DNA of 64,000 nucleotides, taken from positions 1 through 64,000 of the forward strand of contig JASEGB010000007.1 in assembly GCA_030018275.1 (NCBI GenBank). Direction: 5' to 3'. The DNA comes from Actinomycetota bacterium. Lineage in GTDB: Bacteria; Actinomycetota; Aquicultoria; Subteraquimicrobiales; Subteraquimicrobiaceae. Position 1 is the stretch's first letter. The number at the start of each line of letters is the position of its first letter. Under the pieces are notes generated by a model. It saw nothing but the letters and a program-made list of their open reading frames with translations, had not been told where the DNA came from and searched no databases. The position numbers were made by a program, and so were the translations under genes. Shown here piece by piece: positions 1 to 64,000 of the stretch.

Positions 1-1
1 T

Positions 2-79
2 CTACTTTTTGGCAGACTAGTTGCCAGGGATATTGCCTGGTTATCAAGCATAAAGATATCATATCACAGTACCAGTTAG
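2..79 (+). CDS. C-terminal end of an unrecognised protein (partial)
   Basis: A frame is open from the left edge to TAG at 77-79, giving a 25-residue tail (LLFGRLVARDIAWLSS then a short polar end). A second frame is open from 1 to TAG at 118-120 (39 residues), so I cannot tell which, if either, is coding. The tail is too short to assign to a family. The stop at 77 lies inside a small hairpin that begins the leader of the next gene. Confidence 0.2.
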   Translation, partial: LLFGRLVARDIAWLSSIKISYHSTS

Positions 80-129
80 GTGGGAATCACCTAAGTAATT
101 TTAAGGACTGCTCGTTATAGGTAGTCCTT
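76..129 (+). promoter_or_regulatory. Two-hairpin leader before the corrinoid cluster
   Basis: A perfect 7-bp stem (TTAGGTG 76-82 with CACCTAA 88-94, loop GGAAT) is followed by a 9-bp stem with one G-T pair (AAGGACTGC 103-111 with GTAGTCCTT 121-129). No T-run follows, so neither looks like an intrinsic terminator. The ribosome binding site AGGAG lies directly after the second hairpin. This could be the 3' part of a leader whose upstream portion is outside the window. I saw no B12-box in what is visible, so calling it a cobalamin riboswitch would be speculation. Confidence 0.35.
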
Positions 130-144
130 CAGGAGAGATTACCA

Positions 145-852
145 ATGAATGTCTATCACATAACCTTCGCTCCGGCTGTAAAAGTGGCTTATGTCTACTT
201 TTGGGGTTGTAACTTTGGTTGCAAGGGTTGTATACGTCGGGAGGAGTTGGGGGATATTCACCTGAGCCAACAAGTTGCAGACTTTAGTGGCTTTTTGAAG
301 TTTGAAGAGGTTGTGGGAATCTTAGAGGACTTCAAGCCGGAGGGAGTTACTTTCTTAGGTGGGGAACCCACAATCGATCCAGAGTTTCCAAAATTGGCCA
401 AGGTGTTGGAGAAAAGGCTCAATACCCATAATATCCTTCTCACTAATGGCTATCTGTTTCCTCCCTTGGAGGGAGTCGACGAAATCCAGGTGAGCATAAA
501 GGCGATAACCGGGACTTTACATCGGGATTTCACGGGGAAGCCCAATCAAGAAGTGTTAAGGAACTTTAGACAACTGCACAGAGCGGGGGTGGCTTTGAGA
601 GCAGAGAGCATTTTCATTCCTCATTATATAGATGTCGAGGAGATTGAGGAGATTGCCAGATTTATTTCCGCGGTTGATTCCAATATTCCCTATAGAATCG
701 ATGGATACATTCCCGTGGCTGGAAATCCTTGGAGGAGACCAACTCCGGAGGAGGTTGAAGAGGCGGTTGAAGTAGCCAGGAAGTATTTGCACCATGTAAC
801 CTGTCTTAAGGGAGATGAAGGGTTGAGATATGAAGTGGAGTGCATCGTCTAA
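145..852 (+). CDS. Radical SAM protein of the pyruvate formate-lyase-activase type
   Basis: The protein has 235 residues. Near the N-terminus (about residues 22-29) it carries the radical SAM 4Fe-4S motif CNFGCKGC (CxxxCxxC). A GGEPT motif for SAM binding follows at about residues 72-76. There is no extra iron-sulfur domain, so it is a small single-domain member like NrdG or PflA relatives. The ATG follows AGGAGAG at normal spacing. It is the first gene of a run of corrinoid uptake and salvage genes and its end overlaps the btuC frame, so a corrinoid-linked role is suggested by context only. The substrate is unknown. Confidence 0.8.
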   Translation: MNVYHITFAPAVKVAYVYFWGCNFGCKGCIRREELGDIHLSQQVADFSGFLKFEEVVGILEDFKPEGVTFLGGEPTIDPEFPKLAKVLEKRLNTHNILLTNGYLFPPLEGVDEIQVSIKAITGTLHRDFTGKPNQEVLRNFRQLHRAGVALRAESIFIPHYIDVEEIEEIARFISAVDSNIPYRIDGYIPVAGNPWRRPTPEEVEEAVEVARKYLHHVTCLKGDEGLRYEVECIV

Positions 853-1960
853 TCGTGTCTGCCCTGCCCGTCGAGTAGGCGGGCGACAGGCAAGGGGAGA
901 GGTCATCGAATCACCGGTTTTAAAAGCTGGATACAATCGAGCGGGTCTTCTCCTGTTGCTCGTGGGGGTACTAATCTCCGTGCTAGTCGTGGCGGCTTCG
1001 CTGGGAGCGGTTTCTATTTCCATCAGGGTGGTCACCAAGATGTTACTGAGCAGAATTCCAATCGTGAGCTCTTTGGTGGGGAGTAGAGATTGGTCTCTCG
1101 CTTTGGAGACGATATTCTTTAAGATACGTCTACCTCGCCTGATTTTAGCCGCATTAATTGGTACTTCTCTGGCCGTGGCTGGGGTCATTTTTCAAGCTTT
1201 GTTCAAGAATCCCATGGCCGATCCATGTATTATAGGGGTATCCTCGGGGGCTGCGCTCGGCGCCACCCTGGCCATAATCTTTAAGATTGGTTTCAGTTTA
1301 ATTGGACTTTCCACTGTGCCCATAATGGCCTTTCTTGGTGCCTTGATAACGGTAATCATCGTTTACCAAATAGCTAGGGTGGGACCTGTGGTTCCGGTCA
1401 CGGCACTGCTTTTGTCGGGCATCGCCGTGGGGTCATTCATTTCAGCTATCACCTCTCTGCTCATGGTTCTGGGTGGGGAGGATTTGCATTCCGTCGTCTT
1501 CTGGTTGATGGGGGGTTTAGGTGCCAGAAATTGGAACCATGTGAAGATGATTCTACCCTTCATTCTCCCGGGACTCCTCTTTATCCCCCTCTTCGCTCGC
1601 GATTTGAATCTCATCTTATTGGGGGAGGAGAAGGCTCAGCAGTTGGGAATCGGGGTGGAAGGCTTCAAGAAGGAGATGCTCGCCCTAGGATCCTTGATAA
1701 CCGCCGCCGCCGTTTCAGTGAGTGGGCTGATAGGTTTCATAGGTTTGATGGTGCCCCACATAGTGCGTCTAATCACCGGACCAGATCACCGTGTTCTTTT
1801 ACCCTGCTCAGCTTTGGTTGGATCAATTTTTCTCATAATTGCCGATACCCTGGCTAGGCTGTTGCTGGCTCCCATGGAAATACCCGTTGGAATCGTCACC
1901 GCTTTATTTGGAGCACCCTTCTTTATCTTCCTCTTGCGGAGGGAAAAATCGCTCGTGTGA
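830..1960 (+). CDS. btuC: Corrinoid/iron-siderophore ABC transporter permease (BtuC/FecCD family)
   Basis: This is a membrane permease of 376 residues with about ten hydrophobic segments and the FecCD pattern, including LPRLILAALIGTSLAVAGV early, a FKNPMADPCIIGVSSGA motif, and GLIGFIGLMVPHIVR before the last helices. Neighbouring B12 genes point to corrinoid uptake rather than iron. The ATG at 830 has AAGGG upstream and overlaps the preceding gene by 23 bases. Its first 23 residues encode a repeat hairpin, however, and a strong AGGGGAG at 893-899 lies five bases before an ATC at 905, so the true start is uncertain. The periplasmic binding protein is not in the window. Confidence 0.88.
   Translation: MKWSASSNRVCPARRVGGRQARGEVIESPVLKAGYNRAGLLLLLVGVLISVLVVAASLGAVSISIRVVTKMLLSRIPIVSSLVGSRDWSLALETIFFKIRLPRLILAALIGTSLAVAGVIFQALFKNPMADPCIIGVSSGAALGATLAIIFKIGFSLIGLSTVPIMAFLGALITVIIVYQIARVGPVVPVTALLLSGIAVGSFISAITSLLMVLGGEDLHSVVFWLMGGLGARNWNHVKMILPFILPGLLFIPLFARDLNLILLGEEKAQQLGIGVEGFKKEMLALGSLITAAAVSVSGLIGFIGLMVPHIVRLITGPDHRVLLPCSALVGSIFLIIADTLARLLLAPMEIPVGIVTALFGAPFFIFLLRREKSLV
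859..892 (+). repeat. REP-like GC-rich hairpin at the btuC start
   Basis: GCCCGTC (866-872) pairs with GGCGGGC (878-884) around a GAGTA loop with one G-T pair, and TGCC (860-863) pairs with GGCA (889-892) outside it. The composition differs from the surrounding genes. It sits across the end of the radical SAM gene and the first codons of the longest btuC frame, so either it is translated into an odd Arg/Gly-rich N-terminus or btuC starts after it. Confidence 0.5.
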
Positions 1961-1971
1961 GGGGATTTCTT

Positions 1972-3246
1972 ATGACCCATGTTACCCTGGATGTTCAAAA
2001 TATGGATTGCTTTTATGGAGATCGACAGGTCTTGGAGAGGATAAACTTATCCATCCAGAAGGGCGACTTCATTGGCATTGTGGGTCCCAACGGGAGCGGG
2101 AAGTCCACGTTCCTTAAGGTGATCAGCCGGACGCTCAAGCCGAAATCGGGTGTGGTTTATCTCGACGGTGAGGACATTCAACGGCTTAGCCCCCGTTTCA
2201 TCGCCCGGAATTTAGCCGTTGTCCCTCAGGAAACATCGATTGCCTTTGCATTTACAGCTCTGGACATCGTGCTAATGGGAAGGTCTCCTTATTTGGGAAG
2301 GTTTGAGACCGAGGGCTACGATGATTTGAGTATCGCCAGGGCGGCGATGGAGAAGACCAACACCTGGCATTTGGCAGAAAGATCCATAACCAGCTTAAGT
2401 GGGGGCGAGAAACAGAGGGTCATTATCGCTCAGGCTTTGGCTCAGGAACCCTGCATTCTTCTACTGGATGAACCCACTTCTCACTTGGATATAAATCATC
2501 AATTGGAGATCATGGATTTGGTGAAGGGTTTGAATGGGGATGGTTTAACCGTGATTTCAGTCTTTCACGACCTCAACATGGCCGCTGAGTACTGCCGGAG
2601 TCTGGTTCTCTTAAATCAAGGGAGAATAGATGTTCTCGGTCCGCCGGAAGAGGTCCTCACTGTGGAGAATATCAAAAGGGTTTTTAATGCGGATGTGCTG
2701 GTAAATCGACACCCGCTGACCAAAAAGCTGTATGTTACACTGCTTCCGAAACTAAAGAGGGTTTCAGCAGTTGGGTCACTAAAGGTGCATTTAATCTGTG
2801 GGGATGGAACGGGCGCTCTTTTGATGAGGGAGCTCAAGAATCGTAACTTCTGGGTCTCGGCGGGGGTGCTCAATGTCTTGGATTCCGATGAAGAGGTGGC
2901 CAATTCACTTGAAATCCCCATAGTTGCTGAAGCTCCCTTCTCTGGGATAACGGATGAGGCGTACCGGCGCAATTTGGATTTGATCTTTCAATCCGACCTG
3001 GTCGTAGTGACTAATATTCCCTTTGGTCCCGGAAATATCGGGAATTTACACGCCGCTGAAGAAGCTCTAAACAGGGGCATTCCCGTGATATTGATGGAGG
3101 AGACGGAGATCGGTGAGCGGGACTATACGGGTGGCGAGGCTGAACGGATGGTAAAGGTACTTAAGGAGAAAGGTGCTCTGGTCGGTCGAGGTCTTTCCGA
3201 GGTTTTGACCTTGATCGAGAGGAGGGCGGGTGAGCATCGTGGCTAA
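1972..3246 (+). CDS. btuD: Corrinoid ABC transporter ATPase with a C-terminal extra domain
   Basis: The protein has 424 residues. Residues 1 to about 250 form an ABC ATPase with Walker A GPNGSGKST, signature LSGGEKQR, Walker B ILLLDEPTSHLD and a switch histidine (VFHDLNM). About 165 further residues follow, with a Rossmann-like pattern (VHLICGDGTGALLMREL early, then DLVVVTNIPFGPGNIGNL, then IPVILMEE). That extra domain is not part of ordinary BtuD (about 250 residues). The ATG at 1972 is preferred over GTG 1957 because GAGGGG lies seven bases upstream. The gene follows btuC by 11 bases and overlaps cobU by 17. The C-terminal function is unknown; corrinoid or nucleotide sensing would be a guess. 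Confidence 0.85.
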   Translation: MTHVTLDVQNMDCFYGDRQVLERINLSIQKGDFIGIVGPNGSGKSTFLKVISRTLKPKSGVVYLDGEDIQRLSPRFIARNLAVVPQETSIAFAFTALDIVLMGRSPYLGRFETEGYDDLSIARAAMEKTNTWHLAERSITSLSGGEKQRVIIAQALAQEPCILLLDEPTSHLDINHQLEIMDLVKGLNGDGLTVISVFHDLNMAAEYCRSLVLLNQGRIDVLGPPEEVLTVENIKRVFNADVLVNRHPLTKKLYVTLLPKLKRVSAVGSLKVHLICGDGTGALLMRELKNRNFWVSAGVLNVLDSDEEVANSLEIPIVAEAPFSGITDEAYRRNLDLIFQSDLVVVTNIPFGPGNIGNLHAAEEALNRGIPVILMEETEIGERDYTGGEAERMVKVLKEKGALVGRGLSEVLTLIERRAGEHRG

Positions 3247-3754
3247 ACTCATTTTGATTCTGGGAGGAGCTCGGAGTGGGAAGAGCACATATGCTGAGGA
3301 ATTAGCCGCTGAGCTAGGCGATAGGGTCGTTTATCTTGCGACCGGAAGAAACATTGACGATGAGATGCTCCAGCGAATTGAGGAGCATAGAAGGGGAAGA
3401 CCCTCAAACTGGAGGACGGTGGAGGTGGATTCGGATTTGGCCGCGACGATATGCGAATATGGTGACGAGGCTGATGTCATGCTGGTTGATTGTTTGACCC
3501 TTTACGTTTCCAATTTGCTGGAATCCCAACCCGAGAAGACGATTCTGAAAAGCATCAAGGATTTAGTGGAAAACATCCGGGATATCAATTCTACAGTAAT
3601 CTTCATCTCCAACGAGGTTGGGATGGGCATTGTGCCGCCATATCCCCTGGGAAGGATCTATCGGGATCTCTTGGGCAAGGTAAACCAGTTCATAGCTGAA
3701 GCTTCAGATGAGGTTTATCTTTTAGTAGCCGGTATACCGTGGAGATTGAAATAA
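3230..3754 (+). CDS. cobU: Adenosylcobinamide kinase / adenosylcobinamide-phosphate guanylyltransferase
   Basis: This bifunctional enzyme phosphorylates adenosylcobinamide and transfers GMP to give AdoCbi-GDP. The 174-residue protein starts with the CobU P-loop GGARSGKST (about residues 12-20). It has the conserved LVDCLTLYVSNLL segment near the middle and VSNEVG-like (ISNEVGMGIVPPYPLGR) residues toward the end, matching family length. The GTG start lies inside the end of btuD (17-base overlap), which implies translational coupling between uptake and salvage. Confidence 0.93.
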   Translation: MSIVAKLILILGGARSGKSTYAEELAAELGDRVVYLATGRNIDDEMLQRIEEHRRGRPSNWRTVEVDSDLAATICEYGDEADVMLVDCLTLYVSNLLESQPEKTILKSIKDLVENIRDINSTVIFISNEVGMGIVPPYPLGRIYRDLLGKVNQFIAEASDEVYLLVAGIPWRLK

Positions 3755-3770
3755 AAGTTCCATTTTTTAT

Positions 3771-3884
3771 GTCATTGCGAGCCGGAGGCGAAGCAATTTG
3801 ACACAAAGTGTCATTCCGAGCAAAGCGAGGAATCTCAAAGGGATTGTGGAGTCCGTTCTGAGCATAGCGAAGGAGCTGCATGAC
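3771..3884. repeat. Intergenic GTCATTGCGAG-type palindromic repeat, three units
   Basis: Three consecutive units of the same imperfect palindrome occur: GTCATTGCGAGCC...GCGAAGCAAT, then GTCATTCCGAGC...GCGAGGAATC, then GTCCGTTCTGAGC...GCGAAGGAGC. The block begins GTCAT and ends ATGAC, so the whole 114 bp has short inverted ends. Repeats of this style are known as dispersed intergenic elements in many bacterial genomes. It separates cobU from the PP-loop gene pair and appears to supply the AAGGAG used by the next gene. Confidence 0.75.
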
Positions 3885-3886
3885 TT

Positions 3887-4828
3887 TTGGGCGATATGAA
3901 CGAGATCATTAAAAATCTAAGGAAGGTTCTTTCCGGCACGATAGAAAGGAGCTCTTATAAAGGTTTACTTTTTTCAGGGGGACTGGATACATCCATTTTA
4001 GCGGTCATTAAACCAAAGGTCTCAGGTATTACAGTAAGTTTAGAATCCGATGCAGAGGATATCCATTATTCCAGGTCATTAGCAAAGTTTCTCAATATAG
4101 AATATTTCCACAGGAAGGTGGATGTTGACGAAGCAATAGAAAGTATCCCTAAGGTAATAAAAATATTGAAATCTTTTGACCCTGCTATTCCTAATGATTT
4201 GGCAGTGTACTTTGGTCTTGAGTTAGCCAAGAATTTAGATATAGATATAGTTGCTACCGGTGATGGGAGCGATGAATTATTTGGCGGATATTCGTTTATG
4301 AAAGATATAGATGATTTAGAAAGTTATATTCTGAGGATTTCAAAAAGGATGAGTTTCAGCTCTAATGATATTGGCAAGTTTCTGGGAGTTAAGATAATTC
4401 AGCCTTTTATGGATAAGGAGATTATAGATTTTTCTTTAAAGATACCGGCTAATTTAAAAATAAGAAAATGTAATGGTAAAGTCTGGGGGAAATGGATTTT
4501 GCGTAAAGCCTTTGAGGATGTTCTACCCCAAGATATTATCTGGCAGAGCAAGAGACCTTTAGAATACGGCTCGGGCATGAATAAGCTTCGCCAGATTATT
4601 TCCGATAAGGTATCCGACGAAGAATTCAAAGAGAATTCCTCTGTAAAATTCATAAATAAAGAACACTTTTATTACTACAAAATATACAGAGAAGTAATCG
4701 GAGAGATTCCTAAACCCAAAGATGATGAAAGAGGTTGTCCCGGTTGTGGGGCAGGGATAAAAACAGATGGTCTTCATTGTAAGATTTGTGGATACCATTA
4801 TCACCTACGCGGTGAGAAGGGTAGGTGA
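3887..4828 (+). CDS. Asparagine-synthetase-like PP-loop ATPase with C-terminal zinc ribbon
   Basis: The protein has 313 residues. It holds only the synthetase half of asparagine synthetase: the pyrophosphate-binding SGGLDTS at about residues 29-35, an ATGDGSDELFGGY motif at about 125-137, and no N-terminal glutaminase domain. The last 50 residues carry two CxxC pairs (GCPGCG and CKICGY) typical of a zinc ribbon. The start is TTG 3887 or ATG 3896; the only ribosome binding site is AAGGAG inside the preceding repeat, which favours TTG. It is followed after one base by a Dph6-like gene. Substrate unknown. The gene looks more AT-rich than the flanking cob genes, consistent with insertion. Confidence 0.75.
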   Translation: MGDMNEIIKNLRKVLSGTIERSSYKGLLFSGGLDTSILAVIKPKVSGITVSLESDAEDIHYSRSLAKFLNIEYFHRKVDVDEAIESIPKVIKILKSFDPAIPNDLAVYFGLELAKNLDIDIVATGDGSDELFGGYSFMKDIDDLESYILRISKRMSFSSNDIGKFLGVKIIQPFMDKEIIDFSLKIPANLKIRKCNGKVWGKWILRKAFEDVLPQDIIWQSKRPLEYGSGMNKLRQIISDKVSDEEFKENSSVKFINKEHFYYYKIYREVIGEIPKPKDDERGCPGCGAGIKTDGLHCKICGYHYHLRGEKGR

Positions 4829-4829
4829 A

Positions 4830-5483
4830 ATGAAAGTTTTTACTTCCTGGAGTGGCGGAAAAGAAACTTCTCTTTCCTGCTATAAGGTAATGCAAAAGCA
4901 GGATGTTAAAGTCGCTTATCTTTTAAATATGATTTCTAAAGATGGCAAACATTCCCGTTCCCATGGGGTTAGCTCGACTCTACTACGACTACAAGCAAGA
5001 GCAATAGGAATCCCTATTGTCCAGAGAAAGATCGCTTGGGAGAATTACGAAGAGGAATTCAAAAAAGCGATGTCTGATTTTAAAAAGGAAGATATCCGGG
5101 CTGGCGTATTTGGTGATATTGACCTTCAAGAGCACAGAGAGTGGGTGGAAAGGGTTTGTAAAGAAATAGGCATAAGGCCAATATTGCCATTATGGAAAGA
5201 GAGAAGAGAAGAATTGCTTGAGGAATTTATCCAAGTGGGTTTTAAAGCCATAGTCGTGGCTACTAATGCTGATTTTTTAGGTAAAGAATGGCTTGGACGA
5301 GAAATAAATAAAGGGTTTATAGAAGAGTTGAAAGCCTTGGGGAATATCGACCTCTGCGGTGAAAAGGGCGAATACCATACCTTTGTTTATGCTGGACCTA
5401 TTTTTAAAAACCCTGTTGGGTTTACTGTTGGAGAAAAGGTTTTAGAGGGTAAACATTGGTTTTTGGAGCTTGTTCCCAAATAA
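4830..5483 (+). CDS. Dph6-like PP-loop ATP-dependent amide ligase
   Basis: The protein has 217 residues. The N-terminus has the PP-loop SGGKETS and the C-terminal half has the Dph6/MJ0570 family block CGEKGEYHTFVYAGP. In archaea and eukaryotes this family amidates diphthine on elongation factor 2. Bacteria have no diphthamide, so the bacterial substrate must differ. The ATG at 4830 follows AGGTGA and lies one base after the stop of the asparagine-synthase-like gene, so the two are probably co-translated. Their place inside a B12 salvage cluster suggests, but does not prove, amidation or amide exchange on a corrinoid or related metabolite. Confidence 0.78.
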   Translation: MKVFTSWSGGKETSLSCYKVMQKQDVKVAYLLNMISKDGKHSRSHGVSSTLLRLQARAIGIPIVQRKIAWENYEEEFKKAMSDFKKEDIRAGVFGDIDLQEHREWVERVCKEIGIRPILPLWKERREELLEEFIQVGFKAIVVATNADFLGKEWLGREINKGFIEELKALGNIDLCGEKGEYHTFVYAGPIFKNPVGFTVGEKVLEGKHWFLELVPK

Positions 5484-5512
5484 TGCAGAACAAAATTTAG
5501 AAAGGAGCGACG

Positions 5513-6040
5513 GTGAAGTTAAAACGGGGGTTGATTCAAATCTATACCGGTGATGGCAAGGGCAAGACAACCGCTGCCATTGGTCAGGCGATGAGGGCCC
5601 TGGGGCACGAATTCAAGGTCGGTATGGCGAGTTTTTTTAAGGATCCCGATTTGGATTATGGCGAGCTCAAGGTTCTAAGAAATTTGAGGATAGACATTTT
5701 CCGCTTTGCACCAAAACATCCACATTTTTGTGATGTGGATTTCAAAGAGGTGCGGGAGGATTGTTTAAAGGCTCTCCGTTTTATCCAAGAGATTTTTGAG
5801 GGGGAAGAATATGATCTACTGATTTTGGACGAAATAAATGTAGCCTTGCGTGATGGGTTCCTGACCAAAGAGGAGATATTTACTCTCTTGGATAAGAAGC
5901 CTCAACATCTTGAGCTCATTTTAACTGGCAGGGGAGCTACGGAGGCTCTCATTGCCAAAGCCGATTTGGCGACCGAGATGAAGAAGATAAAGCACCCCTT
6001 TGATAGGGGGATAAAGGGAAGAAAAGGAATAGAGTTTTGA
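5513..6040 (+). CDS. cobO: Corrinoid adenosyltransferase (CobO/BtuR type)
   Basis: It transfers the 5'-deoxyadenosyl group from ATP to the cob(I) form of corrinoids. The 175-residue protein has the CobA/CobO P-loop TGDGKGKTTAAIGQAMRALG at residues 12-31 and the conserved DLLILDEINVALRDG at about 103-117, followed by ELILTGRGA. Length is normal. The GTG start lies behind AGGAGCG. It resumes the cob cluster after the PP-loop pair and precedes cbiB by 13 bases. Confidence 0.93.
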   Translation: MKLKRGLIQIYTGDGKGKTTAAIGQAMRALGHEFKVGMASFFKDPDLDYGELKVLRNLRIDIFRFAPKHPHFCDVDFKEVREDCLKALRFIQEIFEGEEYDLLILDEINVALRDGFLTKEEIFTLLDKKPQHLELILTGRGATEALIAKADLATEMKKIKHPFDRGIKGRKGIEF

Positions 6041-6053
6041 GGATTGATGATAC

Positions 6054-6995
6054 ATGGTCGGGAAGATAATTTTGGCTTTTCTTTTGGATTTACTTTTGGG
6101 CGATCCTCCCAGAGTGCCACATCCGGTCAAGGCAATGGGGAGGCTAATCACCTCGTTTGAAGGATTGTTGCGGAAGTTTGCTCGAGGCAAGGGGGAGTAC
6201 CTTGCGGGTTTTTTCCTCACCTTCACCGTTGTTTCAATTGCTTACGTGGTTGCTCTTCTAGTTCTCATTTTGACCAATCAGATTTCAAACTGGCTAAAGG
6301 TGATCATAGAAATTTACCTGCTTTACACAGTATTGGCCACCAAGGATTTATCCAGAGAGGCGATTTGTGTGAGTCATTTGTTATCAAAGGATTTGGACGC
6401 TGCTCGGAAGCGTCTATCTCACCTCGTGGGGAGGGATACGGAAAACCTCGGTGAGAAGGAGATCCTTCGGGCCACGGTTGAAAGCGTGGCCGAAAATATC
6501 ACCGATGGGGTTATAGCTCCGTTATTTTATGCATTTCTGGGGGGTCCTGCCTTGGCCATCGCCTATAAAGCGATAAATACCTTGGATTCCATGGTGGGTT
6601 ATGGAAACGATGACTATCGCAGATTTGGTTGGTCTTCAGCTAGGCTTGATGATCTGGCAAATTTCATTCCCGCTCGAATAACCGGATTTTTATTTCCCAT
6701 CGCCTGTCTGCTTTTGGGTAAGGATGCTCGATCCTGCGCCTTGATAATGCTTCGAGATTCGAGAAAGCATTTGAGTCCGAATGCCGGCATCCCGGAAGCG
6801 GCTATGGCGGGGGCCCTCGGCGTCCGGCTGGGTGGAGTGAACTTTTATCAAGGTATATCCAATTTTCGTCCCTTTATGGGAAATGCAAAAGTGGAAATTT
6901 CGCTTAAGCATATACGCGAGGCAACGGCGATCCTATATATGGTTACCTTCCTTTCACTATTATTGGGAGCAGTCATTTATTTGGCCGTTGGGTAG
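6054..6995 (+). CDS. cbiB: Adenosylcobinamide-phosphate synthase
   Basis: This membrane enzyme attaches aminopropanol phosphate to adenosylcobyric acid. The 313-residue protein has the family-defining N-terminus LLLGDPPRVPHPVKAMGRLI (residues about 11-30), several hydrophobic helices, and the conserved block RATVESVAENITDGVIAPLF followed by YKAINTLDSMVGY. Length is normal for CbiB/CobD. The ATG at 6054 has a modest GAGGA upstream. The next gene, cobD, supplies its aminopropanol phosphate substrate. Confidence 0.94.
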   Translation: MVGKIILAFLLDLLLGDPPRVPHPVKAMGRLITSFEGLLRKFARGKGEYLAGFFLTFTVVSIAYVVALLVLILTNQISNWLKVIIEIYLLYTVLATKDLSREAICVSHLLSKDLDAARKRLSHLVGRDTENLGEKEILRATVESVAENITDGVIAPLFYAFLGGPALAIAYKAINTLDSMVGYGNDDYRRFGWSSARLDDLANFIPARITGFLFPIACLLLGKDARSCALIMLRDSRKHLSPNAGIPEAAMAGALGVRLGGVNFYQGISNFRPFMGNAKVEISLKHIREATAILYMVTFLSLLLGAVIYLAVG

Positions 6996-7022
6996 TGGCA
7001 GTGCAATGTTTTGGAGGTTTCG

Positions 7023-8114
7023 ATGAAGGGATTTAAGAGGGAACATGGTGGAAACAGATTGGAAGTCGCTTGGGCTCATGGTCACTCGCTTGACCAATTA
7101 ATCGATTTCAGTGCCAATATCAATCCCTTTGGTCCTCCGCCTTCAGTCTTTGAGAGCATTAGAGAGAATTTATCTGAGGTTGCTCATTATCCGGATCACG
7201 AGTCCAGGGGGTTGAAGGAGGCTTTGGCGGAGTACCTTTCGGTCAAGCCTAGTAGCATAATTTTGGGTAACGGATCTGTGGAACTGATTTACCTTTTGAC
7301 CAATTATTTTCGTCCTCGATTTGCAATAATTCCCGCTCCCACATTCTGCGAGTACGAATTAGCTATCAAAGCCGTAGGCGGAGAGGTAATTCACATTCGG
7401 CTCGAGAAGGAAGATGGCTTTACCATCCACATCAACGAGATTTTGGAAGTTCTTCCGAGGGTGCAAATGGTTTTCCTTTGTAATCCCAACAATCCCACGG
7501 GAAATCTATTTGCGAAGGAGGATTTACTCCAGATTTTGGAAAGAGCAGATGAACTCAAGGTCGTATTCATCTTGGATGAAGCTTATATGGACTTCGTCGA
7601 GGAAAGAGAGAGATTCTCTCTGATCAGGGAAGTAGAAAAGAGAGAGAACATTTTTGTGCTGGGTTCGTTAACGAAGTTTTTTGCTTTGGCTGGCTTGAGA
7701 GTGGGATATGCCGTGGCGAATTCCAGGTTCGTGGGTGAATTGAATTTCATCAAAAATCCGTGGAATATAAACTGTTTTGCTCAGGTCGCCGGCGTTTCTG
7801 CTCTTAGGGATATCGAGTTCATGAAGCGAAGTAGGATCAAAATTCGGGAGAATGGGCACCATCTGTTCATGGCTTTGTCGGGGATAAATGGTCTTAAACC
7901 CTATCCCCCGCAGGCAAATTTCATGCTGGTGGAGATCAAGCATTGGGTTTGGGATTCAAAGAAACTTCAGAACGAGTTGGCGAGGAGGCGCCTTTTAATC
8001 CGCGATTGTGAATCCTTCCGAGGCCTTGGCAAGGGGTTTATCCGCTTGGCGATTCGAACTCGCGAGGAGAACGAAAAATTGATCGATGCTCTTAAGGAGA
8101 TATTAAGTTCATAG
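7023..8114 (+). CDS. cobD: L-threonine-O-3-phosphate decarboxylase (PLP enzyme)
   Basis: The protein has 363 residues and the fold of histidinol-phosphate aminotransferase. The N-terminal hallmark of CobD is present (EHGGN, then IDFSANINPFGPP). It also has CNPNNPTG, LDEAYMDF and the PLP lysine in SLTKFFALAGLRVGY. It makes (R)-1-amino-2-propanol phosphate for CbiB. ATG 7023 is chosen over TTG 7011 because GGAGG (7013-7017) is the ribosome binding site for the ATG. A true HisC is encoded at 10875, which supports the CobD assignment by contrast. Confidence 0.9.
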   Translation: MKGFKREHGGNRLEVAWAHGHSLDQLIDFSANINPFGPPPSVFESIRENLSEVAHYPDHESRGLKEALAEYLSVKPSSIILGNGSVELIYLLTNYFRPRFAIIPAPTFCEYELAIKAVGGEVIHIRLEKEDGFTIHINEILEVLPRVQMVFLCNPNNPTGNLFAKEDLLQILERADELKVVFILDEAYMDFVEERERFSLIREVEKRENIFVLGSLTKFFALAGLRVGYAVANSRFVGELNFIKNPWNINCFAQVAGVSALRDIEFMKRSRIKIRENGHHLFMALSGINGLKPYPPQANFMLVEIKHWVWDSKKLQNELARRRLLIRDCESFRGLGKGFIRLAIRTREENEKLIDALKEILSS

Positions 8115-8138
8115 TTTAACGCAGGATTATCCAAAGAT

Positions 8139-8295
8139 GGGTGGACTAGAGGCTCCGGTTTGCCTCCCTACTCCCTCGGTTCTCAGAGTGCGAAATTGCT
8201 ATCCGCACCCCCTTCGGGGGCCACGCAATTTGCCGCAGCTCTTCGAACCTCGCTCGCTTAACAGTCGGCTGCACAGTCGCCTCCTTAGCCCACCC
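8139..8295. repeat. Structured 157-bp intergenic element in the cob cluster
   Basis: The ends pair: GGGTGG-A-CTA-GAGGC (8139-8153) against GCCTC-CT-TAG-C-CCACCC (8279-8295). Inside are a second helix, AAATTGC (8193-8199) with GCAATTT (8225-8231), and within that a CCCC-TTCG-GGGG tetraloop hairpin (8209-8220). There is no T-run and no convincing open frame. It could be a palindromic mobile (MITE-like) repeat or a structured mRNA segment. Nothing in it matches a riboswitch I can recognise. Confidence 0.55.
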
Positions 8296-8362
8296 ACTTT
8301 AGAGAAAAGTCTAGTAATTATACCAATCTCGAACAAATTTTTCGTTGAACGGGGGGTTAAGA

Positions 8363-9421
8363 ATGTACAGATTAGAGCGGACGCTTGAAGCAATCGGTGA
8401 TTTGGACGAGGAGGTAATGCGTCTGGCCAGGGAAAGGCAGGATCAATTGACCAAACCAAGGGGCAGTTTGGGAGCTTTAGAAGAAATATCAATTAAAATT
8501 GCGGGCATAATGGGCAATCCATTACCAAAAATTGCTGATAAGGTCATCGTGGTTATGGCCGGAGACCACGGGGTGGTGGAAGGGGGAGTGAGTGCTTACC
8601 CTCAAGAGGTAACCGCACAAATGGTCTACAATTTCATCGAAGGAGGAGCCGGTATCAATGTCCTAGCTAGACACGTCGGTGCCAGGGTAATCGTCGTGGA
8701 CATTGGGGTAGCAAGTAGCATCAATAACCCTCAAGTCATCTCGCAAAAGATAAGAGCTGGTACTGCGAATATTGCCCAAGGACCTGCGATGTTGAAGGGT
8801 GAGGCAATCGCCTCCATTGAGGCGGGAATAAGAATCGTCCAGGATGAATTGGAGAAAGGCGTTAGCATCCTCGGTACCGGGGATATGGGAACAGGCAACA
8901 CCACCCCCAGTAGTGCTATATTGGCGGCTTTCACCGGTCTTCCCGTGGAAAAAGTCGTTGGCAGAGGTACCGGCATTGATGACCATAGATTGGGTTTGAA
9001 GATCAAGGCCATTGAGGAGGCATTGGAGGTAAATCAACCCGACCCCGAGGATCCCTTAGATGTCTTGACCAAGGTAGGAGGCTTAGAGATTGGAGGACTC
9101 GCCGGTTGTATCCTCGGTGCAGCCGCTCTTAAGATACCCGTGGTAATCGACGGGTTTATCTCCGGGGCTGCGGCTTTGATAGCCAGCAGAATTGCTCCAA
9201 AATCCGTGGGATATATGATCGCCTCCCATGTATCGGCGGAACCGGGGCACAAGATAATACTCGATGTATTGGGCTTAAAACCCATGCTCTATATGGATAT
9301 GCGTTTGGGTGAGGGAACGGGAGCTGCCCTGGGGATAAGCATTGTCGAGGCCGCCTGTAAGATTTTGTCCGAGATGGCTACCTTCGGTGAAGCTGGGGTA
9401 TCGGAATCAATCGATGATTAA
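8363..9421 (+). CDS. cobT: Nicotinate-nucleotide:dimethylbenzimidazole phosphoribosyltransferase
   Basis: It makes alpha-ribazole phosphate from nicotinate mononucleotide and a lower-ligand base. The 352-residue protein has TKPRGSLGALEEI near residue 35, MAGDHGVVEGGVSAYPQEVT near 70, GTGDMGTGNTTPSSA near 170 and the C-terminal RLGEGTGAALGI. ATG 8363 is preferred over TTG 8345 because the G-run 8351-8356 is the ribosome binding site. The gene overlaps cobS by eight bases, indicating coupling. Confidence 0.94.
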   Translation: MYRLERTLEAIGDLDEEVMRLARERQDQLTKPRGSLGALEEISIKIAGIMGNPLPKIADKVIVVMAGDHGVVEGGVSAYPQEVTAQMVYNFIEGGAGINVLARHVGARVIVVDIGVASSINNPQVISQKIRAGTANIAQGPAMLKGEAIASIEAGIRIVQDELEKGVSILGTGDMGTGNTTPSSAILAAFTGLPVEKVVGRGTGIDDHRLGLKIKAIEEALEVNQPDPEDPLDVLTKVGGLEIGGLAGCILGAAALKIPVVIDGFISGAAALIASRIAPKSVGYMIASHVSAEPGHKIILDVLGLKPMLYMDMRLGEGTGAALGISIVEAACKILSEMATFGEAGVSESIDD

Positions 9422-10157
9422 TTCATTCTTTCACGCTTTGAAGTTTTTAACCATATTTCCAATTCCCGAGCCTAAAAGGCAGGATCTTAAAAGCCTGGGA
9501 AGATCCACAACATTTTTCCCATTGGTTGGATTGCTTTTGGGTTTAATTTTGGTTGCATTCAATTTTCTCCTTTCCTACTTTCTGCCGCACCGAGTGGTAA
9601 ATTTTCTCTTAGTAATCTCATTAATCATCCTCACTCGGGGGATTCATCTCGATGGATTGGCCGACGGTGCGGATGGTTTTTTAGTGGGCGGCCAGAAAGA
9701 CGAAATACTGAAAATCATGAGGGATACTCGGATAGGCACCTTTGGGACAACCGCCTTGTTTCTCACTTTGTTGCTTAAATTCCTTTTATTGGACTCACTT
9801 CCCAATGAGATCAAAAACTTTGCTTTGATTACCATGCCCTCGCTGGGGCGATGGTCCACGGTTTACGCCGCTTTTCTATACCCCGCAGCTCGAGGGGATG
9901 GTCTGGGGAAGATATTCATCGATAATACCAAATCATTTGAGCTTTTCGTTGCCTCATCAATCTCGTTATTGATTGGCATAGTCTGTTTCGGATCTGGATC
10001 CATCCATATTTTCGCCGGTCTGTTGTTGTTCACAACGGTCATCGCTCACTTTATGTCGAAAAGGATTTCGGGCATGACCGGAGATACGCTTGGGGCTATA
10101 ACGGAGCTTTCCGAGGTTTGGATATTGCTTTCAATTTTGGTATTATTTAGCCACTAG
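9414..10157 (+). CDS. cobS: Adenosylcobinamide-GDP ribazoletransferase (cobalamin synthase)
   Basis: This integral membrane protein (247 residues) joins AdoCbi-GDP and alpha-ribazole. The signature acidic motif RGIHLDGLADGADGF at about residue 78 is present, together with TRIGTFGT and five to six hydrophobic helices. ATG 9414 overlaps the cobT stop; the longer upstream frame is an artefact of the cobT coding region. CobC and CobU, its functional partners, are in the same cluster. Confidence 0.93.
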   Translation: MINSFFHALKFLTIFPIPEPKRQDLKSLGRSTTFFPLVGLLLGLILVAFNFLLSYFLPHRVVNFLLVISLIILTRGIHLDGLADGADGFLVGGQKDEILKIMRDTRIGTFGTTALFLTLLLKFLLLDSLPNEIKNFALITMPSLGRWSTVYAAFLYPAARGDGLGKIFIDNTKSFELFVASSISLLIGIVCFGSGSIHIFAGLLLFTTVIAHFMSKRISGMTGDTLGAITELSEVWILLSILVLFSH

Positions 10158-10184
10158 CAAGCGACCTCAAATAGGGGATAATCA

Positions 10185-10790
10185 GTGTTACGGCTGTTTC
10201 TCATTCGGCATGGCGAGACCCAGTGGAATGTGGAATCGAAATATCTCGGTTCCACGGATTTAGGGTTGACTGAGAGAGGGAAACACCAGACTTTAGCTTT
10301 AGCCCGGAGACTTAGGGGAGAATCCTTGAATTCAATCTATTCCAGTTCTTCAAAACGAGCCCTCACCACCGCTCAAGCCATCGCCGATATTCATGGATTG
10401 GAGATCAAGGTGCTTCCTCAAATGAATGAGATTAACTATGGGGAGTGGGAGGGACTCACTTACGATGAGATAAACAGGGACTACCCCCAATTTATGGAGA
10501 GATGGGCTGCGGGTGAGGAAGGTCTTCCTCCAGGAGGAGAGTCATTACCTTCCTTTAAAAGCCGTGTGAGTGAAGGCTTGCAACTAGTTATTGAAAATAT
10601 GAAGGGAAAAGTCGTTATGGTCACCCACGCTGGTCCGATCAGAGTCGTAATTTGCGAGATTCTGGGTTTGGATTTTTCTAATTTTTGGAAGATAAAACAG
10701 GATAGCGCCGCTCTCAATGTTATTGATTTTTATGATGGGAAGGGCATAATTTCATTGCTCAATGACACCTGCCATTTGAGGTGGGATTAG
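10185..10790 (+). CDS. cobC: Alpha-ribazole phosphatase / histidine phosphatase family
   Basis: The 201-residue protein begins with the phosphohistidine motif LIRHGETQWN, and the second catalytic histidine lies in VMVTHAGPIRV. Length and position at the end of the cobalamin cluster favour alpha-ribazole-5'-phosphate phosphatase. Sequence alone cannot exclude another phosphoglycerate-mutase-like phosphatase. The start is GTG with AGGGGA ten bases upstream. Confidence 0.8.
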   Translation: MLRLFLIRHGETQWNVESKYLGSTDLGLTERGKHQTLALARRLRGESLNSIYSSSSKRALTTAQAIADIHGLEIKVLPQMNEINYGEWEGLTYDEINRDYPQFMERWAAGEEGLPPGGESLPSFKSRVSEGLQLVIENMKGKVVMVTHAGPIRVVICEILGLDFSNFWKIKQDSAALNVIDFYDGKGIISLLNDTCHLRWD

Positions 10791-10802
10791 TTTGGCCTCT
10801 TC

Positions 10803-10832
10803 TTGAGAGGTTGAATCGGCTTATGCTAAAAT
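10803..10832 (+). promoter_or_regulatory. Probable sigma-70 promoter for hisC-aroF-tyrA
   Basis: TTGAGA (10803-10808) and TAAAAT (10827-10832) are separated by 18 bases, with a TG two bases upstream of the -10 hexamer (extended -10). It lies just after a short CCTCT/AGAGG hairpin following cobC and 43 bases before the hisC start, marking the likely boundary between the corrinoid and aromatic amino-acid units. Confidence 0.45.
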
Positions 10833-10874
10833 TTTCCTACAATTTGGTGGCTTTTTCGATATGAGGAGATAAAA

Positions 10875-11969
10875 TTGAATGATATTTGCCGTCCTGAATT
10901 AGATGCGTTAAAACCATATAAACCCGGAAAACCAATTTCCGAAGTTCAACGTGAACTAAAGCTTAAGAAAGTGATTAAATTAGCGTCCAATGAGTCTCCA
11001 TATCCACCATTTCCTCCAGCTATAGCTGCGGTAGAAAGGATACTCCGTGGTCTGAATAGATATCCTGATGCCAATTGCACTGCTCTTAAGGAAAGGTTGG
11101 CCTCTTTTCTTGATGTTCCCGAGCTAAATATCATGATAGGCAATGGGTCAAACGAGCTCGTCAGACTAATCGCCAATGCCGTATTAAATCCGGACGAGGA
11201 AGTGATATTTGCTAAACCATCCTTCATCGTTTATCCAACGGTGACCAAGATGATGGGGGGTATTTGTAGGGAGATTCCCCTTAAAGATTTCAGACACGAC
11301 CTACCTGCAATGCTCAAAGCCGTGACTAAAAAGACTAAAATGATCATAATCTGCAATCCCAACAATCCCACGGGAACCATAGTATTTAAAGACGAAGTGA
11401 GTGAATTTTTGGAGAAAATTCGGGAAGGGGTAGTGGTCGTATTCGACGAAGCTTATTCTGAATATGTTGAGGATGAAAGATATCCTAATGGAATTGATTA
11501 TTTCCGCCAAGGGAAGTTAGTCGCCGTTTTACGCACCTTTTCCAAGATATACAGTTTGGCTGGTTTTCGTATAGGTTATGGTGTGGCTCCCGATTTTCTG
11601 GTGGAGGCGGTGAGCAAGATCAGGGAGCCCTTTAATGTGAATGCCTTGGCACAGGCTGCAGCTCTAGCCAGCCTCGATTGCCAGGATGAAGTGAGTAGAA
11701 GAAAGCGCTTGAACGCCCAAGGTAAAAGATATCTTTATGGGGAATTTGAAAGACTGGGCTTGGAATATGTTCCAACCGAAGCCAATTTTATATGGGTAAA
11801 TGTGGAGCGGGATTCTCAAGAGATTTTTAAGAAATTGCTTGCGCATGGAGCGATCGTAAGAACTGGAGATATTTTTGGCTATGATACTTACCTCAGGGTA
11901 ACCATTGGAACCCAGAGGGAGAATGAGGAGTTTATTGTAGCTCTTAAGGAAGTGTTAAAGAATCGTTGA
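10875..11969 (+). CDS. hisC: Histidinol-phosphate / aromatic aminotransferase
   Basis: The 364-residue class II aminotransferase has IKLASNESPYPP at the N-terminus, the CNPNNPTG loop, VFDEAYSEYV and the PLP lysine in TFSKIYSLAGFRIGYG. It starts at TTG, seven bases after AGGAG. Next to aroF, tyrA and aroA it probably also transaminates aromatic 2-oxo acids or prephenate; no other his genes are nearby. HisC and aromatic aminotransferase activities cannot be separated from sequence here. Confidence 0.85.
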   Translation: MNDICRPELDALKPYKPGKPISEVQRELKLKKVIKLASNESPYPPFPPAIAAVERILRGLNRYPDANCTALKERLASFLDVPELNIMIGNGSNELVRLIANAVLNPDEEVIFAKPSFIVYPTVTKMMGGICREIPLKDFRHDLPAMLKAVTKKTKMIIICNPNNPTGTIVFKDEVSEFLEKIREGVVVVFDEAYSEYVEDERYPNGIDYFRQGKLVAVLRTFSKIYSLAGFRIGYGVAPDFLVEAVSKIREPFNVNALAQAAALASLDCQDEVSRRKRLNAQGKRYLYGEFERLGLEYVPTEANFIWVNVERDSQEIFKKLLAHGAIVRTGDIFGYDTYLRVTIGTQRENEEFIVALKEVLKNR

Positions 11970-12040
11970 AGGTTCAAGGTTGAAGGGTTATGGGTTAAGG
12001 GTTTATCAATATCGAATAAAACATAAGGGTGGTGACATAT

Positions 12041-13060
12041 ATGATAGTGGTCATGAAGAAGGGGGCAACTCAGGAACAAATCGATCACGTGGTGGAGAAG
12101 TTGAAGAGCGTGGGTGTGGAGACGGATATTTCTCGAGGTAAGTACAGAACGGTCATTGGCGTAATTGGCGAGGAGGATCAGGTTGCTCTTCTACCACTCA
12201 TCGCTTTTCCGGGTGTCGACAAAGTTATGCCCGTACTTAAGCCTTTCAAACTGGTGAGTAGAGAGTTCCAGCCTGAGGACACCATCATTAGAATAGACGA
12301 AGTCAGCATGGGCGGGGGGTCTTTTACGGTCATCGCCGGTCCTTGCTCGGTGGAGAGTGAGGAACAGGTGCTCATCACGGCAAAAGCTGTCAAGAGGGCA
12401 GGAGCTTCCATCCTCAGGGGGGGAGCCTTTAAACCTCGCACATCTCCTTACAGCTTCCAGGGACTAGGCGAAGACGGGTTAAAAATTTTGGCCAAAGCTC
12501 GGGGTGAGACCGGTCTCCCCATAGTTACCGAAGTCATGGACACCAGAGATATAGATTTAGTGGCCGAATATGCGGATATTCTGCAAATAGGTGCACGCAA
12601 TATGCAAAATTTCCTCCTCCTCAAAGCCGTTGGTGAACAGCCCAAACCCATTTTGCTCAAAAGAGGTTTTAGCAATACCATTGAGGAACTTCTCATGGCT
12701 GCGGAATACATCGTCAAAGCGGGTAACGAGGATGTCATCCTCTGCGAGAGAGGAATAAGAACTTTTGAGACCTATACTAGGAATACCCTAGATTTGAGCG
12801 CGGTCCCCGTCGTTAAAAATTTAAGCCACTTACCCGTAGTGGTAGATCCATGTCACGCCACTGGAAGAAGCGATTTAATAGAACCCTTAAGCCTGGCGGC
12901 TTTATCCGTGGGTGCCGATGGGATCATGGTCGAAGTCCATCCCCATCCGGAGGAAGCATTGTGTGACGGACCCCAGTCTCTAACCCTTGATGCCTTTAAC
13001 AACATGATGAGGAAAATTAAGCCTTTAGCCAAGATTTTGGGGAAAAAGATGAAGGTCTGA
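12041..13060 (+). CDS. aroF: 3-deoxy-7-phosphoheptulonate (DAHP) synthase, type I-beta
   Basis: It catalyses the first step of the shikimate pathway. The 339-residue protein has an N-terminal ferredoxin-like regulatory domain (about residues 1-70) as in the Thermotoga-type enzyme. The catalytic barrel follows with AGPCSVES, LRGGAFKPRTSPYSFQGLG, LKRGFSNTIEE and VDPCHATGRSDL. ATG 12041 is chosen over GTG 12029 because GGTGGTGA directly precedes it. The regulatory domain suggests feedback inhibition by aromatic products (family knowledge). Confidence 0.93.
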   Translation: MIVVMKKGATQEQIDHVVEKLKSVGVETDISRGKYRTVIGVIGEEDQVALLPLIAFPGVDKVMPVLKPFKLVSREFQPEDTIIRIDEVSMGGGSFTVIAGPCSVESEEQVLITAKAVKRAGASILRGGAFKPRTSPYSFQGLGEDGLKILAKARGETGLPIVTEVMDTRDIDLVAEYADILQIGARNMQNFLLLKAVGEQPKPILLKRGFSNTIEELLMAAEYIVKAGNEDVILCERGIRTFETYTRNTLDLSAVPVVKNLSHLPVVVDPCHATGRSDLIEPLSLAALSVGADGIMVEVHPHPEEALCDGPQSLTLDAFNNMMRKIKPLAKILGKKMKV

Positions 13061-14191
13061 TTGAGGATGAATGATTTTAAGCAAATTACCATCATCGGGG
13101 TGGGTTTAATCGGGGGCTCCCTCGGTTTAGCCTTTAAAAATCTTTCTGAACCACCCCTAATTGTAGGAGTTGCGCGACACAAGGAAACGATAACGCGAGC
13201 TCTTGAGGTTGGAGCTATAGATAAGGGCGCGACTTCCTACATCGAAGGCGTAAAGAATGCAAATATCATCTTCATAGCCACGCCTGTGGGATCCATTGTG
13301 GACATCGTTCGAAAGATTTATCCCCATCTTGAATCGGGGACCATCATAACGGATGTGGGGAGTACCAAAGCGAACATCGTTCACGGTGTGGAAGCATTTC
13401 TCCCCAAGTATCTTCATTTTATCGGCGGTCATCCCATGACGGGTTCCGAAAGGACGGGAGTTCAAGCCGCCAGCGCTTCTTTATTCAAGAATGCCTACTA
13501 TCTTTTAACCCCCACTCCTCGCACGAATATGAACGCCTTTCAACACCTGCATTCCCTGTTAACAAAAATAGGTGCCTTGATTTTGGCCATAGATCCCGAT
13601 AAACACGATAAAATATTGGCAACCATCAGTCACTTACCACATATTCTCTCAGCGACCTTAGTGGATTTTGCTCTTAAGCAGACCACCGAGACGGAAAATC
13701 CTCTTCTACTAGCCGCAGGGGGCTTTCGGGATATGACCCGAATCGCTGTGAGTAGCCCAGAGATTTGGTCCGATATTTGTTTGGAAAATGATGCCGCAAT
13801 TCTTGAAGCCTTAGAGGAATTCCAGCGGGAAATCGAGGATTTCTCAAGGTTCATCAAAAAGAGGGATCGCGATGGTCTGGTTAAAAAGCTTGAGGAAGCC
13901 CGTAAAACCAGGCTGGGACTTCCCTCCTTCGTATACAAGGACCTTGCGCAACTTCGCGAGTTATCTATACCCGTGATCGACAAGCCTGGGGTGATAAGTG
14001 ATATTACGGTGACCATCGGTGGCATGGGTATAAACATTGAAAATATTGAAATCGTTCCCTCTACCGAATATTCGGGGATTTTAAAATTGGTCATCGCCGG
14101 GGATGAAAATTCCTCAAAGGTTGCTGAAGCTCTCCGTGCCAAAGGCTACGAGGTTTCAATAAGAAGCCTTTATAATAGGGAAGTGCGTTAG
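13061..14191 (+). CDS. tyrA: Prephenate dehydrogenase with C-terminal ACT domain
   Basis: The protein has about 376 residues. An N-terminal Rossmann motif GVGLIGGSLGLAF (residues about 12-24) is followed by the prephenate-binding GGHPMTGSERTG and the SHLPHILSATL helix. The last 80 residues form an ACT domain (LSIPVIDKPGVISDITVTIG), which normally binds tyrosine for feedback control. The start is TTG 13061, immediately after the aroF stop with AAGGTC upstream; ATG 13067 is possible. Confidence 0.92.
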   Translation: MRMNDFKQITIIGVGLIGGSLGLAFKNLSEPPLIVGVARHKETITRALEVGAIDKGATSYIEGVKNANIIFIATPVGSIVDIVRKIYPHLESGTIITDVGSTKANIVHGVEAFLPKYLHFIGGHPMTGSERTGVQAASASLFKNAYYLLTPTPRTNMNAFQHLHSLLTKIGALILAIDPDKHDKILATISHLPHILSATLVDFALKQTTETENPLLLAAGGFRDMTRIAVSSPEIWSDICLENDAAILEALEEFQREIEDFSRFIKKRDRDGLVKKLEEARKTRLGLPSFVYKDLAQLRELSIPVIDKPGVISDITVTIGGMGINIENIEIVPSTEYSGILKLVIAGDENSSKVAEALRAKGYEVSIRSLYNREVR

Positions 14192-14313
14192 GATATATGA
14201 TTCAGAATTCAAGATACAGGATTAGATGTATTATTAACAAGATGGGTTAACACTATGGTCGGGTTAGCTTAATCCTTACAGCTTACGCTTATAGCTGAAC
14301 TTAAGAGGTAGCA

Positions 14314-15597
14314 ATGGAGTTAAAAATAGCAAAGGTAAGCGGTCTTCGAGGGGTAATTAAGGTACCCGGAGACAAATCTATCTCTCATCGAGCTCTTATA
14401 ATTGGCTCTTTGACATCGGGAAAGACCTCCATCCTCAATTTCCTTTCAGCCGCTGATTGTCTCTCCACACTGGCTTGCATCCAAGCTCTCGATGTTAGGG
14501 TGGAGATTCTCAAACCAGGCAGTCTAATCATTCATGGAGTGGGTCTTCACGGTTTAAGAGAGCCTCAGGATGTCCTGAATGTAGGAAACTCCGGCACAAC
14601 ATTGCGTGTTCTGCCGGGTGTTCTAGCTGGTCAAAATTTCTTTTCGGTGCTTACTGGAGATCAATCGATAAGAAGAAGGCCCATGGTTAGGGTGATGGAT
14701 CCTCTGCGCCAAATGGGTGCCCAAATATGGGCGAGAAATGGTGGTTATGCTCCCATTGCTATTTTAGGTCGGTCCCTTCACGGGATTACTTATACCATGC
14801 CCATTCCAAGCGCCCAGGTTAAGACCTGCCTCTTACTCGCTGGTCTTCTCGCTGAAGGGAAAACCATTATTACAGAGCTCCACCAATCGAGGGATCACAC
14901 GGAGCGAATGTTAAAATTCCTGGAAGCTGATATTGATGTTCATGGTACAACTTACTCAATTATAGGTCAGAGCTCTCTTGAGTCCGTTGAGATCGATATC
15001 CCCGGGGATGTATCATCCGCCGCCTTCTTGACCGTGGGTGCCCTAATCACTCCTCAATCTGAGTTGATAATCCAGGGTGTGGGAGTTAATCCCACTCGAA
15101 CTGGAGCGTTAGAGGTATTAAAAAAGATGGGGGCGCACATTGAGCTAAAGGAATTTTGCGTGAAGAGTAATGAACCTCGTGCTGATATCCTGGTTAGATC
15201 CAGTAAACTCTCAGGGGTAACCATAGGTGGAGAGATAATTCCCAGACTTATAGATGAACTCCCGGTTCTAGCAGTGGCTGCAACACAAGCTGAGGGTATA
15301 ACCGTGGTTAAAGGTGCGCAGGAGTTGCGAGTAAAGGAGACCGACAGGATCTCAGCTACTTGCACTAATTTAAGGAAGCTGGGAGCGGATATTGAAGAGC
15401 TTGATGACGGATTCATTATCAAGGGACCCACGAAGCTTAAAGGGGCTGTATGCGGGAGTTATGGTGATCATAGGATGGCTATGGCTTTGAGTATAGCCGG
15501 TTTGGTTGCTGAAGGCACCACCATTATTGAAGGTTCAGAGTGCATCGATATCTCCTTCCCTGGCTTTGAAAAAGCCCTGAAGGATTTAATTTGCTAA
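14314..15597 (+). CDS. aroA: 3-phosphoshikimate 1-carboxyvinyltransferase (EPSP synthase)
   Basis: The 427-residue protein carries PGDKSISHRALI, the phosphoenolpyruvate-binding VGNSGTTLRVLPG, RRRPM, ELRVKETDRI and YGDHRMAMAL blocks in the expected order. It follows tyrA after 122 bases with no visible gene, so it may have its own promoter. The shikimate set here is aroF, tyrA, hisC and aroA only; the middle steps must lie elsewhere. Confidence 0.95.
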   Translation: MELKIAKVSGLRGVIKVPGDKSISHRALIIGSLTSGKTSILNFLSAADCLSTLACIQALDVRVEILKPGSLIIHGVGLHGLREPQDVLNVGNSGTTLRVLPGVLAGQNFFSVLTGDQSIRRRPMVRVMDPLRQMGAQIWARNGGYAPIAILGRSLHGITYTMPIPSAQVKTCLLLAGLLAEGKTIITELHQSRDHTERMLKFLEADIDVHGTTYSIIGQSSLESVEIDIPGDVSSAAFLTVGALITPQSELIIQGVGVNPTRTGALEVLKKMGAHIELKEFCVKSNEPRADILVRSSKLSGVTIGGEIIPRLIDELPVLAVAATQAEGITVVKGAQELRVKETDRISATCTNLRKLGADIEELDDGFIIKGPTKLKGAVCGSYGDHRMAMALSIAGLVAEGTTIIEGSECIDISFPGFEKALKDLIC

Positions 15598-15716
15598 CCC
15601 TTGACCACAAAGCCGATTAATCTCAATGCAATCTCTCATCACCGATACCCAGACGCGCCATAGTTTTCCGATGACACGTCCCATGAGCGGCTATATAATT
15701 GAGGCGAGGGAGTGAG

Positions 15717-16391
15717 ATGATCATAGCCATTGATGGTCCGGCTGCATCTGGAAAGAGCTCCGTGGCCAAGCGAATTGCTCAAAAACTTGGGCTCAGGTAT
15801 ATAGATACCGGAGCCATGTATCGTGCTCTAACCTGGAAGGCTCTCCAGGAAAGGATTGATATTTTTGATGAGGAAGCTTTGGTAGCTTTGGCAAAGCAGG
15901 TGAAGATTCATTTCGTCAGACCAAAGGAGGGAATAGAGGAAAGGATATTCGTCGATGATATCGATGTGACCGAAGGCATTCGCTCTCCGAAGGTAGGCGG
16001 TGCGGTCTCCATCGTCTCCAGAGTGCCCGAGGTAAGACGGGTTATGGTTGAGGAGCAGCGCGCGTTAGCCATAAAGGATGCTGTAGTGGAGGGGCGCGAT
16101 ATAGGAACTGTTGTTTTTCCCGATGCAGAAGTAAAGATATTTTTAACCGCTTTTCCCAGTGAGAGGGCGAGGAGAAGAAAAAGGGAGCTGGAGGAGAAGG
16201 GGCATAAGGTGGATATAACTTTAGTGGAACGGGAGATCATTACCAGGGACGAAATTGATAGCACTAGGCTGGCGAGCCCACTGTCGAAAGCCTACGATGC
16301 TCTCTTGATTGATACCACGGAAAAAAGTATCGATCAAGTGGTCGATGAAATCCTTGGGTATATCGAAGGAAGAGAAGAAGAGAAGAAGTGA
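15717..16391 (+). CDS. cmk: Cytidylate kinase
   Basis: It phosphorylates CMP and dCMP. The 224-residue protein has the P-loop DGPAASGKSSVAKRIA, then YIDTGAMYRALTWKA, EGRDIGTVVFPDA and the RRRKREL lid region. The start is ATG 15717, four bases after GGGAG; the longer TTG 15699 frame adds six residues that contain this site. It overlaps plsC by four bases. The cmk-plsC-ispH-der order is a conserved arrangement in Bacillota and Actinomycetota. Confidence 0.95.
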   Translation: MIIAIDGPAASGKSSVAKRIAQKLGLRYIDTGAMYRALTWKALQERIDIFDEEALVALAKQVKIHFVRPKEGIEERIFVDDIDVTEGIRSPKVGGAVSIVSRVPEVRRVMVEEQRALAIKDAVVEGRDIGTVVFPDAEVKIFLTAFPSERARRRKRELEEKGHKVDITLVEREIITRDEIDSTRLASPLSKAYDALLIDTTEKSIDQVVDEILGYIEGREEEKK

Positions 16392-17047
16392 TATGGGCTC
16401 CTGAGCTGAATCCACTTTTAAGGGAGAAGATTGCATTGCTTTATAGCCTCGCTTATGTGGTATTTATAATTTTATTCAAGTTTTTATATCGATTCTCCGT
16501 GTCCGGGAAAGAAAATCTTCCAAAAACGGAACCATTCATCATTGCTGCCAATCACATGAGTTATGTTGATCCCATCGTCCTTGGTTTAGCCGCTTATCCC
16601 AGAAGGATTTATTTTATGGCTAAGGAGGAGTTATTCAAGATACCCATTCTGAATTGGCTTATAAGGGCGCTAAATGCTTTTCCCGTGCGTAGGGGTAAAT
16701 CCGATAAAAAGGCATTTCAAATGGCTCTTGAGCTCCTTCTAGGGGGGAAAGTTGTAGGACTCTTCCCTGAGGGAACGCGCCATCGTGGGAAGTTGGGTCC
16801 CGCTCATAGTGGAGTAGCGATCTTGGCGCTTAAGACCGGAGTCCCGGTGATCCCCATCGCCATCATTGGAACCGATAAGATTCTTCCTGACGGAAAGCAT
16901 ATTCCAAGATTCCCTCGAATCAGAGCGGTGATAGGGAAACCCATATATGTAAATAGGGGGGAATTCAAGGTTAAGGAGAGCATTTTGGATATGACCAATT
17001 ACATAATGAGCCACATCGCTGATTTGATAAAAGGGAGTTTAGGGTGA
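16388..17047 (+). CDS. plsC: 1-acyl-sn-glycerol-3-phosphate acyltransferase
   Basis: This membrane-associated enzyme makes phosphatidate from lysophosphatidate. The 219-residue protein has an N-terminal hydrophobic helix, the catalytic NHMSYVD (HxxxxD) and the glycerol-phosphate-binding FPEGTR. The GTG start overlaps the cmk stop (GTGA) and its end overlaps ispH in the same way. It acts after the PlsY-GpsA fusion encoded 2 kb downstream. Confidence 0.93.
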   Translation: MIWAPELNPLLREKIALLYSLAYVVFIILFKFLYRFSVSGKENLPKTEPFIIAANHMSYVDPIVLGLAAYPRRIYFMAKEELFKIPILNWLIRALNAFPVRRGKSDKKAFQMALELLLGGKVVGLFPEGTRHRGKLGPAHSGVAILALKTGVPVIPIAIIGTDKILPDGKHIPRFPRIRAVIGKPIYVNRGEFKVKESILDMTNYIMSHIADLIKGSLG

Positions 17048-17883
17048 GAATTGAATTGGCAGAACACGCAGGTTATTGCTATGGAGTGGAGCGCGCTCTT
17101 AAGCTTGCAAGGCAAGCTGCTCGTGCTTACCCCAAGCCCATTTATACTCTGGGTCCAATCATCCATAATCCCCAGGTGGTTAAATCCTTGGAAGAGCAGG
17201 GGATATATCCCGCATCCAATTTGAATGAGATTAGAAAGGGAACAATGATCATTCGGTCTCATGGAGTTGACCCTCAAATTATTACGGGGGCGAAGAAAAA
17301 GGGCATCCATATTGTCGATGCCACATGTCCTTTCGTTAAAAAAGCCCAACAGCGAGCTTCAAAGTTGGTCAGGGAAGGATATGAATTGGTGATAGTGGGT
17401 GAGCGTGATCATCCGGAAGTCATTGGAATTTTGGCTCATGCCGGTGGCAAGGCTTTAGTTGCGGAAAAACCAAGCGATCTCGAATCTCTTAAGGGCAAAA
17501 AGAAGATTGGGGTGGTAGTCCAAACCACCCAACCCGAGGAGAATTTAAAACTGGTCGTCGGTGAATTGCTCACAAGGGCGACCGAGATTAAAGTGTTCAA
17601 TACCATTTGCGATGCTACGATCAAGAGACAAGCCGTTGCCAGGGAACTGGCAAAGCGTGTGGATATCATGCTCATTGTAGGTGGTAAAAACAGCGCCAAT
17701 ACTTCACGATTGGCGCAGATCTGTCGGCAGACAAATCCTCAAACCCATCATATCGAAACCGCTAAAGAGCTCAATCCCGCCTGGTTTGAAACAAATTCTC
17801 ATGTTGGGGTCACCGCTGGAGCGTCCACTCCGGACTGGATATTAAGGGAAGTAGTCGACAGGCTCTCACAAATTTCTCAATGA
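17044..17883 (+). CDS. ispH: 4-hydroxy-3-methylbut-2-enyl diphosphate reductase
   Basis: This is the last enzyme of the methylerythritol phosphate isoprenoid pathway. The 279-residue protein has the three cluster cysteines at about 12 (GYCYGVERAL), 95 (DATCPFVKKAQ) and 189 (NTICDATIKRQ). It has the plain length, without the S1-domain extension seen in some Bacillota. The GTG start overlaps the plsC stop by four bases. Confidence 0.95.
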   Translation: MRIELAEHAGYCYGVERALKLARQAARAYPKPIYTLGPIIHNPQVVKSLEEQGIYPASNLNEIRKGTMIIRSHGVDPQIITGAKKKGIHIVDATCPFVKKAQQRASKLVREGYELVIVGERDHPEVIGILAHAGGKALVAEKPSDLESLKGKKKIGVVVQTTQPEENLKLVVGELLTRATEIKVFNTICDATIKRQAVARELAKRVDIMLIVGGKNSANTSRLAQICRQTNPQTHHIETAKELNPAWFETNSHVGVTAGASTPDWILREVVDRLSQISQ

Positions 17884-17950
17884 TATCTCGCCAGTCGTGG
17901 TTCATGGTTCGTTAGAAAATTAATTGAATTGAGCGAGGAAGGTAAAGAAT

Positions 17951-19246
17951 ATGTTACCTTTGGTAGCAATCGTGGGGAGAGCGAATGTGGGAAAATCCAT
18001 GCTGGTAAACAGGATTGCAGCCAGCTCTGAGGCGATCGTAGATAAGGTGCCCGGTGTAACTAGGGATAGAAATTATATTCAAGCCGACTGGCGGGGAAGA
18101 TCCTTTACTCTTATCGATACGGGGGGACTTGATTTTACGAAGTCTCTTCCCATGTCGGAAGCGGTGGTTAAGCAAGTCCTTCTCGCTGTGGAGGAAGCCG
18201 ATGCCATTATCTTTGTGGTCGATGGACTCAGTGGGTTACTTCCCGATGATAATGAGATTGCCAATATTTTAAGGACCTCAAATAAGCCCGTATTATTGGC
18301 GGTGAACAAAGTAGATGATCTCACCCGAGATGAGGCCAAATACCAATTCTATGAGTTGGGGTTGGGGGAACCTTTGGCCATCTCGGCCATGCATGGTTTG
18401 GGGATCGAAGATTTACTCGATGAGCTCGTTCAATTCCTTCCCAAAGCCATCGAGGAGAGAAGGGAGGAATTAAGCGTTGCCATTGTGGGGAGACCAAATG
18501 TTGGGAAATCATCGATCCTCAATAGGTTGTTGGGGCAGGAGAGAGCCATTGTCAGTGAGATACCGGGAACCACCAGAGATGCTATAGATACCCTTCTCGT
18601 TCGTGATGGCAAACGATATCGATTCATCGACACGGCCGGTTTGAGACGAAAGGGAAGAATCAAAGAGGATATAGAGTATTATGGTTTTGTTCGTGCCTTG
18701 AGGACTTTAGATGTGGCGGATGTAGCTCTGATCATTCTCGATGCTTTGGAGGGAGCAACTGAGCAGGATCAAAAGGTGGGAGAGCTCGCTGAGAGTCGTG
18801 GGTGTGCGAGCATCATTCTCCTCAATAAGTGGGATTTGGTGAAAAAGAAAAGCACCGAGAATCTAATTCTTAATGTAAAGTATAGGTTTAGATTTTTATA
18901 CTATGCCCCATTGCTTTGCATTTCTGCCCTTACAGGGGAGGGAATCGGAGATATATTTCCAAATTTAGATATAATAGCCAATGAATACAAGAAGAGGATC
19001 TCCACCCCAAAATTAAATGATTTCATACAGCGATTGCTCGCAGAGGGCTACATCCTCACGAAGAGGTGCAGGAAGCTTAAGATATCATATGTAACTCAAG
19101 TGGGAACGAAACCACCGGTTTTTGTCTTTTTCGTGAATCATCCAGAAATCGTCGATCCATCCTATCAGAGATACTTGGGGAACAAGATAAGGGAAACATT
19201 TGGATTTAAGGGCTGTCCACTTCGTCTTAAATTCAGAAAGAAGTGA
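17951..19246 (+). CDS. der: Ribosome-assembly GTPase Der (EngA)
   Basis: The 431-residue protein has two tandem GTPase domains: G1 GRANVGKS and DTGG near the start, then a second set GRPNVGKSS and DTAGLRRKGR from about residue 180, each with NKxD (NKVD, NKWD). A KH-like C-terminal domain completes it. It acts in 50S subunit maturation. The ATG follows AGGAAGG. It is in the usual neighbourhood of plsY and gpsA. Confidence 0.95.
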   Translation: MLPLVAIVGRANVGKSMLVNRIAASSEAIVDKVPGVTRDRNYIQADWRGRSFTLIDTGGLDFTKSLPMSEAVVKQVLLAVEEADAIIFVVDGLSGLLPDDNEIANILRTSNKPVLLAVNKVDDLTRDEAKYQFYELGLGEPLAISAMHGLGIEDLLDELVQFLPKAIEERREELSVAIVGRPNVGKSSILNRLLGQERAIVSEIPGTTRDAIDTLLVRDGKRYRFIDTAGLRRKGRIKEDIEYYGFVRALRTLDVADVALIILDALEGATEQDQKVGELAESRGCASIILLNKWDLVKKKSTENLILNVKYRFRFLYYAPLLCISALTGEGIGDIFPNLDIIANEYKKRISTPKLNDFIQRLLAEGYILTKRCRKLKISYVTQVGTKPPVFVFFVNHPEIVDPSYQRYLGNKIRETFGFKGCPLRLKFRKK

Positions 19247-19252
19247 GCCAGA

Positions 19253-20938
19253 TTGTTGGAGATATTTAAGAGCATCTTCGCAATAATCGCCGGTTACCTT
19301 TTGGGATCCATTCCCTTTGGATTGATCATGGGAAAGATGGGTTACGGGATTGATATTCGAGAGTTCGGGAGCGGTAATGTTGGAGCCACAAATGTCTTTA
19401 GGGTTTTGGGTACCCTACCTGGTGTGCTTGTCCTCGTTGGGGATTTTCTAAAGGGTGCCCTTTCCCTGCTTCTGACCAGTTATCTCTTTCCCAATGCACC
19501 CACCCTTCTAGGAAGCCATGAGCAAGTTGTGTTGACCGATGCAATCGTCGTAGTTCTTGCGGGTATGGCCGCCATCTTAGGTCATAGTTGGTCGATTTAT
19601 CTGAAGTTCTCGGGCGGGAAGGGAGTGGCTACCGGGGCTGGGGTTCTCACCGTTTTGGCGCCAAATGTCACGGGTATTCTCTTTCTCATCTGGCTTTTGA
19701 TCGTGATGGCCACCAGATATGTTTCCCTGGCCTCGATAACCACTGCTTTTATCCTTCCTCTTTTGATGCTCTATTTTCAAGCCGGAAATTATCCCTATAT
19801 TTTATTCAGTATCCTCGCCACCATCGTAATTGTCTATAAGCATAAAGCGAATATAAAAAGACTTTTGGCTGGGGAGGAATTGAAGTTTGGGATTTCGTTC
19901 CCAGGAAAGGAAAGGAAAGTAATGGAGAGAATTGCTGTTATTGGTGCAGGTAGTTGGGGCACGGCGATTTCCACCCTTCTTGCAAAAAAGGGATTTTCAG
20001 TTACCTTATGGGCTAGAGACAGCGATTTAGCAGAAGCTATGCAAAATTTGCGACGCAATCCTCGATATTTACCCGAACTCCTCCTTCCCAAAAATTTGTA
20101 TATTACAGGTGATCTCTCCAAAGCTCTTTCAAAAGTGGAGATAGTAACCCTGGCTGTGCCCTCTCACGCTATGCGTTCGATCATTCGAATGCTTAAAGAT
20201 GAGTTAAAATCCAATATACTCATCGTGAGCTTAACAAAGGGAATAGAAGTTGATACCCTCATGCGAATGTCAGAGATCATTCAAGGCGAACTCTCATCCA
20301 CTTTCCAGGTGAATATCGGAGTACTTTCGGGTCCTAACCATGCTGAGGAAGTTGCTCAGGAAATTCCCACCGCTACCGTAGTCTCAGCTTTCGATAAAGG
20401 TTTAGCCTTGAAACTCCAAGAGGTGTTCATGACTCCTTATTTCAGAGTTTACACCAATCCGGATGTGGTTGGGGTTGAACTCGGTGGAGCCACCAAAAAT
20501 GTAATTGCCATTGCGGTGGGAATATCCGATGGACTGGGTTACGGTGACAATACCAAGGCTTCCCTGATGACCAGGGGACTAGCGGAGATGACTCGCTTGG
20601 GTGTGACTTTAGGTGCTCGATCTTTGACCTTCGCTGGACTTTCAGGAGTTGGCGATCTTATTGCCACTTGTACCAGCCGTCATAGCAGAAATCGAGCTGT
20701 AGGTGAAAAGCTTGGCAGGGGAATGAGCTTATCCCAAATACTGCGAGAGACGACAATGGTTGCAGAGGGCATCCGCACAGCGAAAGCGGTTTATCAGCTC
20801 GCTCAAAAATATGGGGTTGATATGCCCATAACCAAGAGCGTAGTAGAAGTGATTTACTTTGGTAAAGATCCTCACGATTGTGTGGTAGAACTCATGTCAA
20901 GGGGACCAACCGAGGAGATAAAAGAGAGGGGAATTTAA
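19253..20938 (+). CDS. plsY-gpsA: PlsY-GpsA fusion: glycerol-3-phosphate acyltransferase / dehydrogenase
   Basis: One uninterrupted frame of 561 residues covers two enzymes. Residues 1 to about 215 are PlsY, a five-helix membrane acyltransferase with GSIPFGLIMGK, REFGSGNVGATNVFRVLG and SGGKGVATGAGV. Residues 224-561 are GpsA, the NAD(P)-dependent glycerol-3-phosphate dehydrogenase, with GAGSWGTAIS, GPNHAEEVAQ, the catalytic lysine in ELGGATKNVIAIAVG and SRHSRNRAVG. No stop separates them. An internal ATG at 19922 with AGGAAAGGAAAG upstream could also yield free GpsA. Start TTG 19253 (or 19256) has a weak ribosome site. The fusion would make G3P next to the membrane acyltransferase that uses it. 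Confidence 0.88.
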   Translation: MLEIFKSIFAIIAGYLLGSIPFGLIMGKMGYGIDIREFGSGNVGATNVFRVLGTLPGVLVLVGDFLKGALSLLLTSYLFPNAPTLLGSHEQVVLTDAIVVVLAGMAAILGHSWSIYLKFSGGKGVATGAGVLTVLAPNVTGILFLIWLLIVMATRYVSLASITTAFILPLLMLYFQAGNYPYILFSILATIVIVYKHKANIKRLLAGEELKFGISFPGKERKVMERIAVIGAGSWGTAISTLLAKKGFSVTLWARDSDLAEAMQNLRRNPRYLPELLLPKNLYITGDLSKALSKVEIVTLAVPSHAMRSIIRMLKDELKSNILIVSLTKGIEVDTLMRMSEIIQGELSSTFQVNIGVLSGPNHAEEVAQEIPTATVVSAFDKGLALKLQEVFMTPYFRVYTNPDVVGVELGGATKNVIAIAVGISDGLGYGDNTKASLMTRGLAEMTRLGVTLGARSLTFAGLSGVGDLIATCTSRHSRNRAVGEKLGRGMSLSQILRETTMVAEGIRTAKAVYQLAQKYGVDMPITKSVVEVIYFGKDPHDCVVELMSRGPTEEIKERGI

Positions 20939-21028
20939 ATGGTGGAATTTTTTTGGGTAGTGGTTGTCCTGATAATTACATTCTTATTATTCGCCTTACT
21001 GGCAAAGATGTGGTCCGCTCATCATTAA
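20939..21028 (+). CDS. 29-residue single-span membrane peptide
   Basis: ATG 20939 begins one base after the plsY-gpsA stop, behind GAGAGGGG. The 29 codons encode an acidic start, one hydrophobic helix of about 19 residues (from FFWVVVVLI to FALLA) and a short tail KMWSAHH, ending TAA. The layout is that of a small membrane protein co-translated with the lipid-synthesis gene. I recognise no family. It is too short for routine gene callers. Confidence 0.5.
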   Translation: MVEFFWVVVVLIITFLLFALLAKMWSAHH

Positions 21029-21069
21029 AAATTCAGGATTTCTAAATTTCAAAGCATATGAAGGTTACC

Positions 21070-21098
21070 TTGAATAAAGATTTTACCTTAGATATAAT
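21070..21098 (+). promoter_or_regulatory. Sigma-70 promoter of tRNA-Pro
   Basis: TTGAAT (21070-21075) and a perfect TATAAT (21093-21098) are separated by 17 bases. Transcription would start about 20 bases before the tRNA. Confidence 0.75.
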
Positions 21099-21124
21099 GA
21101 GGTCGATAAATGACCAAATAGAAA

Positions 21125-21202
21125 CGGGGCGTGGCGCAGCCTGGTTAGCGCACCAGACTGGGGGTCTGGGGGTCGGCGGTTCAAATCCGCTCGCCCCGAC
21201 CA
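21125..21202 (+). tRNA. tRNA-Pro (anticodon GGG)
   Basis: A 7-bp acceptor stem (CGGGGCG 21125-21131 with CGCCCCG 21192-21198) is followed by A73 and an encoded CCA. The D-arm contains AGCCTGGTTAGCGC. The anticodon stem CCAGA/TCTGG encloses the loop CTGGGGG, giving anticodon GGG. The T-arm contains GGTTCAAATCC. Confidence 0.95.
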
Positions 21203-21214
21203 GGTCAGAATATT

Positions 21215-21243
21215 AGAAGGGCCAGAAATGACCCTTCTTTTTT
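21215..21243 (+). terminator. Intrinsic terminator after tRNA-Pro
   Basis: A perfect 7-bp stem AGAAGGG (21215-21221) / CCCTTCT (21232-21238) is followed directly by a run of T to 21243. It closes the tRNA transcript before the aminotransferase gene. Confidence 0.9.
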
Positions 21244-21284
21244 GTCTGTGAGTCAAGGAATATTTTTTTCTAACAAAAGCATCC

Positions 21285-21314
21285 AAAATAGGCTAAAATA
21301 GGTTAAAATAGACA
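21285..21314. repeat. Three 10-bp tandem units before the aminotransferase gene
   Basis: The 10-mers AAAATAGGCT, AAAATAGGTT and AAAATAGACA follow one another without a gap, 22 bases before the gene start at 21336. The period equals one helical turn, so all units face the same side of the DNA. They could be a regulator binding array or simple repeat slippage. Confidence 0.5.
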
Positions 21315-21335
21315 GAATTTTGAAAGGAAATGATC

Positions 21336-22733
21336 ATGCCAGTTAGGAGTAATTTGATTTCCATCGACGATGCTCTAAACGCTTCAAAAAGCGAGGTTAA
21401 AGAGTGGTTTAGGGAGTACATTAATCCCGATTTGTGTTTGACACTTGAACTCGTTGGTTTCGACGAGGTTTATGACAGAGCTGAGGGGATCACCGTTTAC
21501 GTCGATGGAAAACCATATTTGGACTTTTTATGTGGGTATGGAGTTGCAGCCCTGGGACATAACCACCCCGAAATAATAAAGGAAATATATAAAGTCAAGG
21601 AACAGCCAAATTTTTTTCAAGCCGCTCTTTCCCCTCTGACTGCGGCATTGGCTCGAAATCTTGCCCTTATCACCCCCGGGAGTTTAAGGAAATCCTTCTT
21701 CTGTAATTCCGGAGCAGAGGCTGTGGAAGGAGCCTTGAAACTAGCCAGAGCGGCTACTCACCGTAAAAAGATAATTTACACCGAGAATTCCTTTCATGGG
21801 AAGACTATGGGAGCCCTATCTGCAACGGGTAGGGGAAAATACCAGGCACCCTTTGAACCACTACTCCCGGATTTTGAGAGCATACCCTTTGGCGATTCCG
21901 AAGCTTTACGTGAGAAGCTCAGGGAAGGTGATGTAGCTGCCTTTATAGTCGAGCCCATCCAGGGTGAGGGAGGGGTTATCCTCCCTCCAGAGGGCTATTT
22001 GAAGGAGTCGGAGAAGTTGTGCCGGGAGTACGAAGCTTTACTTATTTTGGATGAGATTCAAACCGGTCTTGGTCGCACGGGAGCGATGTTTGCCTGCGAA
22101 CATGAAGGTGTAGAACCGGATATTCTTTGTTTGGCAAAGGCCTTGAGCGGCGCAGCTATACCGATTGGTGTTTACATAACCACGGATGAAATATGGAAAA
22201 AGGCTTATGGCAGCATGGAAAGATGTTTGCTTCACACTTCCACCTTTGGCGGAAATGCCTGGGCTTGTGCCGCTGCCCTGGCCACCCTAGATTTACTCTG
22301 TCGTGATAAAGGGCGTCTGATCAAGGAAGCTGGAGATAAGGGTGAATATTTCCTAAATAGGTTGGAGAGTTTAAAGAATCGAAATCCCATAGTGAAAGAG
22401 GTCAGGGGCAAGGGATTAATGATCGGGATGGAATTTGATCAGCCAAAGTTTCTTAAGGGAGCTTTAAGTGATCTCTTTAGGAAATACTCTGCATCCTTGG
22501 TTGCCAGTGAGCTTAAGGATGAATACTCCGTCATCACCGCCTATACTTTAAACAATCCTAATGTTATCAGGTTCCTACCACCCTTACTGGTCTCAACGGA
22601 TCAAATAGATTATCTCGTGGAGTCTCTGGACAAGATATGTCATCGGGGATTTTCGGGAGTAGTATTGGGAGCAGGGTGGAAAGCCGGAAAGCGTTTGATC
22701 AGAAAGGGTTTTACCCGCGAGTATATCGAGTGA
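21336..22733 (+). CDS. Class III PLP aminotransferase (acetylornithine/putrescine type)
   Basis: The 465-residue protein has the class III fold: FLCGYGVAALGHNHPEI, CNSGAEAVEGALKLAR, ENSFHGKTMGALS, the LILDEIQTGLGRTG block and the PLP lysine in LCLAKALSGAAIPIG. It is longer than acetylornithine aminotransferase (about 400) and resembles putrescine/4-aminobutyrate transaminases. The exact amine substrate cannot be told. ATG 21336 is preferred over ATG 21330 because GAAAGGA is eight bases before it. It overlaps pgsA by four bases. Confidence 0.82.
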   Translation: MPVRSNLISIDDALNASKSEVKEWFREYINPDLCLTLELVGFDEVYDRAEGITVYVDGKPYLDFLCGYGVAALGHNHPEIIKEIYKVKEQPNFFQAALSPLTAALARNLALITPGSLRKSFFCNSGAEAVEGALKLARAATHRKKIIYTENSFHGKTMGALSATGRGKYQAPFEPLLPDFESIPFGDSEALREKLREGDVAAFIVEPIQGEGGVILPPEGYLKESEKLCREYEALLILDEIQTGLGRTGAMFACEHEGVEPDILCLAKALSGAAIPIGVYITTDEIWKKAYGSMERCLLHTSTFGGNAWACAAALATLDLLCRDKGRLIKEAGDKGEYFLNRLESLKNRNPIVKEVRGKGLMIGMEFDQPKFLKGALSDLFRKYSASLVASELKDEYSVITAYTLNNPNVIRFLPPLLVSTDQIDYLVESLDKICHRGFSGVVLGAGWKAGKRLIRKGFTREYIE

Positions 22734-23287
22734 TACGGTTTCAAAAGCGTTACGTGGCCAATGTAATAACAATTTTTCGTATATTTTTAATCCTTCCCCT
22801 CTTATATTTCATCTTCTCTTTGAAGTATAATATTTTTGCGATCATAATTCTTACTTTGGCGGCCTTATCCGATTGGTTGGATGGTTTCATTGCTCGTTCC
22901 ATGAGCAAGGTTACTGATTTCGGGCGCATGATCGATCCTCTTGCGGATAGATTATTCATTCTAAGTGTGATAATCGCCCTTTATATAAGAGATGCTTTAC
23001 CACCTTTTTGGGCATTGATGATTTTTATATGCAGAGATTCACTTATGATCGTTGGCTACCGCATGCTCAAGACTCGACGTAAAAGAGTGGATATCACTTA
23101 TCTGGGGAAAATGGCAACGGCCATTCTCATGGTTTCATTTATCCTACTACTGCTCAAATTCGAATTGGGAATTTGGCTATTTTATTTGGGATTGATTTTA
23201 TACTTAATTTCAGGTTTTGACTATCTCCAAAAGGGTTTAAGGATGCTCAGCCAAGGAGGGTGCGAGGTAGAGAATGAATCCTTGTAA
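22730..23287 (+). CDS. pgsA: CDP-alcohol phosphatidyltransferase (phosphatidylglycerophosphate synthase type)
   Basis: The 185-residue membrane protein has the family motif D-x2-DG-x2-AR-x8-G-x3-D-x3-D, seen as SDWLDGFIARSMSKVTDFGR then MIDPLAD. About five hydrophobic helices are present. The start is GTG 22730, overlapping the aminotransferase stop (GTGA); the longer upstream frame is noise. In Actinomycetota a pgsA-like gene precedes the DUF881/Sbp cluster, as it does here. Confidence 0.88.
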   Translation: MIRFQKRYVANVITIFRIFLILPLLYFIFSLKYNIFAIIILTLAALSDWLDGFIARSMSKVTDFGRMIDPLADRLFILSVIIALYIRDALPPFWALMIFICRDSLMIVGYRMLKTRRKRVDITYLGKMATAILMVSFILLLLKFELGIWLFYLGLILYLISGFDYLQKGLRMLSQGGCEVENESL

Positions 23288-23318
23288 AGGTAATTTACGA
23301 TGAAAGAAGGTGAGTTTG

Positions 23319-25817
23319 ATGAAGGCAGTGGTAATGGCGGGTGGAGAGGGAACGAGACTCCGTCCTTTGACGAGCAACCAGCCTAAGCCCATGGTTCCTT
23401 TCATGAATAAACCGGTGATGGAACACGTGATAGAGTTGCTTAAGAAGCATAAGATCATGGATATCGTGGTCACATTGCACTTCCTTCCTCAATTAATTAA
23501 GAATTACTTTGGTGAGGGCACCGATATGGGAGTAAATTTAAGCTATTCTATAGAGGAGAGTCCTCTGGGTACCGCGGGAAGTGTAAAGAATGCCGAGGAG
23601 CACTTGAACGAGACTTTCATCGTTGTCAGCGGCGATGTCCTCACCGATTTCAATCTCACGGAAATTATAGACTTTCATCGCAGTAGAAAAGCCATAGCCA
23701 CTATTGCCCTGAAGAGTGTCGAGAATCCTCTGGAATTTGGCGTAGTCATCACCGATGAGGATGGGCGCATCCAACGCTTTCTGGAAAAACCCACTTGGGG
23801 TCAGGTATTTAGCGACACCATTAATACTGGTATTTATGTGATCGAGCCCAAAATCTTCGAATATATTCCTGAAAATACCATATTTGATTTCAGTCAAGAT
23901 CTTTTCCCTTTGCTTCTCAAAAACGGAAAACCACTCTATGGGTGCACCGTTGAGGGATATTGGTGCGATATTGGCAATACCCAGCAGTATTTGCAAGCCC
24001 ATCGGGATATTTTGGAAGGAAAGGCGAATATTAAACCACCTGGGATTAGAATGGAAGGGGATATATGGGTTGGCGAGGGAGCATTCATTCATCCAGCTGT
24101 GGATATACGGGGACCTGTGGTAATAGGTCAACATGCTAAGATAGAAGCGGGTGCTGAGATTAGGGAATATTCGGTTATCGGGAACAATGTGCTAGTTCGA
24201 AATAATGCCCACATCCATCGATCGATAATTTGGGAGAATTCATACATTGGACCTCAAGCTCACCTTCATGGTTGTGTACTTGGGAAGAGTTGTGATATTA
24301 AGAAGGGAGCCCGACTCGACCTTGGAGTGATAGTTGGAGATGAATGTGGGATCGGGGAAGATGCTGTCATAAATCATGATGTTAAGATTTATCCCTTTAA
24401 AACCGTAGACGCCGGAGCCACCATTAATACCAGTATCATCTGGGAGACAAGAGGGATGCGAACCCTCTTTGGTAAGCATGGTGTCTCGGGTTTGATCAAT
24501 ATAGATATCACCCCGGATCTGGCAATGCATTTGGCAATGGCTTTTGGAACTTTGCTCAAGAAGGACACGCACGTGATGGTGAGCAGAGACGCCAACCGAG
24601 CCTCACGAATGATTAAAAGAGCCATCGTAGCTGCCCTCAATGCTACGGGTATTCACTGTCGAGATTTAAGAGTTGCTCCAACTCCAATTAATCGATTCAA
24701 TGTCCGGACCAGCCGGTGTGTGGGTGGGGTTCATATTAGGGTTTCTCCCTTTGATCCTCAATCCATTGAAATTAAATTGTTTGACGCGCAGGGAATGGAC
24801 ATTGATGAGATTGCCCAGCGGGGGATAGAAAAGTATTTCTATAGGGAGGACTTCAGGCGAGCCTTTTACAACGAGATTGGCGAAATCATTTTCCCCGCTC
24901 GTACGAGCGAGTATTATATAGACGGTCTGCTCAAAGTGATTGATAAAAAATTGATTAGAGATGCGAAATTCAAGGTCGTTGTGGATTATGCTTGGGGGAG
25001 CTCTTCTTTGACCATGCCTGCACTCGTAGGTAAGCTCGGTTGCGACATCATTGCCTTAAACGCTTATACCGACGAGAGCAAAACCACCATTTCCGGCGAA
25101 GAATTTCAGCAGCATCTGAAGAATTTATGTCGAACGGTTCGAGTATTTAAGGCGGATTTTGGCATCCTCATCGACAGCGCTTGCGAAAAGGTATTTGTAG
25201 TGGATGACAGGGGAAGACCCATTTCTAATGATGATCTCCTTCATTTCTTTGTGAGTCTCATTTGCCAATTTGGGAGGAAGAGGGGGAAAATTGCGGTTCC
25301 CCTCACCGTCTCCCGCGTGGTCGAGGATATCGCCGCCGAATATGGACGGAAGGTCATCAGAACGAAGGTAAGCCCCAGGGCTTTGATGGAAGCTGCTTTG
25401 AGGAAAGACGTAGTCTTTGCAGGTGCTCAAGGCGGAGGTTTAATCTTTCCTCAATTCCTACCGTCCTATGATGCCATCATGACCTTTTGCAAACTTTTAG
25501 AATTCCTTGCGAAGGCCGACAAACCGATATCGGAATTAGTTGCCGATCTTCCCGAATGCCATTTGGCTCACCAGAACACTTTCTGCTCGTGGGAGCTAAA
25601 GGGACTGGTTATGCGACGATTGATGGAGCGAGCTAAAGATAAACAAGTACAGCTTTTAGACGGAGTAAAGATTTTTGATACAGATCGCTGGGCTTTAATT
25701 CTTCCGGATCCAGAGGAGCCGGTATTTAGAATCTACGCCGAAGCCGATTCCGATAAGAGAGCTAAAGCCGAGGTTGAGAATTATATCAAATTCATTTCCA
25801 GCATCGTCTCCTCCTAG
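23319..25817 (+). CDS. Sugar-1-phosphate nucleotidyltransferase fused to a degenerate phosphomannomutase domain
   Basis: The protein has 832 residues in three parts. About 1-230 is a nucleotidyltransferase ([20 protein letters not shown], then GTAGSVKNA). About 245-365 is a left-handed beta-helix of hexapeptide repeats ([27 protein letters not shown]). About 370-832 is an alpha-D-phosphohexomutase-like domain. In the last part the catalytic serine loop TASHNP is replaced by IRVSPFDP and the metal loop DGDxDR by DSACEKV, so that domain is probably catalytically dead. ATG 23319 follows AAGGTGAG. A live mutase is the next gene. GDP-mannose synthesis is the likely role of the N-terminus. Confidence 0.85.
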
Positions 25818-25849
25818 TCAAAATTCAGGTTTGGAGGTAAATTTCAGGT

Positions 25850-27262
25850 TTGAAAGGGATCAAGTTTGGAACCGACGGTTGGCGAGCGGTTATGTGTGAT
25901 ACTTTCACCTTGGAAAATGTGAGGGTGGTAGCGCAAGCCATCGCAGATTTTGTCTTGCGGGAGGGTGAACTCGAAAGGGGATTAGTTATAGGTCACGATA
26001 CCAGGTTCTTTGCCGAGGAGTTTGCTTCTGCGTGTGCCTCAGTCTTGTTGGGAAATGAAATACCCGTTTATTTGGCTCGCAGAGCAATGCCCACTCCCAT
26101 CACCGCGTATTGCATCAAGCTGTGTGATGCTGCGGGAGCGATCATGCTCACGGCCAGCCACAATCCTCCAGAGTACAATGGGATAAAATTCATTCCTGAA
26201 TATGCTGGCCCCGCAACTCCCGAGATCACCTCACAGATCGAGCGAAACATCGAGCGGATTAAAGAATCGGGGAAAATTTTGCAGGCATCATTGGAGTCCA
26301 CACTCATTCACTATATAGATCCTCTCCCTAAGTATATTGATCGTTTAAAGAATTTGGTCGATTTTGAAATTCTCAAGCGAGGAAAGCTTAAGGTAGTTTT
26401 GGATCCCATGTATGGAGCCGGTCAGGGGATAATGGCTCAAGTTTTTAAGGAGGCCGGTTGCAGCGTTCACGCTATTCACGACTACCGAGATGTACTCTTT
26501 GGCGGTACTCTACCCGATCCAACCTCAGAGAATTTAAGGGAATTATCATCCCTGGTGAGGCGCAAAGAAGCAGACCTTGGGTTGGCTCTAGATGGGGATG
26601 GCGATAGGTTTGGAGTCATTGACTCAAACGGCGTTTACCTTTCTCCCAATCGGGTGTTGCCCCTTGTGGGATTACATTTGCTCAAAGAAAAGGGCTTGAA
26701 GGGAATAGTGGTTCGATCCATAGCGACCACGCATATGCTCGATGTCATTGCTCGAAGATTTGGTGTGCAAGTCGTTGAGACGCCAGTCGGATTCAAGTAC
26801 ATCGGTCAAATTATGCGGGAAAAGTCGGTGGTGCTTGGTGGGGAAGAGAGCGGAGGATTAAGTATAATGGGGCATATTCCCGAGAAGGATGGAATCCTTG
26901 CCGATCTCCTGGTAGCGGAAATTGTAGCCCATCAAGAAAGGCCCTTATCCGAGCTGCTTGAAGGACTTTATGCAGAATATGGAGACTTTTTCAGCGAACG
27001 TCTGGATGTTGAATATCCCCGAGATAAGAAAGTAGCTTTACTTGAAACACTGAAGTCTAACCCACCCCTCTCCATAGGAGGTTTAAAACTGCAGGATGTT
27101 CTGGCAAGAGATGGAGTGAAGTATTTATTCGAGGGAGGAGATTGGATATTAATTCGTCCCTCTGGAACAGAACCTCTAGTTCGAGTTTATATTGAAACTC
27201 ATACCAAGGAAAAATTCCACGAATTGAAAAAATATGCTCAGCGATTACTCGACCACTTTTAA
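25850..27262 (+). CDS. Phosphomannomutase / phosphoglucomutase family enzyme
   Basis: The 470-residue protein has all active-site loops of the alpha-D-phosphohexomutase family: KFGTDGWRAV, the phosphoserine loop TASHNPPEYNGIKF, the metal loop ALDGDGDRFGVID, the sugar-binding GGEESGG and the phosphate-binding RPSGTEPLVRVY. It probably interconverts mannose- or glucose-6-phosphate and -1-phosphate for the preceding nucleotidyltransferase. The TTG start lies 12 bases after GGAGG, a slightly long spacing, and no better start is visible. Confidence 0.9.
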   Translation: MKGIKFGTDGWRAVMCDTFTLENVRVVAQAIADFVLREGELERGLVIGHDTRFFAEEFASACASVLLGNEIPVYLARRAMPTPITAYCIKLCDAAGAIMLTASHNPPEYNGIKFIPEYAGPATPEITSQIERNIERIKESGKILQASLESTLIHYIDPLPKYIDRLKNLVDFEILKRGKLKVVLDPMYGAGQGIMAQVFKEAGCSVHAIHDYRDVLFGGTLPDPTSENLRELSSLVRRKEADLGLALDGDGDRFGVIDSNGVYLSPNRVLPLVGLHLLKEKGLKGIVVRSIATTHMLDVIARRFGVQVVETPVGFKYIGQIMREKSVVLGGEESGGLSIMGHIPEKDGILADLLVAEIVAHQERPLSELLEGLYAEYGDFFSERLDVEYPRDKKVALLETLKSNPPLSIGGLKLQDVLARDGVKYLFEGGDWILIRPSGTEPLVRVYIETHTKEKFHELKKYAQRLLDHF

Positions 27263-27338
27263 AATGCATTCCAGCTAGAGAGATTCGATGTATTTTCTCA
27301 GTAGTTATTGAATTATGCTCGTCGGAGGTCGATTGTAG

Positions 27339-28067
27339 TTGAATGAAGCGAGGCGGTTTCTTTCTCCCATCTTAGTCTGTTTAATTTTGGGCTTCTTACT
27401 ATCAACTGCTTTCTATGCTCAGCAAAGAACCCGTGAACGAGTGGGTCAACGGAAGGCCGAGCTCATTGAGATTATAAAGTCGTTGGAAAAAGAAAGGGAA
27501 AATCTAAAGAAGGAGACAAGAAAGCTAAGAGAGCGACTCCGAGCCTATGAGAAGGAAGCAGCGGCTCATGAGGGAATATTGGGTTCTTTCACAAAGGAAT
27601 TGGAGGAATTGAAATTTGCCGCTGGCTTAACCGCTGTTAAGGGAACGGGTGTTGAGGTGAGCCTGGGCGATGCTTTACAGGTTCCTCCGGGTGAAGATCC
27701 TAACAATTACATCATACACGACTATGACCTACGCGTAGTGGTAAATGCCCTTTGGGATGGTGGAGCTGAGGCTATCGCCATAAATAATCAGCGATTGGTT
27801 TCCACAAGTGCCATTCGCTGCGCGGGAAATACCATTTTAGTTAATTCCATGAGGCTTGCCACACCCTATAAGATAAGAGCCATTGGGAATTCTGAGCGAC
27901 TTTACCGAGCTTTACAGGAGAACAAAGATGCATCGAAGCTTTTATGGAATTATGCGAAATCCTTTGGTCTAATTGCTAAGATTAAAACCCTATCACATAT
28001 CAAAATCCCAGCTTATAGCGGGAGTTTACGTGTAGAGCACGCTCGGGCCATAAAGGGAGAGGATTAA
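27339..28067 (+). CDS. DUF881 membrane-anchored coiled-coil protein (first copy)
   Basis: The 242-residue protein has one N-terminal membrane helix (about residues 8-26), a heptad-like charged coiled coil (about 35-85) and a C-terminal DUF881 domain (about 95-235) containing VVNALWDGGAEAIAINNQRL and NTILVNSMRL. The family is widespread in Actinomycetota and Bacillota next to Sbp and is thought to belong to the envelope or division region; its biochemistry is not known. TTG start after GGAGG. Confidence 0.88.
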   Translation: MNEARRFLSPILVCLILGFLLSTAFYAQQRTRERVGQRKAELIEIIKSLEKERENLKKETRKLRERLRAYEKEAAAHEGILGSFTKELEELKFAAGLTAVKGTGVEVSLGDALQVPPGEDPNNYIIHDYDLRVVVNALWDGGAEAIAINNQRLVSTSAIRCAGNTILVNSMRLATPYKIRAIGNSERLYRALQENKDASKLLWNYAKSFGLIAKIKTLSHIKIPAYSGSLRVEHARAIKGED

Positions 28068-28068
28068 A

Positions 28069-28422
28069 TTGGGAAGGCTCTATCTCTTACCCATCTTGGG
28101 TCTGCTCATAGGTGTCATATTGGGTTTGGTACTGAGGGTGGATATTCCATCGGTTTACGTTCCATACTTGGGTATAGCACTTCTGGCGGCTCTAGATAGT
28201 GCCTTTGGAGGTTTAAGAGCAAGTCTTGAGGGGAAATTCAATGACAAACTCTTCATCTCGGGTTTTTTTGGCAATACATTAATGGCCGCATTCATCGTTT
28301 ACATAGGCGATCGGTTGGGAATTCCGTTATATTTGGCCGCCGTGGTCGCTTTCGGGGTCAGGCTTTTCCAGAATCTCGCCCTCATCAGGCGTTTAATCTT
28401 CCAAAGCAGGGGTTGGGGGTAA
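28069..28422 (+). CDS. sbp: Small basic protein (DUF1290)
   Basis: The 117-residue integral membrane protein has the family features GLLIGVILGLVL, VYVPYLGIALLAALDSAFGG and FISGFFGNTLMAAFI. It lies between two DUF881 genes, exactly as in Mycobacterium and Bacillus relatives, with one base after the first DUF881 and a TAATG overlap with the second. Confidence 0.92.
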   Translation: MGRLYLLPILGLLIGVILGLVLRVDIPSVYVPYLGIALLAALDSAFGGLRASLEGKFNDKLFISGFFGNTLMAAFIVYIGDRLGIPLYLAAVVAFGVRLFQNLALIRRLIFQSRGWG

Positions 28423-29138
28423 TGAGGACGAACATCTTTCACCTCCGGCGCATTCAGAGTAAGAGGATGGAGATTACCATCGCCATAATCTGTACCATCA
28501 TCGGCTTTCTTTTGGTTACTCAATTCAGGGTGCAAGGAGTCCTAAGCCGAAAATTAATGGAACTTTCAGAACAAGATTTGGGACAGATCATAAGGGAACT
28601 AAATGTGGAGATTGATGCATTGCACAGGGAAGTTACCGGTATGCGAATTCAATCCTATAAATATCGGCGTGAGACTGCTGATAAGCAGGCAATTCTCGAT
28701 GAAGCTGCGAGGAATTTGGAGGATTTAAGGATTGTTGCTGGATTCACAAGGGTGCAAGGAAATGGCATCCAGATTCTCATCGCTGATAAGGAAGGAATTC
28801 TCAACGAGCATGACATTCTGGAGATTATACAGGAGCTGAGGGCCGCAGGTGCCGAGGGGATATCCATCAATGATCAGCGCGTTGTAGCAAGATCCGCTCT
28901 AGAAAAGAGAGAGGGATATATAAGAATGAATGGTAAAAGGATTCAATCACCTTATGCCATAAAAGCCATTGGGAATCCAGAGATTCTTTATCAGGCTGTG
29001 ACTTTACCCGGGGGGATAAAGGATGCTCTCGATTCCTTGGAGGGCATTTCTTTTAGGATTACTAAGGAGAGTAAAGTTATATTACCCGGTTTAAGTCCTC
29101 CTAAATACCGTTATATCGCTCCTATCAAGGGGGAATAG
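28422..29138 (+). CDS. DUF881 membrane-anchored coiled-coil protein (second copy)
   Basis: The 238-residue paralogue of the protein at 27339 has an N-terminal helix, a coiled coil and a DUF881 domain with IIQELRAAGAEGISINDQRV and GYIRMNGKRIQSPYAIKAIG. ATG 28422 shares its first base with the sbp stop (TAATG) and has a G-run upstream. The two DUF881 copies flank sbp in the canonical actinobacterial order. Confidence 0.88.
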   Translation: MRTNIFHLRRIQSKRMEITIAIICTIIGFLLVTQFRVQGVLSRKLMELSEQDLGQIIRELNVEIDALHREVTGMRIQSYKYRRETADKQAILDEAARNLEDLRIVAGFTRVQGNGIQILIADKEGILNEHDILEIIQELRAAGAEGISINDQRVVARSALEKREGYIRMNGKRIQSPYAIKAIGNPEILYQAVTLPGGIKDALDSLEGISFRITKESKVILPGLSPPKYRYIAPIKGE

Positions 29139-29147
29139 GGGAGAGGG

Positions 29148-30953
29148 ATGGATTTCGTCCGAATCCATCGGCATATCAAACTGAAGTCCATTGCAACCCT
29201 CATCGCCTTGACCTTTTTTGTTTCGACGGCTGCGTTTGCTGATTGTCTCATTCATTGGAAAAAAATCCACAGTGGTGTAGAAATTAACGGAATCCCAGTG
29301 GGTGGTCTCACCCCCGCTCAGGCATTCAAAAAGGTCCATTCCCGCTTTAAGCCCTTCCTTAAGCGCTCAGTAATCGTGTGTTACTCCGATAAAAGTTGGA
29401 AGATATATCCTTCCCAATTGAATACAAAAATTGACATCTCAAAAACCGTTGAGGAGGCTTTCGCAGTGGGAAGGGAGGGAAGCATCTTTAATCGGCTCCG
29501 TTATAGGTTTTCCTGTTGGTACGAGCCAGCGATGATACCCTTGAAATTTTCCATGGATGGCCGGTCCTTAAGTGCGGTTATGGAGCAGATCGCAAGGGAA
29601 ATTGAGAGAAAGCCCGTAAACGCCGGCATCAGGATCAAAAACGCTCAAGTTGAAGTCATTCCAAGTCAAGTTGGGATTCAGGTGAAGAGAGCACAAGCCC
29701 TTTCTTTGATCAGAGCTAGGCTTTTTGCACTCAATAAACGACAGGTGAACCTTCCCATTACCATCCTCGCCGCTCGCATCGGTGATGGCGATATCATTGA
29801 AGCTCTAAAAGATGTTAGATCGATGCTTAAGAGCCCTATAACCTTGAAATATGATAAATATTCTTGGGAGATTTCACCGGAAAAGATCGGCGAACTCATC
29901 GAATTTAAGGAAGTGGAAGAATCGAAGGGGAGAGGAAAACGGGTGATACTCCGAGCCCATTTACACAAAGGGAGGGTCAAAGAGTATATCAAGGAGATCA
30001 CGAAGAATTTTAATATCCCTCCCAGGGATGCTAAATTTAGAGTAAATGGACCTAAGGTTACCATCATCCACAGTCAATACGGTCGAGAAGTGGATGCTGA
30101 TACTGCCTTTGACGGTATAAATCGTGCCGTACGTGATGATAAGCCTCCGCGGGAAGTATCGCTGACCACCAGGGTTGTGGAACCCAATCTCACCACGGAA
30201 GAAGCCAAGACTATGGGGATAAGGGAAAGAATATCCACCTTCACTACCTCCTATAATCCTAACCACAAAACTAGGACGCACAATATCCATCTACTGGCCA
30301 AAAGCCTGGATGGAACGATCGTACCTCCCAGAGAAGTCTTCTCATTCAACAAAACAGTTGGTCCTCGGACGGCGGAGAAGGGATACATGGAGGCCCCCAT
30401 GATTCTCAATGGAGAACTCGTCCCCGCCATTGGAGGAGGTGTATGTCAGGTAACGACGATCCTCTTCAATGCGGTATTTTTCGCCGGATATCCCGTGGTG
30501 GAGAGACAAAACCACAGTTTTTATATCAGCAGATATCCGGCGGGAAGAGATGCCACAGTTTCCTATCCTAAACCCGACTTCAAATTTCGCAATGATACTC
30601 CCGCCCATTTGCTGATAAAGGCCTGGTGCGCTCCGAGCACCATAACTATCGCCATTTATGGCACCGATTTTGGTACAGAGGTTTCGTATACCACCTCTCC
30701 TTTCACCAATCTGAAACCCTACCCCATAGAATATAAAGAGGATCCCGCCCTACCTAAAGGGGAGCAAGTTGTTGAAGAGAAGGGAGTGGAGGGACGAGAG
30801 ATCGCCGTAATAAGAACGGTTAAGAGAAAAGGTGCGGTAGTTAGGGAAAACAGGTTTATAAGTCGCTATAGACCAAAAGCCGCCGTGGTCCGGGTGGGAA
30901 CCATGGAGGTCCCCCAACCATCTCAAGAGACAGCAGCTCAAGAGACAACTTAG
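29148..30953 (+). CDS. VanW family cell-wall protein with peptidoglycan-binding-like repeats
   Basis: The 601-residue protein has a signal/anchor helix at about residues 13-30, two putative peptidoglycan-binding-4-like repeats (GVEINGIPVGGLTPAQAFKK near 45, a second near 165-330), then a VanW domain (about 370-510) with NPNHKTRTHNIHLLAKSLDG, FSFNKTVGPRT and GGGVCQVTTILFNA. A G5-like segment and a low-complexity tail end the protein. It is the size and architecture of YoaR-type proteins. An extracytoplasmic role in envelope maintenance is inferred. Confidence 0.85.
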   Translation: MDFVRIHRHIKLKSIATLIALTFFVSTAAFADCLIHWKKIHSGVEINGIPVGGLTPAQAFKKVHSRFKPFLKRSVIVCYSDKSWKIYPSQLNTKIDISKTVEEAFAVGREGSIFNRLRYRFSCWYEPAMIPLKFSMDGRSLSAVMEQIAREIERKPVNAGIRIKNAQVEVIPSQVGIQVKRAQALSLIRARLFALNKRQVNLPITILAARIGDGDIIEALKDVRSMLKSPITLKYDKYSWEISPEKIGELIEFKEVEESKGRGKRVILRAHLHKGRVKEYIKEITKNFNIPPRDAKFRVNGPKVTIIHSQYGREVDADTAFDGINRAVRDDKPPREVSLTTRVVEPNLTTEEAKTMGIRERISTFTTSYNPNHKTRTHNIHLLAKSLDGTIVPPREVFSFNKTVGPRTAEKGYMEAPMILNGELVPAIGGGVCQVTTILFNAVFFAGYPVVERQNHSFYISRYPAGRDATVSYPKPDFKFRNDTPAHLLIKAWCAPSTITIAIYGTDFGTEVSYTTSPFTNLKPYPIEYKEDPALPKGEQVVEEKGVEGREIAVIRTVKRKGAVVRENRFISRYRPKAAVVRVGTMEVPQPSQETAAQETT

Positions 30954-30970
30954 AGAGTGGAGGTTTAAAA

Positions 30971-31384
30971 ATGGTGATAACCAGAAGTATCAGCTTTTCA
31001 ACCAGGGGAAATACCGATGTCATAGATATTACGGAAAGGGTTCAAAGAGAGATAAAGAATTCCCCTGTATCCAGTGGTATAATTACCATCTTCGCTCCGG
31101 GGTCAACGGGTGGCCTTACCACCATAGAATTCGAATCAGGACTGCTCAGCGATTTCAAGGATGTGATGGAGCAATTAATTCCCCTGGGAGATTATAGGCA
31201 TAATCTTAAATGGGGAGACGCAAATGCCCATTCTCATCTGAGAGCTTCCCTTGTGGGACCTTCCTTAACTGTGCCTTTTACCGATAAGGAACTCAATCTG
31301 GGCACTTGGCAGCAAATAGTATTCGTCGATTTCGATATTAGACCTCGTAACAGAAATTTGATTCTAAAAATCATCGGGGAATAG
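30971..31384 (+). CDS. YjbQ/UPF0047 family protein
   Basis: The 137-residue protein matches the small YjbQ family throughout: FSTRGNTDVIDIT at the start, GIITIFAPGSTGGLTTIEFE, then HNLKWGDANAHSHLRASLVGPS and GTWQQIVFVDFD. Members have weak thiamine-phosphate-synthase-like activity when tested, but the physiological role is unclear. Good ribosome site (GGAGG) before the ATG. Confidence 0.9.
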   Translation: MVITRSISFSTRGNTDVIDITERVQREIKNSPVSSGIITIFAPGSTGGLTTIEFESGLLSDFKDVMEQLIPLGDYRHNLKWGDANAHSHLRASLVGPSLTVPFTDKELNLGTWQQIVFVDFDIRPRNRNLILKIIGE

Positions 31385-31598
31385 GCTCAATCTATTATAA
31401 TGTGGATATAAAGTTGTCTTTAATTTTATTTATACCGAGAAAAATCATATGTATTATTAACGAGTTAGGTTCATATTTGCTCTTTATATAGTAAGGATAT
31501 TCACAAGGCATTTGAACAAGCTCTGGGAAAAGCATCAGCCCAGAGGGTTAGGAAAATAAATCTTAGGCTCAACTTTATCCTTATATAAGGAGGTTATG
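31385..31598 (+). promoter_or_regulatory. Upstream region of pncAB with a hairpin
   Basis: These 214 bases hold no gene. A TATAAT-like sequence lies near 31397, and CTCTGGG (31521-31527) pairs perfectly with CCCAGAG (31539-31545) around an 11-base loop, without a T-run. The hairpin could be an operator or attenuating leader for NAD salvage. No known NAD-responsive riboswitch is recognisable. Confidence 0.3.
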
Positions 31599-32192
31599 AT
31601 GGGTAAGACCGCTTTACTGATCATTGATATGCAATGTGATTTTGCCAAACCAGGTGGAAAGCTATATGTTAAGAATGGGGAAAGCACCATTCCCATCATA
31701 AAAGAGTTATTGGAAATTGCCCGAAGGAATGATCTCCCGGTCGTGTATTCAGTTGATTCTCATTTCAATCCCGACCCCGAATTTGAAATTTGGCCGTTAC
31801 ATTGCGTAGCCGGCACACCAGGGGCGGAAATAGTTGAGGAACTTCTTCCAGACTTTGATCGAGGCGAGATACTCATTCGCAAGGGAAGTTTTGAGTATTC
31901 GGCCTTCGCTCCAGAATTTAAGGGGGAAAGCCATTTAACAAGATTACTCGAGGATCGAAAGGTAGAAAGGTTAGTGGTCACTGGGCTCGCTTATGACTTT
32001 TGCGTTGGTAGTACAGCTTGCGATGGAACCAAGGCGGGTTTTGAGGTATATTTAGTTTCCGAAGCAACCAAAGCTGTGGATATAGTCTCAGAGGGAGTTT
32101 CCACAAAGAAGGCCATGGATGAAAGGTTGCAAGGTGTGGGGGTGAAGATCATATCCCTCGAGGAAGCAAGGGAACTTTTAAAGAGCGTCTGA
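31599..32192 (+). CDS. pncA: Nicotinamidase (isochorismatase family)
   Basis: It converts nicotinamide to nicotinate for NAD salvage. The 197-residue protein has the catalytic triad of PncA: Asp in LLIIDMQCDFAKPGG, Lys in IRKGSFEYSAF and Cys in VTGLAYDFCVGSTA, with the metal-site segment DSHFNPDPEFEIWPLHCV. Two ATGs are adjacent; the second (31599) has the better spacing (five bases) from AAGGAGG. The nicotinate-using pncB follows after 24 bases, confirming the role. Confidence 0.93.
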   Translation: MGKTALLIIDMQCDFAKPGGKLYVKNGESTIPIIKELLEIARRNDLPVVYSVDSHFNPDPEFEIWPLHCVAGTPGAEIVEELLPDFDRGEILIRKGSFEYSAFAPEFKGESHLTRLLEDRKVERLVVTGLAYDFCVGSTACDGTKAGFEVYLVSEATKAVDIVSEGVSTKKAMDERLQGVGVKIISLEEARELLKSV

Positions 32193-32216
32193 TTTCCATC
32201 AAAGGAGGGATTTAAA

Positions 32217-33380
32217 ATATTTCACATCGCTTCTGAGGAGATCATCAAAGCTGGGAAGATAACTGATGTTTACTTTGAGCGTGGAGTTCAAATCCTGAAA
32301 GCAAAAAATATCGACAAATGGGTCAAAGGGGAAGTTCGTGCCACCGACCTACCGGAGGATTGGGATTGGGCCGTTTTCGCCGGGCTTGAGGAAGCCGTTC
32401 ATCTTCTTTCGGGGTTAAAAGTCAACGTTGAGGCAATGCCCGAGGGCACTCTGTTTCATCCCGAAGAGCCGGTGATGATCGTCGAGGGGAAATATCTTGA
32501 CTTTGCGGTGTATGAAACCTCACTTTTGGGATTGCTGTGCCAGGCGTCAGGGGTAGCCACGAAAGCGGCTCGATGTAAAATGGCAGCTGGGGATAGGAAG
32601 GTCTATAGCTTTGGAGCCAGGCGAATGCATCCAGCCATAACACCAATGGTTGAGAGAAATGCTTATATTGGTGGATGCGATGGTGTAGCCGTCCCCGAAA
32701 GTGCCAAATTAATAGGGGAGAAGCCCATTGGAACCATGTCACATTCGCTCATTTTAACCATCGGCGGTGAAGAAGAAACTTTTCGAGCCTTTCACGAGGT
32801 CATCGATCCTCAAGTGAAAAGGGTGGCCCTCATCGACACTTTCAATGACGAGAAATTCGCCGCCGTAAAAGCCGCCCAGGTCCTGGGAAAGGATTTATTC
32901 GCGGTCCGCTTAGATACCCCCCGTTCTCGTCGGGGGGATTTCTTAAAAATCCTTCAAGAGGTTCGTTGGGAGTTAGACCTCAGGGGATACGAATATGTCA
33001 AGCTATTCGTGAGCGGGGGCATAGATGAACATAAAATAGCGGAATTCAATCCTTATGCGGATGCTTATGGCGTGGGGACAGCCATTAGCAACGCCCCCGT
33101 CGTCGATTTTTCCTTCGATATAGTTGAAATCAAGGGTGAAGCCATTGCCAAGCGCGGTAAGATGTCGGGTTCTAAAAATGTTTTGCGTTGCAGAGATTGC
33201 TTCACCACAAGGGTGATTCCAGTGGGACGTGAGGTCGAACGCTGCACGTGCGGCGGAAAGATGGATATCCTTTTAAAATCGCTAATAAGAGAGGGTCGAA
33301 TTGTAGGGGACATTCCAGAGGCGGGGAGAATTAGAGAATATGTCTTGAATCAATTGAGGCATCTCACCCTCACTTTATAA
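32217..33380 (+). CDS. pncB: Nicotinate phosphoribosyltransferase, probable AUA start
   Basis: The enzyme forms nicotinate mononucleotide. Family homology begins at FHIASEEIIKAGKITDVYF, directly after an ATA codon at 32217 that lies seven bases after AAGGAGGG. No ATG, GTG or TTG is in frame until ATG 32436, which would delete 73 conserved residues. Later blocks include SGVATKAARCKMAAG, SFGARRMHPA and HSLILTIGGEEETFRAFH, and a zinc knuckle (CRDCF...CTCGG) near the end. At 387 residues it has normal length. The upstream in-frame stop is the pncA TGA. Confidence 0.88.
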   Translation: MFHIASEEIIKAGKITDVYFERGVQILKAKNIDKWVKGEVRATDLPEDWDWAVFAGLEEAVHLLSGLKVNVEAMPEGTLFHPEEPVMIVEGKYLDFAVYETSLLGLLCQASGVATKAARCKMAAGDRKVYSFGARRMHPAITPMVERNAYIGGCDGVAVPESAKLIGEKPIGTMSHSLILTIGGEEETFRAFHEVIDPQVKRVALIDTFNDEKFAAVKAAQVLGKDLFAVRLDTPRSRRGDFLKILQEVRWELDLRGYEYVKLFVSGGIDEHKIAEFNPYADAYGVGTAISNAPVVDFSFDIVEIKGEAIAKRGKMSGSKNVLRCRDCFTTRVIPVGREVERCTCGGKMDILLKSLIREGRIVGDIPEAGRIREYVLNQLRHLTLTL

Positions 33381-33393
33381 AGGAGAAACAGAA

Positions 33394-33618
33394 TTGAAGG
33401 TCAGAGCTGTAGTAGATCGCATCGAAGGCGAGATGGCCATCTTGCTTTTAGAGAAAAAGTCTATTTTATGGCCCCTTAAAGCTCTCCCAAGAGGATGTCG
33501 AGAGGGAGACATAATATCCATTGATTTAAGGATAGACAAAGGGGCCACTCTAAAACGTTCAAGAGAGATTTCAAGCTTCATCGAGAAGCTTTCAAAAGAA
33601 GAAAAACGAAGTTCGTAA
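33394..33618 (+). CDS. DUF3006-like small protein
   Basis: The 74-residue protein has the DUF3006 pattern AVVDRIEGEMAILLLEKK followed by LPRGCREGDIISIDL, a small beta-barrel-like fold of unknown function, and a lysine/serine-rich end. TTG start eight bases after AAGGAG. It follows pncB by 13 bases and may be co-transcribed. Confidence 0.7.
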   Translation: MKVRAVVDRIEGEMAILLLEKKSILWPLKALPRGCREGDIISIDLRIDKGATLKRSREISSFIEKLSKEEKRSS

Positions 33619-33706
33619 CTATGATCGTCTCACCTCTTTAGTTCCCCACTTTTTTGACCGATAAAAAGGATAGACTAATAAAAAATAGAAGGTAAGGAGC
33701 TACTTT

Positions 33707-35023
33707 ATGGTAAAATTTGTTTCTAAAGCGAAAGTGCATCCTCAGATCTTATTTGCTGAGATCATTAGCAGCTTAGCTCGAATGCTCGATATGATCGAGG
33801 GATATATTCCCATCATTCCCATAAACTCGGTATCTTATCCGTACATCTGGGGAAGAAGCTGGGTTTGGACTCGAAGTATCTCCGGGATATCTTCTATGCT
33901 GCTCTCCTCCATGATATCGGGGAAATAGCCATTGCCGATAATATCCTTTATAATTCCAAAGTCCTCTCAAAGATGCAATTGATTAATGTTTGGGAGCATC
34001 CGGTATGGGGAGCAGAAATTGCTAAAAAGTTGCCCTCCCTCATTTATCACAAGCGCTCCCTAACCCAGAGGCAAATCTTGGATATATGGGAGCATACCAT
34101 AATAGGCGAGGAAATCGCGAGGCAGTACCCTCGCTTGATGGCGCAGCTTTTTTAATCAGGTGGTCTCATGAGTGGTGGGATGGTAGTGGTTACCCAGATC
34201 AACTGGTCTGGGATCAAATTCCCTTGGGATCTCAAATCATTAACATTTGTGATACCTATGACGCTCTTCTCAATGATCGTCCCTATAGAAAGGCCTTCTC
34301 CAACGAGGATACTTTGAAGGAAATCAAAACATTTTCCGGTGTGCAATTTAACCCCGAATTGGCTGAGGAGTTTCTCTCACTTCAACCCGGATTTGAGAAA
34401 CTGCTTTCGAGACTGGAGCGAGAGTTCAATGCTCTGCTGGGTGAGTTCTTGCCCACGGAGAAAGAACTCGCAAGTTTTTCTGAGGATTATATCATGGTAA
34501 CACTGAGAGTCTTTGCTCGGGTCATCGATGCCAGACATGCATATACTCAAACGCATTCATGGCGAGTAGCAAATATTGCTCAGGAAATAGGTGAAGCCAT
34601 GAAATTACCCTCCAAAGAAATTGAGGAAATCAGAGTAGCCGCTCTTCTCCACGACGTAGGGAAGGTAGCCATTTCCGGTCTGATCTTGGATAAGCCCTAT
34701 TATCTTTCCAAGAAGGAACTTAAGCTCATTCACGCCCATCCTCTCCGTTCCGAGGAGGTTATCAGAAGAATCCCTGGTTTGGAGAAAGTGGCCGAAATCG
34801 TTGCTTACCACCACGAGCGCTATGACGGTTTGGGATATCCCAGGGGCCTGAGCGGCTCAGACATTCCCCTTGCATCGAGAATTCTCGCTGTTGCTGATGC
34901 TTTTGATGCCATGACATCGGATCGGCCTTATCGAAGGGCTTTAACCTGGGAACAGGCTTTGGGAGAGGTTGAAAGACATGCAGGGACCAATTCGACCCTG
35001 AAGTGGTGAAGGTGGTGGAATAA
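33707..35023 (+). pseudogene. Tandem HD-GYP protein gene broken by three frameshifts
   Basis: Translation in successive frames gives one protein of about 435 residues with two HD-GYP domains: LLHDIGE plus GSGYPDQL in the first, LLHDVGK plus HHERYDGLGYPRGL in the second. The reading frame changes near 33795-33810 (after MLDMIEGY), near 34125-34145 (before DGAAFLIRWSHEWW) and near 34975-34990 (then QFDPEVVKVVE and TAA 35021). HD-GYP domains usually hydrolyse cyclic di-GMP. The second domain alone is open from 34086 to 35009 and might still be made. Confidence 0.8.
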
Positions 35024-35054
35024 AGGGGTCGTAGAAAATAATGGTGTACTTTTG

Positions 35055-35792
35055 ATGCCCTCCGATATTCAAATGCTCTGCAAGTTGTCCAAAGAAAGTG
35101 CTGATGTATATGAGGATTGGCGAGGGAAGTACTTCACCCCTAAGGAAATCCACTGGCTCAAGGAATGGAGAAAAAATATATCGCGGTTTACCGGGGAATC
35201 ACAAGAGACCCTCTTCAAGCGGGCTCTAGCTTTCATAACCGTTTTTAAGACTATAAATTATTGGCTATCCTTCCGATTGTTTGACCTCAAAAGGAAGTCT
35301 TTCTCTCCTCAGGAAATCTTTCAATTTTATGTTAATCAGACGAATAGCTGGGTATTTGATAATCATCTTAAAAATGAAGTCCATAATCAAAATGCTCTTT
35401 CACTCACACCCCTAATCAATGCCGATGTAATGTTCTTTTATCCTCCCACTCCGAGTGGATATGATGACTCAGATCTACGATTTCTCCTCTGGGAAAGATG
35501 GATTCGCGAAAACATCGAGTTCCATTTGAGGGACCTCATTGGTGGAGATGAAGGAAGAGTTTTGGGTCAATCCTTTGAAGACGAGGATACATATTTGGAA
35601 GCCATAGATTCCTTTCTTTCAAGAGCTGGACATTTTAGGATATGGGTAATATCCTATAACAAGAAAACGATCACGGCCCACGACGAAATTAATAGGATAA
35701 TAAAAAAATATAAAAAAATAAAGAAGGAAGCAGAGATAGAGTTTTTAGCCCCGGAAAGATCCATCCTTGAAAGATTGATTGTTGCCAAGTAG
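35055..35792 (+). CDS. Possible remnant of a D12-class adenine DNA methyltransferase
   Basis: I do not recognise this 245-residue protein with certainty. The middle has INADVMFFYPPTPSGYDDSDLRF-type sequence resembling the DPPY catalytic region of Dam/D12 methylases, and the C-terminal SRAGHFRIWVISYN resembles their last strand. The N-terminal SAM-binding FxGxG part is absent and Asp of DPPY is Tyr, so it is unlikely to be an active methylase. It begins directly after the HD-GYP pseudogene (TTG 35052 or ATG 35055, no clear ribosome site), in a stretch showing decay. Confidence 0.4.
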   Translation: MPSDIQMLCKLSKESADVYEDWRGKYFTPKEIHWLKEWRKNISRFTGESQETLFKRALAFITVFKTINYWLSFRLFDLKRKSFSPQEIFQFYVNQTNSWVFDNHLKNEVHNQNALSLTPLINADVMFFYPPTPSGYDDSDLRFLLWERWIRENIEFHLRDLIGGDEGRVLGQSFEDEDTYLEAIDSFLSRAGHFRIWVISYNKKTITAHDEINRIIKKYKKIKKEAEIEFLAPERSILERLIVAK

Positions 35793-35811
35793 ATTTAATT
35801 TTCTAATTACA

Positions 35812-36957
35812 ATGCGAAAAACGTTAATCCTTTTACTAACCATAATCTTTTTTCTTTTTTCAGCATCCCCCGTTGTAGCTCAGATTGAGCCCTCTATCAG
35901 TGCTGCCTCTGCGATATTGGTGGATGCGAAAAGTGGACAGATTCTATGGCAGCGAAATGCTCACCAAAGATGCCCCATGGCAAGCACAACCAAAATAATG
36001 ACCGCGATATTGATCCTAGAATATGGGAGGTTAGCGGATGTGGTGACCAGTACTCAGCGGGCCTCAGATGTTGGGGAATCCAAGATTTATCTTACGGCAG
36101 GGGAGCGAAGAACCATTGAAGAGTTGCTTTATGGCATGATGTTGGAGTCGGCGAACGATGCTACGGTGGCTTTGGCAGAGTACCTGGGAGGTACCGTCGA
36201 GAATTTTGTGCAACTCATGAATCGCAAGGCGAGAATCATTGGAGCTCGCAATACTCATTTTGCCAATCCTCATGGTCTCCACTCCGATGATCATTACTCA
36301 ACCGCCTATGATTTATCCTTGATTGCCAGATATGGTCTACTCGATGCCAAATTTGCCAAGATCGTTTCCACAAAGGACTACACTATTCCCTGGCCTGGCA
36401 ATCAATATCCTCGGCGATTGAAGAATCACAATAAATTGCTTTGGATGTATCCTCACGCCGATGGAATAAAAACGGGTTACACTAAACAAGCTGGTCACTG
36501 CCTTATTTCCTCAGCTACCAAAGATAATATTAGCCTCATTTGCGTGGTATTGGGGGCTCTCAACAGCGAGGCTTGTTACAATGATAGCCAGCAATTGTTG
36601 GGGTATGGATTCAACTCCTTTAAGCGGGAGAAGGTGGTGAGGAAAGGCAAGGTCTATGCTCAGATACCCCTGCCGACATGGGGGAATCGAAAACTCAATT
36701 TAATCGCTACAAGGGATTTGACCTTTTTGGTAAAGCAGCAACCGCGAAGTTTAAGGACAGAGGTCAGGGTGGATCGACCTGTCTTACTTCCCATCACCAA
36801 GGGGCAAAAAATCGGTGAGATAAGGATAATTCAAGATGGATATGAATTGGGTAGAGCAGACCTTGCCGCCGAAAGAACCATTCTTGAACCAACCTTTATC
36901 GAAAAGTTTTTTATATACATAAGGTCTCTTATGAGGAAAGCCTGGCGTAGAAAATGA
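35812..36957 (+). CDS. dacF: D-alanyl-D-alanine carboxypeptidase (penicillin-binding protein 5/6 family)
   Basis: The protein has 381 residues from ATG 35812, which gives a clean signal peptide (positively charged start, LILLLTIIFFLFSA, cleavage near VVAQ). Catalytic motifs are SxxK in MASTTKIM, SxN in LESANDA and KTG in DGIKTGYTKQAG. A PBP5 C-terminal domain and a final amphipathic segment (FFIYIRSLMRKAWRRK) fit membrane attachment. No strong ribosome site is visible for either this start or TTG 35779. It trims pentapeptides in peptidoglycan. Confidence 0.9.
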   Translation: MRKTLILLLTIIFFLFSASPVVAQIEPSISAASAILVDAKSGQILWQRNAHQRCPMASTTKIMTAILILEYGRLADVVTSTQRASDVGESKIYLTAGERRTIEELLYGMMLESANDATVALAEYLGGTVENFVQLMNRKARIIGARNTHFANPHGLHSDDHYSTAYDLSLIARYGLLDAKFAKIVSTKDYTIPWPGNQYPRRLKNHNKLLWMYPHADGIKTGYTKQAGHCLISSATKDNISLICVVLGALNSEACYNDSQQLLGYGFNSFKREKVVRKGKVYAQIPLPTWGNRKLNLIATRDLTFLVKQQPRSLRTEVRVDRPVLLPITKGQKIGEIRIIQDGYELGRADLAAERTILEPTFIEKFFIYIRSLMRKAWRRK

Positions 36958-37021
36958 TTAATATGTTAAACTTTGTTTAGAAAAGCCCAAAGAGCCGAGG
37001 AAAAGAGGAGGAGCTATTTTG

Positions 37022-37315
37022 ATGGAAGAAGGCAAATCGAAGAAGGCTTTACTCGGTGAAGATGCTTTGGTTAATCTTTCTAAAAAGAGTGATGAGGAAA
37101 TCCAACAAATTTTGGACGAGTTATATAAGGAGGAGGAAAGATTATCCTATCGGCGTAGAATCTTACATGGAAAGATAGATATATTAAGAGCCGAATTGGT
37201 TGAGCGGTTGAAGAAGAGGTGCGAGGCCGGTAAAAGTGTCATCTCTGGAAGTGATATTCAACGCCTTGCAAAAATTTTGGCCAGAGGGTTCAAGCATACT
37301 AAAGATGTCTACTAA
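37022..37315 (+). CDS. rsiG: RsiG-like cyclic-di-GMP-dependent anti-sigma factor
   Basis: The 97-residue helical protein contains the RsiG c-di-GMP motif E-x3-S-x2-R-x3-Q-x3-D in slightly altered form: E38, S42, R45, H49 (for Q), D53, within EEERLSYRRRILHGKIDILRAEL-type sequence. RsiG of Streptomyces has two copies of this motif and sequesters sigma WhiG when c-di-GMP is bound. Single-motif forms in deep-branching Actinomycetota (Rubrobacter) work as homodimers. This is a single-motif form. ATG 37022 lies behind AGGAGGAG. No WhiG gene is in the window. A decayed HD-GYP gene is 2 kb upstream. Confidence 0.72.
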   Translation: MEEGKSKKALLGEDALVNLSKKSDEEIQQILDELYKEEERLSYRRRILHGKIDILRAELVERLKKRCEAGKSVISGSDIQRLAKILARGFKHTKDVY

Positions 37316-37415
37316 TCTTCCTCTGCCAACAATTTGTGAGGGAAATTTGGGCAAAAGGGAGGGAAGTTTACTCCAAAATAGAAATTATTAAGGGGTTAAT
37401 CGTTTGGAGTTATAT

Positions 37416-37880
37416 ATGCTTTGCAGTAAATGTGGGCAGGAAAATGAGAATAGGGCTAAATTTTGTGTAAGATGTGGTGCAGAATTGGAGTCTCGGGAAG
37501 CCGATAGCACTATATCTTTTACGTCTATTGAGGAAGCCGAGGAAGAGGAAGCTGTAGTAGAAGAGGAACCATTGCCCGGCGAAAGAATCGTTTTGGTGGT
37601 TAAGAAAGGACCCATTGTGGGGCAAAGGTTTCCCATAGAGTCAAAGGAAATTACCTTGGGCAGAGATCCTCAAAGCGATATCTTTTTGAATGACATCACT
37701 GTCTCTCGCAAACATGCCAAAATCGCCACAACTCCCGATGGCATCATTATCACGGATGTCGGGAGCCTTAATGGAACCTATGTCAATGGAAAGAGAGTGG
37801 AAAGCACCTTTCTTAAACACGGTGACGAGCTACAGATTGGAAAGTTTAAGTTAATTTTTTTAACGGGGGGAACTTTATAA
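37416..37880 (+). CDS. Zinc-ribbon FHA-domain protein (GarA-like)
   Basis: The 154-residue protein has a zinc ribbon (LCSKCG and FCVRCG, residues about 2-22), an acidic linker and an FHA phosphothreonine-binding domain (about 65-150) with LGRDPQSDIFLND, VSRKHAKI and SLNGTYVNGKRV. It occupies the position of garA/odhI, upstream of an ftsR-like MerR gene. The ETTS-type phosphorylation motif of GarA is not visible in its linker, so control of 2-oxoglutarate metabolism should not be assumed. ATG 37416 has GGAG upstream. Confidence 0.85.
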   Translation: MLCSKCGQENENRAKFCVRCGAELESREADSTISFTSIEEAEEEEAVVEEEPLPGERIVLVVKKGPIVGQRFPIESKEITLGRDPQSDIFLNDITVSRKHAKIATTPDGIIITDVGSLNGTYVNGKRVESTFLKHGDELQIGKFKLIFLTGGTL

Positions 37881-37901
37881 TTTGAGCGGGGGAGAGAAAC
37901 G

Positions 37902-38600
37902 ATGGCAAAGAGAGAAAGGAATTATATGACCATAGGCGAAGTCGTATCCAGACTTAAAGATAAGTTTCCAGGCCTTTCTATCAGCAAAGTTCGCTATCTC
38001 GAAGAGGAGGGGTTGATTAAACCCGAGCGCACTAAGGGGGGATATCGTAAATTTTCGGAGGAGAATATCAAACGCTTAGAGACTATACTCAGGTTGCAAA
38101 AGAAAAAATTCTTGCCTCTGGATGTCATCAGGGAGAGACTAAGATTATTGGATAAGGGAGAATCCTTGCCTGAATTTGAGGAAGTCCCGCTGACCGAGTG
38201 TTATCCTTTTCCCGAAGAAACGCAAGTTTCTCTCGAAGATGTGTCCCAGCTAGCCGGTTTATCCACCGATGAGATAAAGGATCTGGAAAGTTTTGGAATT
38301 GTGAAACCAAAGCAGACAGAGGAGGGGAGAATTTTCAGCTCTCTTGATGTGAATATCATGCGGATTGCTCGAAGTCTCTCCAGATATGGTATCGAACCTC
38401 GCCACCTTCGCATGTATGAAAATTTTGCCGAGCGAGAAGCATCCTTTTTTCAGCAGATTCTTCTGCCCACCTTAAAGCAGAAAAGTCCCGAGGGTCGGGA
38501 AAGAACTATCGAAAGGCTATCCGAGCTTGTAAAATTATCTGAGGAATTCAAAAGATTGGTGCTTCAAAAAACTCTTCGCTGCTATTTCCCAGAACTTTAG
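37902..38600 (+). CDS. ftsR: MerR-family regulator with two winged-helix domains (FtsR-like)
   Basis: The 232-residue protein has an N-terminal MerR DNA-binding domain (MTIGEVVSRLKDKFPGLSIS, then VRYLEEEGLIKPERTKGGYR) and a second MerR-like helix-turn-helix around residues 115-160 (VSQLAGLSTDEIKDLESFGIV). This double arrangement and position after the FHA gene match FtsR/Rv1828, which in corynebacteria activates ftsZ. Target genes here are unknown. It follows the FHA gene after 21 bases. Confidence 0.83.
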   Translation: MAKRERNYMTIGEVVSRLKDKFPGLSISKVRYLEEEGLIKPERTKGGYRKFSEENIKRLETILRLQKKKFLPLDVIRERLRLLDKGESLPEFEEVPLTECYPFPEETQVSLEDVSQLAGLSTDEIKDLESFGIVKPKQTEEGRIFSSLDVNIMRIARSLSRYGIEPRHLRMYENFAEREASFFQQILLPTLKQKSPEGRERTIERLSELVKLSEEFKRLVLQKTLRCYFPEL

Positions 38601-38632
38601 CCTCACTCAAATATTATTTGTAGGGAACGCTA

Positions 38633-39127
38633 TTGTGTCATTATCTCCATCTTCAAGGCGAAAGGCATAAATTTATTGCCGACCAAATGCTGGGCCGCCT
38701 TTCTAAATGGCTCCGCTTGATGGGTTATGATACCCTTTATTTCAAATCCATTGATGACATCGAACTCATCCGAATTGCCAGGAAACAGGGGAGAATTTTA
38801 TTGACGAGGGATACGGGTCTTATAAGGAGAAGGATCGTGAAAAGTCGGGTGAGAGCGATATTCATAGAAGATGATTTATTGGACAATCAGTTGAGACAGC
38901 TCATAAGAGAATTAAACCTAGATACCGAGAGGCTTTCCCCTCCGCTTTGTGTAGAGTGTAATTCTCCTTTGGAGGAAGTGCCCAGGGAGAGGGCCAGGGG
39001 ACAGGTACCCAGCTATGTATATAGAACCCAAGATCAGTTTGTAGCATGCCCCGTTTGTGGCAGGTATTACTGGAGGGGAACCCACTGGCAACATGTTAGA
39101 AAGAGAATTCGCACTCTGCTTAAGTGA
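38633..39127 (+). CDS. Mut7-C (PIN-fold) RNase-domain protein with zinc ribbon
   Basis: The 164-residue protein has the Mut7-C pattern at its N-terminus (KFIADQMLGRLSKWLRLMGYD, then GRILLTRDTGL), with conserved acidic residues typical of PIN-type nucleases, and a C-terminal zinc ribbon (CVECNSPLEEV, CPVCGRYYWRGTHW). It is probably a small ribonuclease or toxin-like PIN protein of unknown target. TTG start six bases after AGGGA. It converges with the minus-strand gene ending at 39131. Confidence 0.82.
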   Translation: MCHYLHLQGERHKFIADQMLGRLSKWLRLMGYDTLYFKSIDDIELIRIARKQGRILLTRDTGLIRRRIVKSRVRAIFIEDDLLDNQLRQLIRELNLDTERLSPPLCVECNSPLEEVPRERARGQVPSYVYRTQDQFVACPVCGRYYWRGTHWQHVRKRIRTLLK

Positions 39128-39130
39128 AGG

Positions 39131-39592
39131 TTATAGATAGTGATGCCGGCTGTGAATTGTGTAGTTAATCAGAAAGTTTAGTGAGAGAGGAACGATACCA
39201 ATCATACAAAGAGCCGATGACAACAGAATTCCTCGCTTATTTTCCTTTAACGTCGAGATTATTGCGACGAGGCTCGTGATCAGGTAGTAAATCCACAGGG
39301 CTAAGGAGCCCATGGCTTTCGCATCTAAGAACCAGTTGCCTCCCCAGAAGGCCCTCGCTTTAAAGGATCCCGAAATAATCGCCGCGGTTAGAAGAAGAAA
39401 GCCAAAAGTAAGGTAAATACAGGTGAGTACGGAGCGGATTTTCTCAAGGGTAAGCCCATTTTGTTGCATTCTGCCTCGATCATCCAATCTTTGAAGGGCA
39501 AGATATATACCGCCACTTAGGGCGGCGATTCCGAAGCAAACGTAACCCGATACCCCCAACATGGCGTGGGTAAGACAAATCTTCCAAACCAT
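39131..39592 (-). CDS. Small membrane protein related to cytochrome c assembly protein CcsA
   Basis: The 153-residue protein has four hydrophobic helices. The segment FWGGNWFLDAKAMGSLALWI keeps part of the heme-handling WGxxWxWDxKE motif of CcsA/CcmC/CcmF, but the second Trp-x-Trp and the Glu are lost. Full CcsA has about 270-320 residues, so this is a short or degenerate relative. GGAGG lies before the ATG. No cytochrome c genes are in the window. A function in heme export is therefore doubtful. Confidence 0.55.
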   Translation of the reverse strand: MVWKICLTHAMLGVSGYVCFGIAALSGGIYLALQRLDDRGRMQQNGLTLEKIRSVLTCIYLTFGFLLLTAAIISGSFKARAFWGGNWFLDAKAMGSLALWIYYLITSLVAIISTLKENKRGILLSSALCMIGIVPLSLNFLINYTIHSRHHYL

Positions 39593-39633
39593 TTTTTTCT
39601 TCCTCCATCATCGATGAGTGATGAGTTTTTTGC

Positions 39634-39639
39634 TATAAT
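39634..39639 (+). promoter_or_regulatory. Extended -10 promoter giving a leaderless transcript
   Basis: TGC followed by TATAAT at 39634-39639 forms an extended -10 element. The expected start of transcription (39646-39648) is at most three bases before the ATG at 39649, and no Shine-Dalgarno is present. Confidence 0.5.
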
Positions 39640-39648
39640 TACCCCTAA

Positions 39649-40125
39649 ATGGGTATTATTATAAATGCAGTTTATATCCGGGAGTCAAAAAGAGCAACGA
39701 TGGAAGTTTCAAAGGAAGAAAAGGTCCCAAAAGGGAATGGGTGGGGTGAAGACAAGGAAAGAGAAGAGATAAAATTCGCGCATCCCAGCGAGAAACAGTG
39801 TGCCAAGATTTTGGATTTTTATGGCATAAAATGGCTTTATGAGCCCAGGACCTTTCCAATAGAATGGGACAAGAAGGGAAACGTGATACAGAGTTTTACC
39901 CCCGACTTCTACCTCCCAGATTTCGATCTTTACATCGAGTTAACCACCATGAGTCAAAAGTTGGTAACTAAAAAGAATAGAAAGGTAAGGAGACTGCGCG
40001 AGTTATACCCGAACATAAACATTAAAATCTTCTATCAGAAAGATTTTCGCAATCTTCTTTTAAAGTATGGGCTACATACAAAGCATTTCCCCGAAGGGCA
40101 GGCGAAGGACAAAGGGGAAAAGTAG
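39649..40125 (+). CDS. Putative PD-(D/E)xK-like nuclease-fold protein
   Basis: The 158-residue protein is of unknown function. Its centre (HPSEKQCAKILDFYGIKWLYEP, then TPDFYLPDFDLYIELTT) has the Glu ... PD ... Glu-x-Thr layout of a restriction-endonuclease-like fold, as in T7 endonuclease/Vsr-type proteins, but the catalytic Lys appears as Thr. The first ATG sits almost on the predicted transcription start, so it may be leaderless; ATG 39700 is an alternative without a good ribosome site. hpt follows after 26 bases. Confidence 0.55.
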   Translation: MGIIINAVYIRESKRATMEVSKEEKVPKGNGWGEDKEREEIKFAHPSEKQCAKILDFYGIKWLYEPRTFPIEWDKKGNVIQSFTPDFYLPDFDLYIELTTMSQKLVTKKNRKVRRLRELYPNINIKIFYQKDFRNLLLKYGLHTKHFPEGQAKDKGEK

Positions 40126-40151
40126 GGTATCAATGGGGGTGAAAACAGAAC

Positions 40152-40691
40152 GTGTTTGAGGATATAGAAAAAGTTTTATTTTCCGAGGAAGACATCAAAA
40201 AGAAAGTCAGGGAATTGGGCGAAAAGATATCTCAGGATTATAAAGGCAAAGATCTCCTATTGATAAGTGTACTTAGGGGAGGAGTGGTTTTTTTAGCCGA
40301 TCTAATACGTCATATTTCAATCTCCGTTTCCGTTGATTTCATGGCCATATCCAGCTACGGTTCTACGACGGAATCGCTTGGTGTTGTAAAGTTGCTTAAA
40401 GATCTTGAAGAGAGCATTGATAAAAAACATGTATTAGTTGTGGAAGATATCATCGACACGGGGTTGACACTCAATTATTTACTCCGCAATTTACAATCAA
40501 GGCATCCAGCCAGTCTTAAAGTCTGTGCTTTACTGGACAAATCCGTTCGCCGGATAGTCGACATCCCCATAGATTATAAAGGCTTTGATGTACCCGATGT
40601 GTTTGTAGTTGGATATGGGCTGGATTATGAGCAGAAATATCGCAACCTTCCTTTCATTGGTATTTTAAAGCCTGAGGTTTACGGCGAGTAA
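40152..40691 (+). CDS. hpt: Hypoxanthine phosphoribosyltransferase
   Basis: It salvages hypoxanthine and guanine to nucleotides. The 179-residue protein has LLISVLRGGVVFLADLIRHI, the PRPP-binding motif VLVVEDIIDTGLTL and the C-terminal VGYGLDYEQKYRNLPFIG that defines Hpt. GTG start. Adenine deaminase, encoded 5 kb downstream, would feed hypoxanthine to it. Confidence 0.95.
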   Translation: MFEDIEKVLFSEEDIKKKVRELGEKISQDYKGKDLLLISVLRGGVVFLADLIRHISISVSVDFMAISSYGSTTESLGVVKLLKDLEESIDKKHVLVVEDIIDTGLTLNYLLRNLQSRHPASLKVCALLDKSVRRIVDIPIDYKGFDVPDVFVVGYGLDYEQKYRNLPFIGILKPEVYGE

Positions 40692-40728
40692 AAGGTAAAG
40701 AAATCCTGGATTAAGAGAAAAATAGAAA

Positions 40729-40839
40729 GAGCCCCAAGTAATCCTCAGCATCTTCCTTTTCAAAGAGCTTTACTTTATGATGATATATTGGATGCCTTCC
40801 ACTCTTCAAGTTGTTCTTTGTGAGAACTTCTTGGGGCTC
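40729..40839 (-). ncRNA. Candidate structured RNA A
   Basis: Read on the minus strand, the element opens with GAGCCCCAAG (40839-40830) and closes with CTTGGGGCTC (40738-40729), a perfect 10-bp helix around 91 nt, followed by a U-rich TTTCTATTTTT. Internal helices are possible (GUUCU/AGAAC just inside the 5' end; GCAUC/GAUGC). A minus-strand promoter TTGACT-N17-TTTAAA (40877-40849) would start transcription at the first base. Its 5' sequence CCCAAGAAGUUCU resembles that of the element at 44604-44777. A 40-codon minus-strand frame also crosses it, without a ribosome site. Confidence 0.45.
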
Positions 40840-40848
40840 CGAAACTTA

Positions 40849-40877
40849 TTTAAAACCAATAAGTAAGAAAAAGTCAA
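40849..40877 (-). promoter_or_regulatory. Minus-strand promoter of candidate RNA A
   Basis: On the minus strand TTGACT (40877-40872) and TTTAAA (40854-40849) are 17 bases apart. The predicted start at about 40840-40842 coincides with the 5' end of the inverted-repeat element. Confidence 0.45.
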
Positions 40878-40974
40878 TATAAAATTTTGGAATTTTTAAA
40901 TTCTTTGAAGTTTCCCAAGTAAAAAAGCAAATTTTTTTATTTGAAACCGGAATAAGAAGCGGAAGGGGTGTGGT

Positions 40975-42021
40975 TTAAAATGCAGGTTCTAGTACCCCAG
41001 CCTGCACAAAGCCTAGTCCCAATCCTAGCGCTTGAGCTGCTGCTTTAGATAAGTCGAACATTCTCCCATCAATGAAGGGTCCTCTATCGTTGACTCGAAC
41101 GACTATGTGTTTATCTCCATATGTTATTCCCAAGTAAGTTCCAAAGGGCAAAAAGGGTGAGGCACAAGTGAAGTCATTTTCATTAAATATCTCTCCACTC
41201 GATGTCGAACGCCCATTAAATTCATTGCCGTACCAGCTGGCTACCCCATAGAATTTTAACCCAGTTGCTCTATAATTTTTGGGCATGGTTTCCCCGGTGA
41301 TATAATGATCCATAACATATGGTTGAACATAACAGGGGACGGCCCTCACTTCTGCACAAAGGGGGAGACTATTTTTTGCCCTTTTCAACCTCTCTGATTG
41401 TTTTCTTTCTTCCTCTTGTTTCAGCAAATTCCGAAATTCTCGATCCATATTGATCAGAAGTCTTTGCTTTTTCGCCAACTTTGTCTTCAGAAGACCCAAT
41501 TCAGCCTCTCTTCTTCGGCGCAATATTAATTGCTCCAATTTTTCCTTTGCTAGCTTTTCCCTCATTTGTTCAACCTTGGATTTTTTTCTTTGAATATCAT
41601 CGATGAGTTTAAGGTCACACTCGATGATTCGGGACAAAATGGCAATTTTCGTCAAAAAGTCCTTAAAATCGCCAGCTCCAAGGAGAATTTCGAGAAATTG
41701 AACATTTCCATTTTTATAAATCTCTCTCAGCCGAGTGTTTAGAATGTTTCTTTTGATTCCTAAGTCCTCTTTCAGTGAATCTAATTTGGAGTATATTTTG
41801 AGCATCTTTCTTCCGGTGACTTCAAGTTCGGAGTTGATGGCTAAGTAGATTTCCTGAGCGAAATCAATCTCAGCTTGAAGTTCTCTTATCTCTTTCGATA
41901 CTTCGTCAACTTGGGATTTTTTCTCGCGCAGTGATTTGCTGGCACCGGCGTGAGCCAGGGAGGGAAAGAAAACAAAGATTAAGAGCAAGCATATTATCTT
42001 GGAGGATCTTCCGAGATTCAT
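40975..42021 (-). CDS. Coiled-coil RlpA-like cell-wall protein
   Basis: The protein has 348 residues from ATG 42021, which follows AAGGAGG and gives a signal peptide (IICLLLIFVFFPSLAHA). A long charged coiled coil (about residues 25-225) resembles the PcsB/EnvC-type N-domain, with the TRLREIYKNGNVQFLEILLGA-like segment. The last 100 residues form an RlpA-like double-psi barrel (VASWYGNEFNGRSTSSGE, then VVRVNDRGPFIDGRMFDLS). A role as secreted lytic transglycosylase or resuscitation factor is inferred. It is divergent from the NlpC/P60 gene, with 197 bp between starts. Confidence 0.85.
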   Translation of the reverse strand: MNLGRSSKIICLLLIFVFFPSLAHAGASKSLREKKSQVDEVSKEIRELQAEIDFAQEIYLAINSELEVTGRKMLKIYSKLDSLKEDLGIKRNILNTRLREIYKNGNVQFLEILLGAGDFKDFLTKIAILSRIIECDLKLIDDIQRKKSKVEQMREKLAKEKLEQLILRRRREAELGLLKTKLAKKQRLLINMDREFRNLLKQEEERKQSERLKRAKNSLPLCAEVRAVPCYVQPYVMDHYITGETMPKNYRATGLKFYGVASWYGNEFNGRSTSSGEIFNENDFTCASPFLPFGTYLGITYGDKHIVVRVNDRGPFIDGRMFDLSKAAAQALGLGLGFVQAGVLEPAF

Positions 42022-42218
42022 CGCTTCCTCCTTTGCCTCATCTCTATTCTTATCGGTCAAAGGAGTTAAAATTTTATACAAACTTTTTTGAAAAGAAGGA
42101 GATTTGCTTTCGGTACAGAACTTAAGGATAGAGACCTCCTGGACGATAAAAAAGACGATTAGTGTCATGAGAAAATTACTCAGCAATTTTTGAAGTAGTG
42201 ATCGCTGGAGGGATTATA

Positions 42219-43394
42219 GTGATTGAAAAGAGTCGTTCCTTCTTAGGAGCTCTCTTCTGCATTTTGATCTTCTCCTTGATAATCTTCATGGCAATTCCAA
42301 CTTTTGCTACCCCCGCAGCTATAGAGCAAAAGAAGGCGGAAGCCGATCGCGTAAAAGCCCAGATCGAGGAAATGAACAGAGCTTTAGAGGAAGCGGTAGA
42401 ACAGTATAACTCCGCTGCAGTTAAGCTTGAGGAAACCCAAAAGGCAATTGAGGAGAATAGGTTAAAGCTCGAGAAGGCTAAAGAGGAGCTGGCGCAAAAC
42501 CAGAGGGTGCTCAATGAACGCATCGCTGGGATTTACAAACACGGGAAGGTAAATTTCATCTCTGTTCTACTTGCTACTAAAAGCTTCGATAATTTTTTGG
42601 TTCGTTTGGATTGGCTGGTCCGCATAGGGAAGCAAGACCTCGAAGTCTTGCGTCGGATTCAAAGGGTTAAGAGACAGATAGAGGAGATTGAATCGAAGCT
42701 GGAGGAAGAGAAAAGACGACGATTAGCATTAAGAGAGGAGCTTGAAGCAAAGAGGTGGCAGATTGAGGGGCAGATACGAGAAAGGAGAACATTCCTTTCA
42801 AGCGTTGAGGAAGAAATTGCCCGGTTGATTAGAGAAGAGGAAGAGAGACAAGCCAGGCTTAGGGCAGAAGCCCTGCGTCGAGCTCAGGAGGAGGCTCGAC
42901 AGGCTGCTGAACGAAGGGCGAGAGAATCCTCGGAAGGGCGATCATCGGGAAATTCAGAAGGAGAGAAGCCAAAGGAGCCAGAAGAATCTAAAGGCAGTGA
43001 TCCTCCCGCTAATCCCAGTAGGGGAAGAGAGGTTGTTTCCATTGCCATGAAATATATAGGTGCACCATATCATTGGGCGGGGGAGGGCCCTGGGGGTTGC
43101 CCAACGGGAGAACATTCAATCTGCTTTGACTGTTCTGGGTTCACCATGTACTTATACAAGCAGGTGGGAGTGACCCTTCCCCATTCATCGGCAGCGCAAT
43201 ACCATCGCGGCAAACCCGTAAGTTATGACAACTTGAAGCCAGGAGATCTCGTATTCTTTGGCAGGGATGGCATCTCCCATGTGGGCATTTACATTGGTAA
43301 TGGAAATTTTATTCATGCTTCAACGAATGGGGATGCGGTTAAAGTCCAGACTCTAAGCTCTCGCTCCGATTACATTGGAGCTTGCCGTCTTTAA
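42219..43394 (+). CDS. Secreted coiled-coil NlpC/P60 peptidoglycan endopeptidase
   Basis: The protein has 391 residues from GTG 42219 (TGGAGGG six bases upstream). Signal sequence LFCILIFSLIIFMAIPTFA is followed by a PcsB-like coiled coil (about 30-225), a Ser/Gly/Glu/Pro linker, and an NlpC/P60 catalytic domain (about 275-391) with Cys in CFDCSGFTMYLY, His in GISHVGIYIG and His in FIHAST. It cleaves peptide stems of peptidoglycan. Its N-terminal half is similar in design, and weakly in sequence, to the divergent RlpA-like protein (both contain IYK-G-V-F-LL-), suggesting a related ancestor. Confidence 0.88.
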   Translation: MIEKSRSFLGALFCILIFSLIIFMAIPTFATPAAIEQKKAEADRVKAQIEEMNRALEEAVEQYNSAAVKLEETQKAIEENRLKLEKAKEELAQNQRVLNERIAGIYKHGKVNFISVLLATKSFDNFLVRLDWLVRIGKQDLEVLRRIQRVKRQIEEIESKLEEEKRRRLALREELEAKRWQIEGQIRERRTFLSSVEEEIARLIREEEERQARLRAEALRRAQEEARQAAERRARESSEGRSSGNSEGEKPKEPEESKGSDPPANPSRGREVVSIAMKYIGAPYHWAGEGPGGCPTGEHSICFDCSGFTMYLYKQVGVTLPHSSAAQYHRGKPVSYDNLKPGDLVFFGRDGISHVGIYIGNGNFIHASTNGDAVKVQTLSSRSDYIGACRL

Positions 43395-43528
43395 TTTTTG
43401 GCTCTTTTGAATTTCCCCCCTTATACCGCTGTCCCCTGGTATTCCCCGTACTTATTTTGACTCATTTTGTAGGATTTTTTAATCCGCGAGCGAATCTTCT
43501 TATAAACGAGTCTGGGAAAGGAGCTGGC

Positions 43529-43831
43529 GTGGTCTTAGATCCAAGGAAATATTATAATGAAGAATGCTATGCTCTCCAGAATTGCATGCATTGTGGGGAC
43601 TGCATCGCCTTTGCTCTGAGGTATCTTAGGGAGGCGGAATTAGCTCCGGATAAGAGGGAGGACGCGGCGACAAGAAAAAGAAGAACGGTCATAAAATTCA
43701 TTCTCTCGACGATAGCGTCGGAAAATCTTCCTTGTGAAAAGGCACTTTCTCTCGTGGATTTAAAGACCTATGTAAACAAACTTTTGCAGGGGGAAGGAGA
43801 ACTCCCCATCTGTCATTATGAATTTAGATAA
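43529..43831 (+). CDS. Small cysteine-motif protein of unknown function
   Basis: The 100-residue protein starts at GTG 43529, five bases after AAAGGAG; the longer frame reaching back into the NlpC/P60 gene is not needed. It has a cysteine cluster C-x5-C-x2-C-x2-C (CYALQNCMHCGDC) near residues 14-26, then a helical charged region. The cluster could bind zinc or an iron-sulfur centre. I recognise no family. Confidence 0.6.
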   Translation: MVLDPRKYYNEECYALQNCMHCGDCIAFALRYLREAELAPDKREDAATRKRRTVIKFILSTIASENLPCEKALSLVDLKTYVNKLLQGEGELPICHYEFR

Positions 43832-43846
43832 CGGGAGAGATAATAC

Positions 43847-44287
43847 GTGCCTCCTAGGTTGGGGAAATACCGCACGAAACGTTTGCACGAGATGTTCTGT
43901 TGGATAACTTTGGGTTTTACCCTCCTTACCATAGTTTTCATTGCATATGTCTCTTTTCACGGACGATTCGTGGTTAAACCTGTACCAAGGGTTTCTGTAA
44001 AGAAAGGGGAGGAAAAGCGGGAGAAACAATCACAGACTGGGCCAAAGCAGGTTGTCAAGGAACCAATAAAGGTCATTGGAGAGATAATGGTAGTCATTGA
44101 TGGACTTAACTTCCGCTCCTCTCCAGAGAGAGCTTCGGATAATGTTATAAGCGTTTTAAGGAAAGGAGTAAAGCTAAAGGTGGTCTCAAAAATCGAGGGG
44201 TGGTACAAGGTGGTTACCCCCGATGGCAAAAGGGGGTATGTTTCCGCCCACCCTAGATACGTGAGGATTCTTAAAATGAAACAATGA
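43847..44287 (+). CDS. Membrane-anchored bacterial SH3-domain protein
   Basis: The 146-residue protein has a single membrane helix at about residues 18-38 (FCWITLGFTLLTIVFIAYV), a charged linker and a C-terminal SH3b domain (about 80-140) with DGLNFRSSPERASDNVISVL and GWYKVVTPDGKRGYVSA. Such domains bind the cell wall. It lies between small unknown genes near the peptidoglycan hydrolases. GTG start after GGGAGA. Confidence 0.8.
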   Translation: MPPRLGKYRTKRLHEMFCWITLGFTLLTIVFIAYVSFHGRFVVKPVPRVSVKKGEEKREKQSQTGPKQVVKEPIKVIGEIMVVIDGLNFRSSPERASDNVISVLRKGVKLKVVSKIEGWYKVVTPDGKRGYVSAHPRYVRILKMKQ

Positions 44288-44297
44288 GGGAGCAAAG

Positions 44298-44597
44298 TTG
44301 AGAAAGATTTTTGGGAAGGCCAAGGATTTTTATCGAGCAAGGATCGTGAGGATAGAAGAGGAGACCCCTCCCGATTTTGATTGGAGGGAAGACATACTTT
44401 ATCGGTCGCCGCCTGAGTACAGGGAAAAAGTTCGGATTAGATACGATGTGGAGATAGTGAGCATGGATAGTGGAGCGACTCATCTAGTGAAAAGTTGTAA
44501 AATTCGTGAAAAAGCGGAGTCTGAACTCGAAAAGATAGAGGAGGACCTCGAGGATTTAACCAAAATGCAGTTTGGGAGGAAATATAAATTGGAATAA
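44298..44597 (+). CDS. Conserved-looking hypothetical protein
   Basis: The 99-residue protein has no recognisable domain. It is strongly charged, with TPPDFDWREDILYRSPPEYRE in the first half and an acidic helix (EKAESELEKIEEDLEDL) near the end. TTG start after GGGAGC, 10 bases after the SH3 gene, so it is probably the last gene of that unit. Confidence 0.5.
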   Translation: MRKIFGKAKDFYRARIVRIEEETPPDFDWREDILYRSPPEYREKVRIRYDVEIVSMDSGATHLVKSCKIREKAESELEKIEEDLEDLTKMQFGRKYKLE

Positions 44598-44603
44598 ATG
44601 AAA

Positions 44604-44777
44604 TGTCCCAAGAAGCCTTCCTTGAGTCACCCCCTACTTACAAACCTTCCCATTTCATACTCCGCAATTGTTCCTTTACTCTAGCTAACCTCACAGCCAG
44701 CTATTTCGATTCCCAACTTTGGAGCTGCTACTGGTACGATTGCTTTCGGAGTTCACCTCTTAGGACTTCTTGGGACA
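44604..44777 (-). ncRNA. Candidate structured RNA B
   Basis: On the minus strand the element opens with TGTCCCAAGAAG (44777-44766) and closes with CTTCTTGGGACA (44615-44604), a perfect 12-bp helix extended by UCCU/AGGA, enclosing 150 nt. Inside, ACUCC pairs with GGAGU and GCAAU with AUUGC, continuing a rod-like arm, and CAGCU pairs with AGCUG near the apex. A minus-strand promoter with a perfect TTGACA places the start at the 5' end of the helix. No frame with a ribosome site lies within. The long rod with a closing helix and about 175 nt recall 6S RNA, but I cannot show its conserved bubble. Confidence 0.5.
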
Positions 44778-44782
44778 AATAA

Positions 44783-44811
44783 AAATTATCACATCTTCAA
44801 ATGAATGTCAA
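44783..44811 (-). promoter_or_regulatory. Minus-strand promoter of candidate RNA B
   Basis: On the minus strand TTGACA (44811-44806) is followed, after 15-17 bases, by TGTGATAATTT (hexamer GATAAT 44790-44785 or TAATTT 44788-44783). The predicted start near 44777-44779 coincides with the first paired base of the RNA. Confidence 0.5.
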
Positions 44812-44844
44812 TAAAATTTTTTACTCCATTTTCAGATGTTTATT

Positions 44845-44858
44845 CGAACATATGTTTG
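44845..44858. promoter_or_regulatory. SOS (LexA) box
   Basis: CGAACATATGTTTG matches the Gram-positive/actinobacterial LexA operator CGAAC-N4-GTTYG and agrees with the two boxes found before lexA in this window. It lies 34 bp upstream of the RNA B promoter and may act on that promoter or on an unseen plus-strand one. Confidence 0.6.
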
Positions 44859-45167
44859 ATTCCAAGTGACGGTTTCTAATGACTTTCGAAACTCGATTTA
44901 GGCGTTTTACGGTCTAAACAAAGCTTACAGGTCGGGGATGAATTTTCCTAAGTAAGGGAAGATCGATGGAGGAATCGGATATTTATTTAAAGCATTCGCA
45001 TCAAATCAAAATAGAGAGCAAACAAATTTCCGGGGCTTAGAAGCGAAATGCGAGAGCTCTCTTGAACTCGAATTTTTGGGGGAAAGGAAAAATTTAGTTT
45101 GATAATATATCTTATGTCAAATTATCATTTTTCATACAAGCTTCTTCGTTGAAGGTAAAACCTAAAA
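44859..45167. other. Gene-poor stretch with one possible 24-codon frame
   Basis: No recognisable gene is present. The only translatable unit with a ribosome site is ATG 44966 (AAGGGAAG upstream) running 24 codons to TAG 45040 on the plus strand, a hydrophilic peptide. It lies downstream of the SOS box and could be a small SOS-induced peptide, but nothing beyond position supports that. Confidence 0.25.
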
Positions 45168-45410
45168 TTACGAGTGCTTTAGGATGTGATCTTTCAAATT
45201 GTGCACCTTTTCAGGACAGTACCTTGAGACGATTTCAATCGCTTGCTCCCTCAATTTACTGTGTTCAATTTTGCAGCTTTGGGGTATCTCACCCCGAATG
45301 GCAGCGCTGGTATTCTCGGTGATTTGGATCAGTTCGGTGGCGATTACTCCATTTAACCAGATTAAATCCTTGAGCACATTTAGCATTTGTTGAGTGTCAT
45401 GGACCTCCAT
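45168..45410 (-). CDS. Small hypothetical protein
   Basis: The 80-residue protein starts at an ATG eight bases after AGGGAGG, a strong site that supports it as a real gene. It is helical and mostly polar (NVLKDLIWLNGVIATELIQI in the first half, then KLREQAIEIVSRYCPEKVHN). No family is recognised. It stands alone between the ncRNA region and adenine deaminase. Confidence 0.6.
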   Translation of the reverse strand: MEVHDTQQMLNVLKDLIWLNGVIATELIQITENTSAAIRGEIPQSCKIEHSKLREQAIEIVSRYCPEKVHNLKDHILKHS

Positions 45411-45520
45411 TGGATGAATCCTCCCTCTTTCATTGGGCGAGAAAGCCAGAAATTTTTAGGGTTTTGGAAAATATTGGTGAGGTGAATCTAGGGTTTAACT
45501 TGAACTTCTCCCTTGCGCCG

Positions 45521-47221
45521 CTAATCCGTGAATAAATCCACTATTCTTCCCGCTAAAACCTCTACTAATCCCTTATCAGTTAATTTTAACTCTGGGATCA
45601 CCGCTAAGGAAAGGAAAGATAAGACCATAAAGGGATTCGCCACCCTTGGATTGAGTTCAAGGACAGCCCTCCTTAGTTCTTTCACCTCCCGATAGACCTC
45701 TTCAAGTGTTTTATCCGACATGAGCCCGGCGATGGGTAAAGGTACACAGGTTATTTGGCCACTTCTGGCTACGGCCAATCCTCCTTTCGCGTTTATGATT
45801 GCATTGACCGCCATTGCCATATCGTGATCATTCGTTCCAACGACGGCTATATTGTGAGCATCGTGGGCAACTGTGGAAGCCAATGCCCCCGATTTAATGC
45901 CGAATCCTTGAACTAAACCCAGGGACTTATTTCCCGTATCTTTATGGCGCTCTATGACCGCGATTTTGATTATATCATTCTCAATATCGGCCACCACATC
46001 CCCATTTTCCACCTTTGGGGGGAGGATGAGTTCCTTCGTTATTATTTGATTTGGAATTATGCCCATTACCCGGCATCTCCTCCCCCTGGCAGAAATGGTA
46101 AAGTAAGAAAAATCAATTTCTTTAAATCTTACGCTATCCTTTACTTCCATCGGAGGTTCAATCTTCTTGACATCTTTGATGATTTCGCCCCCCTGCACCA
46201 CCAATTGCCCGCTTTTATAAACGGAGTTTATGGACACCGAGTTAAGATCATCCAAGATCACAATATCTGCCAGGAATCCGGGGGCTATGGCTCCTCGATC
46301 CCTCAAACCAAAATAATTTGCCGGATTGATGGTTGCGAGTTGAAATGCACGAAAGGGATTCAGCCCCTGCGCAATGGCCATTTTTAAGAGCGCGTTAATT
46401 TCACCTTCCTCGATGAGATCCTCGGGATGCCTATCATCGCTCACGAGGAGGCATCTTGGAGCAGTGAATTCATCGACGATAGGAATGAGATTTTTTAAGT
46501 TTTTGGCCGTGGAACCCTCTCGAATCATTATAAACATCCCCCGCTTCAGCTTTTCTCTGGCCTCTTCTAATTGGGTGCACTCATGGTCCGAGCGGATTCC
46601 CGCTGCAATGTAGGCGCAAAGCTCCTTTCCGCAAAGACCTGGGGCGTGTCCATCAACGAGGTTGAATTTCAGTTCAAGTTTTTCCATAACCGCTGGGTCT
46701 TCTGATATCACTCCAGGAAAATTCATCATTTCTGCTAGGCCTAGGATGGATTCTTCATCCATGAGGGGCTCGAGATCCCTTGCGGAGAGTATAGCTCCAC
46801 TCGTCTCCAGATGGGTTGCCGGTACGCAAGAAGGAAGCACGAAGAAGATGGAAATGAGACCATTTTTTGCTGCCTCAATCATGTATCGGATTCCCTCAAC
46901 TCCCGCTACATTGGCAATCTCGTGAGGATCCGCTATTACGGTGGTTGTCCCATTAAGAATTGCCGCCCGAGAGAATTCTTCGGGGCAAAGCATGGTGGAT
47001 TCTATATGCAAATGTCCATCGATGAAACCCGGGACCAGATACTTGCCTTTGATATCAACCTCTAGTTTACCCTTGTAATCACCTATACCTGCAATTTTGC
47101 TCCGATATATGGCTACATCGCCCTGTTCGATTTTCCCATCGAGTACATTAACGATTTGGGCATTTTTGAGGACGAGATCGGCTTTTTTTTCTCCTCGAGC
47201 GACTCGAATGAGCTCCCTCAT
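45521..47221 (-). CDS. ade: Adenine deaminase
   Basis: It converts adenine to hypoxanthine. The 566-residue amidohydrolase has the metal-binding GFIDGHLHIESTMLCPEEF, TTTVIADPHEIANV, DGHAPGLCGKEL, and SDDRHPEDL motifs of bacterial Ade, and the C-terminal domain with VAHDAHNIAVVGTNDHDM. ATG 47221 is preferred over ATG 47236 because AAGGTGG lies just before it. It follows dut closely (21 bases) on the same strand. Confidence 0.95.
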   Translation of the reverse strand: MRELIRVARGEKKADLVLKNAQIVNVLDGKIEQGDVAIYRSKIAGIGDYKGKLEVDIKGKYLVPGFIDGHLHIESTMLCPEEFSRAAILNGTTTVIADPHEIANVAGVEGIRYMIEAAKNGLISIFFVLPSCVPATHLETSGAILSARDLEPLMDEESILGLAEMMNFPGVISEDPAVMEKLELKFNLVDGHAPGLCGKELCAYIAAGIRSDHECTQLEEAREKLKRGMFIMIREGSTAKNLKNLIPIVDEFTAPRCLLVSDDRHPEDLIEEGEINALLKMAIAQGLNPFRAFQLATINPANYFGLRDRGAIAPGFLADIVILDDLNSVSINSVYKSGQLVVQGGEIIKDVKKIEPPMEVKDSVRFKEIDFSYFTISARGRRCRVMGIIPNQIITKELILPPKVENGDVVADIENDIIKIAVIERHKDTGNKSLGLVQGFGIKSGALASTVAHDAHNIAVVGTNDHDMAMAVNAIINAKGGLAVARSGQITCVPLPIAGLMSDKTLEEVYREVKELRRAVLELNPRVANPFMVLSFLSLAVIPELKLTDKGLVEVLAGRIVDLFTD

Positions 47222-47242
47222 GAAGCCACCTTCCATTTATTC

Positions 47243-47674
47243 TTATATCCCTGAGCTTCCGAACCCTCCACTTCCCCGCCCTGTGGCATCGAGTTCACCG
47301 ACCACCCGAAAGGTTATATTCTCAACCCTTTGGATAATTAGCTGGGCTATTTTATCTCCCCTTTTTATCTCGAAACTTTTTTGGACATCTTGATTGATTA
47401 AAATAACGCAAATTTCTCCGCGGTAATGAGAATCTATGAGCCCGGGGGTATTAAGTATGCTGATACCGTGCTTTAAAGCTAGTCCAGATCTTGGTTGGAT
47501 GAAGCCTGCATATCCTGGGGGGATGCTTAGGGCAATTCCAGTGGGTATTAATGCTCTTTCCCCGGGCTCAAGAGTGATATCAATGCGGCTGTAGAGATCA
47601 CAACCAGCGTCGCCATCATGGGCATATCGAGGAATTGGTAAGTCTTTATCCAATTGCTTTAATTTAATTTCCAT
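47243..47674 (-). CDS. dut: dUTP diphosphatase
   Basis: It hydrolyses dUTP to dUMP. The 143-residue trimeric-type protein shows motif I (HDGDAGCDLY), II (PRSGLALKHG), III (NTPGLIDSHYRGEI), IV (KRGDKIAQLII) and V (GRGSGGFGSSG). ATG 47674 matches the usual family start and follows AGGGGATT; ATG 47716, overlapping the nrdG stop (ATGA), adds 14 residues and is possible. It belongs to a deoxynucleotide unit with nrdG and nrdD. Confidence 0.94.
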   Translation of the reverse strand: MEIKLKQLDKDLPIPRYAHDGDAGCDLYSRIDITLEPGERALIPTGIALSIPPGYAGFIQPRSGLALKHGISILNTPGLIDSHYRGEICVILINQDVQKSFEIKRGDKIAQLIIQRVENITFRVVGELDATGRGSGGFGSSGI

Positions 47675-47712
47675 CAGATCGAATCCCCTTTTGGTTAAAT
47701 CCCAAAAGTTTC

Positions 47713-48429
47713 TCATCCCGCTCCCCTGAGCTTTGTGGGTACGAATTTATTGCATTCCTTAACCAATTTGAGTAGATATTCCCTCGAATAGGGTTTAATT
47801 TTTCCAACCTTAGGATCAAGCACAGTCCTTGGGTTGAATTGCTGTAGCACATATTGCTTGGCACCCAAATGTCCAAGATATTTTGCAACTTCTAGAATAT
47901 CCTCCCTTTCAACGAATCCAGGTACAACAGTGGTTCTAAATTCATGGCCGATTCCCGATTTTGATATAAGATTTATGCTTTCCTTTATTACCTCCGTTTC
48001 AATCTTCGTCCTGGTGGCCAGGGGATACTTTGGGAGGGTTGTCTTGATATCCATGGCGATAAAATCCACGAGTTTATCCTGAATTAACTGGCGGAGAACC
48101 CGAGGCAGGGTCCCATTGGTATCCAGCTTCACTGGATACTCCAATTTTTTGATCCCGGACAATAAATTCTTGAGTCCAGAGTGGATGGTGGGCTCTCCGC
48201 CAGTGACCACACAACCGTCTAACCACGATTTTTTGGCTTTGAGGTGCTTTTCTACCTCCTTCCATTCCACATTGGGGATACTCTCCGGGCAAGTGACCAG
48301 AGGAGCATTTTGGCAAAATGGGCACCTTAAATTGCAGCCCCCCACGAATAAAGTGGAAGCGAGTTTGCCATCCCAGTCTAACATGGTTACTGGAATAAAT
48401 CCTTTGATTTCTATGGCTTTTGTAGGCAT
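47713..48429 (-). CDS. nrdG: Anaerobic ribonucleotide reductase activating protein
   Basis: This radical SAM enzyme installs the glycyl radical on NrdD. The 238-residue protein has CNLRCPFCQ (CxxxCxxC) at about residues 32-40, VTGGEPTIH and KLDTNGTLP. It is nearer the archaeal/Thermotoga-type NrdG in length (about 230) than the 155-residue enterobacterial form. It overlaps the redoxin gene by 19 bases and lies in the same unit as nrdD. Confidence 0.92.
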   Translation of the reverse strand: MPTKAIEIKGFIPVTMLDWDGKLASTLFVGGCNLRCPFCQNAPLVTCPESIPNVEWKEVEKHLKAKKSWLDGCVVTGGEPTIHSGLKNLLSGIKKLEYPVKLDTNGTLPRVLRQLIQDKLVDFIAMDIKTTLPKYPLATRTKIETEVIKESINLISKSGIGHEFRTTVVPGFVEREDILEVAKYLGHLGAKQYVLQQFNPRTVLDPKVGKIKPYSREYLLKLVKECNKFVPTKLRGAG

Positions 48430-48668
48430 TTCTGTAGTTCATCAAGGGATGGCAACTCGCCACGCCAAGAGTGAATCTCCTTTCCGTTATCGTTCGTAAT
48501 AACGATGGACGGTGTGGACATTATTCCGTAGAATACTGCCTCAGCGAGCCCATTCGCTTCATCCAAGTTATAATACTCCACGTTATCCACATCAATATTG
48601 GCAATGAGGGCTTTGGCTGCGGGACATATCGGGCAATCCGGTTTCCAAAACAGCTTCACCTTCACCAT
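48411..48668 (-). CDS. Glutaredoxin/NrdH-like redoxin
   Basis: The 85-residue thioredoxin-fold protein has a CPICPAAK active site at residues 12-19 and a cis-proline loop (STPSIVI). Placed between nrdD and nrdG, it probably supplies electrons to the reductase. Many class III reductases use formate, so a dithiol donor here would resemble the NrdD subtype that uses thioredoxin-like partners (inference). It overlaps the nrdD end by 77 bases in another frame. Confidence 0.85.
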   Translation of the reverse strand: MVKVKLFWKPDCPICPAAKALIANIDVDNVEYYNLDEANGLAEAVFYGIMSTPSIVITNDNGKEIHSWRGELPSLDELQKCLQKP

Positions 48669-51600
48669 TACGTCCCCCCAGATTGGTTCTTATTCTTTCC
48701 TTAAGTTCCCCCATCTTCCCCTTATTCCACGTGGGAACTTTCGAGAAATAGCCCACGATGCGGGTGATTCCATATACGTCATTGGAACTACAAAGGGGAC
48801 AAATATCGAATAAGCCTCGGGAAGTCCTCCTGCAATTATCGCAAACGGTAAATTCCGGGCTGAAGGCTATCTGCGCACAGTGTGTATTTTTGAATGTTTT
48901 AATGACGAAATTTTCGATGGATTCTGGGGGTGGTTCATTTTCACCCAGCCAGATGTGGACTATACTTCCGGCTTCGATTAGGGGGTGAAATAAGCTTTGC
49001 TTTTCAACCCTCTCAGTATAATCCACTGGCGCATCCACTGCCAGGTGAATGCTGTTTGTGTAGTAGTATTCGTTATTTTGGATGTTACCCTTAATTACCT
49101 TCCTTGTCTGTTCCGGATAATACTTCATATCGAGCTTTGCCAGACGATAACCACTAGATTCGGCCGGGGATTCTTCCAGCACTAGTTTGATCTCGTACAT
49201 ATCAGATAACTGTTTGCATTTCAGATTCATGTGCGAGACTACCTTCAGCCCGAACTTTAGGGCCTCTTCAGATTCGTGTAGCTCTTGTCCCAGGTGAGCC
49301 TGGACCATCTCGTTTAAGCCCAATAATCCGACCAAATAAGTGAGCCTTTCCAAGCGGAGATATGGATCACCATTACGCGATACACTGAGCAGAGCCAGGG
49401 GACCACTCTTTCCAAGATCCAAGAGGCTTTTAATAAACCTTTTCTTTTGGAGGTGTGCCTTGGCGACCAGTTCGAGGATCCGATTGAGCTCCGTGAAAAG
49501 GAGTTCGTCATTACCGTGGCTTTTATAGGCTATTCGCGGAAGATTGATGGTGATGTTTTGAAGAGCCGAAAACCTCATTTTCTCGGGAGTTTTCGCCTCT
49601 TCCAGATCCTTTTCCCCGAGTCTTAACTTCAATCTGCAACATTGTGATACAGTAGTTTCATCTCCCCTATCAAAAACGAAGTAGGTGATGCCATGCTTAC
49701 TCGCCATTTTGCAGGCAAGATGGAGAAATTCCTCCCAACCGGGTGTCTTAAAGAAATCCTCATTTATATGCAGTAAGGGCTTTGGGAAGATGAATGTCTT
49801 CCCTAAAGCATCGCCTTCGAGATAAACCTCAAACATCGCCTTTAGGAAAAGCTGTGCCTCTCTTTCGTATTCCTTGTACGTTTTTCCGGTGTATTCTCCA
49901 CCCGGACCAATGGCAGGGGTATCTCTGAAATGTCTCGGTATATTCCAGTAGAGATTGAAATCTGTGAACACCACTTGGGAGCCTCTGGCTCCTGCAAGCT
50001 GGTTGAATTCATATATGAGCATCTGTGCCAGTTGTCGAATTTCCTTATAGGAGCGATCCATGAGATAGGGAGCGAAAAACATGTTTACAGCTTCCCAGCC
50101 CACGGCGCCAGCATAATGAGCTTGCAGGCTTGAGGCCATTTTTACCAAGTGTCCGATGAGTACTTCCGCGTGTCTCGCTGGCTTAGAAGTACTGGTAATA
50201 TTGGGCAGAGCCAAACCATACTTTTTAATGTATTCCAGCGAATGACCCCCGCAATTGTGTGAGTATATTCCGTTGCAGATGAAAGTATTGCTTTCAGTGG
50301 TTATGTCATAAATATATTCATCGGGGATATCCACCGACTCTATATGAGTGACTTCCACGACACCAGATTCCCGAATCGTGGTGCAATTTTTGGGAGAAGG
50401 TACTTTTTTATATTTGAAGGATGGAAGTTGAATCTCAGCTTTCTTGCCAAAGGCTATACACCAGATGGGATAGCGTTGAATAATGGTTCTACCTTTATGT
50501 TGCCTGATACTACCCACACCCTGAGGTTTTCTTGCGGATGGGTTAAAGCCTAACATCTGAAGGATATAGGCTAGTTGGTTAACTAAAGTGGCTGAACTGA
50601 CTCGAATGGAAATACTCGCTCCATCTACGCTCCCATCTCCATCTACAATCCCCGCGATTACACCCCTTATAAAATCCAGCGAATAGCTATGTAGCTCCGG
50701 AGGTAAGGCTTTGTTTCTTGCAGTAGTTCCCACACGCCAGACATTAATGAAAAGATCTCTGATCAAACAGTCATTAATAACGATACGGTTCCTGCGCTTC
50801 TTCTGCTCAAAGGGGATATTGAGCTTATTCAAATTCTCAATGAGCCTTTCCTTGCCCTCGCCATCGCAGGTAAAGGCGATGGTATGTTCGCTCTGATGTC
50901 CTTCGGCCATATAAAATCCAAGTATCCAACCCAACTCCTCAGTTAGGCGTAAAGTGACTGGTGTTTTGTTGTATCGAGAACCATCCACGGTTGCTGCAAT
51001 GAATTCTTCGACCAAGTTAATGTGAGTTATGTTATAGCTTTTGAATTTATAGTTTTCTGTGTAGAGTTTGTCGCCTATTTTTAAAGCAAAACAGGGCTTG
51101 ATTCCTTGGGTGGTAATCATGGGATGATCATGGGTCACAACCTGTTGCTTACCATCCGATGTGCGAATGAAAAGCATTTGTTTATCGCCCTTTGCCTTCT
51201 TGGTGAGCTGAACTATTCGTGTCCACCTTTCCTGTTTATCCAATATGAAAAGGGGACCAATTGGGCGTTTTATCCAGACGCCTTCTTCTATTTGAATCTC
51301 AAAGGGAAGATCTTCATAGAGCTGCTTTATTGATTGGATTCTCTCCAGTTCTCCCTGTCTTTTTACAGAGATTACGCTATCACCCATGTAGGTATAAGGT
51401 CTCACTATAAATCCTAGGTCGTGGAGGTGGATATCTCCCATCAGATGTGCTAGGGCCACATCTTCGTTGAAGACCTTCCTCAAGGCGAATTCCTTTAGGA
51501 TGGTTTCGGCGATGGTGAGATTGATGGATTCCGGGTTATGTGTTGTGTTGCTATTTTCTTTATTGGCACTTATGATGATTTGCTCCACATCGTACATTGG

Positions 51601-51915
51601 CAGTCCCAGGTGGGAATGTTTTTTATGTATCATTGTCAAACCGCGCTCGATCAATTCTATGTCGATGAGCTCCCGAATTATGCTGGTCGTGATGGTTCCA
51701 AAGTTGCTTTCAAATATTTTCCTCTCTACGGCATCCGCTATTTCCTGAGCGAGTTCGCTGCTGGCGCCCGTCTCCTTAATTAAAGAGTTCACGATCTTCG
51801 ATTTATCCCAGCTGTTGATCTCAGATTTTGAGGAGGTACTAACCAGAAGAGCAATGTCGGTGGTATCGCTCGGTTTCGGAAGGCTCTTTATCACATTAAT
51901 GATCTTTGGAGCCAA
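48592..51915 (-). CDS. nrdD: Anaerobic (class III) ribonucleoside-triphosphate reductase containing an intein
   Basis: The precursor has 1107 residues; removal of a 380-residue intein leaves about 727, normal for NrdD. An ATP-cone occupies about residues 1-95. The reductase starts with DIHLHDLGFIVRPY, is split by the intein at 175-554, and resumes with CGGHSLEYIKKYGLALPN. The zinc site CDNC...CPLC and the glycyl radical site RIVGY (Gly about 1055) are present. A 25-residue tail after the usual end overlaps the redoxin gene. TTG start nine bases after GGGAGGGG. Two NrdR-like boxes lie upstream. Confidence 0.94.
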   Translation of the reverse strand: MAPKIINVIKSLPKPSDTTDIALLVSTSSKSEINSWDKSKIVNSLIKETGASSELAQEIADAVERKIFESNFGTITTSIIRELIDIELIERGLTMIHKKHSHLGLPMYDVEQIIISANKENSNTTHNPESINLTIAETILKEFALRKVFNEDVALAHLMGDIHLHDLGFIVRPYTYMGDSVISVKRQGELERIQSIKQLYEDLPFEIQIEEGVWIKRPIGPLFILDKQERWTRIVQLTKKAKGDKQMLFIRTSDGKQQVVTHDHPMITTQGIKPCFALKIGDKLYTENYKFKSYNITHINLVEEFIAATVDGSRYNKTPVTLRLTEELGWILGFYMAEGHQSEHTIAFTCDGEGKERLIENLNKLNIPFEQKKRRNRIVINDCLIRDLFINVWRVGTTARNKALPPELHSYSLDFIRGVIAGIVDGDGSVDGASISIRVSSATLVNQLAYILQMLGFNPSARKPQGVGSIRQHKGRTIIQRYPIWCIAFGKKAEIQLPSFKYKKVPSPKNCTTIRESGVVEVTHIESVDIPDEYIYDITTESNTFICNGIYSHNCGGHSLEYIKKYGLALPNITSTSKPARHAEVLIGHLVKMASSLQAHYAGAVGWEAVNMFFAPYLMDRSYKEIRQLAQMLIYEFNQLAGARGSQVVFTDFNLYWNIPRHFRDTPAIGPGGEYTGKTYKEYEREAQLFLKAMFEVYLEGDALGKTFIFPKPLLHINEDFFKTPGWEEFLHLACKMASKHGITYFVFDRGDETTVSQCCRLKLRLGEKDLEEAKTPEKMRFSALQNITINLPRIAYKSHGNDELLFTELNRILELVAKAHLQKKRFIKSLLDLGKSGPLALLSVSRNGDPYLRLERLTYLVGLLGLNEMVQAHLGQELHESEEALKFGLKVVSHMNLKCKQLSDMYEIKLVLEESPAESSGYRLAKLDMKYYPEQTRKVIKGNIQNNEYYYTNSIHLAVDAPVDYTERVEKQSLFHPLIEAGSIVHIWLGENEPPPESIENFVIKTFKNTHCAQIAFSPEFTVCDNCRRTSRGLFDICPLCSSNDVYGITRIVGYFSKVPTWNKGKMGELKERIRTNLGGRNGEGEAVLETGLPDMSRSQSPHCQY
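50254..51393 (-). mobile_element. Intein with LAGLIDADG homing endonuclease inserted in NrdD
   Basis: The 380-residue insert lies between Tyr174 and Cys555 of the precursor. Block A reads TYMGDSVISV, so the first residue is Thr instead of Cys/Ser. Block B has THDHPM (TxxH). Two DOD endonuclease motifs are complete: LGFYMAEGH (about 332-340) and IAGIVDGDGS (about 420-429), each with its acidic residue. The end reads FICNGIYSHN followed by Cys+1, a normal His-Asn/Cys junction. The downstream splicing chemistry looks intact; the N-terminal nucleophile is unusual. Confidence 0.92.
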
Positions 51916-51956
51916 TTTGTGTTTCCCCTCCCATTCACAGGTTTTTACATTAATAT

Positions 51957-52003
51957 ATTACAATATATTGTAATCTTGCAATTTCATATACTAGATGTAG
52001 TAT
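51957..52003. promoter_or_regulatory. Pair of NrdR-like boxes upstream of nrdD
   Basis: Box 1 is the perfect 18-bp palindrome ATTACAATATATTGTAAT (51957-51974). Box 2, ATACTAGATGTAGTAT (51988-52003), has one mismatch. Their centres are 30 bp apart, about three helical turns, which is the known geometry of NrdR operators. Box 2 covers the -10 element of nrdD. Confidence 0.75.
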
Positions 52004-52027
52004 AATATGAACATTTTTGTAAAGCAA
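51999..52027 (-). promoter_or_regulatory. Promoter of nrdD
   Basis: On the minus strand TTGCTT (52027-52022) and TATACT (52004-51999) are separated by 17 bases. The -10 hexamer overlaps NrdR-like box 2, so repressor binding would block RNA polymerase. Confidence 0.6.
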
Positions 52028-52054
52028 GAAAAATTTGAAAAATTTTCTTTTTTT

Positions 52055-52068
52055 CGAACATTTGTTCG
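52055..52068. promoter_or_regulatory. SOS (LexA) box 1 in the nrdD-lexA spacer
   Basis: CGAACATTTGTTCG is a full match to the CGAAC-N4-GTTCG LexA operator. It lies 28 bp upstream of the nrdD -35 and 88 bp upstream of the lexA -35, so it could influence either gene. Confidence 0.85.
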
Positions 52069-52144
52069 TTATTTAACTATATTATATGTTCTCACCAATG
52101 TCAACAATTGAAATTGCCGTTTTGCAGGGATTTTGTCACTGAGG

Positions 52145-52158
52145 CGAACAAGTGTTTG
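52145..52158. promoter_or_regulatory. SOS (LexA) box 2 overlapping the lexA promoter
   Basis: CGAACAAGTGTTTG overlaps the first three bases of the lexA -35 hexamer, the expected position for autorepression. Confidence 0.85.
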
Positions 52159-52184
52159 AATTTATTTTTTCCCTGTGCTATACT
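52156..52184 (+). promoter_or_regulatory. Promoter of lexA
   Basis: TTGAAT (52156-52161) and TATACT (52179-52184) are separated by exactly 17 bases. Confidence 0.75.
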
Positions 52185-52238
52185 ATGGCTACACGCAGCA
52201 ATGAATGGGAAATGCCCAGCGAAAGGAGGAACTTTTGA

Positions 52239-52853
52239 ATGCAAGCGTTAACCAAGAGGCAGCAGCAAATTTTGGACTTTATCCTTAGCGAGATTCACAG
52301 GAAAGGCTATCCTCCATCTGTGCGAGAGATTGGCAAAGCGGTTGGGCTCTCATCGAGCTCTACGGTGCATAGTCACTTGGCTGCTCTTGAGGAGAAGGGT
52401 TATATCCGACGCGATCCCAGTAAACCTAGAGCATTAGAGGTGTTTGGTTTTCGGGAAACGGAGATAGGGGTACCAGCGAGTAAGGTTCGAAGCGTTCCCG
52501 TCGTGGGAAGAATTGCTGCCGGTATGCCCATTTTGGCTCAGGAAAATATCGAAGATATATTCCCTCTCCCCGCTGAGCTGGTGGACGAAAATACCTTCAT
52601 TCTCAAGGTCAAGGGCGATAGCATGATTGAAGCTGGGATTTTCGATGGCGACTACCTTGTGGTGAGACAACAACCCATCGCTCAAAATGGCGATATAGTG
52701 GTAGCTTTAATTGAGGAAGAGGCTACGGTCAAGAGATTCTTCAAAGAAAGGGGTTACATCCGCCTTCAACCCGAAAATAGGACCATGGAACCGATCATCA
52801 CTCAAGATGTGGTAATTTTGGGCAAAGCCGTTGCCCTCCTGCGCAGGTTATAA
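52239..52853 (+). CDS. lexA: LexA SOS repressor
   Basis: The 204-residue protein has an N-terminal winged helix ([20 protein letters not shown], then [21 protein letters not shown]), the autocleavage Ala-Gly in GRIAAGMPI, and a Ser-Lys dyad (KGDSMIEAG and ATVKRFFKE). The ATG follows AAAGGAGG. Two operators upstream support autoregulation. It is divergent from nrdD and convergent with hflX. Confidence 0.96.
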
Positions 52854-52901
52854 TCGATTTGTGGCAAGAACAAAAGGGGCTGAATCGATAATTTTGAGGA
52901 T

Positions 52902-54170
52902 TTATCCGATTTCGACGAGTTTTTTTATTTCTCTTAAGCTCCCTTGAGGTAACTCGGCAATGATTGAAGTTCCCCTCGAGGTATGTCTTTCGGATATAAC
53001 ATTGCCCTGTTCATATATTTTCTGGATTAGTTCTCCCCTACTAAAGGGTATATGAAGTCGAACTCTAACCACAGCTTCAGTGGCTCTCTTTTCGATCTCC
53101 TCCAATAATTTATTAATCCCTTCACCCGTTAACGCTGAGATGAAGATGCCCTGGGGAAATCTCCTCTTTAACCTTTCTCTATCTATTTGGCTGAGTTTAT
53201 CCATTTTATTGAATAGATTAATTCTAGGCTTTTCAACAGCTTCAATCTCCTCAAGAACCCGCTCCACTGCTTTTATCTGCTCCTCCATTTGAGGATGACT
53301 GGCATCGATGATGTGCACGAGTAGATTTGCCTCTCGAACCTCATCTAAAGTTGAACGGAAAGCTGCTATCAATTGATGCGGCAACTTTTTGATGAAGCCC
53401 ACTGTATCGGAGATCACGGCGAGTTGATTATTCGGTAGGATGAGTCGGCGGGTCGTCGAGTCCAGCGTGGCAAATAATTTATCCTCCACGAATACGCCAG
53501 CATTTGTCAAGGTATTTAGTAGAGTCGATTTTCCAGCGTTTGTATAGCCTACTATTGAGGTGCTGAAAATCGATGCCTTCTTACGCTTCTTCCGTTGCAT
53601 GGCGCGGTTTTGCCTGAGGTGCTTGAGTTCCTTATTTAAATGCTGAATTCGATGCCTGATACGACGACGATCTACTTCGAGTTTGGTTTCTCCAGGTCCT
53701 CTGGTACCTATTCCACCACCGAGTCTCGAAAGCTCAATGCCCCTTCCTTTAATTCTTGGGAGGAGGTAAACAAGTTGAGCTAGCTCAACTTGTAGTTTAC
53801 CTTCACTTGAATGAGCCCGTTGGGCGAAGATATCCAAAATGAGTGCAGTTCTGTCGATGACCTTCCGTTTTATTATATCCTCGAGGTTGTGTTGCTGGGA
53901 TGAGGTTAAATCTTGATCGAAGACGATGAGATCCGCTTCGAGTTTGCATGCTAAATCCCGTATTTCCTCAGCCTTGCCCGGACCAATGAACGTTCGAATG
54001 TGAGGGGTTTCTCTCTCCTGAATGACTCGAACGACCACCTCTCCCCCGGCTGTAATGACCAGTTGTTCTAACTCATTTAAGGATTCTTCTAAATCCCAGG
54101 GGCTAAGGGAGGATAACTTTACTGCAACGAGTATGGCCCGTTCTTTTCTCCTGTCTACGATCTCCTCGAT
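52902..54170 (-). CDS. hflX: Ribosome-associated GTPase HflX, probable AUC start
   Basis: The frame encodes 422 residues if read from ATC 54170, nine bases after TAAGGAGG. The first canonical start, GTG 54038, would remove 44 residues that clearly belong to the HflX N-domain (RAILVAVKLSS, LEESLNELEQLVITAGGEVV). An in-frame TAA lies two codons upstream of the ATC. Motifs are FIGPGKAEEI, SRLGGGIGTRGPGETKLEVD, G1 GYTNAGKSTLLN, SDTVGFIKKLP and NKMD. It rescues stalled or heat-damaged ribosomes. It follows dapL by 14 bases. Confidence 0.9.
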   Translation of the reverse strand: MEEIVDRRKERAILVAVKLSSLSPWDLEESLNELEQLVITAGGEVVVRVIQERETPHIRTFIGPGKAEEIRDLACKLEADLIVFDQDLTSSQQHNLEDIIKRKVIDRTALILDIFAQRAHSSEGKLQVELAQLVYLLPRIKGRGIELSRLGGGIGTRGPGETKLEVDRRRIRHRIQHLNKELKHLRQNRAMQRKKRKKASIFSTSIVGYTNAGKSTLLNTLTNAGVFVEDKLFATLDSTTRRLILPNNQLAVISDTVGFIKKLPHQLIAAFRSTLDEVREANLLVHIIDASHPQMEEQIKAVERVLEEIEAVEKPRINLFNKMDKLSQIDRERLKRRFPQGIFISALTGEGINKLLEEIEKRATEAVVRVRLHIPFSRGELIQKIYEQGNVISERHTSRGTSIIAELPQGSLREIKKLVEIG

Positions 54171-54184
54171 TTTTTATTTCCTCC

Positions 54185-55345
54185 TTATTTTAAGGCTTTT
54201 TCCATCCTCTCCAGCGCCTCTTCGAGGCGATCATCCTTTACCGTTAGCGAAATTCGGATATAACCTTCACCGGATGGACCATAAGCACTACCAGGCGCAA
54301 CTACAACTCCGGCTTTCTCTAAAATAATTGTAGCAAACTCTGCTGAGGTTTGCCCACCTGGCACGGTGACCCAAATGTAGATGGTAGCTTTAGGTTTCGG
54401 CATCCCAATCCCGATCTTATTTAATGTATCGATGACCATATCGCGGCGTCGGGCATAGATCTGACACATTTCCCTGGTGCAACTCTGAGGTCCTTGAAGT
54501 GCTTCAATTCCGGCATATTGAATGGCGTTAAAGATACCCGAATCCACATTGGTTTTAACCTTTCCTAAAGCCTCTATCACTCGGGCATTTCCCGCAATCC
54601 ACCCAATTCGCCATCCGGTCATGTTGTAGGTTTTTGATAGAGAATGAAATTCCACGCCGACATCGATTGCTCCGGGGGTTTGCAGAAAACTGGGGGCGAT
54701 GTATCCATCGAAAGTTATCTCCGAGTAAGGATTATCGTGGCATACCACTGTACCATGAGTTTTGGCGAAATCCACCACTTTTTCGAAGAACCCCTCTTTA
54801 ACAATGGCGGATGTGGGATTATTTGGATAATTCAAGAACATGATCCGCGCTCTATTTGCAACATTTTTATCTATGGCGGAAAGATCCGGAATGAAATCAT
54901 TTTCGGCCAGAAGGGGCATGAAATGGGGCACTCCCCCGGCAAGAATGGTGCCTGTATTATAAACGGGGTAACCAGGATCTGGAATCAAGGAAATATCTCC
55001 GGGATCAACCAAGGCCAAGAAGATATGGGCGATTCCCTCCTTTGAGCCGATCAAGGGAAGAATTTCCGTCTCCGGATCGAGATGCACTTTAAATCTCTTT
55101 TCGTACCATTCGGCTATGGCCCTTCTAAACTCGAGCATACCGTAGTAGGAGGGATAGCGATGATTCGCGGGATTATGTGCCTCTTTACAGAGTTTATTGA
55201 TTATATGAGTGGGAGTGGGTTCTATGGGATCTCCAATTCCCAGATTAATAACATCTATTCCTCGAGCTTTTTTCTCTTCAATTTTCTTATCGATCTGTGC
55301 AAATAGGTACGGAGGCAAATTTCCAATTCGTTTGGCCAATCTCAA
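54185..55345 (-). CDS. dapL: LL-diaminopimelate aminotransferase
   Basis: The 386-residue PLP enzyme converts tetrahydrodipicolinate to LL-diaminopimelate in one step. It has the DapL N-terminus (ANRIxxLPPYLF-like [16 protein letters not shown], then [12 protein letters not shown]), [13 protein letters not shown] and the PLP lysine in [17 protein letters not shown]. dapF follows upstream in the transcript, so lysine and meso-diaminopimelate for the cell wall are made by this pair. DapL occurs in anaerobes and deep lineages using the short pathway. Confidence 0.93.
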
Positions 55346-55426
55346 GATGATAACCCCCTTCTTTACAGTACTTATTCCATGGATCCTGCTTCCTTGATCC
55401 GTCCTCTAAACTCTAAAAAAGGTGCT

Positions 55427-56266
55427 TCATATCTCAATGGTACCGGTAAATACTTTTTCCACCGGACCCGCTAAGTATACATGATTGTCTTTGGCCCACT
55501 CTATGTCAAGCTTACCCCCTGGGAGTTTGACCGTTACCTTTCTTTCGGTGAGTTCATTCTTTATGGCGGCTACCACAGCGGCACAGGCACCAGTTCCGCA
55601 GGCTAGGGTCTCTCCCACCCCTCGTTCCCATACCCTCAGTTGGATTTGGCGAGAATTTGCAATCTGAGCGAACTCAACGTTAACTTTATTGGGAAATATC
55701 GGTAGGTTCTCTATTATAGGACCAAGTTTTTTTACGGGAGCCTCCACCACATCCTCGACGAAAATCACACAGTGGGGATTTCCAATAGAGAGGCAGGTCG
55801 CCTTGATGATTTCTTTTCCTAACCATATTGGTTGATTGATGACCTCTTCGCCCTCAGCGATCATTGGAATCAGCTCTGGTTTAAATGTGGGGGGATTCAT
55901 ATCAACTTTTGCCCCCTTAACCCTTTTGCCTTTGAGAAACAGGTGCACTTCCCGGAGTCCGCTTAAGGTTTCAATAGTCATTGCCGTTTTAAGGGTGAGA
56001 CGGCGATCATAAAGGTACTTAGCGAGGCATCGGATGCCATTTCCACACATTTCTGCTTGGGAGCCATCCGAGTTAAAAAAGAGCATAAAAAAATCTCCAC
56101 CCTTGGCGGGTCGAACGAGTATCAAACCATCTGCTCCGATACCAAAGCGTCTGTCGCAGATTTTGGTAATTACCTGATGTGAGAGATCGAGCTGACTTTT
56201 TAAATCCTCGATTATTATGAAATCATTGCCCAAACTATGATACTTGGCAAATCTTATTTTGGTCAG
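55427..56266 (-). CDS. dapF: Diaminopimelate epimerase, probable CUG start
   Basis: It converts LL- to meso-diaminopimelate. The catalytic cysteines are in AEMCGNGIRCLA and ACGTGACAAV. The family N-terminus (TKIRFAKYHSLGNDF) is encoded, but its first codon is CTG 56266, seven bases after AAGGGGG. The first canonical start in frame, TTG 56233, would remove the conserved KYH segment and the Leu before GND. From CTG the protein has 279 residues, the normal length. An ATA three bases before CTG is a further candidate. Confidence 0.88.
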   Translation of the reverse strand: MTKIRFAKYHSLGNDFIIIEDLKSQLDLSHQVITKICDRRFGIGADGLILVRPAKGGDFFMLFFNSDGSQAEMCGNGIRCLAKYLYDRRLTLKTAMTIETLSGLREVHLFLKGKRVKGAKVDMNPPTFKPELIPMIAEGEEVINQPIWLGKEIIKATCLSIGNPHCVIFVEDVVEAPVKKLGPIIENLPIFPNKVNVEFAQIANSRQIQLRVWERGVGETLACGTGACAAVVAAIKNELTERKVTVKLPGGKLDIEWAKDNHVYLAGPVEKVFTGTIEI

Positions 56267-56311
56267 TATGAAACCCCCTTCTAAATTCCAAAATGGAATT
56301 CGAAAATCAAA

Positions 56312-57253
56312 TTAAATGAATTCTTCTTCCCGGAGGATATCGAGGATCTCTGAAGCGATCTCCTCAACCGATTTACCGGATACATCCATCCACTTTATCC
56401 TGGGATCCCGTCGAAACCAAGTGAGCTGCCTTTTTGCAAATTGCCGGGTTCTCTGTTTTATTCTCTTGACGGTCCCCTGCAGAGAACTTTTGCCCTCCAA
56501 ATAATCGAGTAATTCCTTGTATCCTAAAGCTTGACTAGAGGTTAATGCTTCCTTATACCCCTTTAAAACAAGTTCCTTTAATTCCTTCAATAAACCCTTT
56601 TCCATCATTTCGTCAACGCGCCTATCTATGTTCGCTTGAAGTTCCTCTCGTGGTAGATTGAGTCCAATGATCTTTACATTGTATATCGATTCTCTTTTCC
56701 CCCATTCTTTGTGATATTCCGAAAAGGACCTTCCCGTGAGTTTAATGACTTCCAGAGCTCTGATTATCCGCCTCGCATCGTGAGGATGAATTTTCTTGGC
56801 AGCTTGTGGATCTGAATTTTGAAGTTCTCTGTAAAGCCTTTCAAGACCTTCACTTTCTACAAGCTTTTCGAGTTCGCGACGGATGGGAGATTTCATCATA
56901 CCCCATGGAAATTCCAGCTTATCGATGACTGCCCTAATGTACAATCCTGAGCCGCCCACCAGGATGGGGAGTTTCCCCTTTTTGTGAATCTGCGTTATTA
57001 CCTCCCTCGCCATTCTTTGATATTCAGCTACGCTAAAATCTTCTTTGAGATCGACGATATCGATTAGATGATGTTTAATTTGTACTCTATCACCAAGGTT
57101 AGGTTTCGCGGTTCCGATATCCATATCCTTATAAACTTGCATCGAATCGGCCGAGATTATTTCTCCATTTATGCTTTTGGCCAAAATTATCGCGACTTTA
57201 CTCTTACCCACAGCGGTGGGTCCGACTATCACGAGCAATTTTTCTTTTCTCAT
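56312..57253 (-). CDS. miaA: tRNA dimethylallyltransferase
   Basis: It prenylates A37 of tRNAs reading U-starting codons. The 313-residue protein has the P-loop GPTAVGKSKVA, the catalytic ISADSMQVYKDMDIGTAKPN, VGGSGLYIRAVID and the insert with RRIIRALEVIKLTG. ATG start. MiaB, which thiolates the product, is encoded upstream in the same direction with one gene between. Confidence 0.95.
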   Translation of the reverse strand: MRKEKLLVIVGPTAVGKSKVAIILAKSINGEIISADSMQVYKDMDIGTAKPNLGDRVQIKHHLIDIVDLKEDFSVAEYQRMAREVITQIHKKGKLPILVGGSGLYIRAVIDKLEFPWGMMKSPIRRELEKLVESEGLERLYRELQNSDPQAAKKIHPHDARRIIRALEVIKLTGRSFSEYHKEWGKRESIYNVKIIGLNLPREELQANIDRRVDEMMEKGLLKELKELVLKGYKEALTSSQALGYKELLDYLEGKSSLQGTVKRIKQRTRQFAKRQLTWFRRDPRIKWMDVSGKSVEEIASEILDILREEEFI

Positions 57254-57327
57254 ATTAAAAAATTCTACAGTAAATGGAAGTTTTCAGAAAGTATTTTGTT
57301 GGATTAACGGATTGGTGAAAGATTGAT

Positions 57328-58731
57328 TTACCTATAGCGCGCAACCTTGAATCTGTAGAGTTTTACCGGTTCTTCCAGGGGAATGCCCGCCTTCTTCCGA
57401 GCGATAGCCACTTGTTCTTCTACGGTATTTACCCCCTCTAAATCCGGTAGGAGTAATCCAGTTCGGCCTTTCGACTCCACTATCACTCCATATTCCCTTG
57501 GATCCAAATTACTTTCATCCGGAATTTCCTCGGGTTCCTCTAAAACGTCCACGGAATAAACCAGGTCGGAAAGCTCTGATGGTTCAATGGGCCAAAATCG
57601 GGGGTCTCTCGTTGCGGAATGAATGGCATTTCTTATTATTTCGCAGGCCAGATTGGGTTGAGTTGGAGCGGTTGTACCGATACAACCCCGTAGAGTCCCC
57701 TCTTTTTTAATGGAGACGAAGGCACCAGCCCGACGCTTATGCAGATAATCGGGGAGGTCTTCAGAGGGTTTTATTATTTTCCCTTCCCGAATGTATTTTT
57801 CAACGGCTTCTCTGGCGAGCCTGACCGGTGCACTCTCCTTCTCTCTGAGCTCTTTCCGCTCGGCGCATCTTATCTCGGTTAAAAATTTAAGAAAATCTCG
57901 ATTTTCATCTCTTTCTAGGGATCTAATGAGGGCTATGAGATAGCCAACTCCAAAGGGTCCTTCATAAGATAAGACCCGAGAATCGACTTGGTAGCCATTG
58001 AAGGCCCCCACCAGAGCGATGATGGATCTCAAACCACACTCACCGGCTTCTTCTATGAGAGATTTGTCGATGACTAGAAGATCCTTGAAAGCTGCTCGCT
58101 CAAGTAAATCTTTCACCAGGTGATCAAACTCTCTCCCTCGAGGACTGTATCCCCCAGGAGCTTCAGGGGTAAGTCTATGTGAAAGATCGCCACTGGCAAT
58201 GAAGGCGACCCTTCGATTTAACCTATCCGAAGCACTCTGAATGGCGACCCCCAGGGAATAGTGTTTGTAATAGCTGAGGTGTGAAATGGACAGCGAGACC
58301 AAGGGGATGTCCAATTCCCGCCTCAGGTAATGGAGAGGCACCAATATTCCATGATCCAATTCGGCTGAGAATTTGAATTCAAACCGCAGCTCCTTGCTCA
58401 ATGTGAATGTTGGAATATTGAGCACCTGGGCCTCGGCCAAGATTTCCTCGACCAATTTAAGATCATTTCTTGCTTTGAAGCTTATGGAAGAGGCACCGAA
58501 TTGGGTCAAGGAGCCCTCGAGTTCGGGATCAACTTTAATGGCTATGGCATCGGAAAAAGCGGGGCTATGGGGTGAAATAAATACCAGCGTTTCGGGTTGC
58601 ATCTTGGCTATTTCACGGGTCAATTCCTTTATGCCTTTTACTGTAGCCTGAATTCGATTTAGATTTTCACGTCCAACTTCGGGGACGAGGATTGGTGGGT
58701 GAGGGACTACGCAACCAATTGCGACCGACAT
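57328..58731 (-). CDS. Fused LigB/Memo-like and AMMECR1 protein (AmmeMemoRadiSam system)
   Basis: The 467-residue protein has two parts. Residues 1 to about 265 are a class III extradiol dioxygenase-like (LigB/Memo) domain with [22 protein letters not shown] and ASGDLSHRL. Residues about 295-467 are AMMECR1, with [12 protein letters not shown] and the signature [15 protein letters not shown]. These two are usually found with a radical SAM enzyme; none of that type lies nearby (the protein at 145 is much shorter). The system's substrate is unknown. ATG with GGAGAG upstream. Confidence 0.87.
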
Positions 58732-58798
58732 GGCTCTCTCCTTTTTAATTTATTGTGAATATCGTCCATCGACTGTTGACGAGCCATCTTTATGACCA

Positions 58799-60127
58799 CT
58801 ATGCATTTGCATTGGTAAGTGTCCCCACCAGGTACCATGTATGAGCCTCAGCGATGACTACATTGGCCATTTTGTTGATTAATTCCCTTGGTCCTTGAAA
58901 GTTCACGACCTTGTTCGTTCTCGTCCTTCCGGTGAGAATATTCTTCTCTTTTTTGCTGGGACCTTCCACAAATATCTCTAAAGTTTTTCCCACCAATTTT
59001 CGATTCTGTTCCAAGCAGATTTGACTCTGAAGGGAAACGAGCTTTTTGAATCTCTCGATTTTTACTTCCTGCGGAACTTGAACTTCAATTTTCGCCGCCT
59101 GCGTTCCAGGTCGGGGAGAATATATGAAGGTAAAAGCCTGATCAAATCGTGCTTTTTCCACTAGATCTATGGTTTCTTGGAAATCCTCCTCCGTTTCTCC
59201 GGGGAAACCGACCATAATATCGGTGGTGATGCTACACTCCGGGATGGTTTCTCGAACTTTCCGCACCATTTCCAAGTAACGATCTTTGGTATAGCCCCTG
59301 TTCATCAGCTTCAAAATCCTATCGGAACCAGCCTGTACGGGAAGGTGGAAATGCTCGCAAACCTTATCGCACTCGGCTACCGCCTTTATGATTTCACCGC
59401 TGAGATCTCGAGGGTGCGATGTGGTGAACCTTATCCTTTTAATGCCTTGGATTTTATCGAGTTCCCGTAGGAGGGTGGAAAATTGGCTTTTGCCATAGAG
59501 ATCACGTCCATATGAATTAACGTTTTGACCAAGGAGGGTGATTTCTATTACCCCTTCTTGAGCAAGCTTTCGAACTTCAGAGCAGATATCCTGCATGGGC
59601 CGGCTGATTTCCCTTCCCCTAACATAAGGGACAATGCAATAAGAGCAAAAATTATTGCAACCAATGGTGATGGTAACCCAGGCGAAATATTTATGCTCCC
59701 TCAGGCTTGGGAGTTTCGTTGGCAGGATCTTTGGCTCTTTCCATGTTTCACATATCTTTGCCGAGTTCTCCCTCACCCGCCCAATTAAATTGGGAAGGTT
59801 GGAGAGGTTGTGGGTTCCAAAGACCAAATCCACGTGAGTGGCTCTTTCCTGGATTTCTCTTCCATCCTTTTGAGCCAGACACCCTCCCACAGCTAGGATG
59901 AGATTGGGTTTCCTTCTCTTGAGGGATTTTAGGGCTCCCACTTGTCCATAGAGTCTATCCTCGGCGTGTTTGCGGACGCAGCAGGTGTTAAAGATAATGA
60001 TATCGGCTTCCTCCATACTCCTTGCGGGTTCATAGCCTTCTTGAACCAGCATCCCCGCAATTCTTTCCGAATCATGCTTATTCATTTGACAACCAAAGGT
60101 TTTCACCAGAAACTTTTCTTGATCCAA
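58799..60127 (-). CDS. miaB: tRNA-2-methylthio-N6-dimethylallyladenosine synthase
   Basis: The 442-residue methylthiotransferase has the UPF0004 domain (FLVKTFGCQMNKHDSERI, FNTCCVRKHAED, VGGCLAQ), the radical SAM motif CNNFCSYC with PYVRGRE, and a C-terminal TRAM domain. Three cluster cysteines of each type are present. TTG 60127 is chosen because GGGGAG lies eight bases upstream, and because the alternative GTG 60163 sits at an extended -10 promoter (TGC-TAAAAT, hexamer 60159-60154 on the minus strand). Confidence 0.93.
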   Translation of the reverse strand: MDQEKFLVKTFGCQMNKHDSERIAGMLVQEGYEPARSMEEADIIIFNTCCVRKHAEDRLYGQVGALKSLKRRKPNLILAVGGCLAQKDGREIQERATHVDLVFGTHNLSNLPNLIGRVRENSAKICETWKEPKILPTKLPSLREHKYFAWVTITIGCNNFCSYCIVPYVRGREISRPMQDICSEVRKLAQEGVIEITLLGQNVNSYGRDLYGKSQFSTLLRELDKIQGIKRIRFTTSHPRDLSGEIIKAVAECDKVCEHFHLPVQAGSDRILKLMNRGYTKDRYLEMVRKVRETIPECSITTDIMVGFPGETEEDFQETIDLVEKARFDQAFTFIYSPRPGTQAAKIEVQVPQEVKIERFKKLVSLQSQICLEQNRKLVGKTLEIFVEGPSKKEKNILTGRTRTNKVVNFQGPRELINKMANVVIAEAHTWYLVGTLTNANA

Positions 60128-60198
60128 GCCATCCACTCCCCGGGCTCGTTTATATTTTAGCACAAAGATTCCTTCCCACTCGGGTAGGAAAATTTAAA

Positions 60199-60242
60199 AT
60201 GCCAAAGATCAAAAATCAAAATTACAGACCAAAATTCAAAAA
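60199..60242. repeat. Short A-rich degenerate repeat
   Basis: Several near-repeats of AAAAATC/AAAATT (CAAAAATCAAAATTACAG, then CCAAAATTCAAAAATT) lie between the PHP and miaB genes. Such stretches are common dispersed intergenic sequence. The function is unknown. Confidence 0.3.
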
Positions 60243-61091
60243 TTATTTTAGGTGAATTTCAGGGGTTATTTTTTGCAGGTCTTTTAATGTCTTGAGGTTT
60301 TCGACTACTTCATCGGGAACTCTTACGGAGCCCATGATAAGTCCCCGGGAGGATCCCAAGCCATGACAATCGGAACCTCCCGTGATCACGAGTCCATATT
60401 CTCGAGCCATTTTGCTATATTTCCTAACGTCATCTGGTGTGTGATTGCTGTGATAGACCTCTAAACCCTGTATCCCATATCTGATGAATTCTGGAATCTT
60501 TTCATCTACCTGAGAAAGACCGGGATGAGCTAGGATGGCAATTCCTCCTAGCCTTTTTATGAGTTTAATTACATCTTTCGGTGTATAAACATATTTCTCA
60601 ATGTAGCAGGGGGCTTTGCGCCCAATATATCTTTCGAAAGCCTCTTCGATACTATCGATGCAACCTTGTTTTACCATAACTCTGGCTACGTGAGCTCGAC
60701 CAACTGCACCCTTACCAGCTTCTTGTAAAACATCTTTGAGGGCAATTTCAAGACCCATTTCTTGCAGCCGCTCGACCATTTTCACCGCGCGTTCGTATCT
60801 CGCTTGACGCAACTTGCTGAGATGTTTGAGGAACCATTCCTGTTTGTAATCGATGAAATAGCCCAAAAAATGAATGTCCCGACCCTCTAGGTCGGAACTC
60901 AATTCAACAGCGGGAATTACTTCAATATCGAAATCTCCCGCTCTCCTTAAAGCTGGAACTATTCCATCTATACTATCGTGATCGGTGATCGCAATCGCCG
61001 TGAAGTCAAGCTTCACTGCAAATTTAACTAATTCTTCGGGGGAAAATGCACCATCCGAAGCTGTACTGTGAAGATGTAAATCAACGCCCAT
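60243..61091 (-). CDS. PHP-domain phosphoesterase (RNase AM/YciV type)
   Basis: The 282-residue protein starts with the metal-binding DLHLHSTASDGAFSPEELV, continues with AITDHDSIDG, and has ELSSDLEGRDIHFLGYFID and a final TGGSDCHGLG. The layout matches the 5'-3' exonuclease / 3',5'-nucleoside bisphosphate phosphatase family (YciV/RNase AM). The exact substrate is inferred from family membership. ATG start. Confidence 0.87.
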   Translation of the reverse strand: MGVDLHLHSTASDGAFSPEELVKFAVKLDFTAIAITDHDSIDGIVPALRRAGDFDIEVIPAVELSSDLEGRDIHFLGYFIDYKQEWFLKHLSKLRQARYERAVKMVERLQEMGLEIALKDVLQEAGKGAVGRAHVARVMVKQGCIDSIEEAFERYIGRKAPCYIEKYVYTPKDVIKLIKRLGGIAILAHPGLSQVDEKIPEFIRYGIQGLEVYHSNHTPDDVRKYSKMAREYGLVITGGSDCHGLGSSRGLIMGSVRVPDEVVENLKTLKDLQKITPEIHLK

Positions 61092-61151
61092 TGTTTTTTG
61101 TCGAGAAAATTGTGGGGAAACATCAGGGATAACTTCAGGTTTAGATCGAGT

Positions 61152-61412
61152 TTATCGGGGCTCGACTATAAGTTTAATAGCAGTTCGCTCTTCGCCATTG
61201 ATTTCGATGTCGGTGAAGGCAGGAATACAAATTAGATCAAATCCACTGGGTGCTACAAAGCCTCGAGCTATTGCTATGGCCTTTACCGCTTGATTAAGAG
61301 CCCCTGCGCCAATTACTTGGATCTCCGCTCCTCCTTTCTCTCTGAGCACACCAGCTAAAGCACCTGCAACTGCATTTGGATTTGATTTAGATGAGACTTT
61401 AAGCACCTCCAT
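61152..61412 (-). CDS. spoVS: Stage V sporulation protein S (SpoVS)
   Basis: The 86-residue Alba-like protein has the near-invariant SpoVS sequence, with LKVSSKSNPNAVAGALAGVL, VIGAGALNQAVKAIAIARGF and AFTDIEINGEERTAIKLIVE. ATG 61412 follows GGAGG at good spacing; the upstream ATG adds six residues containing that site. SpoVS occurs in many non-spore-formers, often beside rny as here, and its role outside sporulation is not established. Confidence 0.95.
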   Translation of the reverse strand: MEVLKVSSKSNPNAVAGALAGVLREKGGAEIQVIGAGALNQAVKAIAIARGFVAPSGFDLICIPAFTDIEINGEERTAIKLIVEPR

Positions 61413-61507
61413 TTTTCTTCCTCCTTGCATGGATATTACTGCGTAATCATTTAATTCGGTAAACGATGCCTTTATCCTTCAATTATTTTGGCTATTTTTA
61501 GTTTATT

Positions 61508-62620
61508 TTACCCCTCATCCTCCCCTTCGAGGACAAAAATGATTTTAATCTGGTTCTTTTCCCTCAAAATTTTGGGTTGTTCTTGTATTTTTAAGAAATA
61601 CTTCCGTCCTATTTTTTCGAAACTTTCCATGACAGCTTTAACTAAAAAGTCGAGGTCCTCCTGACCTAGATACTTGGCATATTCTTTGGTCTCGATGGAA
61701 ATTTCCCTTTGAGTAACGGAGCTAAATTCGTGGAACTGTTTAAAGTGGGACATCAGCGGTAACAAGGGTTTTATCTCAGCGTTAATGATCCTATGAGCAT
61801 TCCGTTCGGAGATTTCAAATCCGTAATATTTTCTTGCGATTTCCAAAAGGGATGATATGTCAATGGCACAACCGGTGTATTGCCAAAGCTTTAAGGAGGA
61901 ATGCTCAAGGGAGTTTATGACATCGTGGTTTGGGGTATTGAAAATGCTTATCTCCGGTGGTGTATATAAATGATACATTGTGGATAAAATTTCTGAAGGT
62001 GAACCAAGATATATCTCGAGGTGAGGGTATTCTAAATTGAATTCAATTAGATGCCTAAGTACGTTATTAGGACCTGCGACGATGCGTGGTTTACCTTGGC
62101 GGAAGTGAATTTTGGGGAAGGTTGATTGATCTCGGCGTTCTGGAAGCTTTCTGGTATCGACTTCGATCTTAAAAACGCTGCCCTTTTCCGAAAAAGATGA
62201 AACGACCCGAGCCTGCTCGACCGATAATTTAACGGAGTACAAGGCCATTCCTCGACCATGTACTCCATACTTATCTAAAACGATGTTTTCAAGCTTTGAG
62301 GTTACCCGAGGCTGAAAGATTTCATCATGAAGATGCGTGGGGATGCCACATCCATCATCAATGGTAGTGATTTTTCTTAAGTAACCCTCTTCCTTGTGGA
62401 AGGAAATGAATATCTTGGAGCAACCAGCATCCCGTGAATTCCTCAATAGTTCCACAATAACATCTTCAGCATAGCGGATATCATGCTTGGCCTGTCGTCG
62501 CTGAGCTTCACTTAAGTTTAGACGAACGAAGCCATTGCCCAAATCCTCTTCTACTTTGAGGTAGTGATCACCGATTAGATCTCCGACGAAATTTAAGAAA
62601 TTATCCGAATTCTCGGGCAT
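61508..62620 (-). CDS. GHKL-family ATPase, HSP90/MutL-like N-terminal domain
   Basis: The protein has 370 residues from ATG 62620 (GAGG seven bases upstream); ATG 62635 is possible. The ATP-binding Bergerat fold shows its N-box in VIVELLRNSRDAG, G1 in TIDDGCGIP and G2 in YGVHGRGMALYSV. The C-terminal 200 residues resemble part of a topoisomerase VI B/MutL transducer region only loosely. It lies between rny and spoVS. The function is unknown; I do not see a partner endonuclease or topoisomerase A subunit. Confidence 0.75.
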   Translation of the reverse strand: MPENSDNFLNFVGDLIGDHYLKVEEDLGNGFVRLNLSEAQRRQAKHDIRYAEDVIVELLRNSRDAGCSKIFISFHKEEGYLRKITTIDDGCGIPTHLHDEIFQPRVTSKLENIVLDKYGVHGRGMALYSVKLSVEQARVVSSFSEKGSVFKIEVDTRKLPERRDQSTFPKIHFRQGKPRIVAGPNNVLRHLIEFNLEYPHLEIYLGSPSEILSTMYHLYTPPEISIFNTPNHDVINSLEHSSLKLWQYTGCAIDISSLLEIARKYYGFEISERNAHRIINAEIKPLLPLMSHFKQFHEFSSVTQREISIETKEYAKYLGQEDLDFLVKAVMESFEKIGRKYFLKIQEQPKILREKNQIKIIFVLEGEDEG

Positions 62621-62658
62621 CTTATGGCCTCGCATTTAGTGGTCAAAATTAAAGGGTT

Positions 62659-64000
62659 TTATTTGGCATATTCCACGACGCGGTGCTCCCTTATCACCGT
62701 AACCTTTATTTGGCCAGGATACTCCAACTCCTCTTCGATTTTCTTGGCAATATCCCTTGCCAGAAGAGCTGATTTTGCATCGTCGATTTCTTCGGGTTTG
62801 ACCATTATCCTGATTTCACGCCCAGCTTGCATGGCATAGGCCTTTTCTACGCCCCCGTAGCCCTCGGCGATGGCCTCGAGCTTTTCCAAACGTTTGATGT
62901 AGCTCTCTAGCGTTTCCCTTCGAGCTCCTGGGCGAGAAGCCGAGATAGCATCGGCGGATTGGACTAATACGGCTTCGATGGTTCGAGGTTCTACCTCCCC
63001 ATGGTGAGCTTCGATGGCGTGACAAATCTCGGGTGATTCACGAAAGCGTTTTGCCAGCTCTGTTCCTATGATTGCATGTGGCCCTTCCACCTCGTGATCT
63101 ATGGCTTTTCCAATATCATGCAAAAGACCAGCTCGCTTAGCTAGTTTGACATCGACATTCAATTCCGCAGCCATTATCCCTGCTAAATGTGCTACCTCCC
63201 TTGAATGTTTGAGGACATTCTGCCCGTAGCTTGATCGGAATTTCAACCGCCCGAGTACCCTGATAAGCTCTGTGTGCAGCCCATGTACTCCAATTTCAAG
63301 AGCTGCTTGTTCTCCTTCCTCACGGATTTCGGTTTCCACTTCTTCGTGGGCTTTTTCGTACATTTCTTCGATTCGGGCTGGATGGATTCTCCCATCGGCG
63401 ATGAGTTTCTCTAAGGTCAGGCGACCAATCTCACGTCTGACGGGATCGAAACTCGAAAGGATGACCGCCTCTGGCGTATCATCGATGATTAAATTGATTC
63501 CCGTGAGGGTCTCAAAAGCTCGAATGTTTCTCCCCTCTCGTCCGATGATTCTTCCCTTCATCTCATCGCTGGGCAAGGGGACCACGGAGACCGTGGTCTC
63601 AGCCACGTGGTCAGCGGCGCACCTTTGAATGGCCAAGGATATGATGTTTCGGGCTCTCTTCTCCGCCTCTTCTCGAGCTTTGGATTCGATATCGTGAATT
63701 ATTTTTGCCGCATCGTGCCTGGCTTCTTCTCTTATCCTCTTCAAGAGTAATTCCTTTGCCTCATCGGCTGACATACCAGCTAACCGCTCAAGCATGTGTT
63801 TTTGTTCAGCATAGATGCTCTTTAATTCGCTCTCCAATTTTGCAAGCTCATTCTCCCTTGCAACGAGAGCCTTCTCCCTTTTGTCCAGAGCTATGGCTCT
63901 GTTGTCCAGTATTTCCTCCTTTTGAGCTAATCTTTTCTCCAGCCGCTGAAACTCAGCCCGTTGTTCTCTATTTTCCCTCTCGACTTCGGTCCGCATTGCA
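62659..64000 (-). CDS. rny: Ribonuclease Y (partial, N-terminus beyond window)
   Basis: At least 445 residues are present. A charged coiled coil (to about residue 130) is followed by a KH domain ([20 protein letters not shown]) and an HD domain ([12 protein letters not shown], then [17 protein letters not shown]). The usual N-terminal membrane helix and about 60 residues are missing, so the gene continues past 64000 even though an in-frame ATG occurs at 63996. The enzyme starts mRNA decay at the membrane. Confidence 0.95.

Follow-up and report, generated by a model that had tools for sequence, protein, structure and literature searches.

What occupies the 570-bp gap between two open reading frames (ORFs; 44298-44597, 99 aa, and 45168-45410, 80 aa) in the window, a 64,000-nt stretch of contig JASEGB010000007.1 from an actinomycetotal genome? 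A first-pass annotation of the sequence had placed there a 174-bp element with a perfect closing helix, a candidate non-coding RNA expressed from the minus strand. We find that the element runs from U44777 to A44604 on that strand (174 nt, reading GUCCCAAGAAGUCC...GGCUUCUUGGGAC), and that its ends form a perfect 13-bp closing helix in which GUCCCAAGAAGUC (44776-44764, starting at G1) pairs with GGCUUCUUGGGAC (44617-44605), extended by the additional pair U44777-A44604. The minimum free energy of the minus strand is -62.3 kcal/mol, compared with -42.3 +/- 3.8 kcal/mol for 200 dinucleotide shuffles (z = -5.31; 0/200 as low). The plus strand folds as well (z = -4.75), without a promoter in register. 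Overlapping the RNA on the plus strand is a 59-aa ORF that does not survive in the two closest relatives, where a stop or frameshift interrupts it; the earlier statement that the element holds no coding frame therefore stands.

The 3′ end of the window RNA shows a terminator-like stem (44626-44607, minus strand) with a T-rich tail, making the U-rich stretch at 44590-44604 (minus strand) the likely zone of termination. Copies in Coriobacteriia, described below, have a U-rich tail at the corresponding position, and a hairpin often comes next. In the window RNA, the 3′ arm of the closing helix could instead pair with the neighbouring CUCAAGGAAG in a terminator-like hairpin (44626-44607, minus strand); termination and closing-helix formation may therefore compete.

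The element recurs widely. Using blastn on 60 related genomes, we identified it in other genera and families of the class Ca. Aquicultoria, including Ca. Oleimmundimicrobium and Ca. Geothermocultor, with similarity limited to the element and its promoter; in the sole same-genus genome lacking the window copy, the contig ends at that site. We aligned nine long copies (alignment A2) and built from them a first covariance model, R1, which finds copies in 27 of 36 Ca. Aquicultoria genomes, usually one to three in each. The window's own genome has two (the window copy and C4:120004-120137), and genomes G003 and G009 have three each. An exact 24-nt pattern scan of GTDB species genomes added about 35 true copies, nearly all in metagenome-assembled genomes labelled Coriobacteriia or Actinobacteria. 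Pattern matches in Bacteroidales, Verrucomicrobia and others had no model match and were taken as chance, and eight in viral contigs were likewise rejected as phage-borne copies, none being a full model match (best 16.8 bits).

Searching with a second covariance model, R2, built from 43 sequences, we detected the family in 31 of 397 genomes sampled from the phylum. In a second class, which its contig names identify as Coriobacteriia, 64 of the 200 genomes sampled have it, commonly as two or three copies. No copy was found by R2 among the genomes listed for families f24, f31, f47 and f76-78 of this class, and three genomes of another family gave weak, divergent matches, the folded one (L136) keeping the closing helix. 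The window element itself scores 174.6 bits with R1 and 142.9 bits with R2. By these model matches the element is a member of a large, multi-copy, class-wide family, which goes beyond the single locus first described: we count over 130 copies, spread across about 90 genomes from uncultured members of two actinomycetotal classes. Some copies lie in local pairs, tandem or divergent, 0.2-2.5 kb apart (L059, G445:C31, G463:C70, G467:C6 and G411:C18); those of L059 (639-811 and 3180-3354) flank a DtxR-like/HD-GYP gene pair.

Covariation across these homologs supports the predicted fold. RNAalifold folding of the nine-copy alignment A2 gives 42 pairs, 20 of them with compensatory double changes. In an alignment of 43 homologs produced by MAFFT and fitted to no structure (A4), 93.5% of pair cells are paired compared with 79.8% after shuffling, and 22 of 34 pairs show double changes, in 207 cells compared with 67. 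The covariation score is 0.459, against 0.201 for shuffled alignments and at most 0.131 when partners are slid by one column. Likewise, the eight strongest column pairs in an APC-corrected G-test (6-176, 55-122, 36-143, 79-97, 52-126, 37-142, 29-152 and 84-91) all lie on the diagonal of the rod. Compensatory changes in the closing helix had been proposed as supporting evidence, and they are present: five of its pairs carry double changes, alignment pair 6-176 occurs as GC 27 times, AU 15 times and CG once, and 99.6% of cells are paired along its 5′ arm, the 3′ arm being paired and covarying across homologs. Every other helix but one also shows such changes. When the 43 sequences are folded one by one, nearly all reach the same minimum-free-energy rod, and a few adopt alternative folds; helices 5 and 6 are separated by a variable stretch of about 21/22 nt, which is often paired in these single folds.

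Beyond pairing alone, the closing helix and two internal loops are conserved in sequence. In loop 1, a GAAA strand (44744-44747, minus strand, as for all loop coordinates here) that is invariant in the 43 homologs faces AAGUA (44635-44639), whose ANUA pattern is nearly invariant, with the bulged position varying. In loop 2, the columns of CAGUAG (44728-44733) and GAAA (44653-44656) are almost invariant in both alignments. Both loops read like sarcin-ricin (bulged-G) modules, whose consensus is AGUA/GAA; in three dimensions the resemblance is a putative one. A distal loop 3, with GAAA at 44704-44707 and AGUA at 44680-44677, is less conserved; its GAAA is nearly invariant in the nine Aquicultoria copies and variable in the second class.

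The predicted promoter is fixed with respect to this structure. The first-pass annotation had read a TTGACA promoter that would begin transcription at the first paired base, and the homologs support this promoter placement. On the minus strand, the -35 element TTGACA (44806-44811) is separated by a 17-nt spacer from the -10 element TAATTT (44783-44788), which is preceded by TGA, and six further nucleotides lead to G44776, the first paired G and predicted +1. Relative to this G, TTG[AC] at -37 to -34 and TA...[TC] at -14 to -10 are in register in all 50 copies checked, compared with 1.9% of shuffled upstream regions. A generic promoter scan of the window did not list the 44811-44783 promoter because TAATTT matches only 3/6; we accept it because the homologs keep the register.

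Upstream of the core promoter, the two classes carry different signals. An A/T tract that may act like an UP element lies immediately before the -35 element of the window copy (44812-44824, minus strand), and A/T tracts are found at the same position in most Aquicultoria copies. In the two Coriobacteriia-type paralog groups, sites matching CCRYTHR instead recur every 21 bp, near -74, -95 and -116, and their upstream frequency is 2.3 per 400 nt compared with 0.59 expected. A strict pattern of two CCRYTHR sites plus promoter was matched in 10 of 24 genomes, always at an RNA of the new family, and its reversed control had no match in the 24 genomes. Phased 21-bp arrays are seen 70-140 bp upstream of the RNA in L042, L064, L070, L081, L085, L091, L134 and others. 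Among six genomes examined for rRNA promoters with the same upstream array, 16S was found in one. This layout suggests strong transcription by a specific route, as a reading of promoter sequence rather than an expression measurement.

The length of the RNA varies considerably, and its base is the constant part. The closing-helix sequence is also common to variants of 81-137 nt, and copies of 134-155 nt adjoin queD in the window's order. A minimal copy of 85 nt (G009, L129) retains the closing helix together with the proximal loop and the module GAAA/AAGUA, with a GUAA loop closing the end. What this copy retains suggests that the essential part of the rod is its base. In family f5 (L011, L012, L014 and L015), an 81-nt RNA resembles the long form in its closing helix alone; genomes of this family that have it also have a long copy.

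The genes around the RNA differ from copy to copy. One paralog of the second class has a divergent DtxR-FeoA regulator/feoB pair on one side and a convergent queD on the other; a further paralog adjoins gatB, and other copies adjoin degV or adenine deaminase. The window copy's neighbours, ORF99 and adenine deaminase, are kept in a second family. Because queD neighbours the RNA in Aquicultoria as well, the queD locus is probably ancestral. No single gene is common to the neighbourhoods of all copies, which disfavours a cis-regulatory role. Just 3′ of the queD-side RNA copy lies a single-copy 47-bp element, CCCCCCATGGTTAATAGAGGCACGGGTCTCGAGAACCCACTGGGGGG (L040 1501-1548, corresponding to C4:120146-120193 of the window's own genome), which also occurs in L005, L006, L007, L009, L013, L036, L037 and L041. 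This element, present in 13 of 60 genomes, shows stronger conservation than the RNA and has no Rfam match at gathering threshold; it may be a bidirectional terminator or a structured element in its own right. Elsewhere in the window, an ORF of 1107 aa (48592-51915, minus strand) resembles anaerobic ribonucleotide reductase and contains an apparent intein ending ...GIYSHN before CGGHSLEY.

Is this RNA already catalogued? No Rfam 15 family, 6S included, matched it at gathering threshold in the window, at 10 Aquicultoria loci or at 19 Coriobacteriia-type loci, and the 6S model RF00013 had no match in the window even at E<=10. The same genome encodes a canonical 6S RNA (C1:140857-141046, 67.2 bits) and an SRP RNA (C20:4873-4972, 73.5 bits) elsewhere, and R2 matches neither locus. 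The earlier description of the element as recalling 6S yet not clearly being 6S was thus apt. We also found no description of the RNA in the main text of open-licence PMC papers. Together, the fold, covariation and model scores indicate that window 44604-44777 (minus strand) almost certainly encodes a real structured RNA of a new family.

The best overall explanation, and one we regard as probable, is a stand-alone, trans-acting, protein-binding structured RNA. Transcription would proceed from a sigma-70-type promoter held in fixed register, with a predicted start at the first G of the 13-bp closing helix; it may reach high levels, and the sealed ends may confer stability on the product. The RNA could then bind protein as a decoy or scaffold, much as 6S or Y RNAs do, with the closing helix and proximal loop module as the recognition site and the distal rod as an optional extension. 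That the RNA binds a protein with its closing helix and proximal loops is our best inference, and we give it an even chance. Because the same fold and promoter placement are found in about 90 genomes, this is probably an abundant housekeeping-type RNA. More specifically, it may equally be, or not be, a new modular class of such RNAs, present in nearly all Ca. Aquicultoria and often met in environmental Coriobacteriia, driven by a phased array in the latter and forming a ribonucleoprotein with a global regulator or a ribosome-related protein.

Several other explanations bear on the same observations. A second, divergent 6S RNA (6S-2), which would bind RNA polymerase through a central bubble and template pRNA, could account for a rod of about 174 nt with its own sigma-70 promoter and often two copies per genome, and the variable, possibly looser stretch between helices 5 and 6 might be its bubble. 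We consider this improbable: conservation is concentrated instead in the small loops and the closing helix, the supposed bubble varies more than any other part and is often paired in single folds, and the 6S model finds nothing here while the genome's own 6S (67 bits) goes unrecognised by R2. The intergenic position, individual promoter and one to three copies per genome would also suit a regulatory RNA that base-pairs with mRNAs, and some copies stand divergent to the DtxR-FeoA regulator and feoB, as with iron-regulated sRNAs. Such an RNA seems rather unlikely, as nearly all conserved nucleotides fall in helices or sarcin-ricin-like loops, leaving no conserved exposed seed, and the genomic context varies, with other copies by gatB, degV or adenine deaminase.

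The apparent fit of the two internal loops to the bulged-G (sarcin-ricin) consensus, common in rRNA, together with a promoter layout similar to that of rRNA promoters, raises the idea of an RNA that acts on the ribosome, in hibernation or assembly, with loops mimicking rRNA motifs. The likeness is one of motif only, and Aquicultoria copies do not keep an anti-Shine-Dalgarno sequence in the 3′ tail; this too we hold to be rather unlikely. The similarity between the Coriobacteriia 3′ tail (ACACCUCUAUUCU) and the 3′ end of 16S was set aside, since Aquicultoria copies do not share it. Finally, the element could be a miniature inverted-repeat transposable element whose 12-bp 'helix' is a set of terminal inverted repeats. 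Perfect terminal repeats and the duplicated or inverted local pairs of some genomes fit this idea, but most genomes have one or two copies at loci conserved over families, covariation extends throughout the interior, the promoter is fixed outside the repeats in 50/50 copies, and the window flanks show no obvious target duplication. These observations make a transposable element highly implausible. The protein-binding RNA of a new family remains our preferred reading.

To our knowledge, few structured RNAs are conserved across bacterial classes with strong promoters of their own and often several copies (6S, SRP, RNase P, tmRNA and a small number of others), and we know of none that has not proved to act on a central machine. 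The family described here is absent from Rfam 15, and with a covariance model already built, an 85-nt minimal core in hand and a start site predicted, its partner and role are directly testable. What is new is the RNA class, which is related to no catalogued family; how it acts may prove conventional.

The E. coli rrn P1 promoters carry UP elements or phased FIS sites upstream. The promoter region of the new RNA is like these rRNA-type promoters in that its TTGAC/TA...T elements are preceded, at set distances, by A/T tracts or by helically phased sites, but unlike rrn P1 its phased sites are CCRYTHR and the strict pattern is found only at the new RNA. With bacterial SRP RNA (RF00169) it shares a stem-like form and conserved asymmetric loops; identity with SRP RNA was rejected, as the genome's SRP RNA lies at its own locus, where R2 has no match. 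Like the Y RNAs bound by Ro60/Rsr, it has a terminal helix that is conserved and an interior that differs in length between copies (81-174 nt here). Ro60 recognises a bulge in the Y RNA helix, whereas the helix of the new RNA is continuous and without a bulge; Y RNA identity was rejected, with no Rfam match and the TROVE/Ro60 protein absent from all 36 Aquicultoria class genomes. There is also an outward likeness to 6S RNA (RF00013), in its rod of about 180 nt, its own sigma-70 promoter, its paired 5′ and 3′ ends and its occasional two paralogs. This resemblance is superficial: 6S RNA conserves a central bubble, whereas the new family conserves small internal loops and the sequence of its closing helix.
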